Source: an uncultured Mycoplasmatota bacterium (GTDB lineage: Bacteria; Bacillota_I; Bacilli_A; RF39; UBA660). Taken from it: 37,495 bases of DNA. The notes beneath the pieces are model-generated. The model ran no database searches. It was given only the letters and a program-made list of their open reading frames with translations, and was not told the DNA's origin. The translations under genes and the position numbers were made by a program. Shown here piece by piece: positions 1 through 37,495 of this stretch (positions within the stretch are counted from its first letter, which is position 1; every line of letters begins with the position of its first letter). The DNA is taken from assembly GCA_948467605.1 (NCBI GenBank), contig CAOKET010000016.1, forward strand, positions 1 through 37,495, written 5' to 3'.

Positions 1-44
1 TTTAAATTATTTAAATCTAAAATCTTTATGTTTAACATTATACA

Positions 45-53
45 TGGTATAAT
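45..53 (+). promoter_or_regulatory. extended -10 promoter of cls-tag
   Basis: TGGTATAAT is a TGN plus TATAAT extended -10 element about 30 bases before the cls start. No convincing -35 is seen, as is usual for extended -10 promoters. Confidence 0.55.
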
Positions 54-85
54 TTATTTATAGAAATTAGTGGTGATTTATTTAT

Positions 86-1585
86 ATGATAAATGCGATA
101 AAAAAGGGAATAGTAGTTGGGTTAGGATTAATTTTACAATTATTAATAACTTTACTTATATATTTATTTTTAGGTGAACATGTATGGTTTATAAATATAT
201 TTTATTCATTTTTAAGATTGGCACTTTTATTTGGTTTAATTAAAAATAGTAAGCATTATTCTTATACATTACCATGGATTATTATATTATTGTTATTTCC
301 ACTAGTTGGTACACTTATATATATAATATTAGGTAGAAATAAAAATAATAGTAAAATATTAAAAAGTATAGTGTCAAGTGAAAAAGCAAGTAAAAAGTAT
401 TTAGTACAAGATAAAAGTATAAGAGAGGAGTTTAAAAGTAATAGTAGATTAAGATATATAAGTGATTTTATAGGTTATCCAGTGACTAAGAATAATGATG
501 TTTCATATTATCCCTTAGGTGATGTAGCATTTAAAGTTATGTTAGAGGAGTTAGAAAAAGCAGATAAGTTTATTTTCTTTGAATATTTTATTGTAAAGTT
601 AGGATTTATGTGGAATAAAATATTAGAAATATTAGAAAAAAAGGCAAAAATGGGCTTAGATGTAAGGATAATGTATGATGATTTTGGATGTATTTCAACT
701 TTTAAGGATTCATATTGTAAAGAATTAGAAAAAAGAGGAATTAAGTGTGTTGTTTTTAATAAGTTAAATCCTATGTCTGGTGTTATATTAAATAACCGTG
801 ATCACAGAAAAATATTAGTTATTGATGGTAAAGTTGCTTTTACAGGTGGTATTAATATCGCAGATGAGTATATAAATATTGGTAGTCCATACGGACACTG
901 GAAAGATAATGCGATTAAAGTGGAAGGGGATGCCGTTTGGAATTATACAGTTATGTTTTTAACTATGTGGAATGCCTTTAAAAATGAGGATAAGGATTAT
1001 AAAAAGTTTAAATATAATTTTAGCAATAAAAAAACTTGTAATGGCTATGTTTCTTCATATGGTGAAACTCCACTAGATGATGAAGTGGTTGGGGAAGAAA
1101 TTTACCTAAATATAATAAATCAAGCAAATGATTATATATATATATTTACACCATACCTAATCATAGATACAGATGTAATAAATGCTCTTAATCTGGCCGC
1201 TAAAAGAGGTGTTGATGTAAGAATTGTACTTCCTGGTATTCCAGATAAGAAATTAGTTTACATGCTATCAGAATCTTATATAGAACCACTTGTAAAATAT
1301 AATGTTAAAGTTTACAAATATAAACCTGGCTTTGTACATTCAAAAGTATTTGTATCTGATGATCATATCGCAACAGTAGGGACTATAAATTTAGATTATA
1401 GAAGTTTATATTTACATTTTGAGTGTGGATTATATTTAGAAGATGTCTCTTGTATAAAAGATATCAAAGAGGATTTACTAGATACAATTAATAAAAGTAG
1501 TGAAGTTACTAAAAAAGAGGCCTCACCTAATCTTTTAAAAAGTATTTTTCAAGCAATTTTAAGATTGTTTGCTCCACTAATGTAA
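86..1585 (+). CDS. cls: cardiolipin synthase (phospholipase D superfamily)
   Basis: This membrane enzyme joins two phosphatidylglycerols into cardiolipin and glycerol. The 499 residues match the usual Gram-positive Cls length. Two hydrophobic segments lie in the first ~85 residues (the Cls N-terminal membrane anchor). Two HKD catalytic motifs follow: HRKILVIDG near residue 240 and VHSKVFVSDD near residue 418, each trailed by the expected Gly/Asn-rich stretch (FTGGINIAD, GTINLDYRS). ATG 86 follows a GGTGA Shine-Dalgarno. The tag gene starts 9 bases downstream with its SD overlapping the cls stop, so the two are probably co-transcribed. Motif order and membrane anchor make the assignment firm; whether this is the main or a secondary Cls cannot be told here. 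Confidence 0.95.
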   Translation: MINAIKKGIVVGLGLILQLLITLLIYLFLGEHVWFINIFYSFLRLALLFGLIKNSKHYSYTLPWIIILLLFPLVGTLIYIILGRNKNNSKILKSIVSSEKASKKYLVQDKSIREEFKSNSRLRYISDFIGYPVTKNNDVSYYPLGDVAFKVMLEELEKADKFIFFEYFIVKLGFMWNKILEILEKKAKMGLDVRIMYDDFGCISTFKDSYCKELEKRGIKCVVFNKLNPMSGVILNNRDHRKILVIDGKVAFTGGINIADEYINIGSPYGHWKDNAIKVEGDAVWNYTVMFLTMWNAFKNEDKDYKKFKYNFSNKKTCNGYVSSYGETPLDDEVVGEEIYLNIINQANDYIYIFTPYLIIDTDVINALNLAAKRGVDVRIVLPGIPDKKLVYMLSESYIEPLVKYNVKVYKYKPGFVHSKVFVSDDHIATVGTINLDYRSLYLHFECGLYLEDVSCIKDIKEDLLDTINKSSEVTKKEASPNLLKSIFQAILRLFAPLM

Positions 1586-1594
1586 GGAGAGTTT

Positions 1595-2149
1595 ATGGAT
1601 AAAAAAAGATGTAAATGGTGTAATTTAAAAAATAAGTTATATATAGATTATCATGATAATGAATGGTGTAAATTAAACTTAGATGATAGTTATTTATTTG
1701 AAATGTTAATATTAGAATCTTTTCAAGCGGGATTATCTTGGGAATGTGTATTAAATAAAAGAGAGTATTTTAAAGAGGCATATGATAATTTTGATATAGA
1801 TGAAATTTGTAAGTATGATGATAATAAAATAAAGAGTTTACTATTAAATGAGAAAATTATAAGAAATAAGTTAAAAATTAATGCTAGTGTTAATAATGCC
1901 AAAATATTTAAACAAATACAATATGAATATGGTTCATTTCATGATTATTTAAAACATTTTACTCACGATAAAATAATATATGAAATTGATAAAACTACAA
2001 ATGAATTATCAGATAATATATCTAAAGATTTAATAAAAAGGGGAATGAAGTTTGTTGGGTCAACAATTATTTATTCATATCTTCAAGCAATAGGCATTAT
2101 TTATTCACATGATGAGGGATGTTATTTGTATAAACATGAACTAAACTAA
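1595..2149 (+). CDS. tag: DNA-3-methyladenine glycosylase I
   Basis: Excises N3-methyladenine from alkylated DNA, starting base excision repair. The 184 residues are family length. The N-terminus carries the Tag zinc ligands Cys6 and His20 (in YHDNEW), and the C-terminus supplies H172-x3-C176 (HDEGC), the spacing of the His-x3-Cys pair in E. coli Tag. The conserved core ESFQAGLSW containing the catalytic-region Glu is intact. The start is set by AAGGAG overlapping the cls stop. The pairing with cls looks like transcriptional convenience rather than shared biochemistry. A second alkylation-repair gene, ogt, lies about 6 kb downstream in its own unit. Confidence 0.95.
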   Translation: MDKKRCKWCNLKNKLYIDYHDNEWCKLNLDDSYLFEMLILESFQAGLSWECVLNKREYFKEAYDNFDIDEICKYDDNKIKSLLLNEKIIRNKLKINASVNNAKIFKQIQYEYGSFHDYLKHFTHDKIIYEIDKTTNELSDNISKDLIKRGMKFVGSTIIYSYLQAIGIIYSHDEGCYLYKHELN

Positions 2150-2179
2150 CAGTAGAATTTATTTTATGTTTTTCTATAG

Positions 2180-2185
2180 TATAAT
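2180..2185 (+). promoter_or_regulatory. -10 element before the GNAT gene
   Basis: A TATAAT lies about 50 bases before the acetyltransferase RBS, in the only spacer between tag and this gene. The -35 is unclear. Confidence 0.35.
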
Positions 2186-2243
2186 TGAATGTTATATTGT
2201 GATAAAATTAATATAATTAGATTATTAAATATGAGGTGTATAT

Positions 2244-2693
2244 ATGAAAATAGTTAGGGCATCAAATGATGATATTAATATTATATTAGATATGAAGATG
2301 GAGATGTTTAAAGAAGTAGGTTCAATTTCCTTATTACAGGATAATGCTTATGAAAAAATAAAACAGGCATATTTGACATTATATAAAGAAGATAAATGTT
2401 GTCATTTTATTATATATGAAGAAAACAGAGTCGTTGCAATTGCAGGTGCAGTAATTAAAGAAGACATTCCATTTTGTTTCTTTAAAACTCCATATTATGG
2501 TTATGTTATGGATGTTTACTGTATACCTGAAAGAAGAAGAAATGGCTTTGCCACTTTAGCTACAAGAGAAGTGTTAAAATGGTTAGAAAAAAGGGGAGTT
2601 CATAGTATAAAACTAAAACCTTCAAATGAAGGCCGTATGATGTATGAAAAATTGGGATTTTCTAATTCAGGTGAGATGGAAAAATTTATTTAA
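2244..2693 (+). CDS. GNAT-family N-acetyltransferase
   Basis: Predicted to transfer an acetyl group from acetyl-CoA to an amine; the substrate is unknown. The 149 residues form a single GNAT domain. Strand beta4 ends in YGYVMDVYCIPE, followed by the acetyl-CoA pyrophosphate loop RRRNGFA (the R/Q-x-x-G-x-G/A position) and the closing region NEGRMMYEKLGF typical of the fold. A GAGGTG ribosome binding site sits 5 bases before ATG 2244. It stands alone: it has its own upstream -10 and is followed by ~270 bases without a gene. Related in fold but not closely in sequence to the GNAT gene at 15902. Confidence 0.88.
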   Translation: MKIVRASNDDINIILDMKMEMFKEVGSISLLQDNAYEKIKQAYLTLYKEDKCCHFIIYEENRVVAIAGAVIKEDIPFCFFKTPYYGYVMDVYCIPERRRNGFATLATREVLKWLEKRGVHSIKLKPSNEGRMMYEKLGFSNSGEMEKFI

Positions 2694-2811
2694 AATAATA
2701 TATAAACAGGTATATTTGTAATAAAATCACAAAAAAACTTTATTATTGTATAAAAATGCTATAGAATAACACAGTAAATCGTAAAATACTGCGTAAAAAT
2801 CAATTAAAATA

Positions 2812-2825
2812 TATGATATATCATA
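2812..2825. promoter_or_regulatory. 14-bp perfect palindrome, possible operator
   Basis: TATGATATATCATA is a perfect dyad in the ~270-base non-coding stretch 2694-2964 upstream of the small HTH gene. The rest of that stretch is AT-rich and shows no gene or gene remnant. It could be an autoregulatory operator, but AT-rich DNA makes such dyads less rare. Confidence 0.3.
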
Positions 2826-2964
2826 ATAGATTGTGTAATGAGTTATATAACAAATAAAAAGTTTTTTCTTTTATGTGGTTTAGTTAGCTTTAAAAGTATA
2901 AAATATTAGTTGTATTATATATTATGTGAAAAGCTTTAAACTTTATAGAAAGGAGGAATTTATT

Positions 2965-3249
2965 TTGCTAAATGATAAGATTGGTATATTTGACTTCTTT
3001 GAAAATTATGGACATTATGTATGTAATATAGGTAAAATCATGGATGAATTAGGAATTTCAGTTTCCAAAATGTCAAAATTAACAGGACTTAATCACGATA
3101 TTGTTAAAAAATATTATAAAGATCAAATTATTAGGGTAGATAAAGATGTATTATCTAAAATGTCATTTGTAATTATGACATATGGAAAGGATTCAAAAAA
3201 TATTCTAGAATATATTCCACCAAAAAATAATAGTTTAAAAGGTAATTAA
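2965..3249 (+). CDS. small helix-turn-helix (Cro/CI-like) regulator
   Basis: Probable DNA-binding regulator of about 94 residues. The start is decided by the ribosome binding site: AGGAGG at 2951-2956 precedes TTG 2965 by 8 bases. An in-frame GTG at 2926 has no SD and would translate through the RBS. The core from IGKIMDELGISVSKMSKL to the end of the YYKDQ helix reads as a Cro/CI-type HTH: recognition helix around TGLNHDIVKKYY, then a helix ending DVLSKMSFVI that matches the XRE 'choose the period, then compute' architecture. The C-terminus is a short polar tail. It lies directly upstream of the RhuM-Fic gene but is separated from it by a terminator, so it may regulate rather than be co-transcribed with that gene. 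Confidence 0.75.
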   Translation: MLNDKIGIFDFFENYGHYVCNIGKIMDELGISVSKMSKLTGLNHDIVKKYYKDQIIRVDKDVLSKMSFVIMTYGKDSKNILEYIPPKNNSLKGN

Positions 3250-3261
3250 GAAATATATTGT

Positions 3262-3290
3262 AGCAAATCAAAAAAATGGTTTGCTTTTTT
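3262..3290 (+). terminator. rho-independent terminator of the HTH gene
   Basis: GCAAATC pairs with GGTTTGC (one G-U pair) across an A-rich loop, followed by six T residues, 13 bases after the stop codon. Confidence 0.8.
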
Positions 3291-3330
3291 ATATACTATG
3301 AAAGTTCTTTAAAAAAAATAAGAACAATGC

Positions 3331-3361
3331 GTTTGCAAACATATGTTTTATATTGTATAAT
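3331..3361 (+). promoter_or_regulatory. RhuM-Fic promoter with palindrome over the -35
   Basis: TTGCAA (3333-3338), a 17-base spacer and TATAAT (3356-3361) form a well-spaced sigma-A promoter. The -35 is embedded in the perfect 10-bp palindrome GTTTGCAAAC (3331-3340), a plausible repressor site. A second inverted repeat, GTTCTT/AAGAAC, lies at 3304-3325. The neighbouring HTH protein is the obvious candidate binder, which is inference. Confidence 0.6.
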
Positions 3362-3423
3362 TAACTCACTAAGAATAATAAGGATATGTAATAAAAATTT
3401 TATAATAATCAAGGAGGTTTTAT

Positions 3424-4362
3424 ATGAAAAATGAAATAATTATTTTTGAAAATCAAAGGGTAAGATTAGAAGTAAATATGAAGGATGAAACTGTATGGCT
3501 TACACAAGCGCAAATGGCTCAATTATTTGGAAAAGATAGAAAAACAATAACTAGGCATATTCAAAATATTTACAAAGATGAGGAATTAGAAGAAAATACA
3601 GTATGCTCACTTTTTGAGCATACTGCTAATGATGGAAAAAATTATAAAGTACAATGCTATAATCTAGATATGATTATTAGTGTTGGCTATCGTGTTAAAT
3701 CACAAAATGGTATTATATTCCGTAAATGGGCGAATAAAATCTTAAAAGATTACATGATAAAAGGTTATGCTGTTAATCAAAGAAGATTAGAGTATTTAGA
3801 AAAAACAATTAAATTGATAGATATTGCAAGCAGAATAGATGAAAACTTAGAAAATAATGATGCTAAAGAAATACTAAAAGTAATAGGAAATTATTCTAAG
3901 GCATTAGATTTATTAGACGATTATGATCACAATACACTTAATAAACCTAAAGGAAGTAATAGCAAAAATAAAATCAAATATGAGGACTGTTTAGATGTAA
4001 TTAATAAATTACGTTTTAATGAAGAAAGTGGTATTTTTGCAATTGAAAGAAATAAAGGATTAGAATCAATAATTAAAGATATTTATCAAACGTTTGATAA
4101 TGTTGATGTATATCGAAGTACTGAAGAAAAAGCATCTAATTTTCTATATATGATTGTTAAAAATCATGTATTTATAGATGGTAATAAAAGAATCGCTGCA
4201 ACACTATTCATCTATTTCTTAAATTTTTATAATATTTTATATAAAGAAGATATACAAGTTATTGATAATAATACTTTAACAGCATTAACATTGCTTATTG
4301 CTGAGTCTAATCCAAAAGAAAAAGAGGTTATAATTGATTTAGTTATGAATTTCTTAAGTTAA
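3424..4362 (+). CDS. RhuM-family protein with C-terminal Fic/Doc domain
   Basis: A 312-residue two-domain protein. Residues 1-~130 match the RhuM ('virulence protein') domain: WLTQAQMAQLFGKDRKTI resembles a DNA-binding wHTH start, and YNLDMIISVGYRV plus FRKWANKILKDY are family hallmarks. After a charged linker, residues ~190-312 form a Fic/Doc domain with active-site loop HVFIDGNKR (His248). This keeps the DGN acidic position of Fic AMP-transferases but has Lys where Fic has the second Gly, as in Doc-type kinases, so the transferred group (AMP or phosphate) is uncertain. No inhibitory-helix motif is obvious. The SD AAGGAGG at 3411-3417 supports ATG 3424. The gene may act as a toxin-like modifier controlled by the upstream HTH protein; function is inferred. 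Confidence 0.85.
   Translation: MKNEIIIFENQRVRLEVNMKDETVWLTQAQMAQLFGKDRKTITRHIQNIYKDEELEENTVCSLFEHTANDGKNYKVQCYNLDMIISVGYRVKSQNGIIFRKWANKILKDYMIKGYAVNQRRLEYLEKTIKLIDIASRIDENLENNDAKEILKVIGNYSKALDLLDDYDHNTLNKPKGSNSKNKIKYEDCLDVINKLRFNEESGIFAIERNKGLESIIKDIYQTFDNVDVYRSTEEKASNFLYMIVKNHVFIDGNKRIAATLFIYFLNFYNILYKEDIQVIDNNTLTALTLLIAESNPKEKEVIIDLVMNFLS
3599..3625. repeat. 11-bp inverted repeat inside the RhuM coding region
   Basis: CAGTATGCTCA and TGAGCATACTG are perfect complements separated by CTTTT, entirely inside the coding sequence (residues ~59-68). In RNA this would be a stable hairpin early in the message. Confidence 0.85.
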
Positions 4363-4431
4363 AAGATTATTTATAAGTATACTTAGTACTTTTTAAGAAT
4401 ATTTTTTTGCTAAAAATTTAAAAAAATACTA

Positions 4432-4460
4432 TTACATCAAAAAATATTTTATGCTATAAT
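4432..4460 (+). promoter_or_regulatory. promoter of the MATE-kinase fusion
   Basis: TTACAT (4432-4437), 17 bases, TATAAT (4455-4460), with TG at 4452-4453 making an extended -10. About 17 bases then lead to the AGGAGG RBS, so the leader is short. Confidence 0.7.
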
Positions 4461-4489
4461 GAATTGGCTTGAAAGTAGGAGGTAAAGTC

Positions 4490-6454
4490 GTGAAGGAATT
4501 AAATTTAGGTAAAGAAAAAATAAGTAAGTTGATTTTAGCATTCTCGCTTCCTTGTGTAATAAGTATGTTAATTAATTCAATTTATAATATTGTCGATCAA
4601 ATATTTATTGGTAAAGGAGTAGGAACGCTTGGAAATGCATCAACAAATGTAATATTTCCATTAATAATAATATTTAATGCCACTGCTGGCTTAATTGGTA
4701 ATGGGGCATCTGCTAATATGTCTTTAAAACTTGGAGAAGGTAAAAAGGAAGAGGCAAGTAAAAGTATTGCACAAGCCATTATATTAACATTAATCGCATC
4801 TATAATCTTATTTGCTATATCATATATATTCTTACCGCAACTTGTATATATGTTTGGATGTACTAAAAATGTTTACCAATATGCCATTGATTATGGAAGA
4901 ATAATTATTATTGGTGCTCCATTTATGATAACATATTCTGCCTTATCAAATATCATAAGAGCAGATGGTTCACCAAAATACTCTATGATAATGCTAGTAA
5001 TAGGAGCAATTATTAATATTATATTAGATCCAATATTTATATTTATCTTTGATATGGGTGTAAAGGGAGGTGCAATTGCAACTGTAATTGGACAAGTTGT
5101 TTCATTTGTTATCGCTTTACTTTATCTTAAAAGAATAAAGTCAGTTAAACTTACTAAAAATGATTTTAAACTTGATAAAAATATATTTAGAATATTATCT
5201 TTGGGATTATCTTCGTTTATTACCCAATGTACAATTTTAGTATTATTTGTGTTTATGAATAATATTATGACAAAGTATGGAGCAGAGACTAAATTTGGTG
5301 CTGATATACCACTATCTGTATATGGAGTAATATCTAAAATAAATAGTTTATTTATATCAACTGTACTTGGTGTTTCAATAGGAGCACAACCTATTATTGG
5401 ATTTAATTATGGATCAGGAAATGAATTGCGTGTAAAAGAAACCTTAAAAAAGGTTTTACAAGTAAACTTTATTGTTGGAATAATATTTAATATTTTATTT
5501 GTTTTATTTCCTAAACAAATTGCAGGTGTATTTATTTCTAAAAATGATCCAAGTTACGAATTATTTATAGAGTTTGCTAATTTAATGTGTCATACATTCT
5601 TATTAGTATGTTCTCTAAATGCCCTAGAAATGACCACAAGTATTACTATACAATCATTAGGTAATGTTAAAAAATCAACTGCTGTATCATTCATTAGACA
5701 AATTTTACTTTTAATACCTATTTCTTTATTCTTATGTATAGTACTTGATAAAGGAATTTATGGGGTCTTATATGCTGGTGCTATTTCAGATATATTATGT
5801 TTTATTATAACAATATTTATATTTAGATCAGAGTATGTAAAACTAGGTAAGTTTGTAAAAACTAAAGATCAAGACAAATTGGAATTTTTAAATAATAATA
5901 AAAATATTAACTTTGATAAAGTTATAACTATTTCACGTGAATATGGTAGTGGTGGAAGATATGTTGCAAAATTACTTGCAGATATGCTAAATATTCCATG
6001 TTATGATGCTGAAATAATTGACCATACTGCTTTGGAATCTGGTTTTACAAAAGAATTTGTAGAACAATCAGATCAAATTAAGAAAAACTTTTATATACTT
6101 GATGATAAGATGTTTATTGCAGAGACAAAGGTTATTAAAAATCTAGCAAAAACTCCATGTGTTATAGTAGGAAGATGTGCTGATTATATATTAAAGGCAA
6201 ATAAAAATGTTATTAATATATTCTTATATAGCGATGATGATTCAAAACAAAAACGTGCGATTAAGTATTATGGTCTAAATAAAAATAATGCTAAGAAGCA
6301 AATTAGTAAAATAAATAAAAATCGTGCAAAACATTATGAATATTATACAAATAGAAAATGGAAGGATTTAAGTAATTACGATATCATATTAAATGTGGAT
6401 AAGTGTGGAGTAGAAGGTACAGCAAAAAATATTTTTAATATTTTAACTAAATAG
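4490..6454 (+). CDS. MATE-family efflux transporter fused to a cytidylate-kinase-like domain
   Basis: About 654 residues in one uninterrupted frame. Residues 1-~455 are a MATE (multi-antimicrobial extrusion) transporter: twelve hydrophobic segments, opening with LILAFSLPCVISMLINSIYN, VDQIFIG in the first loop and YSMIMLVIGAIINIILDPIF mid-protein, as in DinF/NorM-type MATEs. After a short charged linker, residues ~473-654 are a cytidylate-kinase-like P-loop domain of the type found as free-standing proteins: ISREYGSGGRYVAKLLA (phosphate loop) near 480 and CVIVGRCADYIL near 557. The start is GTG 4490, 7 bases after AGGAGG 4477-4482; an in-frame TTG at 4469 lies upstream of the SD. MATE pumps use Na+ or H+ gradients, so a cytoplasmic nucleotide-binding tail is not expected to power transport; its role (sensing, regulation or an unrelated kinase) is open. 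Confidence 0.9.
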   Translation: MKELNLGKEKISKLILAFSLPCVISMLINSIYNIVDQIFIGKGVGTLGNASTNVIFPLIIIFNATAGLIGNGASANMSLKLGEGKKEEASKSIAQAIILTLIASIILFAISYIFLPQLVYMFGCTKNVYQYAIDYGRIIIIGAPFMITYSALSNIIRADGSPKYSMIMLVIGAIINIILDPIFIFIFDMGVKGGAIATVIGQVVSFVIALLYLKRIKSVKLTKNDFKLDKNIFRILSLGLSSFITQCTILVLFVFMNNIMTKYGAETKFGADIPLSVYGVISKINSLFISTVLGVSIGAQPIIGFNYGSGNELRVKETLKKVLQVNFIVGIIFNILFVLFPKQIAGVFISKNDPSYELFIEFANLMCHTFLLVCSLNALEMTTSITIQSLGNVKKSTAVSFIRQILLLIPISLFLCIVLDKGIYGVLYAGAISDILCFIITIFIFRSEYVKLGKFVKTKDQDKLEFLNNNKNINFDKVITISREYGSGGRYVAKLLADMLNIPCYDAEIIDHTALESGFTKEFVEQSDQIKKNFYILDDKMFIAETKVIKNLAKTPCVIVGRCADYILKANKNVINIFLYSDDDSKQKRAIKYYGLNKNNAKKQISKINKNRAKHYEYYTNRKWKDLSNYDIILNVDKCGVEGTAKNIFNILTK

Positions 6455-6465
6455 TATTATATATT

Positions 6466-6495
6466 AACAGTAAACTATTATTGATTACTGTTTTT
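6466..6495 (+). terminator. rho-independent terminator
   Basis: AACAGTAA pairs with TTACTGTT across an 11-base loop, followed by a T run that continues directly into the next promoter. Confidence 0.7.
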
Positions 6496-6496
6496 A

Positions 6497-6505
6497 TGTT
6501 ATAAT
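6497..6505 (+). promoter_or_regulatory. extended -10 of the GrpB-family gene
   Basis: TGTTATAAT sits directly on the T run of the preceding terminator. The AGGAGG of the next gene begins 11 bases later. Confidence 0.65.
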
Positions 6506-6531
6506 AAATCAAAATTAGGAGGTAATCTATT

Positions 6532-7083
6532 GTGTTAGAAAATATGTCTTTAAGTGAATTATGGGATTTATTTCCTATTACTTTTGTTGATGGTGATGAA
6601 GTATTTGAAATACAATATTTAGAAGAAAAGAAAAACTTAGAATCATTATTAAAAAAATATATAAAAAGAATAAGTCATATTGGTAGTACATCTATTAAAA
6701 ATATAATTACAAAACCAATTGTAGATATATTAATAGAAGTTACTGATGAAGAAAAAGAAATAGTTAAAAATATATTATTAAATAATAGTTATATACTTAT
6801 GAATGAGGATTCAAATAAAACTTCTTTTAATAAGGGTTATACAATAAATGGCTATGATAGTAAAGTGTTTCATATTCATATAAAAAAATATAAAGATTGT
6901 GATGAACTTTATTTTAGGGACTACCTTAACGATAATATTGAAGTTGCAAAAGAGTATGAAAAGTTAAAATTATATTTGTATAATAAATATAATCCAAATA
7001 GAGATTTATATACAGAAGGAAAAACTGACTTTGTTATAAAAATAGTAAAATTAGCAAGAGAAAAATATAAAGATAGATATTAA
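6532..7083 (+). CDS. GrpB / UPF0157 family protein
   Basis: A 183-residue member of the GrpB family, which has a nucleotidyltransferase-like fold and no firmly known substrate. The hallmark block is HIGSTSIKNIITKPIVDILI (residues ~50-70), where GSTS and the KP-x-x-D pair correspond to the conserved nucleotidyltransferase-like pocket. A second conserved segment is FHIHIKKY near 125, and the C-terminus has the family ending YTEGKTDFV followed by a basic helix. GTG 6532 lies 9 bases after AGGAGG; ATG 6544 in the same frame is too far from it. It is a single-gene unit with its own promoter. Some relatives are fused to dephospho-CoA kinase; no such domain is present here. Confidence 0.85.
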   Translation: MLENMSLSELWDLFPITFVDGDEVFEIQYLEEKKNLESLLKKYIKRISHIGSTSIKNIITKPIVDILIEVTDEEKEIVKNILLNNSYILMNEDSNKTSFNKGYTINGYDSKVFHIHIKKYKDCDELYFRDYLNDNIEVAKEYEKLKLYLYNKYNPNRDLYTEGKTDFVIKIVKLAREKYKDRY

Positions 7084-7162
7084 ATTTATATAACTCTAGT
7101 AATATTTCCTGTTAAAATTAACTTTTACATTATATTATTTTAGTGTGAGGTGAAAAAAATAT

Positions 7163-7873
7163 ATGAATCAAGTAAAAATAGGAGAGTTTATTGCAAAATG
7201 TAGAAAAGATAAGAAAATGACACAAGTAGAGTTAGGTGAAAAATTAGGAGTGACAGAAAAAGCTATTAGTAATTGGGAAAACGGAAGAAATATGCCAGAT
7301 TTGTCATTATTTAAACCGTTATGTGATGAACTTAATATTACAATTAATGATTTAATGAGTGGAGAGAAGATTGATAAAGAAAAGTATCAAGAAAAATTTG
7401 AAGAAAATATAGTTAATACTATTGATTATTCTACAAAGAGATTAAGTAAATATAGTCAAATTATTTCTTTAATTTTTATTATATTTGGTTTGTTTATCTC
7501 TTTATCTGCTATTATGATTTTTCCTAGTGAAAGTAGTTGGGGATCTATTTACTCTGTATTTGGTATAATAATATTTATGATAGGCATGGCAAGAATTACT
7601 CATGTGATTAAATGGTATAAACGATTAATTTTACTTTTAATAATATCCTTTGGAGCAATAGGAATTTTATTATTTACTGACTATATGAATGTTAAGCTAA
7701 ATGATGAAGCACCAATGTTTAGATTGAAAACAGCTACTACTGGTAATGTTATTTATTATGATACTTTATTTTATGATGTATATAGATGTAATTTTGATGA
7801 AGACAGTGAATATTGGGTTATTGAAAAAAATAATAACGTTACTATTAAAGAATTAATAAATTATTGTAAATGA
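7163..7873 (+). CDS. membrane-anchored XRE-family regulator
   Basis: A one-component regulator of 236 residues. Residues 1-~70 are a Cro/CI HTH domain (MTQVELGEKLGVTEKAISNW, then NMPDLSLFKPLCDELNITINDLMSGEKI, the standard XRE plus GE linker). Three hydrophobic segments follow at ~98-120, ~130-148 and ~155-172, and a soluble C-terminal tail (~173-236), predicted to be outside. No enzyme motif is visible in the tail. The HTH is close to those of the genes at 16866 and 22603, so these are paralogues with different outer parts. Such proteins may release or reposition DNA binding in response to envelope signals; that role is inferred. The gene is followed by a terminator, so ogt downstream is a separate unit. 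Confidence 0.85.
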   Translation: MNQVKIGEFIAKCRKDKKMTQVELGEKLGVTEKAISNWENGRNMPDLSLFKPLCDELNITINDLMSGEKIDKEKYQEKFEENIVNTIDYSTKRLSKYSQIISLIFIIFGLFISLSAIMIFPSESSWGSIYSVFGIIIFMIGMARITHVIKWYKRLILLLIISFGAIGILLFTDYMNVKLNDEAPMFRLKTATTGNVIYYDTLFYDVYRCNFDEDSEYWVIEKNNNVTIKELINYCK

Positions 7874-7875
7874 GA

Positions 7876-7902
7876 CAAATCAATTTAAAGATTTGCCTTT
7901 TT
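7876..7902 (+). terminator. rho-independent terminator
   Basis: CAAATC pairs with GATTTG around an AATTTAAA loop, followed by CC and a T run that runs into the ogt promoter. Confidence 0.65.
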
Positions 7903-7903
7903 A

Positions 7904-7912
7904 TGTTATAAT
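7904..7912 (+). promoter_or_regulatory. extended -10 of ogt
   Basis: TGTTATAAT fused to the terminator T run, about 20 bases before the AAAGGA ribosome binding site of ogt. Confidence 0.65.
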
Positions 7913-7948
7913 TTTATTGAAAATATATTACAAAGAAAGGACTATTTT

Positions 7949-8479
7949 ATGATTTATACTACTTATTATAAGTCACCAATAGGTAAAATCTTATTAGCAA
8001 GTAAAGATAACAAACTAATAGGACTTTGGATAGAAAATCAAAAATACTATTTGGGTAAAATAGATAGTGAAATATATGAAAAAGATGATGAACAAATTTT
8101 AGTAAAAACAAAAAAATGGTTAGATAGATATTTTGATGGAGAAATAGTAGAAATTAATGAACTTGAGTTAGATCTTATTGGAAGTAATTTTAGAAAACTA
8201 GTATGGCAAGTATTATGTGATATACCTTATGGGAGCGTTACTACTTATAAAAATATTGCTGATATAGTTTCTAGAAAACTAAATAGAAAAAGTATGTCAT
8301 ATCAAGCAATAGGCGGTGCAGTAGCACATAATCCTATATCAATTATTATTCCATGTCATAGAGTAGTAGGTGTATCAGGAAATTTAACTGGCTATGCTGG
8401 TGGTATTGATAAAAAGATTAAATTATTAGAAATAGAAAATGTAAATATGGAAAAATTATTTGTTTCAAATATAAAATAA
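7949..8479 (+). CDS. ogt: methylated-DNA--[protein]-cysteine S-methyltransferase
   Basis: Suicide repair protein that takes the alkyl group from O6-alkylguanine onto its own cysteine. The 176 residues are typical of Ogt/MGMT. The active site is IIPCHRV with Cys136, followed by the conserved GYAGGIDKK loop. DNA contacts are in the helix-turn-helix-like FRKLVWQVLCDIPYGSVTTY, including the arginine-finger-type segment near ~90-105. No Ada-type N-terminal regulator domain is present. AAAGGA precedes ATG 7949. The adjacent zinc-ribbon gene starts 18 bases downstream and probably shares the transcript. Repair pathway partner in this window: tag. Confidence 0.95.
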   Translation: MIYTTYYKSPIGKILLASKDNKLIGLWIENQKYYLGKIDSEIYEKDDEQILVKTKKWLDRYFDGEIVEINELELDLIGSNFRKLVWQVLCDIPYGSVTTYKNIADIVSRKLNRKSMSYQAIGGAVAHNPISIIIPCHRVVGVSGNLTGYAGGIDKKIKLLEIENVNMEKLFVSNIK

Positions 8480-8497
8480 AGATAGGAGTTAATAAAA

Positions 8498-8860
8498 ATG
8501 GCAAGAGTTTTAAAAAATAAGGATTTAGTTAATACATCACTAGCAACTAGTTATGGTGGTTGGATGTATTGTAGTAATTGTGGTCAAAATATTGGTTATT
8601 TATGTTATTCAACCTATGATAAATTAAACTTAAAATATAAATGTAATTGTGGTAGTTGCGGAAGTGCGTTATTAGATTTTGATGATAGTAAAGTAGGTAA
8701 AGTATGTAATGATGAGTTAATTACTATTAAAAATAGATTTTGTTGTCCATGTGATAATGAACCATTAATTACTATATTAGATAAAAAGGTTATTAGTTAT
8801 GAATTAGAAATAACTTGTAAATCTTGTAGTAACATATATATAATAATTAAAAGTAAATAA
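8498..8860 (+). CDS. cysteine-rich zinc-ribbon-like hypothetical protein
   Basis: A 120-residue protein I do not recognise by name. It carries four cysteine clusters: CSNCG (~27), CNCGSCG (~50), CCPC (~85) and CKSC (~110). This is consistent with two treble-clef or zinc-ribbon knuckles and suggests a small metal-stabilised protein, possibly nucleic-acid or protein binding. No signal peptide or membrane segment. Its RBS AGGAG lies 18 bases after the ogt stop, with no terminator between them, so co-expression with ogt is likely. A repair-linked role is a guess from context only. Confidence 0.65.
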   Translation: MARVLKNKDLVNTSLATSYGGWMYCSNCGQNIGYLCYSTYDKLNLKYKCNCGSCGSALLDFDDSKVGKVCNDELITIKNRFCCPCDNEPLITILDKKVISYELEITCKSCSNIYIIIKSK

Positions 8861-9023
8861 TAAAATTAAATTTTAGAAGAAAAATAGTAGGCAATGTTAC
8901 GATATTATGAAAATAGTTTTTATAATGTTAAATAGATGCATTTTAACTTAAAATATATTATTTAAACAGTAATGACTTTTATAGATTAAAATGTTAAAAG
9001 GGTATGTAGTTTGGAGGTTTTTT

Positions 9024-9737
9024 ATGAAAACAATCGGAATTATTGGAGGAATGAGTTACGAATCATCTATTCACTATTATGAAAGAATTAATAATCAAGT
9101 AAATAAACTTGCTGGTGGTTTAACTTGTGCAAAGATGATTATTTATAATGTAAATTTTGAAGATATTAGAAAATTAATGTTATCTAATGAATGGGACAAA
9201 ATTGGAATTGAACTTTCAACTATAGCAAGGGCATTAGAAAATGTAGGAGCAGACTATATTGTTATAGCAACTAATACAATGCATAAATTGGCAGATTATA
9301 TTCAAAGTCAAATTAATATACCTTTGATTCATATTGCTGATTGTGTGGCAGATAAATGCAAGGAAAGTAATATTTTTAATGTAGGTCTTTTAGGAACAAA
9401 ATATACAATGGTTGAAGATTTTTTGAAAAATAGATTAAGAGATAATGGATTAACTGTAACTACTCCTCAAAATGAGGAAGATATTAATGAAATTGATAGA
9501 ATAATATTTGATGAGTTATGTAAAGGTGAAATTAAAGATAGTTCAAGAGAGTATTATATTAGTGTAATAAATAATATGATACAACAAAACAATATTAAAG
9601 GTGTAATATTGGGGTGTACAGAAATTGAAATGTTAGTGAATCAATCAGATTTAGATATACCAATTTTCGACACAACACAATCACATATTGATTCTATTGT
9701 GGATTATTCTCTAGAAAAAAAATTAATAAAAAAATAA
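9024..9737 (+). CDS. aspartate/glutamate racemase family protein
   Basis: Cofactor-independent amino-acid racemase of the Asp/Glu/hydantoin superfamily, 237 residues. It opens with the family signature KTIGIIGGMSYESSIHYYERIN. The first catalytic position is occupied by Thr (IATNTMHK) rather than Cys, while the second Cys is kept (GCTEIEML); this Thr/Cys arrangement is known in the E. coli L-Asp/Glu racemase YgeA subgroup and implies a different substrate preference from PLP-free D-Asp racemases. Start: GGAGG at 9013-9017 lies 6 bases before ATG 9024; an in-frame ATG at 8991 has no SD. The 160 bases upstream hold no gene. D-amino-acid production for cell-wall or extracellular use is possible. 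Confidence 0.88.
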   Translation: MKTIGIIGGMSYESSIHYYERINNQVNKLAGGLTCAKMIIYNVNFEDIRKLMLSNEWDKIGIELSTIARALENVGADYIVIATNTMHKLADYIQSQINIPLIHIADCVADKCKESNIFNVGLLGTKYTMVEDFLKNRLRDNGLTVTTPQNEEDINEIDRIIFDELCKGEIKDSSREYYISVINNMIQQNNIKGVILGCTEIEMLVNQSDLDIPIFDTTQSHIDSIVDYSLEKKLIKK

Positions 9738-9775
9738 TTGAAAAATTATTACTAAACTATTAGTGGTAGGTGATA

Positions 9776-10435
9776 ATGTTGGAAAAGTCTATGACATTTG
9801 ATTATTTTGAAATAAATTATTCAGATAAAGATAAGGAATACATACAATTAGTTGTACAAGAGTTAAAAGATAAATATTTAGATATTATGAGTTTTTTTAA
9901 TCTAGAAAAATTTGAAAGAAAGATATCAATTAAATTTTGGAGTAATTTAGATGAATATAGGAAATTTTTTGGTAAAAAATATAATAAAAAAATAAATGAA
10001 TGGGAAACTGCTAGATCTACAAATAACTCTAATGAATGTAGAATTGATTTATTGTGTTTAGAACAAAGAAGAAAGTGTAAGGGTCATGATAAAGATACAT
10101 TAAGAAATTTAATAAATGTATGTATACATGAGTTTGTACATACTTGTCACTTTGCATATAATGGAAATAGTCCATCTATGATATGGTTTTCTGAGGCATT
10201 AGCAACTTCTCTATCAAATCAATATGACTATTTATGTTTTGACTGTACTTTAGAAGATATTATAAATGGTAAAGCAAAATATATAAATTATTATACTATG
10301 GGTAGATACTTAATTGATAATTGTGATAAAGATTATATACTTAAACTTGCTAGAGATAAGAAATTATTAGAAAGTGATACTTATAATATATATAATGAAA
10401 CTATAGATTATGTTAGTAAAATGCGTGTTAAATAA
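9776..10435 (+). CDS. zinc metallopeptidase-like protein (HEFVH)
   Basis: About 219 residues with a gluzincin-type signature: HEFVH (His118-His122) followed ~27 residues later by SEALATSLS, where the Glu is a good third zinc ligand. The N-terminal half (SIKFWSNLDEYRKFFG) matches the pattern seen before the active site in peptidase-MA-like proteins. There is no signal peptide, so it is probably cytoplasmic. The start is ambiguous: AGGTGA (9768-9773) precedes ATG 9776 by 2 bases and TTG 9779 by 5, while GTG 9770 lies inside it. The gene is 32 bases after the racemase stop and may be co-transcribed. Substrate unknown. Confidence 0.7.
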   Translation: MLEKSMTFDYFEINYSDKDKEYIQLVVQELKDKYLDIMSFFNLEKFERKISIKFWSNLDEYRKFFGKKYNKKINEWETARSTNNSNECRIDLLCLEQRRKCKGHDKDTLRNLINVCIHEFVHTCHFAYNGNSPSMIWFSEALATSLSNQYDYLCFDCTLEDIINGKAKYINYYTMGRYLIDNCDKDYILKLARDKKLLESDTYNIYNETIDYVSKMRVK

Positions 10436-10491
10436 TTATTAGTAAACATTTATAATTGATTGTAGTTATAAAATAAAGGTAGATGGTATAA

Positions 10492-11196
10492 ATGCCAAGT
10501 TGGGCAATACACTTAAAAGTAGGAAAAGAGATAAACAAAAAGTTAAAAGCAAATAATGATGAATTTATGTTTGGTTCACTAGTTCCAGATACAGATTCTG
10601 ATTGGAAATTAAGTAGGTTTAAGGCACATTATTACGGAAATCTAAAATTTCTAAAATGTCCTTGTGAAAATATGATAGATATTGACGAATTTTTAAAAGA
10701 TTATAAAGAGAAATTAAACAATCCTTTAATTATTGGATATTATTGTCATATATTAACTGATAATTTTTATAATGAATATATTTATTATAATAAATGGATT
10801 AAAAATGAAAATAATGATGTTATTGGAATAAAAAAAATAGATGGAACTATTATTGATGTATCAGATGATTATACAAAAACATTAAAATATAAACATAAAG
10901 ATTTAGAATTGTATGGAAAAAGAATATTTAATTGTGAAAAACTTTATATCCCTAAAGATATATCTAAAATTAACAATTCTATATGCTTATTAACTAATAA
11001 TTTTATAAATTTAGGTGATGTAAAAAAAAGGATAGATTATCTCAATGATGGATTTGTTGAATTTAATAGAATTAATGACTTTGAGATGGAAAGAAAATAC
11101 GAATTATTTACTAAAGAGGAACTAGATAAATTGTTAAATGATTGTATAAACTATATTATTAAAGAATTGAAGAAAGTGGGTATTATAAATGAATAA
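10492..11196 (+). CDS. zinc-dependent phospholipase C-like family protein
   Basis: A 234-residue protein with the signature of the bacterial Zn-dependent PLC-like family: MPSWAIHLKVGKEINKKL at the very N-terminus, FGSLVPDTDSDW, KAHYYG, and GYYCHILTDNFYNEYIY around residues 82-98. The His and Asp residues in these blocks (H7, D31, H43, H86, D90) are the expected metal ligands. There is no signal peptide and the protein starts directly at the domain, so it is likely intracellular; many relatives are annotated but few are tested. It overlaps the next gene by 8 bases (ATGAATAA), implying translational coupling with 11189-12040. Confidence 0.85.
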   Translation: MPSWAIHLKVGKEINKKLKANNDEFMFGSLVPDTDSDWKLSRFKAHYYGNLKFLKCPCENMIDIDEFLKDYKEKLNNPLIIGYYCHILTDNFYNEYIYYNKWIKNENNDVIGIKKIDGTIIDVSDDYTKTLKYKHKDLELYGKRIFNCEKLYIPKDISKINNSICLLTNNFINLGDVKKRIDYLNDGFVEFNRINDFEMERKYELFTKEELDKLLNDCINYIIKELKKVGIINE

Positions 11197-12040
11197 TAAA
11201 GAAAAATATATTGATGATGCTAAAAAAAGATTTTCAGGTAAGGCATTAGAGTTGGTTTTAAAGCAAATTGAATTATTTTATAAGATGGAAGTTATTAATA
11301 AAAATTCATATGTTATTGGAGAAGATGTAAGATTATCAAAAGGGACATTTATACATGGGATATTTGGAGAATTAGAAAACTTTGATTTTATTGTAGAAAA
11401 TGGTTTTATTTCTACTGATTTTACAGAAACTCCAAGACCAAATAAAATATGTAATAGTGTTGGTATGTGGAATATACAAGAAGATATTTTGTTAAAGGAA
11501 TATATAAATTTATATAGTGGATTTACAATTACATATTCTATAGGAAGAGGACCAGGTTCAAAACACGTTAGCAAATTAGTTCCATATCATAAATTTGATG
11601 AAGTAACAGAAAAAATTAATGATACTGATGAAATATGGACTTATTGGGGAGATCAAACAAAAGAGGTAAGATTTATTCCAAGTTTAGTTTCTAATAAAAG
11701 ACAAATTGCATTTATATTAAATATGGAATCTAAATATGCTAAAGAACTTGCATATGCAGATGTTTGGAATTTAAGTTTTGATGAAGAAACTTTAACTCCA
11801 TTTTTAGATTATAGATATGTTAAAGAATTTTTAAGTCAAGATAGATTAAACAGAGATGCATCTACCACTGATAGAGAATCTGCAATTATATTTGGATTGC
11901 CATCTACACTAATTGAAGGAGTATTTGTTGGTAGAAAATTAGAAAATGATAAAACGGCAATTGAATATATAAAAACTAAATTACCAAATTGCTATATATG
12001 TAATCTAGATGGAAAAGTTATTATAGGAAATAAAAACTAA
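11189..12040 (+). CDS. unrecognised protein, possibly ADP-ribosyltransferase-like
   Basis: A 283-residue soluble protein I cannot assign with certainty. Visible blocks: KGTFIHGIFGELENFDFIVENG (split: KGTFIHGIFGE, then FIVENGFISTDF) near 52-80, YSGFTITYSIGRGPG near 110, EVRFIPSL near 158, and TTDRESAIIFGLPSTLIEGV near 220-240. The early His-Gly followed by an 'N-G-hIS' stretch, plus the late 'GhPs-hIEGhhVGR' stretch, recall ADP-ribosyltransferase or RNA 2'-phosphotransferase folds, but I see no decisive catalytic triad, so this is a weak structural guess. It starts inside the upstream phospholipase-like gene (8-base overlap) and ends before a strong terminator, so the two form a coupled pair. 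Confidence 0.6.
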   Translation: MNNKEKYIDDAKKRFSGKALELVLKQIELFYKMEVINKNSYVIGEDVRLSKGTFIHGIFGELENFDFIVENGFISTDFTETPRPNKICNSVGMWNIQEDILLKEYINLYSGFTITYSIGRGPGSKHVSKLVPYHKFDEVTEKINDTDEIWTYWGDQTKEVRFIPSLVSNKRQIAFILNMESKYAKELAYADVWNLSFDEETLTPFLDYRYVKEFLSQDRLNRDASTTDRESAIIFGLPSTLIEGVFVGRKLENDKTAIEYIKTKLPNCYICNLDGKVIIGNKN

Positions 12041-12063
12041 TATCTCAAAATAGATATAATTAA

Positions 12064-12092
12064 GCAAATCATATTTTAGATTTGCCTTTTTT
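12064..12092 (+). terminator. rho-independent terminator
   Basis: GCAAATC pairs perfectly with GATTTGC around an 8-base loop, followed by C and six T residues. The stem has the same sequence as the left arm of the terminator at 3262. Confidence 0.85.
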
Positions 12093-12093
12093 C

Positions 12094-12102
12094 TGTTATA
12101 AT
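12094..12102 (+). promoter_or_regulatory. extended -10 of the ABC transporter operon
   Basis: TGTTATAAT directly follows the terminator T run. GAGG of the RBS begins only 6 bases after the -10, so the transcript would start almost at the Shine-Dalgarno. Confidence 0.65.
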
Positions 12103-12119
12103 TTAATCGAGGTATGATT

Positions 12120-12815
12120 ATGAAATTAGTAATAAAAAATTTAAAAAAGACATTTGATAAAAAACAAGTTTTAAATGATATTAACTTTGAATTTGAAAAG
12201 GGCAAAATTTATGGACTTCTAGGTAGGAATGGTGCGGGAAAAACAACACTGTTTAACTGTATAAATGAAGATTTACCATGTGATAGTGGAGAGTTTTTTA
12301 TAAGGGATAATGTGGATAGGAAACTTGATGCAGAAGATATTGGATATGTATTATCTATACCAAATGTTCCAGAGTTTTTAACAGGAAGAGAGTTTTTAAA
12401 ATTCTTTGTAGATATAAATAAGAGTAGAATTAAGAATTTAAAAAATATTGATGAATATTTTTGTCTCATGAAAATAGATGAATCTGATAGAGATAAACTT
12501 TTAAAAGATTATTCTCATGGTATGAAAAATAAAATGCAAATGTTAGTAAATATTATTTCAAGACCAAACATATTACTTTTAGATGAACCACTAACATCTT
12601 TTGATGTTGTTGTTGCTGAGGAAATGAAACAATTACTAAAAAGCATAAAGAAGGACCATATAATTATATTTTCAACTCATATTATGGAATTAGCACTTGA
12701 TTTATGTGATGAAATAGTAATTTTAAATAAAGGTGTACTAGAAATAGTTGATAAGAAAAACTTAGATAATAAGCATTTTAAAGATAAAATAATTGAAGCA
12801 TTAAAGGAGGAGTAA
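12120..12815 (+). CDS. ABC transporter ATP-binding protein
   Basis: Nucleotide-binding subunit of an ABC-2-type exporter, ~231 residues. Walker A GRNGAGKTT (~38), Q-loop region, an atypical signature YSHGMKNKMQ (in place of LSGGQ; common in the drug/antibiotic-exporter ABC families), Walker B LLLDEPLTSFD and the switch His in STHIM are all present. GAGG at 12109-12112 favours ATG 12120 over ATG 12114, which would leave one base of spacing. The permease gene starts 3 bases after the stop, with AAAGGAGG inside the end of this gene. No regulator gene accompanies the pair. Confidence 0.93.
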   Translation: MKLVIKNLKKTFDKKQVLNDINFEFEKGKIYGLLGRNGAGKTTLFNCINEDLPCDSGEFFIRDNVDRKLDAEDIGYVLSIPNVPEFLTGREFLKFFVDINKSRIKNLKNIDEYFCLMKIDESDRDKLLKDYSHGMKNKMQMLVNIISRPNILLLDEPLTSFDVVVAEEMKQLLKSIKKDHIIIFSTHIMELALDLCDEIVILNKGVLEIVDKKNLDNKHFKDKIIEALKEE

Positions 12816-12818
12816 CGT

Positions 12819-14390
12819 ATGATAAATACATTTATTACTTCCTTTAAGTTAAAAAATACTTATAGAGTTAATAGTATTATTTATTCTATAAAAGGGATAC
12901 CAATAATAAAAAAAATACTTCCAGATAGTTTATATGAAAATAGCGGATTAAAAGCACTTGCAACTGTAATAAGTATGTTATGGGAGTTAATAAGTACATT
13001 TTTAGGTAAATTTCTTTATATATCAGTAATGATATATGCAGTTTCAAACCTTTATGAAACTAATATAACTTATACATTCTTACATATGTTTACATTTTTA
13101 ACACTAATAGGTGGTTTATTAAATACATATATGTTTAATCCAACAAAGGATAAATATTATGCTATTGTGATAATGAATATTAATGCTAGTAAATATGCTT
13201 TATCTAATTATTATTATTTTTTATTAAAGATTTTAATAGGTTTTATGCCATTTACTATTATATTTGGATTATTGGCTAAAGTTCCTATATGGTTATGTAT
13301 TTTAATGCCCTTATTTGTTATATCAGTAAAATTAATAGTAACATGCAAAAATATTTATAGTTATAAAAAAACAGGTATTACTGTAAATGAAAATACACCA
13401 GTAAAATTAGAATGGCTACTTATTTTTATTCTTTTACTTATCTCATATATATTACCTATTATAGGTATTACTATTAATAAACTAATATTTGTTATTATAT
13501 TTGCCATTACCTTAATTTTAGGTATTATAAGTTTTATTAAAATAAAATCATTTAATGATTATAAAAAAATGTATAAACAAATTTTAACTTCAAAAAATAT
13601 GACAATACAAATTAAAAATAAAAATATACAAAAAGAGAATGTCACAAATAAAATCACTTATGATAGTGATTATACAAGTAAAAAGATAGGATTTGCTTAT
13701 TTTCATGAGTTATTTGTAAAAAGACATAGTAAGATACTTACTAAAGCAGTTAGAAATCAATCGATAATAATATTGTCAATATTAATTGTGGTTATATTAT
13801 TAACATTATTTATACCTGAAATAAGAGAAAAAACAAATAATCTTATGCTTACATTCCTACCTTATTTTACATTTATAATGTATTGTTTAAATAGGGGTAC
13901 TACTCTTACTCAAGCAATGTTTATGAACTGTGATCATAGTATGTTAACGTATAGGGTATATAAAACACCGAAAGTTATTCTTGGAATGTTTAAAGAACGA
14001 TTAAAGACATTAATTACTTTTAATTTATTACCTGCTTTTATAATTGGGGCAGGATTAACACTGTTATTATATATAACTGGTGGTACAGATAATATACTTA
14101 ATTATTTTGTATTATTTACTTCTATTATTTCAATGAGTATATTCTTCTCAATCCATTATTTAGTTATGTATTATTTATTACAACCTTATAATGTAAATAC
14201 AGAATTAAAAAATACTACTTATTCAATAGTACAAGGTATTACATATCTAGTTTGTTATTATTTTATGCAGTTAAGATTACCAACTGTTCCTTTTGGAATA
14301 GCAATAATTATATTTACTATTATTTATTCAAGCATATCATTAATGCTAGTATATAAACTAGCACCTAAAACTTTTAAAATTAGGTTGTGA
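12819..14390 (+). CDS. ABC transporter permease-like membrane protein
   Basis: A 523-residue polytopic membrane protein with about 12 hydrophobic segments in two halves separated by a charged, lysine-rich cytoplasmic region (~250-300). This is the layout of large ABC-2-type permeases partnered by a separate ATPase. AAAGGAGG 8 bases before ATG 12819 gives strong initiation, and the ATPase gene ends 3 bases upstream, so they are one operon and one complex. Substrate cannot be told from sequence; lantibiotic-type or lipid export are both possible. Ends with TGA, showing TGA is a normal stop here. Confidence 0.82.
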   Translation: MINTFITSFKLKNTYRVNSIIYSIKGIPIIKKILPDSLYENSGLKALATVISMLWELISTFLGKFLYISVMIYAVSNLYETNITYTFLHMFTFLTLIGGLLNTYMFNPTKDKYYAIVIMNINASKYALSNYYYFLLKILIGFMPFTIIFGLLAKVPIWLCILMPLFVISVKLIVTCKNIYSYKKTGITVNENTPVKLEWLLIFILLLISYILPIIGITINKLIFVIIFAITLILGIISFIKIKSFNDYKKMYKQILTSKNMTIQIKNKNIQKENVTNKITYDSDYTSKKIGFAYFHELFVKRHSKILTKAVRNQSIIILSILIVVILLTLFIPEIREKTNNLMLTFLPYFTFIMYCLNRGTTLTQAMFMNCDHSMLTYRVYKTPKVILGMFKERLKTLITFNLLPAFIIGAGLTLLLYITGGTDNILNYFVLFTSIISMSIFFSIHYLVMYYLLQPYNVNTELKNTTYSIVQGITYLVCYYFMQLRLPTVPFGIAIIIFTIIYSSISLMLVYKLAPKTFKIRL

Positions 14391-14420
14391 ACTGATAGTA
14401 TATTTAATAATTTTAACTAA

Positions 14421-14504
14421 ATTGATATTTTAGGTGTAAGTATAAATGAAATACTAGTAGGAGAAAGGATTCATTGTAAAGATATAGAGAAGAAAATATT
14501 ATAA
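14421..14504 (+). pseudogene. remnant of an XRE-family regulator
   Basis: The frame after TAA 14418 reads LGVSINEILVGERI, then CKDIEKKIL and a stop, with no start codon. It aligns with the end of the HTH and the GE linker of the regulators at 16866 (ILGITLNEFFAGEKL) and 7163. The bases just upstream, read with a stop allowed, resemble the preceding 'PD-x-x-x-x' part. It is a decayed C-terminal piece of an HTH domain left in the 180-base gap between the permease and the DUF4026 gene. Confidence 0.6.
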
Positions 14505-14527
14505 ATTTTAGTAAATCATATTTTTGA

Positions 14528-14536
14528 TGTTATAAT
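14528..14536 (+). promoter_or_regulatory. extended -10 of the DUF4026 gene
   Basis: TGTTATAAT after a short T run, about 20 bases before GGAGGG. Confidence 0.6.
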
Positions 14537-14570
14537 ATAAATAAATAATAATTATGGAGGGAATGTTTAT

Positions 14571-15827
14571 ATGAAAAAAGTATTAACTGAACAACCATTA
14601 GCGTATTGGGAAGAAAAATCTTACATGATGGTAATTCCTAAAGAGGAAGATGATAATATTTTTAAAAGTGGAATGGAAGGATTATTATCAAGTAAAGAAT
14701 TTGAAGTTAAAGATACTAATTTTGGGGAAAGTGGTTCAATAAGTTTAAAAATTGTTTATAAAAATCAAGAATATGAGGTAGGTATTTATTCAGGAGGTAT
14801 TTGTGTACCTGAGTATTATTTATATAGAAGTTTTTTATTTACTGAAGAAGAAAAAAATAGTATTTTGAATGCAAAAAAGGCCATAACTATTTTTATGAAG
14901 TTTGGAAGTAATGCTAAAGAATCTTATCACTTACAATTAAAACTTGCACTAACTTTAATTCCTAATTTAATAGGTGTAATGGATGAAAGTGCTGAAAAAA
15001 TGTTGCCTGCTAGATGGGTTAGGATGGCTGCATTATCTAATGTATTACCAAGTGCTAATGACTTATTTAATGTACATGCTGTAAATGGTAAGGATAATAA
15101 AGTATGGCTACATACTCACGGATTATGTAGATGTGGTATTACAGAACTTGAAATATTAGAATCTGATAGAGAACATTATCAACAACATTACAATTTAATT
15201 ATGACTTACGCTATGTTTTTAGTTGATAAAAACGGTGAATTTAATCCAGAAAAAGCAAGTGCATATATAGGACGTTTAATAAATGGATATCCAGTTGTAG
15301 TTACTTGTTTACCTTGGGTAGAAGGAATATTAGAATATAAAAAACTAAAAATGGGAAATGCTAAAGATAGAAAAAATGGTCATAATAGTAAAACTAGTAT
15401 TATATTTTTATATACAAGTGAAGAAAATGAAAAAAATGGTGTTTTAAGTAAAGTATCAATTTATGATGAGTTATGGGGAGATAATCCATTATTCTTCTTT
15501 AGTAATGAAGAAACTAATAGGATGAAAAGTTTAGCAAAAGAAAGATTTTCATATGTTATAGAAGAATTTAAAAATAAGGACAATAAAATATTACTAAAGA
15601 TTGGATTACCTTTAAAGGATAAGAAAAATTTTGAACATATATGGTTTGAATTACTAGAGATTAAAGGTGATAAATTTAAAGCAAGATTAACACAAGAACC
15701 ATATGATATATCTGATATTCATACTGGCTATGAAGCATGGTATACGTTAAAAGATATAACAGATTGGATAATTTATACTAAAGAGTTTGCAGTTAATCCA
15801 AGTAATGCTTATCTTTTAGAAAAATAG
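14571..15827 (+). CDS. DUF4026 / DUF2314 domain protein
   Basis: A 418-residue soluble protein of unknown function. The N-terminal two thirds match the DUF4026 family as I know it: an opening AYWEEKSYMMVIPKE, an ARWVRMAALSNVLPSANDLF segment near 150 and LHTHGLCRCGITELEIL near 185. The C-terminal ~100 residues resemble DUF2314 (KIGLPLKDKKNFEHIWFELLE, then DISDIHTGYEAWYTLKDITDW split over the usual strand-turn-strand). It has no signal peptide or membrane segment. GGAGGG lies 9 bases before ATG 14571. It is a single-gene unit with its own promoter. Confidence 0.8.
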   Translation: MKKVLTEQPLAYWEEKSYMMVIPKEEDDNIFKSGMEGLLSSKEFEVKDTNFGESGSISLKIVYKNQEYEVGIYSGGICVPEYYLYRSFLFTEEEKNSILNAKKAITIFMKFGSNAKESYHLQLKLALTLIPNLIGVMDESAEKMLPARWVRMAALSNVLPSANDLFNVHAVNGKDNKVWLHTHGLCRCGITELEILESDREHYQQHYNLIMTYAMFLVDKNGEFNPEKASAYIGRLINGYPVVVTCLPWVEGILEYKKLKMGNAKDRKNGHNSKTSIIFLYTSEENEKNGVLSKVSIYDELWGDNPLFFFSNEETNRMKSLAKERFSYVIEEFKNKDNKILLKIGLPLKDKKNFEHIWFELLEIKGDKFKARLTQEPYDISDIHTGYEAWYTLKDITDWIIYTKEFAVNPSNAYLLEK

Positions 15828-15901
15828 AGTAGAAGTATTATGCTATAACATACGAGAAATAAGAGTTAGTTAAATATATTTTTATATGGAGGTTCTAAAA
15901 A

Positions 15902-16396
15902 GTGGAATATATAATAAAAATGGCAACAATAGAAAATATAGAAGAAATTTTAAATATATATCATTCTTTAATAGGAAAAGATGGATGTACTTGGGATTTG
16001 GATTATCCCAATGTTGATGATGTGAAAAATGATATAAGTAAGGAATCATTATATATAGTTTTAAATAACAAAGAAATAATTGCGGTTGCTGCTGCTGGTT
16101 ATGATGATGAATTAAAAGAACTCAATTGTTATAGCAAGGATATAAAAGTACCATGTGATTTGGCAAGGATAGCTGTTAAAACAGAATATCAAAATAAAGG
16201 TATAGCAAAGTATTTAGTAAGTTATATAGAAAAGCAAGCAATTAAACGAGGATTTGATGGCATACATTTTTTAGTAAGTAAAACTAATCCACATGCAAAA
16301 GCAGTTTATGATAAATTGAACTATGTATGTTGTGGGGAATGTATTATGTATGATAAAAACTGGTATTGTTATGAAAAAAAATTGAAGGAACTTTAG
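15902..16396 (+). CDS. GNAT-family N-acetyltransferase
   Basis: Single-domain acetyl-CoA-dependent acyltransferase, 164 residues. Conserved points: LARIAVKTEYQNKGIAKYLV (beta4, then the Q-x-x-G-I-A acetyl-CoA loop) and NPHAKAVYDKLNYVCCGE (closing helix and beta7). The Cys-rich end is unusual but within family variation. Start GTG 15902 is 9 bases after GGAGG (15888-15892). The ASCH-domain gene begins 3 bases after its stop, with its SD inside this gene, so the two are co-translated. Substrate unknown. Confidence 0.88.
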   Translation: MEYIIKMATIENIEEILNIYHSLIGKDGCTWDLDYPNVDDVKNDISKESLYIVLNNKEIIAVAAAGYDDELKELNCYSKDIKVPCDLARIAVKTEYQNKGIAKYLVSYIEKQAIKRGFDGIHFLVSKTNPHAKAVYDKLNYVCCGECIMYDKNWYCYEKKLKEL

Positions 16397-16399
16397 ATA

Positions 16400-16729
16400 A
16401 TGAAACATAAAATGAAATTACTAGAAAAACCATTCAATAAAATGATAGATGGAAGTAAAGATATAGAATTTAGATTATACGATGATAAAAGAAAAAAAAT
16501 TAAAATTGGGGATACCATTGAATTTTCTAAATTACCAGATTTAATAGAAAAACTAAATGTGGAAGTTATAGATTTATATCAATATAAAACGTTTAGAGAA
16601 CTGTTATCATTTTTAGGATATAGTGGTTTGGATTTAGATAAAAAAATACAAGGCATATATTCTATTTATACTCCTGAACAAGAAAAAACTTATGGGGTTT
16701 TAGGTATAAAGATTAAAAAGTTAAAATGA
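16400..16729 (+). CDS. ASCH-domain protein
   Basis: A 109-residue ASCH (ASC-1 homology) beta-barrel protein related to PUA domains, a fold linked to RNA or nucleotide binding. Supporting blocks are the opening MKLLEKPFNKMIDGSKDIEFRL split by the conserved K-I-E-R/F-R-like position (DIEFRLYDDKR), the KIKIGDTIEF barrel strand and the YGVLGIKIKKL ending. It sits 3 bases behind the GNAT gene; GNAT plus ASCH pairs may act on modified nucleosides or RNA, which is only suggested by context. No terminator is visible between it and the 135-base gap that follows. Confidence 0.8.
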   Translation: MKHKMKLLEKPFNKMIDGSKDIEFRLYDDKRKKIKIGDTIEFSKLPDLIEKLNVEVIDLYQYKTFRELLSFLGYSGLDLDKKIQGIYSIYTPEQEKTYGVLGIKIKKLK

Positions 16730-16865
16730 AACATTAGTCGATATCTAAATATTTAAAAAAATTATATAAAAGAGTATACTTATTGTTATAAATTCTAAAC
16801 TCTACTTATAAGGGGTGTTAATTTTTTTATTTTAAGTTTATGATATTTTATGAGGGGATGAAATT

Positions 16866-17540
16866 ATGGATCAAAAACGTATAGGAAAGTTAATCGCCGA
16901 ATGTCGTAAGGAAAAAAATTTAACACAATCCAAATTAGCAAGTATGTTAGGAGTAACAGATAAATCTGTTTCAAAGTGGGAAAATGGAAACTGTCTACCT
17001 GATGTATCATTATATAAACAAATATGTGAAATATTAGGAATAACACTAAATGAATTTTTTGCAGGAGAAAAACTAACAGATGAGAATTTTAAAAAGGTAT
17101 CAGATGAAAATTTATATAATGCTTTAGAAAATAGTGCATTTACATTAAAAGATAGACAAGATTATTTTAAGAAAAAATGGCAAAAGGAGCATTTATTTGA
17201 ACTTATAATTATCACTTTAATAATTGTATTTTTTATGATATATGGATTTATAAAGAATAATGGATTGCAATATATATTTATGGCATTTGGATTTATATGT
17301 GGTATGATAGAGAATAATAGAATGAGTGCTTATATTGAACAAAATGCTTATAGGAAAATATCTAATCAAGATTTTAATAAATCTATAAAGAAATTTTATG
17401 AAACAAAAGATGTATTAGAAAAATTTGATTCTAAAGAAGAAGCTGTATCATATCTTGTAAAAGAAACTAAATTATCTAAAAAAGAATGCTTAGATGCATA
17501 TAATTTTATTATGAATTTAGATATAAAAAAAGATATATAA
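16866..17540 (+). CDS. membrane-anchored XRE-family regulator
   Basis: A 224-residue one-component regulator. Residues 1-~70 form the XRE HTH (LTQSKLASMLGVTDKSVSKW, CLPDVSLYKQICEILGITLN). Two hydrophobic segments at ~117-136 and ~138-152 form a hairpin, so the short C-terminal helical tail (ISNQDFNKSIKKFYETKD on) is predicted to be cytoplasmic rather than external. That differs from its paralogues at 7163 and 22603, whose tails face out. GAGGGG precedes ATG 16866. A TGTTATAAA extended -10 at 16784 may drive it. It lies upstream of the ECF sigma gene but is separated by a terminator. Confidence 0.85.
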   Translation: MDQKRIGKLIAECRKEKNLTQSKLASMLGVTDKSVSKWENGNCLPDVSLYKQICEILGITLNEFFAGEKLTDENFKKVSDENLYNALENSAFTLKDRQDYFKKKWQKEHLFELIIITLIIVFFMIYGFIKNNGLQYIFMAFGFICGMIENNRMSAYIEQNAYRKISNQDFNKSIKKFYETKDVLEKFDSKEEAVSYLVKETKLSKKECLDAYNFIMNLDIKKDI

Positions 17541-17546
17541 TTTAAG

Positions 17547-17570
17547 AAAACATACTATTTATGTTTTTTT
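17547..17570 (+). terminator. rho-independent terminator
   Basis: AAAACATA pairs with TATGTTTT around CTATT, followed by further T residues, just after the XRE gene stop. Confidence 0.75.
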
Positions 17571-17619
17571 TTGAAACTTTTTTACTTATTTTTGGAACTA
17601 TAATAGTGAAGGTGATAAA

Positions 17620-18150
17620 ATGATTAATCAAATAAACCTTAATAAATTTGATGATATATATGATAAAACTTATAACGATGTATTAAAGTTTGTTATTTGT
17701 AAATGTTCTAATATTGAAGATGTAAATGACATAATACAAGAGACATATGTTGAAGTTTATAAGAAAATATTAAAAAATATAGATATTAATAATATTAATT
17801 CATTTGTAATAGGTATTGCTAAAAATAAAATTAAGAAGCATTATGGATTGCTATATAAATTTAAAACAATCTCTATATTTAGTGAAAAAGATGATTTAAG
17901 TGTTTTAGATAAAATCCCTGATGATACTAATATAGAAGAAATAATAATAAATACAACAGATATAGAGTCTATTTGGAACTATCTAAAACATAAGAAAATA
18001 GAAATTCAAAAAATATTTTACTTATACTACAATTTAGACATTACAATAAAAGAAATTTCAAAATATTTAGATTTAAGTGAATCATATGTTAAAACAAATT
18101 TATATAGAACTCTAAAAGAATTACAAGAGTTCTTAGGGAGGAGTTGTTAA
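17620..18150 (+). CDS. ECF-type RNA polymerase sigma factor
   Basis: An extracytoplasmic-function sigma-70 family factor, 176 residues. Region 2 (~10-80) includes DVNDIIQETYVEVYKKI, the -10 recognition/core-binding helix pair, and region 4 (~115-170) the HTH ITIKEISKYLDLSESYVKTN followed by YRTLKELQEF. It lacks regions 1 and 3, as expected for ECF factors. TATAAT at 17599-17604 leads almost directly to the AAGGTGAT RBS. The next gene begins 1 base after its stop and encodes a single-pass protein, the usual place for an anti-sigma factor. A TGAAAC at 17572 could be an autoregulated ECF -35, but no matching -10 is clear. Confidence 0.9.
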   Translation: MINQINLNKFDDIYDKTYNDVLKFVICKCSNIEDVNDIIQETYVEVYKKILKNIDINNINSFVIGIAKNKIKKHYGLLYKFKTISIFSEKDDLSVLDKIPDDTNIEEIIINTTDIESIWNYLKHKKIEIQKIFYLYYNLDITIKEISKYLDLSESYVKTNLYRTLKELQEFLGRSC

Positions 18151-18151
18151 T

Positions 18152-18823
18152 ATGTCAAATAAAGATGTATTTAAGAGTGTTTACTCTAAAAAAATAAATA
18201 AAGATAAAAATTATAATGAAATATTAAATAGAATTGAAGTAAAAGATAAAAAACATTATTTTAGATTTGCATTAATACCAATATGTTTAATTTTAGTTAT
18301 ATGTGGTATTGTAATGATTAATAATAGTAATTTTATTACTAAGGATAAAAAAACTAATATTAATGGTAATATAATTATTAATAATATAGAGGAGTTAGGT
18401 GCTTATAGAATAGATGCTGATATAGGGGAGATTGATAATACTTTAATTGATTATATAAATATAGAAGATTTAAAAATACCAAGTGATCTTGTTAATACAA
18501 GTTATAGTGCAATATATGGAAGAAGCAATATTGATATTAAGATTTATGATAAACTAATAAATTATCAATATGCATATAGTGATAATAAAATAAAAAGAAA
18601 TATAGTTATTTCATTTTCAAAGGAAAATAAACCAGTAAGAGATTATTACTTTTCCGATGAAGGTTGTAAAACATCTACAATTAATGGAGTAAAATTAACC
18701 ATATATAAATATCAAGAAGTATATATGTCAGAGTTTAAATATAATGATATTAACTTTGATATTGAAACAACTAATATAAAAGAAGAAGAATTTATATTAT
18801 TATTACAATCTATTATTAAATAA
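18152..18823 (+). CDS. probable anti-sigma factor, single-pass membrane protein
   Basis: A 223-residue protein with a ~37-residue basic cytoplasmic head, one membrane helix (FALIPICLILVICGIVMI, ~38-56) and an outer domain. The outer domain's ending, LTIYKYQEVYMSEF, then YNDINFDIETTNIKEEEF and LLLQSIIK, resembles DUF4367-type sensor domains attached to Gram-positive anti-sigma factors. GGGAGG precedes ATG 18152, which is 1 base after the sigma gene, so the pair is translationally coupled. The head is short and lacks a clear zinc-binding HxxxCxxC anti-sigma motif; the role rests on position and topology. Confidence 0.7.
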   Translation: MSNKDVFKSVYSKKINKDKNYNEILNRIEVKDKKHYFRFALIPICLILVICGIVMINNSNFITKDKKTNINGNIIINNIEELGAYRIDADIGEIDNTLIDYINIEDLKIPSDLVNTSYSAIYGRSNIDIKIYDKLINYQYAYSDNKIKRNIVISFSKENKPVRDYYFSDEGCKTSTINGVKLTIYKYQEVYMSEFKYNDINFDIETTNIKEEEFILLLQSIIK

Positions 18824-18830
18824 TTTTTAT

Positions 18831-18859
18831 TGGCTATTCTATAATGAATAGTCATTTTT
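18831..18859 (+). terminator. rho-independent terminator
   Basis: TGGCTATTC pairs with GAATAGTCA (one G-U pair) around a TATAAT loop, then five T residues. Confidence 0.8.
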
Positions 18860-18861
18860 AG

Positions 18862-18870
18862 TGGTATAAT
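18862..18870 (+). promoter_or_regulatory. extended -10 of the VanZ-family gene
   Basis: TGGTATAAT immediately after the terminator T run; the AAAGAAAGG RBS is 6-8 bases downstream. Confidence 0.6.
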
Positions 18871-18895
18871 TATTAAAAGAAAGGTTTTTAATTTT

Positions 18896-19468
18896 ATGAG
18901 TGTGATAATTAGATACATTATTAATATGAGTCCATATATGATTATATCTATTCCAATATATATAATAGTTAGATTTATTATATTAAAATTTAGAAAAAAT
19001 ATTAATTGGTATCATGAAATTGGTTTGTTTATATTTTCAATATTTGTAATAGGTTTAACATCCCAAACTATTATTCCTAAAATAGAAATTACTAATAGTG
19101 GTATTAATGTTGTTACAAAAGGAGTTCATACTACAAACTTAATACCATTTAAAGTATTAATTGATACATATAATCAAGTATTTAATGGAAATATAAATGC
19201 ACTTTTAATCAATTTTTTAGGCAATATTATTATGTTTATACCTATTGGATTTTTTATTAAATTATTATTTAAAATATCTGATAAGAGAACTATTTTTATT
19301 GGTTTTTGTTCCTCATTATTTATTGAAACAACTCAACTTTTTTTAAAAAGAGGAACTGATGTTGATGATTTAATGTTAAATACAATAGGGGTAATCTTAG
19401 GAGTATTATTATATAAACTTTTATGTAAGAAGTTTAATTCACTTACTAAATATAAGAATAATAATTAA
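18896..19468 (+). CDS. VanZ-family membrane protein
   Basis: A 190-residue multi-pass membrane protein of the VanZ family, named for teicoplanin resistance though most members' functions are unknown. Five hydrophobic segments are visible. Family blocks: TSQTIIPKIEI after the second segment, NLIPFKVLID, LGNIIMFIPIGFFIKLLF and SLFIETTQLFLKRGTDVDDL followed by the final LNTIGVILGVLLY helix. It has its own promoter just after the sigma/anti-sigma operon, so it may be an envelope-stress partner rather than a fixed operon member. The next gene begins 20 bases downstream and may be read through. Confidence 0.9.
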   Translation: MSVIIRYIINMSPYMIISIPIYIIVRFIILKFRKNINWYHEIGLFIFSIFVIGLTSQTIIPKIEITNSGINVVTKGVHTTNLIPFKVLIDTYNQVFNGNINALLINFLGNIIMFIPIGFFIKLLFKISDKRTIFIGFCSSLFIETTQLFLKRGTDVDDLMLNTIGVILGVLLYKLLCKKFNSLTKYKNNN

Positions 19469-19488
19469 TTATAGTTAGGATTGATAAT

Positions 19489-20376
19489 ATGGAATTTATA
19501 AAAGCAAAATCTATTCTTTCAAAGGTAAAGTATGGTAGTACTTGGTATGGAATAGATTACAATATGAATCTTTATCGTGGATGTAATCACGGATGTATAT
19601 ATTGTGATAGTAGAAGTAACTGTTATCATATAGATAATTTTGATATAGTTAAAGCAAAGGAAAATTCACAAGTAATATTAGAAAATGAATTAATTAGAAA
19701 ACGTGAAAAAGGTGTTATAGGTATAGGCGCTATGTCTGATACTTATAATAAATTTGAAGAAAAGTATGAAATTACAAGAACTGCCTTAAAACTAATATCA
19801 AAATATAATTTTGGAGTATCTATTGATACAAAAAGCGATTTAATATTAAGAGATTTAGATATATTAAAAGAAATAAATAAAAAAAATAATGTAATAGTAA
19901 AGTTTACTATCACAACACCTAATGATGATTTATCAAAAATAATCGAACCAAATGTATGTGTTTCCTCTAAAAGATTTTATACTATAAAAACTTTAAGTGA
20001 TAATGGGATATTTGTTGGAATTATGATGAATCCAGTTTTACCATTTATTACAGATAACGAAGAAAATATAAAAAGGTTAGTATATCTTGCATATAAGAGT
20101 GGTGCTAAATTTATACATACATATATGGGAATGACATTAAGAGAAAATCAGAAAGATTATTATTTTTTGAAGTTAGATAAGTATTTTCCTAATTTAAAAG
20201 AAAAATATATTAAAACTTATGGTAATAGATATGAATGTACTTCTACTAAAGCAAAGTTATTATATAAAATATTTAAGGAAGAATGTAATAAATATGGAAT
20301 ACTTTATAATATGAATGATATAATTAAAGCATATAAAAAGCACATATTAAAAGATGTTCAAATGTCATTATTTTAA
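19489..20376 (+). CDS. radical SAM protein of the SPL-like family
   Basis: A 295-residue radical S-adenosylmethionine enzyme. The 4Fe-4S ligands are in RGCNHGCIYC (Cys32, Cys36, Cys39; C-x3-C-x2-C). After it come the SPL/Rv2578c-like blocks GVIGIGAMSDTYNKFEEKY and FTITTPNDDL followed by KIIEPN, GIMMNPVLPFITD and KFIHTYMGMTLREN. These relatives are often near DNA repair genes and resemble spore photoproduct lyase without its exact substrate pocket, so the target is uncertain. AGGA precedes ATG 19489. The lipoprotein gene starts 11 bases downstream. Confidence 0.88.
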   Translation: MEFIKAKSILSKVKYGSTWYGIDYNMNLYRGCNHGCIYCDSRSNCYHIDNFDIVKAKENSQVILENELIRKREKGVIGIGAMSDTYNKFEEKYEITRTALKLISKYNFGVSIDTKSDLILRDLDILKEINKKNNVIVKFTITTPNDDLSKIIEPNVCVSSKRFYTIKTLSDNGIFVGIMMNPVLPFITDNEENIKRLVYLAYKSGAKFIHTYMGMTLRENQKDYYFLKLDKYFPNLKEKYIKTYGNRYECTSTKAKLLYKIFKEECNKYGILYNMNDIIKAYKKHILKDVQMSLF

Positions 20377-20387
20377 GAGGTGAATTT

Positions 20388-21116
20388 ATGAAGGGAAAAA
20401 TAATTGTACTTAGTTTATTACTAGTTATTATAGCAGGATGTAGTAAAGATATAGTTGATATAAAAGAAAGTACTTTAGAGGCGTGCTCAGATTATACAAT
20501 AGAAGAGTTAGTTGATAATTATATGGAAGATGCTAAATGGGAAAAAACTAAAGGCGATAATGGATATTATATTTATAGTGCAAGTGGAAAAATATTGTAT
20601 AATAATGAGTTAGTAGAGGCATCGATTGATTTTGCATCTAGTGGTAGTAAAATAATAGTTAAAGGTTTTAGAATAGATAAAACACTTGATAAAAAGTTAG
20701 TAATAGATAACTTAATTTCAAATATGTGTAAAGTTACAAAAGAAAAGCGTAAAGGTAGTAAAGAGAAAGATAATATTCCAAAAGAAATAAAGGAAAAAAT
20801 ATCTAACTTAGGAGAAAACTATACTGTCTTTGATTTACTTGTAAATAAGATTACATCATATGGTAATTCAATATTTCCAGGAAGTCATATAGATTTATAT
20901 GAAATAGATAATGGTAATCCTAAACTAATATTAGAAAATGTAGAAGTAATCGCAACTAGAACTAAAACTAATAGTTATGACTTTAATGATGTGAAAACTG
21001 AAAAAGAATGGTATTTATTACTAGCAATACCAAAAGAAATGGAAGATAAACTTAAATATATAAAAATATATGTCGCACCAACTAATTCAGTAGATTATGG
21101 AGAATACTATGAGTAA
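20388..21116 (+). CDS. hypothetical lipoprotein
   Basis: A 242-residue exported lipoprotein: positively charged start, hydrophobic core LLLVIIAGC with lipobox Cys18, then a polar mature domain. I recognise no family. The mature part has an EELVDNYMEDAKWEK-like strand-helix start and a lysine-rich loop (~120-130), and ends in a Tyr-rich tail. GAGGTGA precedes ATG 20388, 11 bases after the radical SAM gene, so they are probably co-transcribed. Its last bases overlap the ATG of a 22-codon frame (21109-21177). Confidence 0.75.
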   Translation: MKGKIIVLSLLLVIIAGCSKDIVDIKESTLEACSDYTIEELVDNYMEDAKWEKTKGDNGYYIYSASGKILYNNELVEASIDFASSGSKIIVKGFRIDKTLDKKLVIDNLISNMCKVTKEKRKGSKEKDNIPKEIKEKISNLGENYTVFDLLVNKITSYGNSIFPGSHIDLYEIDNGNPKLILENVEVIATRTKTNSYDFNDVKTEKEWYLLLAIPKEMEDKLKYIKIYVAPTNSVDYGEYYE

Positions 21117-21177
21117 GTATAAGGTTTTATGGGATTATATAAAACTTAAAAATTATAAAGTAAAAAAATATAATTAA
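21109..21177 (+). pseudogene. 22-codon frame, likely truncated gene start
   Basis: ATG 21109 overlaps the lipoprotein stop (ATGAGTAA) and encodes MSKYKVLWDYIKLKNYK plus five residues before TAA. The opening 'KYxVLWxYIK' is a pattern I associate with the N-terminus of larger small-protein families in low-GC bacteria, so this looks like a gene cut down to its first codons. It could equally be a real short peptide. Confidence 0.35.
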
Positions 21178-21213
21178 AAGAAAAAACAATAGTTTTTATT
21201 AGGGAGGAATAAC

Positions 21214-21825
21214 ATGGATACAAAAAACTATATTTATGAGTGTTTAGATAAATTAAATAAACTTGGTATTAATTTTAATAATAAAAATAAAGATGAAATA
21301 ACAAATAGTATTTTAAAAATGCCATCAGATATGCTTAGTGATATGGAAAATGATCAAATATTAGGATTAGTTTTAGATAATATAGGTTTTGTTAAATATA
21401 ATGCTGATACAAATGAATATGAAATGACATCTAATCAAGTGTATTCTTTTGATATGGAAGTATTTGATGTTAGTACAATGTATAAAGTATTTTTAGATAT
21501 TATTAACATTATTACAAATAATGAATTAAAAATTTCGGATATTATAGAGGATATTAGTAATATAGATTTTGAAAATAACTCAGGTATCCATATAATTAAT
21601 TTTAAGTGTATGGATAAATATTATAAATATGAATCTCAAGTAAATTATGATTGGTTTGATGTAAATATAATTAATTTTATTAATGAAATCTTAGAAAATA
21701 ATAATAGCGATAAATATTTATATGTTACAAGTGATAGATGGCAAAATTGTATAGTATTCTATAATACAGAAGAGTGGGCTAATGAATTTAATAATACATT
21801 TGATTTAAAAGTAGATAAGCCATAA
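21214..21825 (+). CDS. hypothetical acidic soluble protein
   Basis: A 203-residue, Asn/Asp/Ile-rich protein that I do not recognise. It opens with a helix (YIYECLDKLNKLGINFN) and carries a patch DIIEDISNIDFENNSG (~107-123) and an ending strand DRWQNCIVFYNTEEWANEF that may form a small alpha/beta fold with the preceding VNYDWFDVNIINF. No signal, membrane or metal motif is present. GGGAGG precedes ATG 21214. It lies between the lipoprotein and the pentapeptide-repeat gene with ~60-100 base gaps on either side, so it is likely an independent unit or a loose operon. Confidence 0.6.
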   Translation: MDTKNYIYECLDKLNKLGINFNNKNKDEITNSILKMPSDMLSDMENDQILGLVLDNIGFVKYNADTNEYEMTSNQVYSFDMEVFDVSTMYKVFLDIINIITNNELKISDIIEDISNIDFENNSGIHIINFKCMDKYYKYESQVNYDWFDVNIINFINEILENNNSDKYLYVTSDRWQNCIVFYNTEEWANEFNNTFDLKVDKP

Positions 21826-21888
21826 GTATTTTTTAGTGGATTACTAATATATAGTTATTAATAATAGTATATGGAAGGAAATGTATAC

Positions 21889-22515
21889 ATGAAAATTATA
21901 GAACCCAAAGTATTAAATTGTACTAATTATGATTTTCTTAAATCATATGAAGAAAACTATTTCAATAATTCAATATATGAAAAAGTTGAGGTAAAGGATT
22001 CAAAAATTTCAGGTATTACTTTTGATAGTTGCATATTTAGAGAAATTGACTTTAGTAATATAGAACTAGATGACATAGATTTAATAGATGTAGTATTTGA
22101 AAATTGTGATTTATCAAATAAAAACTTTGATTATAAATTAATTAAAAGGGTTAAATTTAACAATTGTAGAATGGTAGGATGTTCCTTTGTTGGATCAAAA
22201 CTGAATGATGTTGAATTTATTACATGTAAAGCAAATTATATTAATTTTAGTAATGTTAATATTAAAAGTATGATTGTAAGTGATACTGATTTTTCTCAAA
22301 TGACATTTTATGAGACAGAGATAAAAAATATTGAATTTAATAGTGTAAATTTTTCTTCTTCTGAAATTTTAAAAACACCTTTAAAAGATATAGATTTTTC
22401 TACTTCTAATATACAGAATATTGGGATTGATTATGAATCTTTAAGAGGGATAATTATAGATAGATTTCAAGCACATGAATTAGTTAGAATGCTTGGAGTT
22501 AAATTTAAAGAATAA
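21889..22515 (+). CDS. pentapeptide-repeat protein
   Basis: About 208 residues folding as a right-handed quadrilateral beta-helix. Pentapeptide A(D/N)LXX-like repeats run through most of the chain, for example CIFREIDFSNIELDD, FENCDLSNKNFD, FNNCRMVGCSFVGSKLND and FEFNSVNFSSSEIL-type turns. The end (DYESLRGIIIDRFQAHELVR, then MLGVKFKE) matches the capping region of Qnr-like pentapeptide proteins, which protect DNA gyrase by mimicking DNA. Whether this one does so is unknown. AAGGAA 8 bases before ATG 21889 favours that start; an upstream in-frame ATG at 21871 overlaps the SD. Confidence 0.85.
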   Translation: MKIIEPKVLNCTNYDFLKSYEENYFNNSIYEKVEVKDSKISGITFDSCIFREIDFSNIELDDIDLIDVVFENCDLSNKNFDYKLIKRVKFNNCRMVGCSFVGSKLNDVEFITCKANYINFSNVNIKSMIVSDTDFSQMTFYETEIKNIEFNSVNFSSSEILKTPLKDIDFSTSNIQNIGIDYESLRGIIIDRFQAHELVRMLGVKFKE

Positions 22516-22602
22516 TATTCAAACTATAATACTCCACACTTTGTTTGTATATTTTTTTGTTCTTCTTATATTATAATTGTTTTTAAGGAGGAGACTAGTG
22601 TT

Positions 22603-24012
22603 ATGGATCAAATAAAGGTGGGTAAATTTATTTCTAAACTTAGAAAAGATAAGGATATGACTCAACAAGAACTTGCAGATAAACTAAGTGTAACTGATCG
22701 TGCGATATCAAATTGGGAAACAGGTAGGCGTATGCCAGATATTTCATTTTTTAAACCATTATGTGAAATATTTAATATATCAGTTAGTGAATTAATAAAT
22801 GGTGAAGAAATACCAAAAGAAAACTTTGTATATAGTTCTAATGATATAGTAATAAATACTTTAAATATAAGTAAAAAAAATAAAATAAAAGCAATTATAG
22901 GAATAACATTTGCTATATGTCTATTAATAATTTTAATAATATTTTCATTTATCATTACATATAAAAGATCATATCCCAAGTTTGATATATATAGTTTATC
23001 TTTATATAATGTAGAAGATAATCCTAGTTTAAAACAAAAGTTTACATATAAACTTAATAATAAAACTCATAATGTTTATTATTATGGAATAGAAATTGCC
23101 GAACTATGTGATACAAAAAATAATTGTTATGAAATAGAAAAAACTATAAATAATAATCAAATAAATATAAAAGATATTAAGGACTTTTTGGAATCTCAAT
23201 CTTCTCTTGAGAATAATCAAATATATATGTTATATGATGGAGGTACAACTATATATCAAAATAGTAGATATCAAGTAATAATGTGTAATACTATAAATGG
23301 TAATAGAGATGTTTATTTTGGGATAAATGGAATGTTAGAAGCATTTGATGGTGAGTATTGTGGTCATGATAAAAATAATGAAAAGAAATTTATTAGAACA
23401 TATCATATTGTTAAGGCATATGAAGCAGATGATGAATTTTTATATGTAACTTTAAAACAAAATAATGATATGAGTGCAACAGTTAAAATTAATAAAACTA
23501 ATAATATAGTTGTTGGTAAGACTTATGAATTTTCATTTTATGCTTTTGATGAGTTTAAAGATACGATAGAAAATGTATTTAATTATTCAACACTTTTAGG
23601 TTTAAAAGAAACTGATAAAATAGATAGTGAGCAAATTAATCAGCCAATTTATGTTAATGAAAAATATGAAACAAGTGAATTAGATAAAATTGAGATGACT
23701 ATTGAGGATGGCTCTTTAACTAATACTAGTGCAACAGTTATAATAAAGGATTTAAGTGGATATAATACTATTTATGGATCATCTTTTAAAATAGAAAAGT
23801 ATGAGGATGGAATATGGAAAGAACCAGAAAAAACTGGTGAAAACTATTGCTTTAATTCTATGGCATATCATGTAGATATAAATAATATATTAAGAATGGA
23901 ACATAATTGGAGTCATATGTATAAACCATTAAAATCTGGTAAATATAGATTAATTAAAGATATAATTACTACTCAAAACACATATATTTCTGTTGAATTT
24001 ATTATTGAGTAG
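22603..24012 (+). CDS. membrane-spanning XRE regulator with extracellular Ig-like sensor
   Basis: A 469-residue one-component sensor. Residues 1-~70 are an XRE HTH (MTQQELADKLSVTDRAISNW, RRMPDISFFKPLCEIFNISV), one membrane helix follows at ~100-122 (AIIGITFAICLLIILIIFSF), and ~345 outer residues. The middle outer domain contains YDGGTTIY (~211) and CNTINGNRDVYFG (~229), a module also present in the protein at 26628. The C-terminal ~110 residues (MTIEDGSLTNTSATVIIKDL, then YGSSFKIEKYEDG, WSHMYKPLKSGKYRLIKDI) match a bacterial Ig-like domain family (Big_14 as I recall). AAGGAGG lies 11 bases before ATG 22603. It is monocistronic with a terminator behind it. Confidence 0.88.
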   Translation: MDQIKVGKFISKLRKDKDMTQQELADKLSVTDRAISNWETGRRMPDISFFKPLCEIFNISVSELINGEEIPKENFVYSSNDIVINTLNISKKNKIKAIIGITFAICLLIILIIFSFIITYKRSYPKFDIYSLSLYNVEDNPSLKQKFTYKLNNKTHNVYYYGIEIAELCDTKNNCYEIEKTINNNQINIKDIKDFLESQSSLENNQIYMLYDGGTTIYQNSRYQVIMCNTINGNRDVYFGINGMLEAFDGEYCGHDKNNEKKFIRTYHIVKAYEADDEFLYVTLKQNNDMSATVKINKTNNIVVGKTYEFSFYAFDEFKDTIENVFNYSTLLGLKETDKIDSEQINQPIYVNEKYETSELDKIEMTIEDGSLTNTSATVIIKDLSGYNTIYGSSFKIEKYEDGIWKEPEKTGENYCFNSMAYHVDINNILRMEHNWSHMYKPLKSGKYRLIKDIITTQNTYISVEFIIE

Positions 24013-24015
24013 CAT

Positions 24016-24045
24016 AAGCAAGTAAAATATTTATTTGCTTTTTTT
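24016..24045 (+). terminator. rho-independent terminator
   Basis: AAGCAAGTAAA pairs with TTTATTTGCTT (one G-U pair) around ATA, followed by T residues, just after the XRE sensor stop. Confidence 0.8.
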
Positions 24046-24095
24046 AACTTTTATAATATAATTAAAACAGTAAATAATAATTGAAGAGGTATACT

Positions 24096-24338
24096 ATGAA
24101 TAAAGAAATATTATTATCTAACATAGATAAAATTCATACAACTAAAATGGGTGTAGATAGAATTAAGAAAAATTTAAAAATAGATAATGTTGATGTATCC
24201 GATTATTTGTGTAAAAAAATATTAAGTGATAAGTGTAAAATAACAAAAAGGGGTAAGAATTATTATATAGAAATTGATAATATAATAATAACAATAAATT
24301 CATATAGTTATACAATTATTACAGCACATATCAAATAG
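24096..24338 (+). CDS. DUF3781 family protein
   Basis: An 80-residue protein of unknown function matching DUF3781. The signature is IHTTKMGVDRIKKNL (~11-25), ITKRGKNYYIEIDN and ITINSYSYTIITAHIK at the C-terminus, an order that is diagnostic of the family. GAAGAGGT precedes ATG 24096; an in-frame TTG at 24081 lies upstream of the RBS and is not the start. It stands alone between the XRE sensor and the GyrI operon, 15 bases after an AT-rich -10-like sequence. Confidence 0.85.
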   Translation: MNKEILLSNIDKIHTTKMGVDRIKKNLKIDNVDVSDYLCKKILSDKCKITKRGKNYYIEIDNIIITINSYSYTIITAHIK

Positions 24339-24387
24339 AAAATATAAGAAACTAAAAAAATATATTATTTGTGAGGATAAATGTGAG

Positions 24388-24430
24388 ATTAATACTATTG
24401 ATTATTTATAGTATGTATAGTAGTATTAAT
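24388..24430. promoter_or_regulatory. 10-bp inverted repeat before the GyrI operon
   Basis: ATTAATACTA and TAGTATTAAT are perfect complements 23 bases apart, ending 3 bases before the AGAGGTGA ribosome binding site. This could be an operator for a regulator or a 5' leader hairpin beside the SD. Confidence 0.5.
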
Positions 24431-24444
24431 TTAGAGGTGAAGTT

Positions 24445-25089
24445 ATGGCTTTTGACTATAAGAAAGAATATAAAGAGTTTTACATGCCAAAAAATACTCC
24501 AAGTATAGTAGATGTTCCTAAGATGAATTATATTGCAGTAAGGGGTAAAGGAAATCCTAATGATGAAGGTTCAGAATATAAGATGTCAATTGTTTTGTTA
24601 TATGCGATTGCTTTTACTATAAAAATGAGTTATAAAGGTACTCATAAAATTGATGGTTATTTTGAATATGTAGTACCACCATTAGAGGGTTTTTGGTGGC
24701 AGAATGCGAAAAATTATAGTATAGATTATAATAATAAAGAAGATTTTAATTTTATATCTTTAATTAGATTACCAGATTTTGTTACAAAGAAAGATTTTGA
24801 TTGGGCTATTAAAGAAGCAACAACCAAGAAAAAAGAAGATTTTTCCAAAGTAGAATTTTTAACATATAATGAAGGAAAGTGTGTTCAATGTATGCATATT
24901 GGATCGTATGATGATGAAGTTAAAACAATTTCTCTAATGCATGAATATATGAAGGAAAATGGATACGAACTTGATATAACTAATGAAAGGTTTCACCACG
25001 AAATATATTTAAGTGATCCAAGAAGATGTAGTGTTAGTAATTTAAAGACAGTAATTAGACATCCTATTAAAATAAGAGGTGAAGAGTAA
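24445..25089 (+). CDS. GyrI-like small-molecule-binding domain protein
   Basis: A 214-residue member of the GyrI-like (SOUL/SHS2-type) ligand-binding fold family. Family blocks are NYIAVRGKGNPNDEGSEYK (~28-46), LLYAIAFTIKM, VVPPLEGFWW and the closing YDDEVKTISLMHEYMKENGY with HEIYLSDPRR. Such proteins bind hydrophobic or toxic small molecules, some hydrolysing them. AGAGGTGA precedes ATG 24445, and the next two genes follow with 3 and 12 base gaps, so the three form one operon. No DNA-binding domain is fused. Confidence 0.9.
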   Translation: MAFDYKKEYKEFYMPKNTPSIVDVPKMNYIAVRGKGNPNDEGSEYKMSIVLLYAIAFTIKMSYKGTHKIDGYFEYVVPPLEGFWWQNAKNYSIDYNNKEDFNFISLIRLPDFVTKKDFDWAIKEATTKKKEDFSKVEFLTYNEGKCVQCMHIGSYDDEVKTISLMHEYMKENGYELDITNERFHHEIYLSDPRRCSVSNLKTVIRHPIKIRGEE

Positions 25090-25092
25090 GAT

Positions 25093-25392
25093 ATGGCAAC
25101 AACAAAAGAATATAGAGAATTTTTATTAGAACAGTTGGATTTATTAAATAATATAACTTGTAGACCTATGATGGGTGAATATTTACTTTATTATAATAAT
25201 ATATTGTTTGGTGGTATTTATAATGATAGATTACTTATAAAAATTGTAGATAGTAATAAAAAATATAATTTAGATAGTGTCATACCATATAAAAATGCCA
25301 AACCTATGTATTTGGTTAGTGATATAGATGATAAAGAACTTTTAAAAGAAATTATTATTGAAACTTGTAAATGTTTACCAGTAAAAAAGTAA
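25093..25392 (+). CDS. TfoX N-terminal domain protein
   Basis: A 99-residue protein matching the N-terminal half of TfoX/Sxy. Supporting blocks are the opening helix YREFLLEQLDLLNNIT, CRPMMGEYLLYYNNILFGGI with the conserved MMGE(Y/F) turn, and KNAKPMYLVSDIDD. The C-terminal TfoX domain is absent, as in many small Firmicute relatives, so a competence role cannot be assumed. It starts 3 bases after the GyrI gene stop and is translated from the same message. Confidence 0.85.
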   Translation: MATTKEYREFLLEQLDLLNNITCRPMMGEYLLYYNNILFGGIYNDRLLIKIVDSNKKYNLDSVIPYKNAKPMYLVSDIDDKELLKEIIIETCKCLPVKK

Positions 25393-25404
25393 TTAGGAGT
25401 TAAT

Positions 25405-25821
25405 ATGAAAGATATAGAAAAAACAATTGGTAATATGTTAGATAAACAAAGTATTTGTTATATTAGTTCTATTGATTGTGATGGTTTTCCAAATACAAAA
25501 GCAATGTTAAAACCAAGAAAGAGAAATGGAATAAAAGAAATATATTTTTCAACAAATACATCATCACTTAAGGTACAAAATTATAAAAATAATAATAAAG
25601 CATGTGTATACTTATGTGATAAAAGATTTTATAGAGGAATAATGATAAAGGGTTATGTTGAAGTATTAGAAGATCAAGAATCTAAAGATATGATTTGGCA
25701 ATTTGGAGATACTATGTATTATAAAAAAGGTAAAACAGACCCTGATTATTGTGTCTTAAAATTTACATCAATTAGTGCAAGATATTATAGTAATTTTAAA
25801 TCAATTGATATAGAAATATAG
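25405..25821 (+). CDS. pyridoxamine 5'-phosphate oxidase-family (FMN-binding) protein
   Basis: A 138-residue split-barrel flavoprotein-like protein of the general stress protein 26 type. Blocks include ICYISSIDCDGFPNTKAML (FMN-phosphate side), IYFSTNTSSLKVQNYKNN and KACVYLCD, followed by MIKGYVEVLED. Most such proteins bind FMN or F420-like cofactors but do not act on pyridoxamine phosphate, so the reaction is unknown. AGGAG precedes ATG 25405, 12 bases after the TfoX-domain gene. Operon partner of the GyrI and TfoX genes, consistent with a small-molecule or oxidant response. Confidence 0.88.
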   Translation: MKDIEKTIGNMLDKQSICYISSIDCDGFPNTKAMLKPRKRNGIKEIYFSTNTSSLKVQNYKNNNKACVYLCDKRFYRGIMIKGYVEVLEDQESKDMIWQFGDTMYYKKGKTDPDYCVLKFTSISARYYSNFKSIDIEI

Positions 25822-25833
25822 CAATTGTTTTTT
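25798..25833 (+). terminator. possible terminator overlapping the PPOX gene end
   Basis: CAATTGATAT and ATATAGCAATTG can pair with a small bulge around AGAA, followed by eight T residues. The left arm is inside the coding sequence. Confidence 0.5.
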
Positions 25834-25940
25834 TTATAGAACTAAATCCATAATTTTCATAAATAATATAATATTGATGAGGTAGAAGGATATGAAATAA
25901 AACAAAAAAATAAGTAATAATAGCAATACTGTTTAATGTT

Positions 25941-25949
25941 TGATATAAT
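25941..25949 (+). promoter_or_regulatory. extended -10 before the 25969 gene
   Basis: TGATATAAT ends 8 bases before the AAGGTGAT ribosome binding site, so the expected transcript begins at or next to the SD. This also rules out ATG 25936, which lies within the promoter. Confidence 0.65.
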
Positions 25950-25968
25950 AATAAATAAGGTGATATTT

Positions 25969-26565
25969 ATGAAAAGGAAAACATTGATTATTATACTTGC
26001 TGTTGTACTTCCTATTGTTTTAATAGTAATAGGTGCTGGTATATTTATTGGTGGGGCGGTTATATTTAATTTAAGAGCAGAAAATAGATTAGAAAGTGAA
26101 CCTCCTAAAGAAAAATATAAAACATACTCTAAGAGTTTTGGTAAATATAAAGTTCCATCTAATTGGGTCGAAAGTAAAAGCCATTCAACTGGTAATAAAT
26201 TCTTTTATGTGTTAAATGGTCATGAAAATGATACTAGACCAAATAATATTTCAATTAATAAAGGGACAAATAAGTATAGTACAAATGAGCATGATAAATT
26301 TAGAAAATCTATACTGCAACAATTATCTATGCAAGTTGGCTCTCGCGATGATGTTACTATAAATGCTAGTGGATTAACAACTGATAATGGCTATATTGTA
26401 TATAAATTTATTATCTATGAAAGTGATAATAACATAACAACAACACAGTATTATATAGTAGGAGACTATCAATATATTTTAGTACATGAGACAGTATTTG
26501 ATGAATATTTGGATGATACTGATAATGTCGCTTGGAAAATAGTTAATACATTTACATGGAAATAA
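25969..26565 (+). CDS. membrane-anchored hypothetical protein
   Basis: About 198 residues with an N-terminal membrane helix (TLIIILAVVLPIVLIVIGAG and on to ~33) and a soluble outer domain. The outer domain begins YSKSFGKYKVPSNWVESKSH, a pattern seen in small exported proteins of the PsbP-like type (SKSFGKYKVP, then a Trp and a strand ladder ending IVYKFIIYESDNNITTTQYY). That resemblance is a guess. AAGGTGAT lies 5 bases before ATG 25969; an in-frame ATG at 25936 is inside the promoter. Alone in its unit. Confidence 0.65.
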   Translation: MKRKTLIIILAVVLPIVLIVIGAGIFIGGAVIFNLRAENRLESEPPKEKYKTYSKSFGKYKVPSNWVESKSHSTGNKFFYVLNGHENDTRPNNISINKGTNKYSTNEHDKFRKSILQQLSMQVGSRDDVTINASGLTTDNGYIVYKFIIYESDNNITTTQYYIVGDYQYILVHETVFDEYLDDTDNVAWKIVNTFTWK

Positions 26566-26602
26566 TATGTTTCCTTTTTTAATGTCATTTTTATATTTGA
26601 TA

Positions 26603-26611
26603 TGATATAAT
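26603..26611 (+). promoter_or_regulatory. extended -10 before the 26628 gene
   Basis: TGATATAAT with the GGTGA RBS about 7 bases later. An ATG at 26616 would lie before or at the transcription start and is unlikely. Confidence 0.65.
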
Positions 26612-26627
26612 TTTTATGGTGAATTAT

Positions 26628-27275
26628 ATGAGGAAGTATAAAATTACTTTAGTAATAATATTAAGTGTAATAATATTGTTAGGTATAATATTTGGCAGTA
26701 TTGATTATAACAAAATAAAATCTGGTAAAAAACCAATATTTATGATTAGAATAACTGATGGATCTCAAGTTATACAGGAATATATTGGTCTTGGGTATAG
26801 AATGCAACGAAGTGTAGGAATTAAGGAAGAATTGTATCAGGATAATTATGTAAAGTTTGGATTGTGGTTTTATTTAAGAGAAGTTAAGGTGGATAAACCA
26901 AAGTTTAATTATGAGTACAAAATAAAGGTTAATGAAAATAATCTTTGTGATAAAGAGCAACTTTACTATGAAGGAGATGACTATAACATTTATACTTATT
27001 GTATAAATAGTATAACTATCTATGATGGTAATAGTGTTAAGAGTTTAAAAGATATGATAGTTGAAAATAACAATATTATAGATAAAATTATAAGCGAACT
27101 TATTCCAAAGGATACTATTTATGATGGAGGTACAACTATATATAAAGATGGGGGTACTAAAAAAATTGCTAGTAATGGTTTAACAATAATAAAGTGTAAT
27201 ACATTAGATGGAAATAGAGATATTTATATAGGTGCAGATTCGTTAGAATTTCAAGATAACTTTTGTAAAGGATAA
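26628..27275 (+). CDS. membrane-anchored protein with the YDGGTTIY module
   Basis: About 215 residues: a basic start, one membrane helix (ITLVIILSVIILLGIIFGSI), then an outer domain. Residues near the C-terminus contain YDGGTTIY and KCNTLDGNRDIYIG, the same module in the same order as in the XRE sensor at 22603, including a 24-base stretch identical at the DNA level (27120-27143 vs 23233-23256). The earlier outer part has its own strands and cysteines (ENNLCDKEQLYYEG, YTYCINSITIYDG). It has no HTH, so it may be a derived or partner copy. Start chosen at ATG 26628 behind GGTGA. Confidence 0.75.
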   Translation: MRKYKITLVIILSVIILLGIIFGSIDYNKIKSGKKPIFMIRITDGSQVIQEYIGLGYRMQRSVGIKEELYQDNYVKFGLWFYLREVKVDKPKFNYEYKIKVNENNLCDKEQLYYEGDDYNIYTYCINSITIYDGNSVKSLKDMIVENNNIIDKIISELIPKDTIYDGGTTIYKDGGTKKIASNGLTIIKCNTLDGNRDIYIGADSLEFQDNFCKG

Positions 27276-27290
27276 ATTAGAGGAGAATAT

Positions 27291-27373
27291 ATGAAAATAT
27301 CAGTTATGGAAGATTACATAGCAACTATCAAGCATTAGTTTCTGTTTTAGATGATACTTTTAAAAAGATATAA
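27291..27373 (+). pseudogene. decayed metallophosphoesterase start
   Basis: ATG 27291, behind an AGAGGAGA ribosome binding site, reads MKISVMED and then hits a stop soon after. With one missing base after GAT 27312-27314 the frame continues LHSNYQALVSVLDDTFKK before TAA. Together this copies the N-terminus of YfcE-type metallophosphoesterases (MKI-x-V-x-x-D-x-HSNYxAL-x-x-VLDD). Only about 27 codons remain. A further frame ending YGVNYSVDKA at 27375-27422 may be more debris. Confidence 0.6.
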
Positions 27374-27448
27374 ATATTATAATAAAATATATGGAGTTAA
27401 CTATAGTGTAGATAAAGCATGAATAATAATTTTATACATAATTTGATG

Positions 27449-27477
27449 AATCTAATATTAACGTATTAGATTTTTTT
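27449..27477 (+). terminator. rho-independent terminator
   Basis: AATCTAATA pairs perfectly with TATTAGATT around TTAACG, followed by a T run. It separates the decayed region from the GntR operon. Confidence 0.85.
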
Positions 27478-27478
27478 A

Positions 27479-27519
27479 TTGACAACAAATTATAACTGTT
27501 ATATACTAACTATAACAGT
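27479..27519 (+). promoter_or_regulatory. GntR operon promoter with overlapping operator
   Basis: TTGACA (27479-27484), 17 bases, TATACT (27502-27507) is a near-consensus promoter. ACTGTTATA (27495-27503) and TATAACAGT (27511-27519) are perfect 9-bp inverted arms with a 7-base spacer, covering the -10 and start site. This is the expected position for autorepression by the YtrA-type regulator encoded next. Confidence 0.85.
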
Positions 27520-27528
27520 GGAGGCGAT

Positions 27529-27912
27529 ATGAATTTAATAATTAGTAATAACAGTGAAATACCTATATATGAACAAATTAAATATTCCATAAAGTCACAA
27601 ATTAGAGATAATACTTTAAAAGAAGGAGATCTTCTTCCCTCAATTAGAACACTTGCTAAAGATATAAGAGTTAGTGTTATGACTGTAAAGAAGGCGTATG
27701 ATGAATTGGAAAATGAAGGATGTATAAAAACTATTCATGGAAAAGGTAGTTTCATATGTGGTGGAATTTTATCTGATGATAAGGAAAAGGTATTATTAAC
27801 TATAGAAAAGGACATAGTGTCTATTGTTAATACTTGTAAAGAAAACAATATAAAGAAGGACGAGATAATACATTTAATTAACTATTTATATGAAGGAGAA
27901 AATTATGAATAA
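27529..27912 (+). CDS. GntR-family regulator, YtrA subfamily
   Basis: A 127-residue regulator: winged HTH (PIYEQIKYSIKSQIRDNTLK, LPSIRTLAKDIRVSVMTVKK, EGCIKTIHGKGSFI) at ~9-75 and a short helical dimerisation tail, the length and layout of the YtrA subfamily. These repress ABC-transporter operons and respond to cell-envelope antibiotics in several Bacillota. GGAGG precedes ATG 27529. Its end overlaps the ATPase start by 8 bases (ATGAATAA). It very likely binds the operator over its own promoter. Confidence 0.92.
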   Translation: MNLIISNNSEIPIYEQIKYSIKSQIRDNTLKEGDLLPSIRTLAKDIRVSVMTVKKAYDELENEGCIKTIHGKGSFICGGILSDDKEKVLLTIEKDIVSIVNTCKENNIKKDEIIHLINYLYEGENYE

Positions 27913-28741
27913 TAAAATTGAAATAAAGAATTTAAATAAGAATTATGATGACTTTCAATTAAAGAATATAAATTTAGATATACCATGTGGATATATTACT
28001 GGATTAATAGGGGAAAATGGTGCTGGTAAAACTACTTTGATTAAATCAATATTAAATATAATTAATTATGATAGTGGAGATATTAAAATAAATGGTGAGG
28101 ATAAAAAAGAAAATATTGGTGTCGTGTTAGATAATATGTTTTTTCCAGAACTTTTAAATGCTAATGATATAGGAAAAATAATGAAAAATGTATATAAGAC
28201 ATGGGATATGAATTTATATTCTAAATACTTATCAGATTTTAAATTAACAACTAATAAACAAGTAAAAACTTTTTCTAAAGGAATGAGAAAAAAGTTAGAA
28301 ATAGCGGTTGCTTTATCTCATAAACCTAGTATTTTAATACTAGATGAACCAACTAGTGGTCTTGATCCAATAGTAAGAGATGAAATATTAGATATATTTT
28401 TAGATTTTATACAAGATGAGAATAATACAATATTACTTTCTACTCATATAACAAGTGACTTAGAGAAAATTGCTGATTATATAACTTTTATAGATAATGG
28501 TTCACTTGTATTAAATGATTATAAGGATAATATATTAGATGATTTTGGTATTTTAAAGGTTGATAAAGATGATTTTAAAAATATTGATAGTAAGGATATT
28601 ATTAAATATAAGAAAAATAAATATAGTTATGATATTTTAGTTAAATCAAGAGAGAAATTAAAGAAAAAATATAATAAATATGTAATAGATAAACCTACTT
28701 TGGATGAAATAATGGTTATATATATAAAGGGAGTGAAATAA
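27905..28741 (+). CDS. ABC transporter ATP-binding protein
   Basis: A ~278-residue ATPase of the ABC-2 exporter type. Walker A GENGAGKTT (~37), signature FSKGMRKK, Walker B ILILDEPTSGLD and switch STHIT are intact, and the C-terminal ~70 residues form the extra domain common in YtrB-like ATPases. AAGGAG 7 bases before ATG 27905 sets the start (an ATG at 27890 lies within the SD region). Translation is coupled to the GntR gene; the permease gene overlaps by 1 base (TAATG). Confidence 0.92.
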   Translation: MNNKIEIKNLNKNYDDFQLKNINLDIPCGYITGLIGENGAGKTTLIKSILNIINYDSGDIKINGEDKKENIGVVLDNMFFPELLNANDIGKIMKNVYKTWDMNLYSKYLSDFKLTTNKQVKTFSKGMRKKLEIAVALSHKPSILILDEPTSGLDPIVRDEILDIFLDFIQDENNTILLSTHITSDLEKIADYITFIDNGSLVLNDYKDNILDDFGILKVDKDDFKNIDSKDIIKYKKNKYSYDILVKSREKLKKKYNKYVIDKPTLDEIMVIYIKGVK

Positions 28742-29373
28742 TGAAGGGATTAATTTTAAAAGATTTATTATTAGTTAAAAGTAATATTAGAACAATTATT
28801 ATAGTGTTATTTATATTTTTAATAACTATATTTAATGATGTTTCTTCAATTACATTATTATTTCCGTTGTTTTCTATAATTATGTGCTTAACTACATTTA
28901 GTTATGATGAGTATAATAAATGGGATGCTTATGCCATAACTCTTACAAATAATAGAAAGTTAGTAATAAAGTCAAAATATGTTTTTACTATTATGATGTT
29001 AATTATTACTTCTTTACTTGCATTCATAGTAAACATTATTGTTGGTAATATAAATGGCAATTTAAATATTGAAGAAATAACTAGTAATGTGTTAGAGGGT
29101 TTATTTGGAATATTAGTATTTATATCTATAATGTATCCAATAATATATAAGTTTGGTATAGAAAAAGCAAGAATATTTATATTAGTAATATGTTTTGCAT
29201 TAACTTTTGTATTAGGTTATTTATTTAGAAATATAGATATAAATATGTCTTCAAATAGTATAATTAAATTTCTAGATACTTATTTAATAGTAATTATACC
29301 TATTTTATCTATTATAGTATTATTTATATCTTATTTAATTTCTTATAAGTTTTATTCTAAAAAAGACTTTTAA
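28741..29373 (+). CDS. ABC-2 type permease
   Basis: A 210-residue membrane protein with six hydrophobic segments and no other domain, matching the small ABC-2 permeases paired with YtrB-like ATPases (DUF/ABC2_membrane type). Segments begin LVKSNIRTIIIVLFIF and run to the final ILSIIVLFISYLISYKFY. Overlap with the ATPase stop shows one operon: regulator, ATPase, permease. Probable role: sensing or detoxifying envelope-active compounds; the substrate is not visible. Confidence 0.85.
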   Translation: MKGLILKDLLLVKSNIRTIIIVLFIFLITIFNDVSSITLLFPLFSIIMCLTTFSYDEYNKWDAYAITLTNNRKLVIKSKYVFTIMMLIITSLLAFIVNIIVGNINGNLNIEEITSNVLEGLFGILVFISIMYPIIYKFGIEKARIFILVICFALTFVLGYLFRNIDINMSSNSIIKFLDTYLIVIIPILSIIVLFISYLISYKFYSKKDF

Positions 29374-29386
29374 TAATATTTATACG

Positions 29387-29395
29387 TGATATAAT
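29387..29395 (+). promoter_or_regulatory. extended -10 before the rhodanese lipoprotein
   Basis: TGATATAAT with the GGTGAT RBS starting 7 bases later, again a minimal leader. Confidence 0.6.
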
Positions 29396-29412
29396 AACAT
29401 TGGTGATGAAAA

Positions 29413-29817
29413 TTGAAAAAACTATTTATCGTATTTTTATGTATATTTATACTTACTGGTTGTAATAATAATGATGATGATAGTATGAATAATAATGATA
29501 ATAATAATAAAGTTAAATATAAAGAAATAACACAAGAAGTAGCATATCAAATGATGGATGATAGTGTTGTTATAATTGATGTTAGGGAAAAAGATGAATA
29601 TAATTCAGGTCATATAAAAAACTCTATCAATATATCTGTAAATCATATAAGAAATAAAATAAATGATTATGTTTCAGATAAGGATAAAGTTATATTGCTT
29701 TATTGTAGAAGTGGTGCTAGGGCAAAGGAGGCAGCCCAATACTTAATTAATATGGGATATAGTAATGTATATACATTTGGTGGAATATTAGACTGGTCTT
29801 ATGAGATAGTTTATTAG
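29413..29817 (+). CDS. rhodanese-domain lipoprotein
   Basis: A 134-residue exported rhodanese. The signal peptide ends in the lipobox LTGC (Cys17), followed by an Asn/Asp-rich tether (~18-32). A single rhodanese domain follows: VVIIDVREKDEYNSGHIKNS and active-site loop YCRSGARA with catalytic Cys98, ending in GYSNVYTFGGILDW. These surface sulfurtransferases may carry persulfide or act on thiol redox; the exact role is unclear. TTG 29413 is 5 bases after GGTGAT. The DUF2974 gene starts 10 bases downstream and probably shares the transcript. Confidence 0.9.
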   Translation: MKKLFIVFLCIFILTGCNNNDDDSMNNNDNNNKVKYKEITQEVAYQMMDDSVVIIDVREKDEYNSGHIKNSINISVNHIRNKINDYVSDKDKVILLYCRSGARAKEAAQYLINMGYSNVYTFGGILDWSYEIVY

Positions 29818-29827
29818 TGATGATTAT

Positions 29828-30892
29828 ATGGATGATATAAGAATATATATAAAATATTATAAGAATTACACATTCTTTGAAGAACCATTTAATGAAGTTG
29901 ATAATATTATATTGTCAGTTTTATCATATATTAATTTTGATGGAATAGTACCAACTAATGGAAAGGGAAGTATAAGACTTAGTGATGCTTCTAAATTATT
30001 TTGGAGTAAGTATACAAATAAGGATGTAAATCTTAATATAATGTTATTAAGAGAGGCACCATATATATTAAAGAAAATAGAAGACAGTAAAAGATATAAG
30101 GATATTATTTTATATAATTATATATATAAAGTTAATAATGAGAGTCAATTTGGAGCATTATGTTGTAAATTGAATGATGGAAGTATATATGTATCATATG
30201 AAGGTACAGATAGTAATATTATTGGTTGGGAAGAGGATTTTAAACTTGCATACCAGTTCCCAACATTGGCACAAAAGGAAGCAATTGATTATTTAAATGA
30301 AGTAGTTAAGTTTAATGACAAAAATATTATTGTTGGAGGGCACTCAAAGGGAGGAAATCTAGCAATAGTTGCTTCTATGTATTGCAAACCAAGAATTAGA
30401 AAGAAAATAAAAAATATATATAATAATGATGGACCAGGATTAAGAAAAACTGAATTTGAATCTAAAAATTATAAAGAAATATATCCTAAACTAAAAACGT
30501 TTATACCAGAACATTCTTTAGTAGGATTATTATTAAGACATAGCGATAATTATACAGTAGTAGCAAGTAATACTAGGGGAATAATGCAACATGATGTTAC
30601 TAGTTGGTGTTGTTATGGTGGACATTTAACTAAAGGAAAACTTAGCAAGGCAAGTAAAAGATATGAGAATGCAATACTTAATTGGTTAGATAGATATGAT
30701 GATGAAAAACGTGAAAAGTTTACTAAAGCGTTATTTGATATTTTTAGAAAGGCAGAGATAGTTGATTTTAAAGAATTTAAAGTATCTAAGCTAAAAAATA
30801 TTATAAAAATATTGGGGTATACTAAAGAGATAGATTCGGAGAATAAAAATATGATAGCAGAATTTATTAAGGCAATAATTTCTGAAATGTAG
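29828..30892 (+). CDS. DUF2974 (Mbeg1-like) alpha/beta hydrolase
   Basis: A 354-residue lipase-like hydrolase. The nucleophile elbow is VGGHSKGGNLAI with Ser173; a conserved YVSYEGTDSNIIGWEEDF lies before it and NNDGPGLRK after it, the order of the DUF2974 family. Asp in NNDGPG and His in the later QHDVTSW or SDNYTV region are candidates for the rest of the triad. No signal peptide, so it is probably cytoplasmic. The first ~100 residues are a helical cap. It follows the rhodanese gene by 10 bases and ends before a terminator. Confidence 0.88.
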   Translation: MDDIRIYIKYYKNYTFFEEPFNEVDNIILSVLSYINFDGIVPTNGKGSIRLSDASKLFWSKYTNKDVNLNIMLLREAPYILKKIEDSKRYKDIILYNYIYKVNNESQFGALCCKLNDGSIYVSYEGTDSNIIGWEEDFKLAYQFPTLAQKEAIDYLNEVVKFNDKNIIVGGHSKGGNLAIVASMYCKPRIRKKIKNIYNNDGPGLRKTEFESKNYKEIYPKLKTFIPEHSLVGLLLRHSDNYTVVASNTRGIMQHDVTSWCCYGGHLTKGKLSKASKRYENAILNWLDRYDDEKREKFTKALFDIFRKAEIVDFKEFKVSKLKNIIKILGYTKEIDSENKNMIAEFIKAIISEM

Positions 30893-30904
30893 AAGTATTA
30901 TAGG

Positions 30905-30926
30905 GGTATAATTAGTTATACCTTTT
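30905..30926 (+). terminator. rho-independent terminator
   Basis: GGTATAA pairs with TTATACC around TTAG, followed by four T residues, after the DUF2974 gene. Confidence 0.65.
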
Positions 30927-30990
30927 AATATTAATATAATATGGGAGATTTTGTATGATTTTGTATTAATGCTTGATTAATTTCTTTAGT

Positions 30991-31007
30991 TGTGTTAATA
31001 TAACACA
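30991..31007. promoter_or_regulatory. 17-bp palindromic operator of the Nudix regulator
   Basis: TGTGTTA-ATA-TAACACA is a perfect dyad 4 bases before the RBS region of the NrtR-like gene. A TATAAT at 30935-30940 lies upstream, so the palindrome is in the leader, downstream of the probable start site. Autoregulation is likely. Confidence 0.7.
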
Positions 31008-31026
31008 GGTAAGGGAGTGCTTATTT

Positions 31027-31698
31027 ATGAATAAAAGGAATCCACTATATAAAAATCAGGGGATTCACTCAATAGGGTGTATTTTTACACTTGATGAAGG
31101 TGTAATAAAGGTACTACTTTTAAAGAAACAAGAGGAGCCATATAAAGGAAAATGGTTATTATTAGGTGGTGCTGTGTATAATAATGAAGATACAGATACT
31201 GCATTAAAAAGGGATATAAAAGAAAAATTAGGATTGGAGTATGCTTATATAGAACAATTTCATACATTTTCTAGTCCAGAGAGAACTCAAGATATGCGCA
31301 TGGTAGCAGTTGCATATATAGGAATAACAGATATAAAGAAGATAGATCAATTAGATGTACAAAATGAATATGAATTTTTTAGAATTGATAAACTTCCTAA
31401 ACTAGCATATGATCATTTAGAAATACTTACTAGAGGAATAGAAGCGCTAAAATTTAGAATGATGAAAAGTACATTAGCGAGTTTATTTATGCCTGTTGAG
31501 TTTACTTTACCAGAATTACAAAAGGTTTATGAATGTGTTTTAGATAGGTTATTAGATAGAAGAAATTTTAGGAGAAAGTTATTATCTTTAGGTTTAATTG
31601 AACCAATAGAGGAAAACAGTAAAACATCTAGTGGTGCGATTAAATATAGGTTTAAAAATGAGGATATAATTGATATTGATATTTTTGATTTACACTAA
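31027..31698 (+). CDS. Nudix-fold transcriptional regulator (NrtR-like)
   Basis: A 223-residue protein with an N-terminal Nudix domain and a C-terminal winged helix (TLPELQKVYECVLDRLLDRR, FRRKLLSLGLIEP). The Nudix box GGAVYNNEDTDTALKRDIKE keeps the opening G-x5-E and Arg but replaces two catalytic Glu residues (R-D-I-K-E-K instead of R-E-x-x-E-E), as in NrtR regulators that bind ADP-ribose or related ligands without hydrolysing them. AGGGAG precedes ATG 31027; an in-frame ATG at 30973 would cross the palindrome and has no SD. The regulon is not visible in the window. Confidence 0.88.
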   Translation: MNKRNPLYKNQGIHSIGCIFTLDEGVIKVLLLKKQEEPYKGKWLLLGGAVYNNEDTDTALKRDIKEKLGLEYAYIEQFHTFSSPERTQDMRMVAVAYIGITDIKKIDQLDVQNEYEFFRIDKLPKLAYDHLEILTRGIEALKFRMMKSTLASLFMPVEFTLPELQKVYECVLDRLLDRRNFRRKLLSLGLIEPIEENSKTSSGAIKYRFKNEDIIDIDIFDLH

Positions 31699-31714
31699 AC
31701 GTGTAAATTTTTTT
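31689..31714 (+). terminator. rho-independent terminator overlapping the gene end
   Basis: TTTACAC (31689-31695, last codons of the gene) pairs with GTGTAAA around TAAAC, followed by seven T residues. Confidence 0.8.
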
Positions 31715-31783
31715 AATTAATTTACAAAAAATAACTTTAGTTGACAAAAAAAAGATATAATATGAATAAGGAAGGCGATAAAA

Positions 31784-32599
31784 ATGCAAAAAGTTGGGTT
31801 GGAAGAAAAAACAAGATTTAGAAATGAATTAAAGAAAATTATATATAGTAATCCTGGAATTGATGCGGTAACAAAACAACAAATTGATTTAGAGATTGGA
31901 AAAAAATTATTTGGTGTTGCTGTTACTAAAGATGATTTAGAAAGAATAAAAAGTGAAACTTTGGATTTGCTTAAAAATAAAGTTAATAAAGTTGTCGATA
32001 AAGTTTCAGATAATCTAGTTCAGCCTAAAACTTCAAATATAAGTGGTGTTCAAGATATTAATACATTAAAAAAAGATGATGGTACAGTAATAACATCAGT
32101 AAAAACTGATGATGGAAGTATTTATGTTAAGGACAGTAGTTATAGTGGAAATATTAGAGAAGTTGTTAGTGAGGTAGCAAAACAAAATCCAAATATGACA
32201 TCACAGGAAATGGAAAATAAAGCATTTAATACTATACAACAAAGACAAATTGATATTCCTATGATGAGTATAAATACATTAGATGAAAAACAAAGGGAAA
32301 ATCTTTCAAAACTTCCTGGTGATAATAAAAGAGTAAATCCTCAATATCAAATATTAGTTGATGAAAGAAATAGACTAATAGATTTAAAAAATATGCAGAA
32401 TAATTCGGATGAATTTAGTATGGATGATGCTAAGAATATGTCTAGGTCAAATAGTATGGCACCAAAAGCAAAACAACTTGTAAAAAGATTACCTGGCATT
32501 AGGTTTGATGATGCAGCATTTGTAGATGCTATGTTATTGGGTGGAATTACTTTGTATGCTGGTATATTAGGATTGTGTGCAATATTTACAAAAATGTAG
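31784..32599 (+). CDS. tail-anchored hypothetical protein A
   Basis: A 271-residue protein I do not recognise. The N-terminus (~1-75) is helical and charged (TKDDLERIKSETLDLLKNKV), the middle is polar and probably disordered with a Gln/Asn-rich stretch, and the last ~30 residues are a single membrane helix: DDAAFVDAMLLGGITLY, then AGILGLCAIFTKM. There is no signal peptide, so it should be inserted tail-first with the body in the cytoplasm. The tail resembles that of the next protein (D-x-x-LLG-x-x-TL). TATAAT at 31756-31761 and AAGGAAGGCGAT precede ATG 31784. Confidence 0.75.
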   Translation: MQKVGLEEKTRFRNELKKIIYSNPGIDAVTKQQIDLEIGKKLFGVAVTKDDLERIKSETLDLLKNKVNKVVDKVSDNLVQPKTSNISGVQDINTLKKDDGTVITSVKTDDGSIYVKDSSYSGNIREVVSEVAKQNPNMTSQEMENKAFNTIQQRQIDIPMMSINTLDEKQRENLSKLPGDNKRVNPQYQILVDERNRLIDLKNMQNNSDEFSMDDAKNMSRSNSMAPKAKQLVKRLPGIRFDDAAFVDAMLLGGITLYAGILGLCAIFTKM

Positions 32600-32655
32600 T
32601 AATTTACACTTTTCAAAATAAAACGTAAAGTTTATATAAAAATTGACAAAATGTA

Positions 32656-32683
32656 TTTACATTAAAAAATAATGGGTTATAAT
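32656..32683 (+). promoter_or_regulatory. promoter of tail-anchored protein B
   Basis: TTTACA (32656-32661), 16 bases, TATAAT (32678-32683), 28 bases before the AAAGGA RBS. Confidence 0.65.
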
Positions 32684-32726
32684 GGAATTAAGTTAAGAAT
32701 AAAAGAATAAGAAAGGACGTGTTCAA

Positions 32727-33131
32727 ATGAGCGCATATATTAATGTAGAAAAAAGAAATGAAGTATTTGCAGAATTAAAAGGGGAATTATATAGTAAATT
32801 TAGAAAGGAAAATATCTCAGTAGAATGGTGCTTAAAAACTGAACAACTATTGACATTTGCAATATCAAAGGCTAGAACTCAAAGAGATATTGATGAATTA
32901 AGAAATATAATAATGAGTAGTGTAACTGAAGAAGAAAAACAAAGAGTACAACAAGAATTACAAGTTACTGGTAAACAAACACTTAAAGAAAAGTTAGGAA
33001 AACTTTCAGGAGTTATGCAAAAACCATTGTGTCAACAAGGTGGATATGGAGATGTAATTCTATTAGGAAGTGTAACACTATTCACAACTGTTATGGGAAT
33101 TGTAACATTATTATCAGAAATGATTAAATAA
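32727..33131 (+). CDS. tail-anchored hypothetical protein B
   Basis: A 134-residue protein, also unrecognised. A helical cytoplasmic body (~1-95; RTQRDIDELRNIIMSSVTEE, RVQQELQVTGKQTLKEKL) ends in one membrane helix: GYGDVILLGSVTLFTTVMG, then IVTLLSEMIK. Like protein A, it has no signal peptide, and the tail shares the D-x-x-LLG-x-x-TL pattern with A (DAMLLGGITL vs DVILLGSVTL). The two have separate promoters, so they may be expressed independently. AAAGGA precedes ATG 32727. A pair of related tail-anchored proteins suggests a membrane scaffold or a partner pair; function is unknown. Confidence 0.75.
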   Translation: MSAYINVEKRNEVFAELKGELYSKFRKENISVEWCLKTEQLLTFAISKARTQRDIDELRNIIMSSVTEEEKQRVQQELQVTGKQTLKEKLGKLSGVMQKPLCQQGGYGDVILLGSVTLFTTVMGIVTLLSEMIK

Positions 33132-33144
33132 TATTATAAAAATT

Positions 33145-33169
33145 AAAGGAACCATTGGTTCTTTTTTTC
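33145..33169 (+). terminator. rho-independent terminator
   Basis: AAAGGAACC pairs with GGTTCTTTT (one G-U pair) around ATT, continuing in T residues. Confidence 0.75.
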
Positions 33170-33203
33170 TTTTTGTGATATATTAATATTAGAGGTGGAA
33201 ATA

Positions 33204-34811
33204 ATGAAAAGAAAAATATTTATAGGTGGTGCTTGGCCATATGCTAATTATTATCTTCATGTTGGGCATGTTGCCTCTCTTTTACCAGGAGATGTTATAG
33301 CAAGATATTATAGAGCATGTGGAGATGATGTAATATATGTATCTGGTTCTGATTGTCATGGAACTCCTATAACAGAAAGGGCTAAATTAGAGGGAAAAAC
33401 TCCTGGTGAAATTGCTAACTTTTATCATAATGAGTTTGTTAAAACATTTGATAGATTAAATTTTAAATATGATAAATATTCAAGTACAATGTCTAATTAT
33501 CATGAAAAGTATGTTATGGATAATTTTCTAAGATTACTTGATAATGGGTATATATTTGAAGATTATGAGGATCAAGACTATTGTGAAACTTGTAATACTT
33601 TTTTATCTGACCGTGAAATAGTTGGTACTTGTCCAGTTTGTGGTGGAAAGAGTACAGGAGATCAATGTGAGGTATGTAATACTTCTTTAAATAGTAGTGA
33701 GGTTAAAGATAAACATTGTAAAACATGTGGTAATCCAACAATACTTAAGAAAAATAAACATTTATATTTTGAACTTCCTAAATTTAAAGGTGTTCTTCAA
33801 AATCTAATTGATGAAAATAAAGATAGATGGAGAAAGAATGCATTAGGTGAGGCACAAAAATATATTGATATGGGACTTGTAAATAGAGCAGCAACAAGAC
33901 AACTTACTTGGGGAGTTAAAGTTCCTGTTTCAGGATACGATGATAAAAGAATTTATGTATGGATAGAGGCAGTTCTTGGCTATTTATCAGTGGGAAGCGA
34001 AGTTGCTAGTAGTAGAGAAATTGACTTTGATTCATTTATGAATGATGATAATAAAGAATTATATACTTACTATGTACATGGAAAAGATAACATACCATTT
34101 CATACAACAATATTTCCAGCATTAGTATCTGGTTTAAATAAAAATTATAGATTACCAGATTATATAATATCTAGTGCTTACGTAAATATAAATAATGAAA
34201 AAATGAGTAAATCTAAAGGTAACTTAATATCAGCAAATGAATTATTAGATAATTTTGAAAGTGATACAATTAGATTTTATTTGACATTTAATGGTCCTGA
34301 GAAAAATGATATAAATTGTTCTATGGATGATATAGTACAAGTGCATAATAAGTTTTTGGTTGGAACAATAGGGAACTTTGTAAATAGAAATTTATCATTT
34401 ATAAATAAAAAGTTCGATGGTGTAATTACTAGTGGAAAAATTGATCCTAAAATTAAGGATTTAGTAATTAAAACATATGATAGTGTTGGTAAATGTATAG
34501 AAAATGGTGAACTTAAGAACGCTATTACTACTATAGTTGATTTAGTTATGTCAGCAAATAAATATTATGATGAAGAACAACCTTGGGTAAAGGTTAAAGA
34601 AGATATAAATTCGTTTAACGATATAACTTATACTTGTATTTATATAATTGCAAATCTATCTAATCTTTTAAATCCATTTATACCTAATTGTTGTTTGAAA
34701 ATAAGAAATATGTTAGGTTTAGATGAAAATAATAGTTGGAATGAAATTGAAATTAATGGTGATATTAAAATAAAAGATTTAGAAATGCTATATGAACGTA
34801 TAGACAGATAG
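33204..34811 (+). CDS. metG: methionyl-tRNA synthetase (second-type, MetRS2-like)
   Basis: Charges tRNA-Met with methionine; about 535 residues. Class I signatures: HIGH as LHVGH (~18-22) and KMSKS (Lys333). The connective domain carries four CxxC knuckles (CETC, CPVC, CEVC, CKTC), so two zinc sites, the arrangement of archaeal/E. coli-type and of the MetRS2 copies known in some Bacillota. The C-terminal EMAPII-like tRNA-binding domain is absent. The start is ATG 33204 behind GAGGTGG; a GTG at 33195 overlaps the SD. No T-box leader is present in the 60-base upstream gap. Whether a second metG exists elsewhere is not visible; MetRS2 copies can confer inhibitor resistance. Confidence 0.93.
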   Translation: MKRKIFIGGAWPYANYYLHVGHVASLLPGDVIARYYRACGDDVIYVSGSDCHGTPITERAKLEGKTPGEIANFYHNEFVKTFDRLNFKYDKYSSTMSNYHEKYVMDNFLRLLDNGYIFEDYEDQDYCETCNTFLSDREIVGTCPVCGGKSTGDQCEVCNTSLNSSEVKDKHCKTCGNPTILKKNKHLYFELPKFKGVLQNLIDENKDRWRKNALGEAQKYIDMGLVNRAATRQLTWGVKVPVSGYDDKRIYVWIEAVLGYLSVGSEVASSREIDFDSFMNDDNKELYTYYVHGKDNIPFHTTIFPALVSGLNKNYRLPDYIISSAYVNINNEKMSKSKGNLISANELLDNFESDTIRFYLTFNGPEKNDINCSMDDIVQVHNKFLVGTIGNFVNRNLSFINKKFDGVITSGKIDPKIKDLVIKTYDSVGKCIENGELKNAITTIVDLVMSANKYYDEEQPWVKVKEDINSFNDITYTCIYIIANLSNLLNPFIPNCCLKIRNMLGLDENNSWNEIEINGDIKIKDLEMLYERIDR

Positions 34812-34851
34812 TAGTTATATAAATTTTTCAAAAAAAGGATAATAAAAAAAT

Positions 34852-35298
34852 ATGAAAGAATATAAACAATTAGGTGCTTATGGTATAGTGATAAAGGGTG
34901 ATAAGATTTTACTTATTAAAAAGTTTGGAGGACCTTACAACGAAAAATTAGATTTACCTGGTGGTACAATAGAATTTTGTGAAAAACCTGAGGAAGCATT
35001 AAAAAGAGAATTAATGGAGGAAGTTGGTATAGACATAACTAATTATCAATTATTTGATGCCGATTCAGTTGCATTCGAATGGCAATTTAAAGAAGATATT
35101 TTAATTAAGGTGCATCATACTGGAATTTTCTATAAAGTTTTAGATTATAAAAATGATATTAAGAAAGAAATAGAAGTTGATGAAAAAAATGATGATTCAC
35201 TGGGTGCTGACTTTTATGAAATTGATAAGTTAAACAAAAATGAATTATCTGCAATTGCGATTTTAGAGTTAGAAAAGTTAGGATATCATTTAAAATAA
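34852..35298 (+). CDS. Nudix hydrolase
   Basis: A 148-residue single-domain Nudix pyrophosphohydrolase. The Nudix box is complete: PGGTIEFCEKPEEALKRELM followed by EEVGI, matching G-x5-E-x7-R-E-U-x-E-E-x-G-U with all catalytic Glu residues kept. This contrasts with the degenerate box in the regulator at 31027. Substrate unknown (nucleoside diphosphate derivative). AGGA lies 13 bases before ATG 34852, a wide spacing. It follows metG by 40 bases without a terminator, so both may be on one transcript. Confidence 0.92.
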   Translation: MKEYKQLGAYGIVIKGDKILLIKKFGGPYNEKLDLPGGTIEFCEKPEEALKRELMEEVGIDITNYQLFDADSVAFEWQFKEDILIKVHHTGIFYKVLDYKNDIKKEIEVDEKNDDSLGADFYEIDKLNKNELSAIAILELEKLGYHLK

Positions 35299-35368
35299 GG
35301 TTCAATTATATTGGCTATACTGTAAAAATGTGTTAAGATATAATTAACTTTTTTGTAAGGGGGAGAAT

Positions 35369-37411
35369 ATGAAATCTATAGAATACACAAAAAAGACAGG
35401 AAAAATAAAAACTTTTCATTTAGAGAATGAAATTGAAATATTAGTTAAAATAGGAAGAGAAAAACCATCTTCTAGAATTATAAGAACAAAAAAGGGAAAA
35501 AGAGCAATAGCAGGATTGATTGATTTAGAACAAAATCACAATCATTCTTGGTATAATGAATTAAAGCAGAGATCGAATAAAGCACCAAAAACAATAGCAT
35601 TATTTTATAGAGGAAATAAAATTACGTTTGATGAATTGTTTTCAAAGGCAGATGAAGTTGCAAATTCTTTAGTCAATATTGGAATAGAAAAAGGTGATGA
35701 AATTCCTTGTTGTTTAAGTAATACACCAGAATTGGTATATATTTTGCTTGCTGCTAATAAGATTGGTGCAAAATTAAATTTATTTGGCTCACATTTAGAT
35801 AAAAATTATATAAATGAATTGCTAAATGATTGTACTCATAAACTGTTCATTGCTTCGGATGACTTTTATGCACATATAGTGGATATTATTAACAATAAAA
35901 ACTATGAAAATAAACTTTTGATTTCACTATCCGATTCATTACTAGAAGCTCCTGAGTTATCAGACGAGTATGAGCCGGATTTAAAAAAATATTATTATTA
36001 TTATAACTATGTGCCTGAGTATAAAGTAAAAGATTCAACATTGATGTCTTTTGAAGACTTTTTGGAAAGAGGTAAATCTTTCAAGGGAAAAATAGTTGAT
36101 GATAATAATTTAGATACGGAATTTTTAGTTACGTATACAAGTGGTTCTACTAAGGTTGGTTTGCCAAAGCAAATAATACATAGTAATAGGAGTTTAATTA
36201 CAAGTGGTAGATTCCATGATTCGGAGTTGTCTGGGAACCCAGAATTAAAGGCACTTAGAGGGTTGGCTCATATACATACTGATTCTAATACTGATATTAT
36301 TACGTGTATTTCTGACAACCTTATGCAATTATGGTCTGTTGCATTAGAGCCCGAATATGATAAAGAAAAAGCATTGGATTATGTTATGTTAAACAAGCCT
36401 AATTATCTAAATGTGACTACTAGTTTTTTAATTGAAATGTCTAAGCAATACTTATTTAAAAAAAAATTTCATAATGATGGTAATGGTAGAAAAATGCCTT
36501 TTTTATTAGCGACATTTGCAGTTGGTGAATCTACTTCGAGAGGAGAAGAAAAATTAATTAACACATTTTTAAGAGTTTCTAAAGCTGGTAGTGGGGTGAA
36601 AATTTCTGGTTTATCATTGCCATTTACAACACTTTCAATTGGCGGAGGAGATTGTGAACATGGTGGAATTTATTATTCTCTTTGGAAAAGTATTTATGAG
36701 AAAGCAAATTATTTTAGACTAAAAAATAAAGAATATGGGATGATGCCTGAACCATTTGCACAAGTGAGTGCATTTAGAAAAAATAGTAATGGTATATATG
36801 AGGAATGTAATTTTAATGAATATGGTATTATTGCTGCTAACTCGGCTACTACTATGGTAGGGTACAAAAATAATTTAGAGAATACTAAGAAATTAATTAT
36901 ATCGGATAATTATGGAAGGGATTGGATAACTTCAAATGTTTATGGCTATATAGATGAATTAGGTGGAGTTCATGTTAAGGGTAGGGTAGGTTATGAAATA
37001 AATTTTTCGGATGGAACTACAATACCGCCTTTTATGATTGAAGATATAGTATCTAGAGATACGAAAAATATTTTATCTTGCTCATTAACAAAATTTAAAA
37101 CTAATTATAATGAAGTTCCAATTGTAAATATTGAACTTCAACCAAATACTAAAACAAGTGTGAAATATATAATAAGATCAATTAGAAAGAGATGTTGTAA
37201 AAATTTTCCAGAGCAAGTGGTTAATCAATTATGTTATAGAATATTTGATAATGAAAACTCATTTCCGTTAACAGGAAGTGGTAAAAGAAGCATTTCTGCA
37301 ATTGAATCAATGGAATTGAGAAATGTATATCAATATGATATAGGGACTGAAACATTGGTAGAATATATTCAGAAAGAAGATTTACAATCAACAAAGATAA
37401 AAAGACTATAA
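35369..37411 (+). CDS. AMP-forming acyl-CoA synthetase-like (ANL superfamily) enzyme
   Basis: A 680-residue adenylate-forming enzyme. After an extra N-terminal ~75 residues it has the usual ITFDELFSKADEVANSL start, then the A3 phosphate loop at ~255 as TYTSGSTKVGLPKQI. This has two additional residues compared with the standard SG(S/T)TG-x-PK loop. A VNGRVGY-like A8 hinge (GRVGYEINFSDG, ~545) and the A10 catalytic Lys639 (LTGSGKRSI) are present. Two long insertions lie at ~195-245 and ~380-440. The activated acid is unknown. GGGGGAG precedes ATG 35369. TCG serine codons, nearly absent elsewhere here, occur at least seven times, suggesting a different origin. A terminator follows. Confidence 0.85.
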   Translation: MKSIEYTKKTGKIKTFHLENEIEILVKIGREKPSSRIIRTKKGKRAIAGLIDLEQNHNHSWYNELKQRSNKAPKTIALFYRGNKITFDELFSKADEVANSLVNIGIEKGDEIPCCLSNTPELVYILLAANKIGAKLNLFGSHLDKNYINELLNDCTHKLFIASDDFYAHIVDIINNKNYENKLLISLSDSLLEAPELSDEYEPDLKKYYYYYNYVPEYKVKDSTLMSFEDFLERGKSFKGKIVDDNNLDTEFLVTYTSGSTKVGLPKQIIHSNRSLITSGRFHDSELSGNPELKALRGLAHIHTDSNTDIITCISDNLMQLWSVALEPEYDKEKALDYVMLNKPNYLNVTTSFLIEMSKQYLFKKKFHNDGNGRKMPFLLATFAVGESTSRGEEKLINTFLRVSKAGSGVKISGLSLPFTTLSIGGGDCEHGGIYYSLWKSIYEKANYFRLKNKEYGMMPEPFAQVSAFRKNSNGIYEECNFNEYGIIAANSATTMVGYKNNLENTKKLIISDNYGRDWITSNVYGYIDELGGVHVKGRVGYEINFSDGTTIPPFMIEDIVSRDTKNILSCSLTKFKTNYNEVPIVNIELQPNTKTSVKYIIRSIRKRCCKNFPEQVVNQLCYRIFDNENSFPLTGSGKRSISAIESMELRNVYQYDIGTETLVEYIQKEDLQSTKIKRL

Positions 37412-37418
37412 AAATATT

Positions 37419-37446
37419 GTTAACAGTATAAAAGTTAACTTTTTTT
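37419..37446 (+). terminator. weak rho-independent terminator
   Basis: GTTAAC and GTTAAC (self-complementary) can pair around a 9-base loop before seven T residues. Confidence 0.5.
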
Positions 37447-37461
37447 ATGTTTATCTAAGTT

Positions 37462-37493
37462 TTGTCAAATCATAAAAAATGTGATATTATAAT
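37462..37493 (+). promoter_or_regulatory. promoter of the next gene outside the window
   Basis: TTGTCA (37462-37467), 17 bases, TATTAT (37485-37490), with an overlapping TATAAT at 37488-37493. Its gene lies beyond the window end. Confidence 0.5.
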
Positions 37494-37495
37494 CA

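What the first reader, a model, noticed from the sequence alone, without database searches (positions are those of the whole stretch)
4490..6454. MATE transporter fused to a cytidylate-kinase-like domain
A full-length MATE pump (~455 residues) runs in frame into a complete P-loop kinase-like domain (ISREYGSGGR, CVIVGRCADY). MATE pumps are ion-driven and need no ATP, so the soluble tail implies a regulatory, sensing or nucleotide-modifying role coupled to efflux. The domain join is clean and no frameshift separates the parts.
Basis: partly seen in the sequence, partly recalled or inferred. Interest (0 to 1): 0.58.

Follow-up and report, generated by a model that had tools for sequence, protein, structure and literature searches.

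The report
Efflux pump with kinase-like tail
A gut bacterium's drug-pump protein carries a kinase-shaped tail; the pair is common in gut bacteria, but the tail lacks the lysine that such kinases use, so it more likely senses something than acts as an ordinary kinase.

Summary
One 654-aa frame (4490-6454, GTG start after AGGAGG) joins a complete MATE transporter to a complete Cytidylate_kin2 domain. It is no assembly accident: 68 of 80 kept relatives in public genomes have the full in-frame fusion. Two-gene MATE-kinase pairs occur in Lachnospira, Roseburia, Prevotella and Phocaeicola. Fused or paired MATEs do not form one clade (p-AU 5e-40), so the link formed or was reshuffled repeatedly. The same domain is also fused to DUF6198 membrane proteins (recurrent) and, once each, to a Na/H exchanger-type and a cytosine/purine-type transporter. 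'Complete P-loop kinase' needs correction: the Walker A lysine is absent in 169 of 169 domains, while other residues (R483, G561, R562, R612) are nearly invariant and selection is purifying. I favour a regulatory ligand-sensing domain gating the pump; an unusual kinase is the main rival. No functional paper on the fusion was found in my searches.

The parts
4490..6454 (+). CDS, 654 aa: MATE transporter fused to C-terminal Cytidylate_kin2 domain (GTG start)
   Evidence: translate, Pfam, NCBIfam
4455..4460 (+). TATAAT, possible -10 box of the gene's own promoter
   Evidence: read directly from sequence; not tested
4477..4482 (+). AGGAGG Shine-Dalgarno sequence for the GTG at 4490
   Evidence: read directly from sequence
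4490..5839 (+). MATE transporter part (about residues 1-450); TM1 Asp36 aligns with the BH2163 (DinF-BH) aspartate that is Asn in 5c6n
   Evidence: Pfam/TIGR00797, PDB sequence matches, fold match to PfMATE and DinF-BH
5840..5914 (+). flexible linker (about residues 451-475; pLDDT under 50 at 455-472)
   Evidence: AlphaFold model
5921..6403 (+). Cytidylate_kin2 (PF13189) domain, residues 478-638
   Evidence: Pfam, genome search, fold match 3hdt Z 22.3, 3fdi Z 21.5
5936..5959 (+). P-loop-like motif R483-E-Y-G-S-G-G489-R490; Gly489 stands where kinases have the Walker A lysine
   Evidence: alignment with 4 canonical Cmk; 169-domain tally
6170..6175 (+). G561-R562, counterpart of the Gly-Arg of the Cmk GRD motif (Asp not kept: Cys here)

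Best explanation
The gene encodes a DinF/PfMATE-type ion-coupled exporter whose cytosolic C-terminus carries a Cytidylate_kin2 domain. The domain is most likely a ligand-sensing regulatory module: its lysine-less P-loop and conserved arginines (R483, R562, R612) hold a phosphorylated ligand such as a nucleotide, and binding, passed on through the short flexible linker, opens or closes the transporter. Shown here: the fusion, its spread and repeated formation, the kinase fold, the missing Walker A lysine, and purifying selection on both parts. Inferred: ligand binding, its identity, the gating step and the exported substrate.
For: Fusion in 68 of 80 kept loci; two-gene MATE-kinase operons in named strains, gap 13 nt in Lachnospira eligens and Roseburia sp. 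831b, 11-nt overlap in Prevotella F0039 and 41-nt gap in Phocaeicola massiliensis. Fused or paired MATEs rejected as one clade (p-AU 5e-40); fused kinase domains as one clade rejected more weakly (p-AU 0.021); one kinase clade (support 100/99) spans two deep MATE lineages. The same domain is C-terminal on other membrane proteins with no shared substrate: DUF6198 (L200 plus L211, L212, L213, L215; L214 with a stop inside), Na_H_Exchanger (L201), Transp_cyt_pur (L202); a regulator fits all of these better than a substrate-modifying enzyme. Walker A Lys 0 of 169. dN/dS of the kinase part 0.04-0.15 in the pairs where dS could be estimated (25 pairs run). In the sampled host family the fusion is independent of canonical Cmk (3 of 21 against 12 of 77, Fisher p = 1.0). 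MATE TM1 aspartate kept.
Against: No ligand or effect on transport is shown by any search. Strict conservation of arginines and of the P-loop shape also fits an enzyme with unusual chemistry. The exchanger and cytosine/purine fusions are single cases (1 of 71 and 1 of 70 family genomes; no second NCS1 fusion among the listed matches from 391 genomes), so the general-module argument rests on MATE and DUF6198. Free-standing copies show no common neighbour (87 neighbours of 23 loci), so most copies of the domain act away from transporters.
Confidence: 0.5

Rival explanations
1. The tail is an active but atypical kinase (an arginine standing in for the lysine) that phosphorylates the exported compound, a nucleotide or the pump itself, coupling modification to efflux.
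For: CMP kinases, shikimate kinases and gluconokinase are the nearest folds after the two family structures, and chloramphenicol phosphotransferase is in the list (Z 12.1). Basic residue at 490 in 151 of 169 (R 99, K 52), R483 in 168, R562 in 163, R612 in 166. One fusion partner is a cytosine/purine-type permease.
Against: Walker A Lys absent in 169 of 169 and no Ser/Thr preference at 491; partners with unrelated substrates do not suggest a shared acceptor.
Confidence: 0.25
2. The tail is a structural part: it aids folding, dimerisation or localisation of the pump and binds nothing important.
For: Flexible linker; separate-gene pairs could form complexes.
Against: Many of the nearly invariant positions lie at the P-loop and the Gly-Arg and Arg sites, as expected for a binding site rather than a scaffold.
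Confidence: 0.15
3. The tail supplies the missing CMP kinase of this reduced genome.
For: Canonical Cmk (PF02224) was not found in the window's genome, and only 15 of 98 family genomes have a strong match.
Against: No association between the fusion and Cmk absence; 65 of 98 genomes lack both; Clostridia keep several copies of the domain together with matches of Cmk type; Walker A Lys absent.
Confidence: 0.05
4. Chance or assembly join without function.
For: A minority of copies are broken by frame shifts or stops.
Against: Recurrence across many genomes, purifying selection and paired operons.
Confidence: 0.02

Closest known systems
DinF-BH (BH2163, PDB 4lz6, 5c6n, 5c6o) and PfMATE (3vvn and others)
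   Same: MATE part aligns along its length (best E 6e-62) with the same fold and the TM1 aspartate kept
   Different: These chains end after the membrane part (440-499 residues); no C-terminal domain
PDB 3hdt (putative kinase, Clostridium symbiosum) and 3fdi (Eubacterium ventriosum)
   Same: Same family and fold (Z 22.3 and 21.5; 37% and 35% identity)
   Different: Free-standing 223- and 201-residue chains; described only as putative kinase or uncharacterized protein
Bacterial CMP kinase (Cmk; 2h92, 1kdo)
   Same: Same P-loop kinase fold (Z 14.3 for 2h92), Gly-Arg motif and a late arginine kept
   Different: No Walker A lysine, no GRD aspartate, and the roughly 30-residue stretch that Cmk has in mid-domain is absent
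Transporters with cytosolic regulatory domains (CBS, RCK and similar; recalled, no call)
   Same: Idea of a soluble C-terminal sensor on a transporter
   Different: The domain here is a kinase fold, and the transporter is a MATE pump

Membership tests
MATE efflux transporter (TIGR00797, PF01554) | Score over the curated cut-off | tested here: met
   200 bits against 147.4; 144.4 against 24.9
MATE efflux transporter (TIGR00797, PF01554) | MATE fold | tested here: met
   Foldseek best matches 3wbn, 4mlb, 6hfb, E about 1e-17, TM-score on target 0.83-0.88
MATE efflux transporter (TIGR00797, PF01554) | Ion-coupling TM1 aspartate | tested here: met
   Asp36, invariant in 53 of 53 fusions, aligns with the Asp of 5c6o that is Asn in 5c6n; its coupling role is recalled
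MATE efflux transporter (TIGR00797, PF01554) | Substrate export | not testable with these tools
   needs transport assay
Cytidylate_kin2 (PF13189) | Score over the gathering cut-off along the whole profile | tested here: met
   159.9 bits against 28, profile 1-176
Cytidylate_kin2 (PF13189) | Same fold as the solved members | tested here: met
   3hdt Z 22.3 rmsd 1.4 over 158; 3fdi Z 21.5 rmsd 1.6 over 156
Canonical CMP kinase | PF02224 or TIGR02173 over cut-off | tested here: not met
   No PF02224 row at E up to 1; TIGR02173 36.4 bits against 102.1
Canonical CMP kinase | Walker A lysine | tested here: not met
   Gly489; Lys in 4 of 4 canonical Cmk rows, in 0 of 169 domains of this family
Canonical CMP kinase | CMP phosphorylation | not testable with these tools
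   needs assay
Regulatory sensor domain of a transporter | Binds a ligand and changes transport | not testable with these tools
   no ligand data; inferred from conservation and recurrent fusion

The most novel reading that the evidence does not exclude
Cytidylate_kin2 is a general plug-in sensor for membrane transporters in gut Bacillota and Bacteroidota: a kinase fold that lacks the catalytic lysine and has been attached again and again, as a fused tail or as a partner gene, to MATE pumps of several lineages, to DUF6198 proteins and occasionally to other transporters, tuning them to a nucleotide-like signal.
Probability: 0.35. Interest if true: 0.72.

Novelty: new variant of a known kind. 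Interest (0 to 1): 0.55.

Why it matters
MATE pumps are usually treated as simple ion-driven exporters without built-in control. A conserved soluble tail, made repeatedly, suggests that gut bacteria regulate efflux by an intracellular signal, and it gives a functional lead for a domain that many Clostridia carry in several copies and that is known only as 'cytidylate kinase-like'. The Lachnospira, Roseburia, Prevotella and Phocaeicola gene pairs give named strains in which to test it.

Tried and rejected
Housekeeping CMP kinase: rejected by lack of association with Cmk absence and by the missing lysine.

Genome-context clue from free-standing copies: 87 neighbours of 23 loci scanned; no family in more than 4, so no guilt by association there.

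Papers: the terms Cytidylate_kin2, PF13189 and 'cytidylate kinase-like' gave 3 papers. I looked for passages in four papers (in PMC7806268 the term was not in the main text), none about the fusion. In PMC9848294 (passage only) a Fusobacterium nucleatum cytidylate kinase-like gene is listed in a table of expression changes, with a close locus number to an RND permease gene; a lead, not followed. Bile link: led nowhere, that hit was canonical Cmk.

Limits. Match tables were cut, so fusion frequencies outside the own family are not given. The first trees were quick ones. Rows were thinned by identity. Dropped rows: three truncated MATEs (L040, L048, L058); two very long rows (L130, L109); six rows (L139, L140, L157, L160, L132 as long branches; L040, broken). 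In one search, 25 pairs were run and dS was saturated in some. Of the 21 family genomes counted as fused by frame length, 12 were examined by domain. Proteins with the domain first and an extra tail (L191-L196) or an unassigned N-terminal part (L197, L198, L217, L218) were not resolved. No membrane topology prediction was run.

Full report
What is there. The frame 4490-6454 encodes 654 residues without a stop. A GTG start follows AGGAGG, and a TATAAT lies at 4455-4460, so the gene may have its own promoter. Pfam finds MatE (two stretches) and a full-length Cytidylate_kin2 domain at residues 478-638; TIGR00797 is over its cut-off. Neighbours are a RhuM-Fic protein upstream and a GrpB protein downstream, with no obvious link. 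The genome (1.38 Mb, 44 contigs, 91% complete) has no second PF13189 match and has other MatE matches, among them a 457-aa frame.

Recurrence. In the genome collection 575 of 592 candidate stretches encoded a relative; 80 were kept. Of these, 68 hold the whole fusion in frame; L090 and L095 hold two adjacent genes; L048, L058 and L069 end at a contig end; L040, L061, L064, L066, L067, L089 and L094 are broken or stop early. In the window's own family 21 of 98 sampled genomes have a PF13189 match in a frame of 499 aa or more; the 12 that I examined by domain carry MATE. The nearest relatives are unnamed Bacilli and Clostridia assemblies. Among plasmid records 6 of 260 matched records cover at least 80% of the query. 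The annotated ones that I opened are MATE/cytidylate kinase-like pairs in Lachnospira eligens and Roseburia sp. 831b. Frames read from Prevotella F0039 and Phocaeicola massiliensis show the same gene order. Other two-gene pairs: L086 and L100 (4-nt overlap); kinase-like gene first in L198 and L209.

Repeated formation. A careful tree of 37 MATE rows rejects the fused and paired rows as one clade (p-AU 5e-40). The fused proteins L149 and L152 lie with the paired L086 MATE on a branch (support 100/100) far from the window's clade, and L156 lies with unfused rows. The kinase-domain tree of 40 rows places fused domains in four well-supported places and rejects one fused clade at p-AU 0.021. The domains of L149, L152 and L155 group (100/99) with domains attached to the other MATE lineage (L153, L087, L103), which points to shuffling of the domain between pumps. 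Loss after a single old fusion cannot be excluded for part of the pattern.

Other partners. In samples of Clostridia, frames longer than a free-standing copy were opened. Pfam shows DUF6198 plus Cytidylate_kin2 in L200 and again in L211, L212, L213 and L215; L214 has the same order with a stop inside, and L157 has DUF6198 pieces upstream in a broken frame. L201 is Na_H_Exchanger plus the domain and L202 is Transp_cyt_pur plus the domain; both are single cases in their sampled families, and no second NCS1 fusion was among the listed matches from 391 genomes.

The kinase-like site. Aligned with four canonical Cmk proteins of the host family, the domain has Gly where they have the Walker A lysine, in 70 of 70 fused, 28 of 28 free-standing and 4 of 4 paired domains. 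Over all 169 domains collected, that position is Gly in 168 and Ala in 1; R483 is Arg in 168, residue 490 is Arg or Lys in 151, G561 is Gly in 166, R562 is Arg in 163 and R612 is Arg in 166. A stretch of about 30 residues present in Cmk is absent, and the Asp of its GRD motif is mostly Cys or Ala. dN/dS of the domain is 0.04-0.15 where it could be estimated (25 pairs). The model of the domain (pLDDT 91) matches 3hdt (Z 22.3) and 3fdi (Z 21.5), then CMP kinases (2h92 Z 14.3), gluconokinase and shikimate kinases. The site is therefore preserved but not canonical.

The pump. The MATE part is closest by sequence to DinF-BH (E 6e-62) and by fold to PfMATE. Asp36 is invariant in 53 of 53 aligned fusions and aligns with the aspartate that is asparagine in chain 5c6n. 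The linker at 455-472 is of low confidence. By general knowledge of MATE pumps both ends are cytosolic, so the tail should be inside the cell (recalled, not tested).

Not a CMP kinase for the host. PF02224 was not found in the window's genome, and strong matches occur in 15 of 98 family genomes, but the fusion does not follow that loss: 3 of 21 fusion genomes and 12 of 77 others have Cmk.

Mechanism. The reading that accounts for most of the evidence is a regulatory ligand-sensing tail that gates the pump. Fusion, recurrence, fold, missing lysine and selection are shown; ligand, gating and substrate are inferred. An atypical kinase is the main rival.

Novelty. The domains are known families, and the fusion exists in public genomes (the annotated two-gene form is named MATE family efflux transporter and cytidylate kinase-like family protein). 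Searches of the held papers found no study of the fusion; subscription journals are mostly not held, and domain-architecture databases were not available. I call it a new variant of a known kind, a transporter with a soluble control domain.

Noticed in passing
window genome G000 and its family: Canonical CMP kinase (PF02224) gives a strong match in only 15 of 98 genomes of this reduced-genome family; how the others phosphorylate CMP is open. Diverged 211-215 aa kinases (G395, G413, G200) may replace it.
   Followed up: partly
L200, L211, L212, L213, L215: DUF6198 membrane protein fused to Cytidylate_kin2 in several Clostridia genomes.
   Followed up: partly
L201:2395-4197; L202:2707-4836: Na/H exchanger-type and cytosine/purine permease-type proteins with a C-terminal Cytidylate_kin2 domain, one case each.
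   Followed up: partly
L191-L196: Proteins of 321-362 aa with a Cytidylate_kin2 domain first and about 130-170 further residues; no second domain over its cut-off in the two scanned (L191, L194).
   Followed up: no
L140:4576-12155: A diacylglycerol-kinase-like gene and ABC exporter genes next to a free kinase-like gene and a MATE-kinase fusion, all on one strand.
   Followed up: no
window:3424-4362: RhuM-family protein with a C-terminal Fic/Doc domain directly upstream of the fusion gene.
   Followed up: no
phage records H13-H24: 18 phage records matched the kinase-like domain; the 12 listed are unannotated records from human faecal samples.
   Followed up: no
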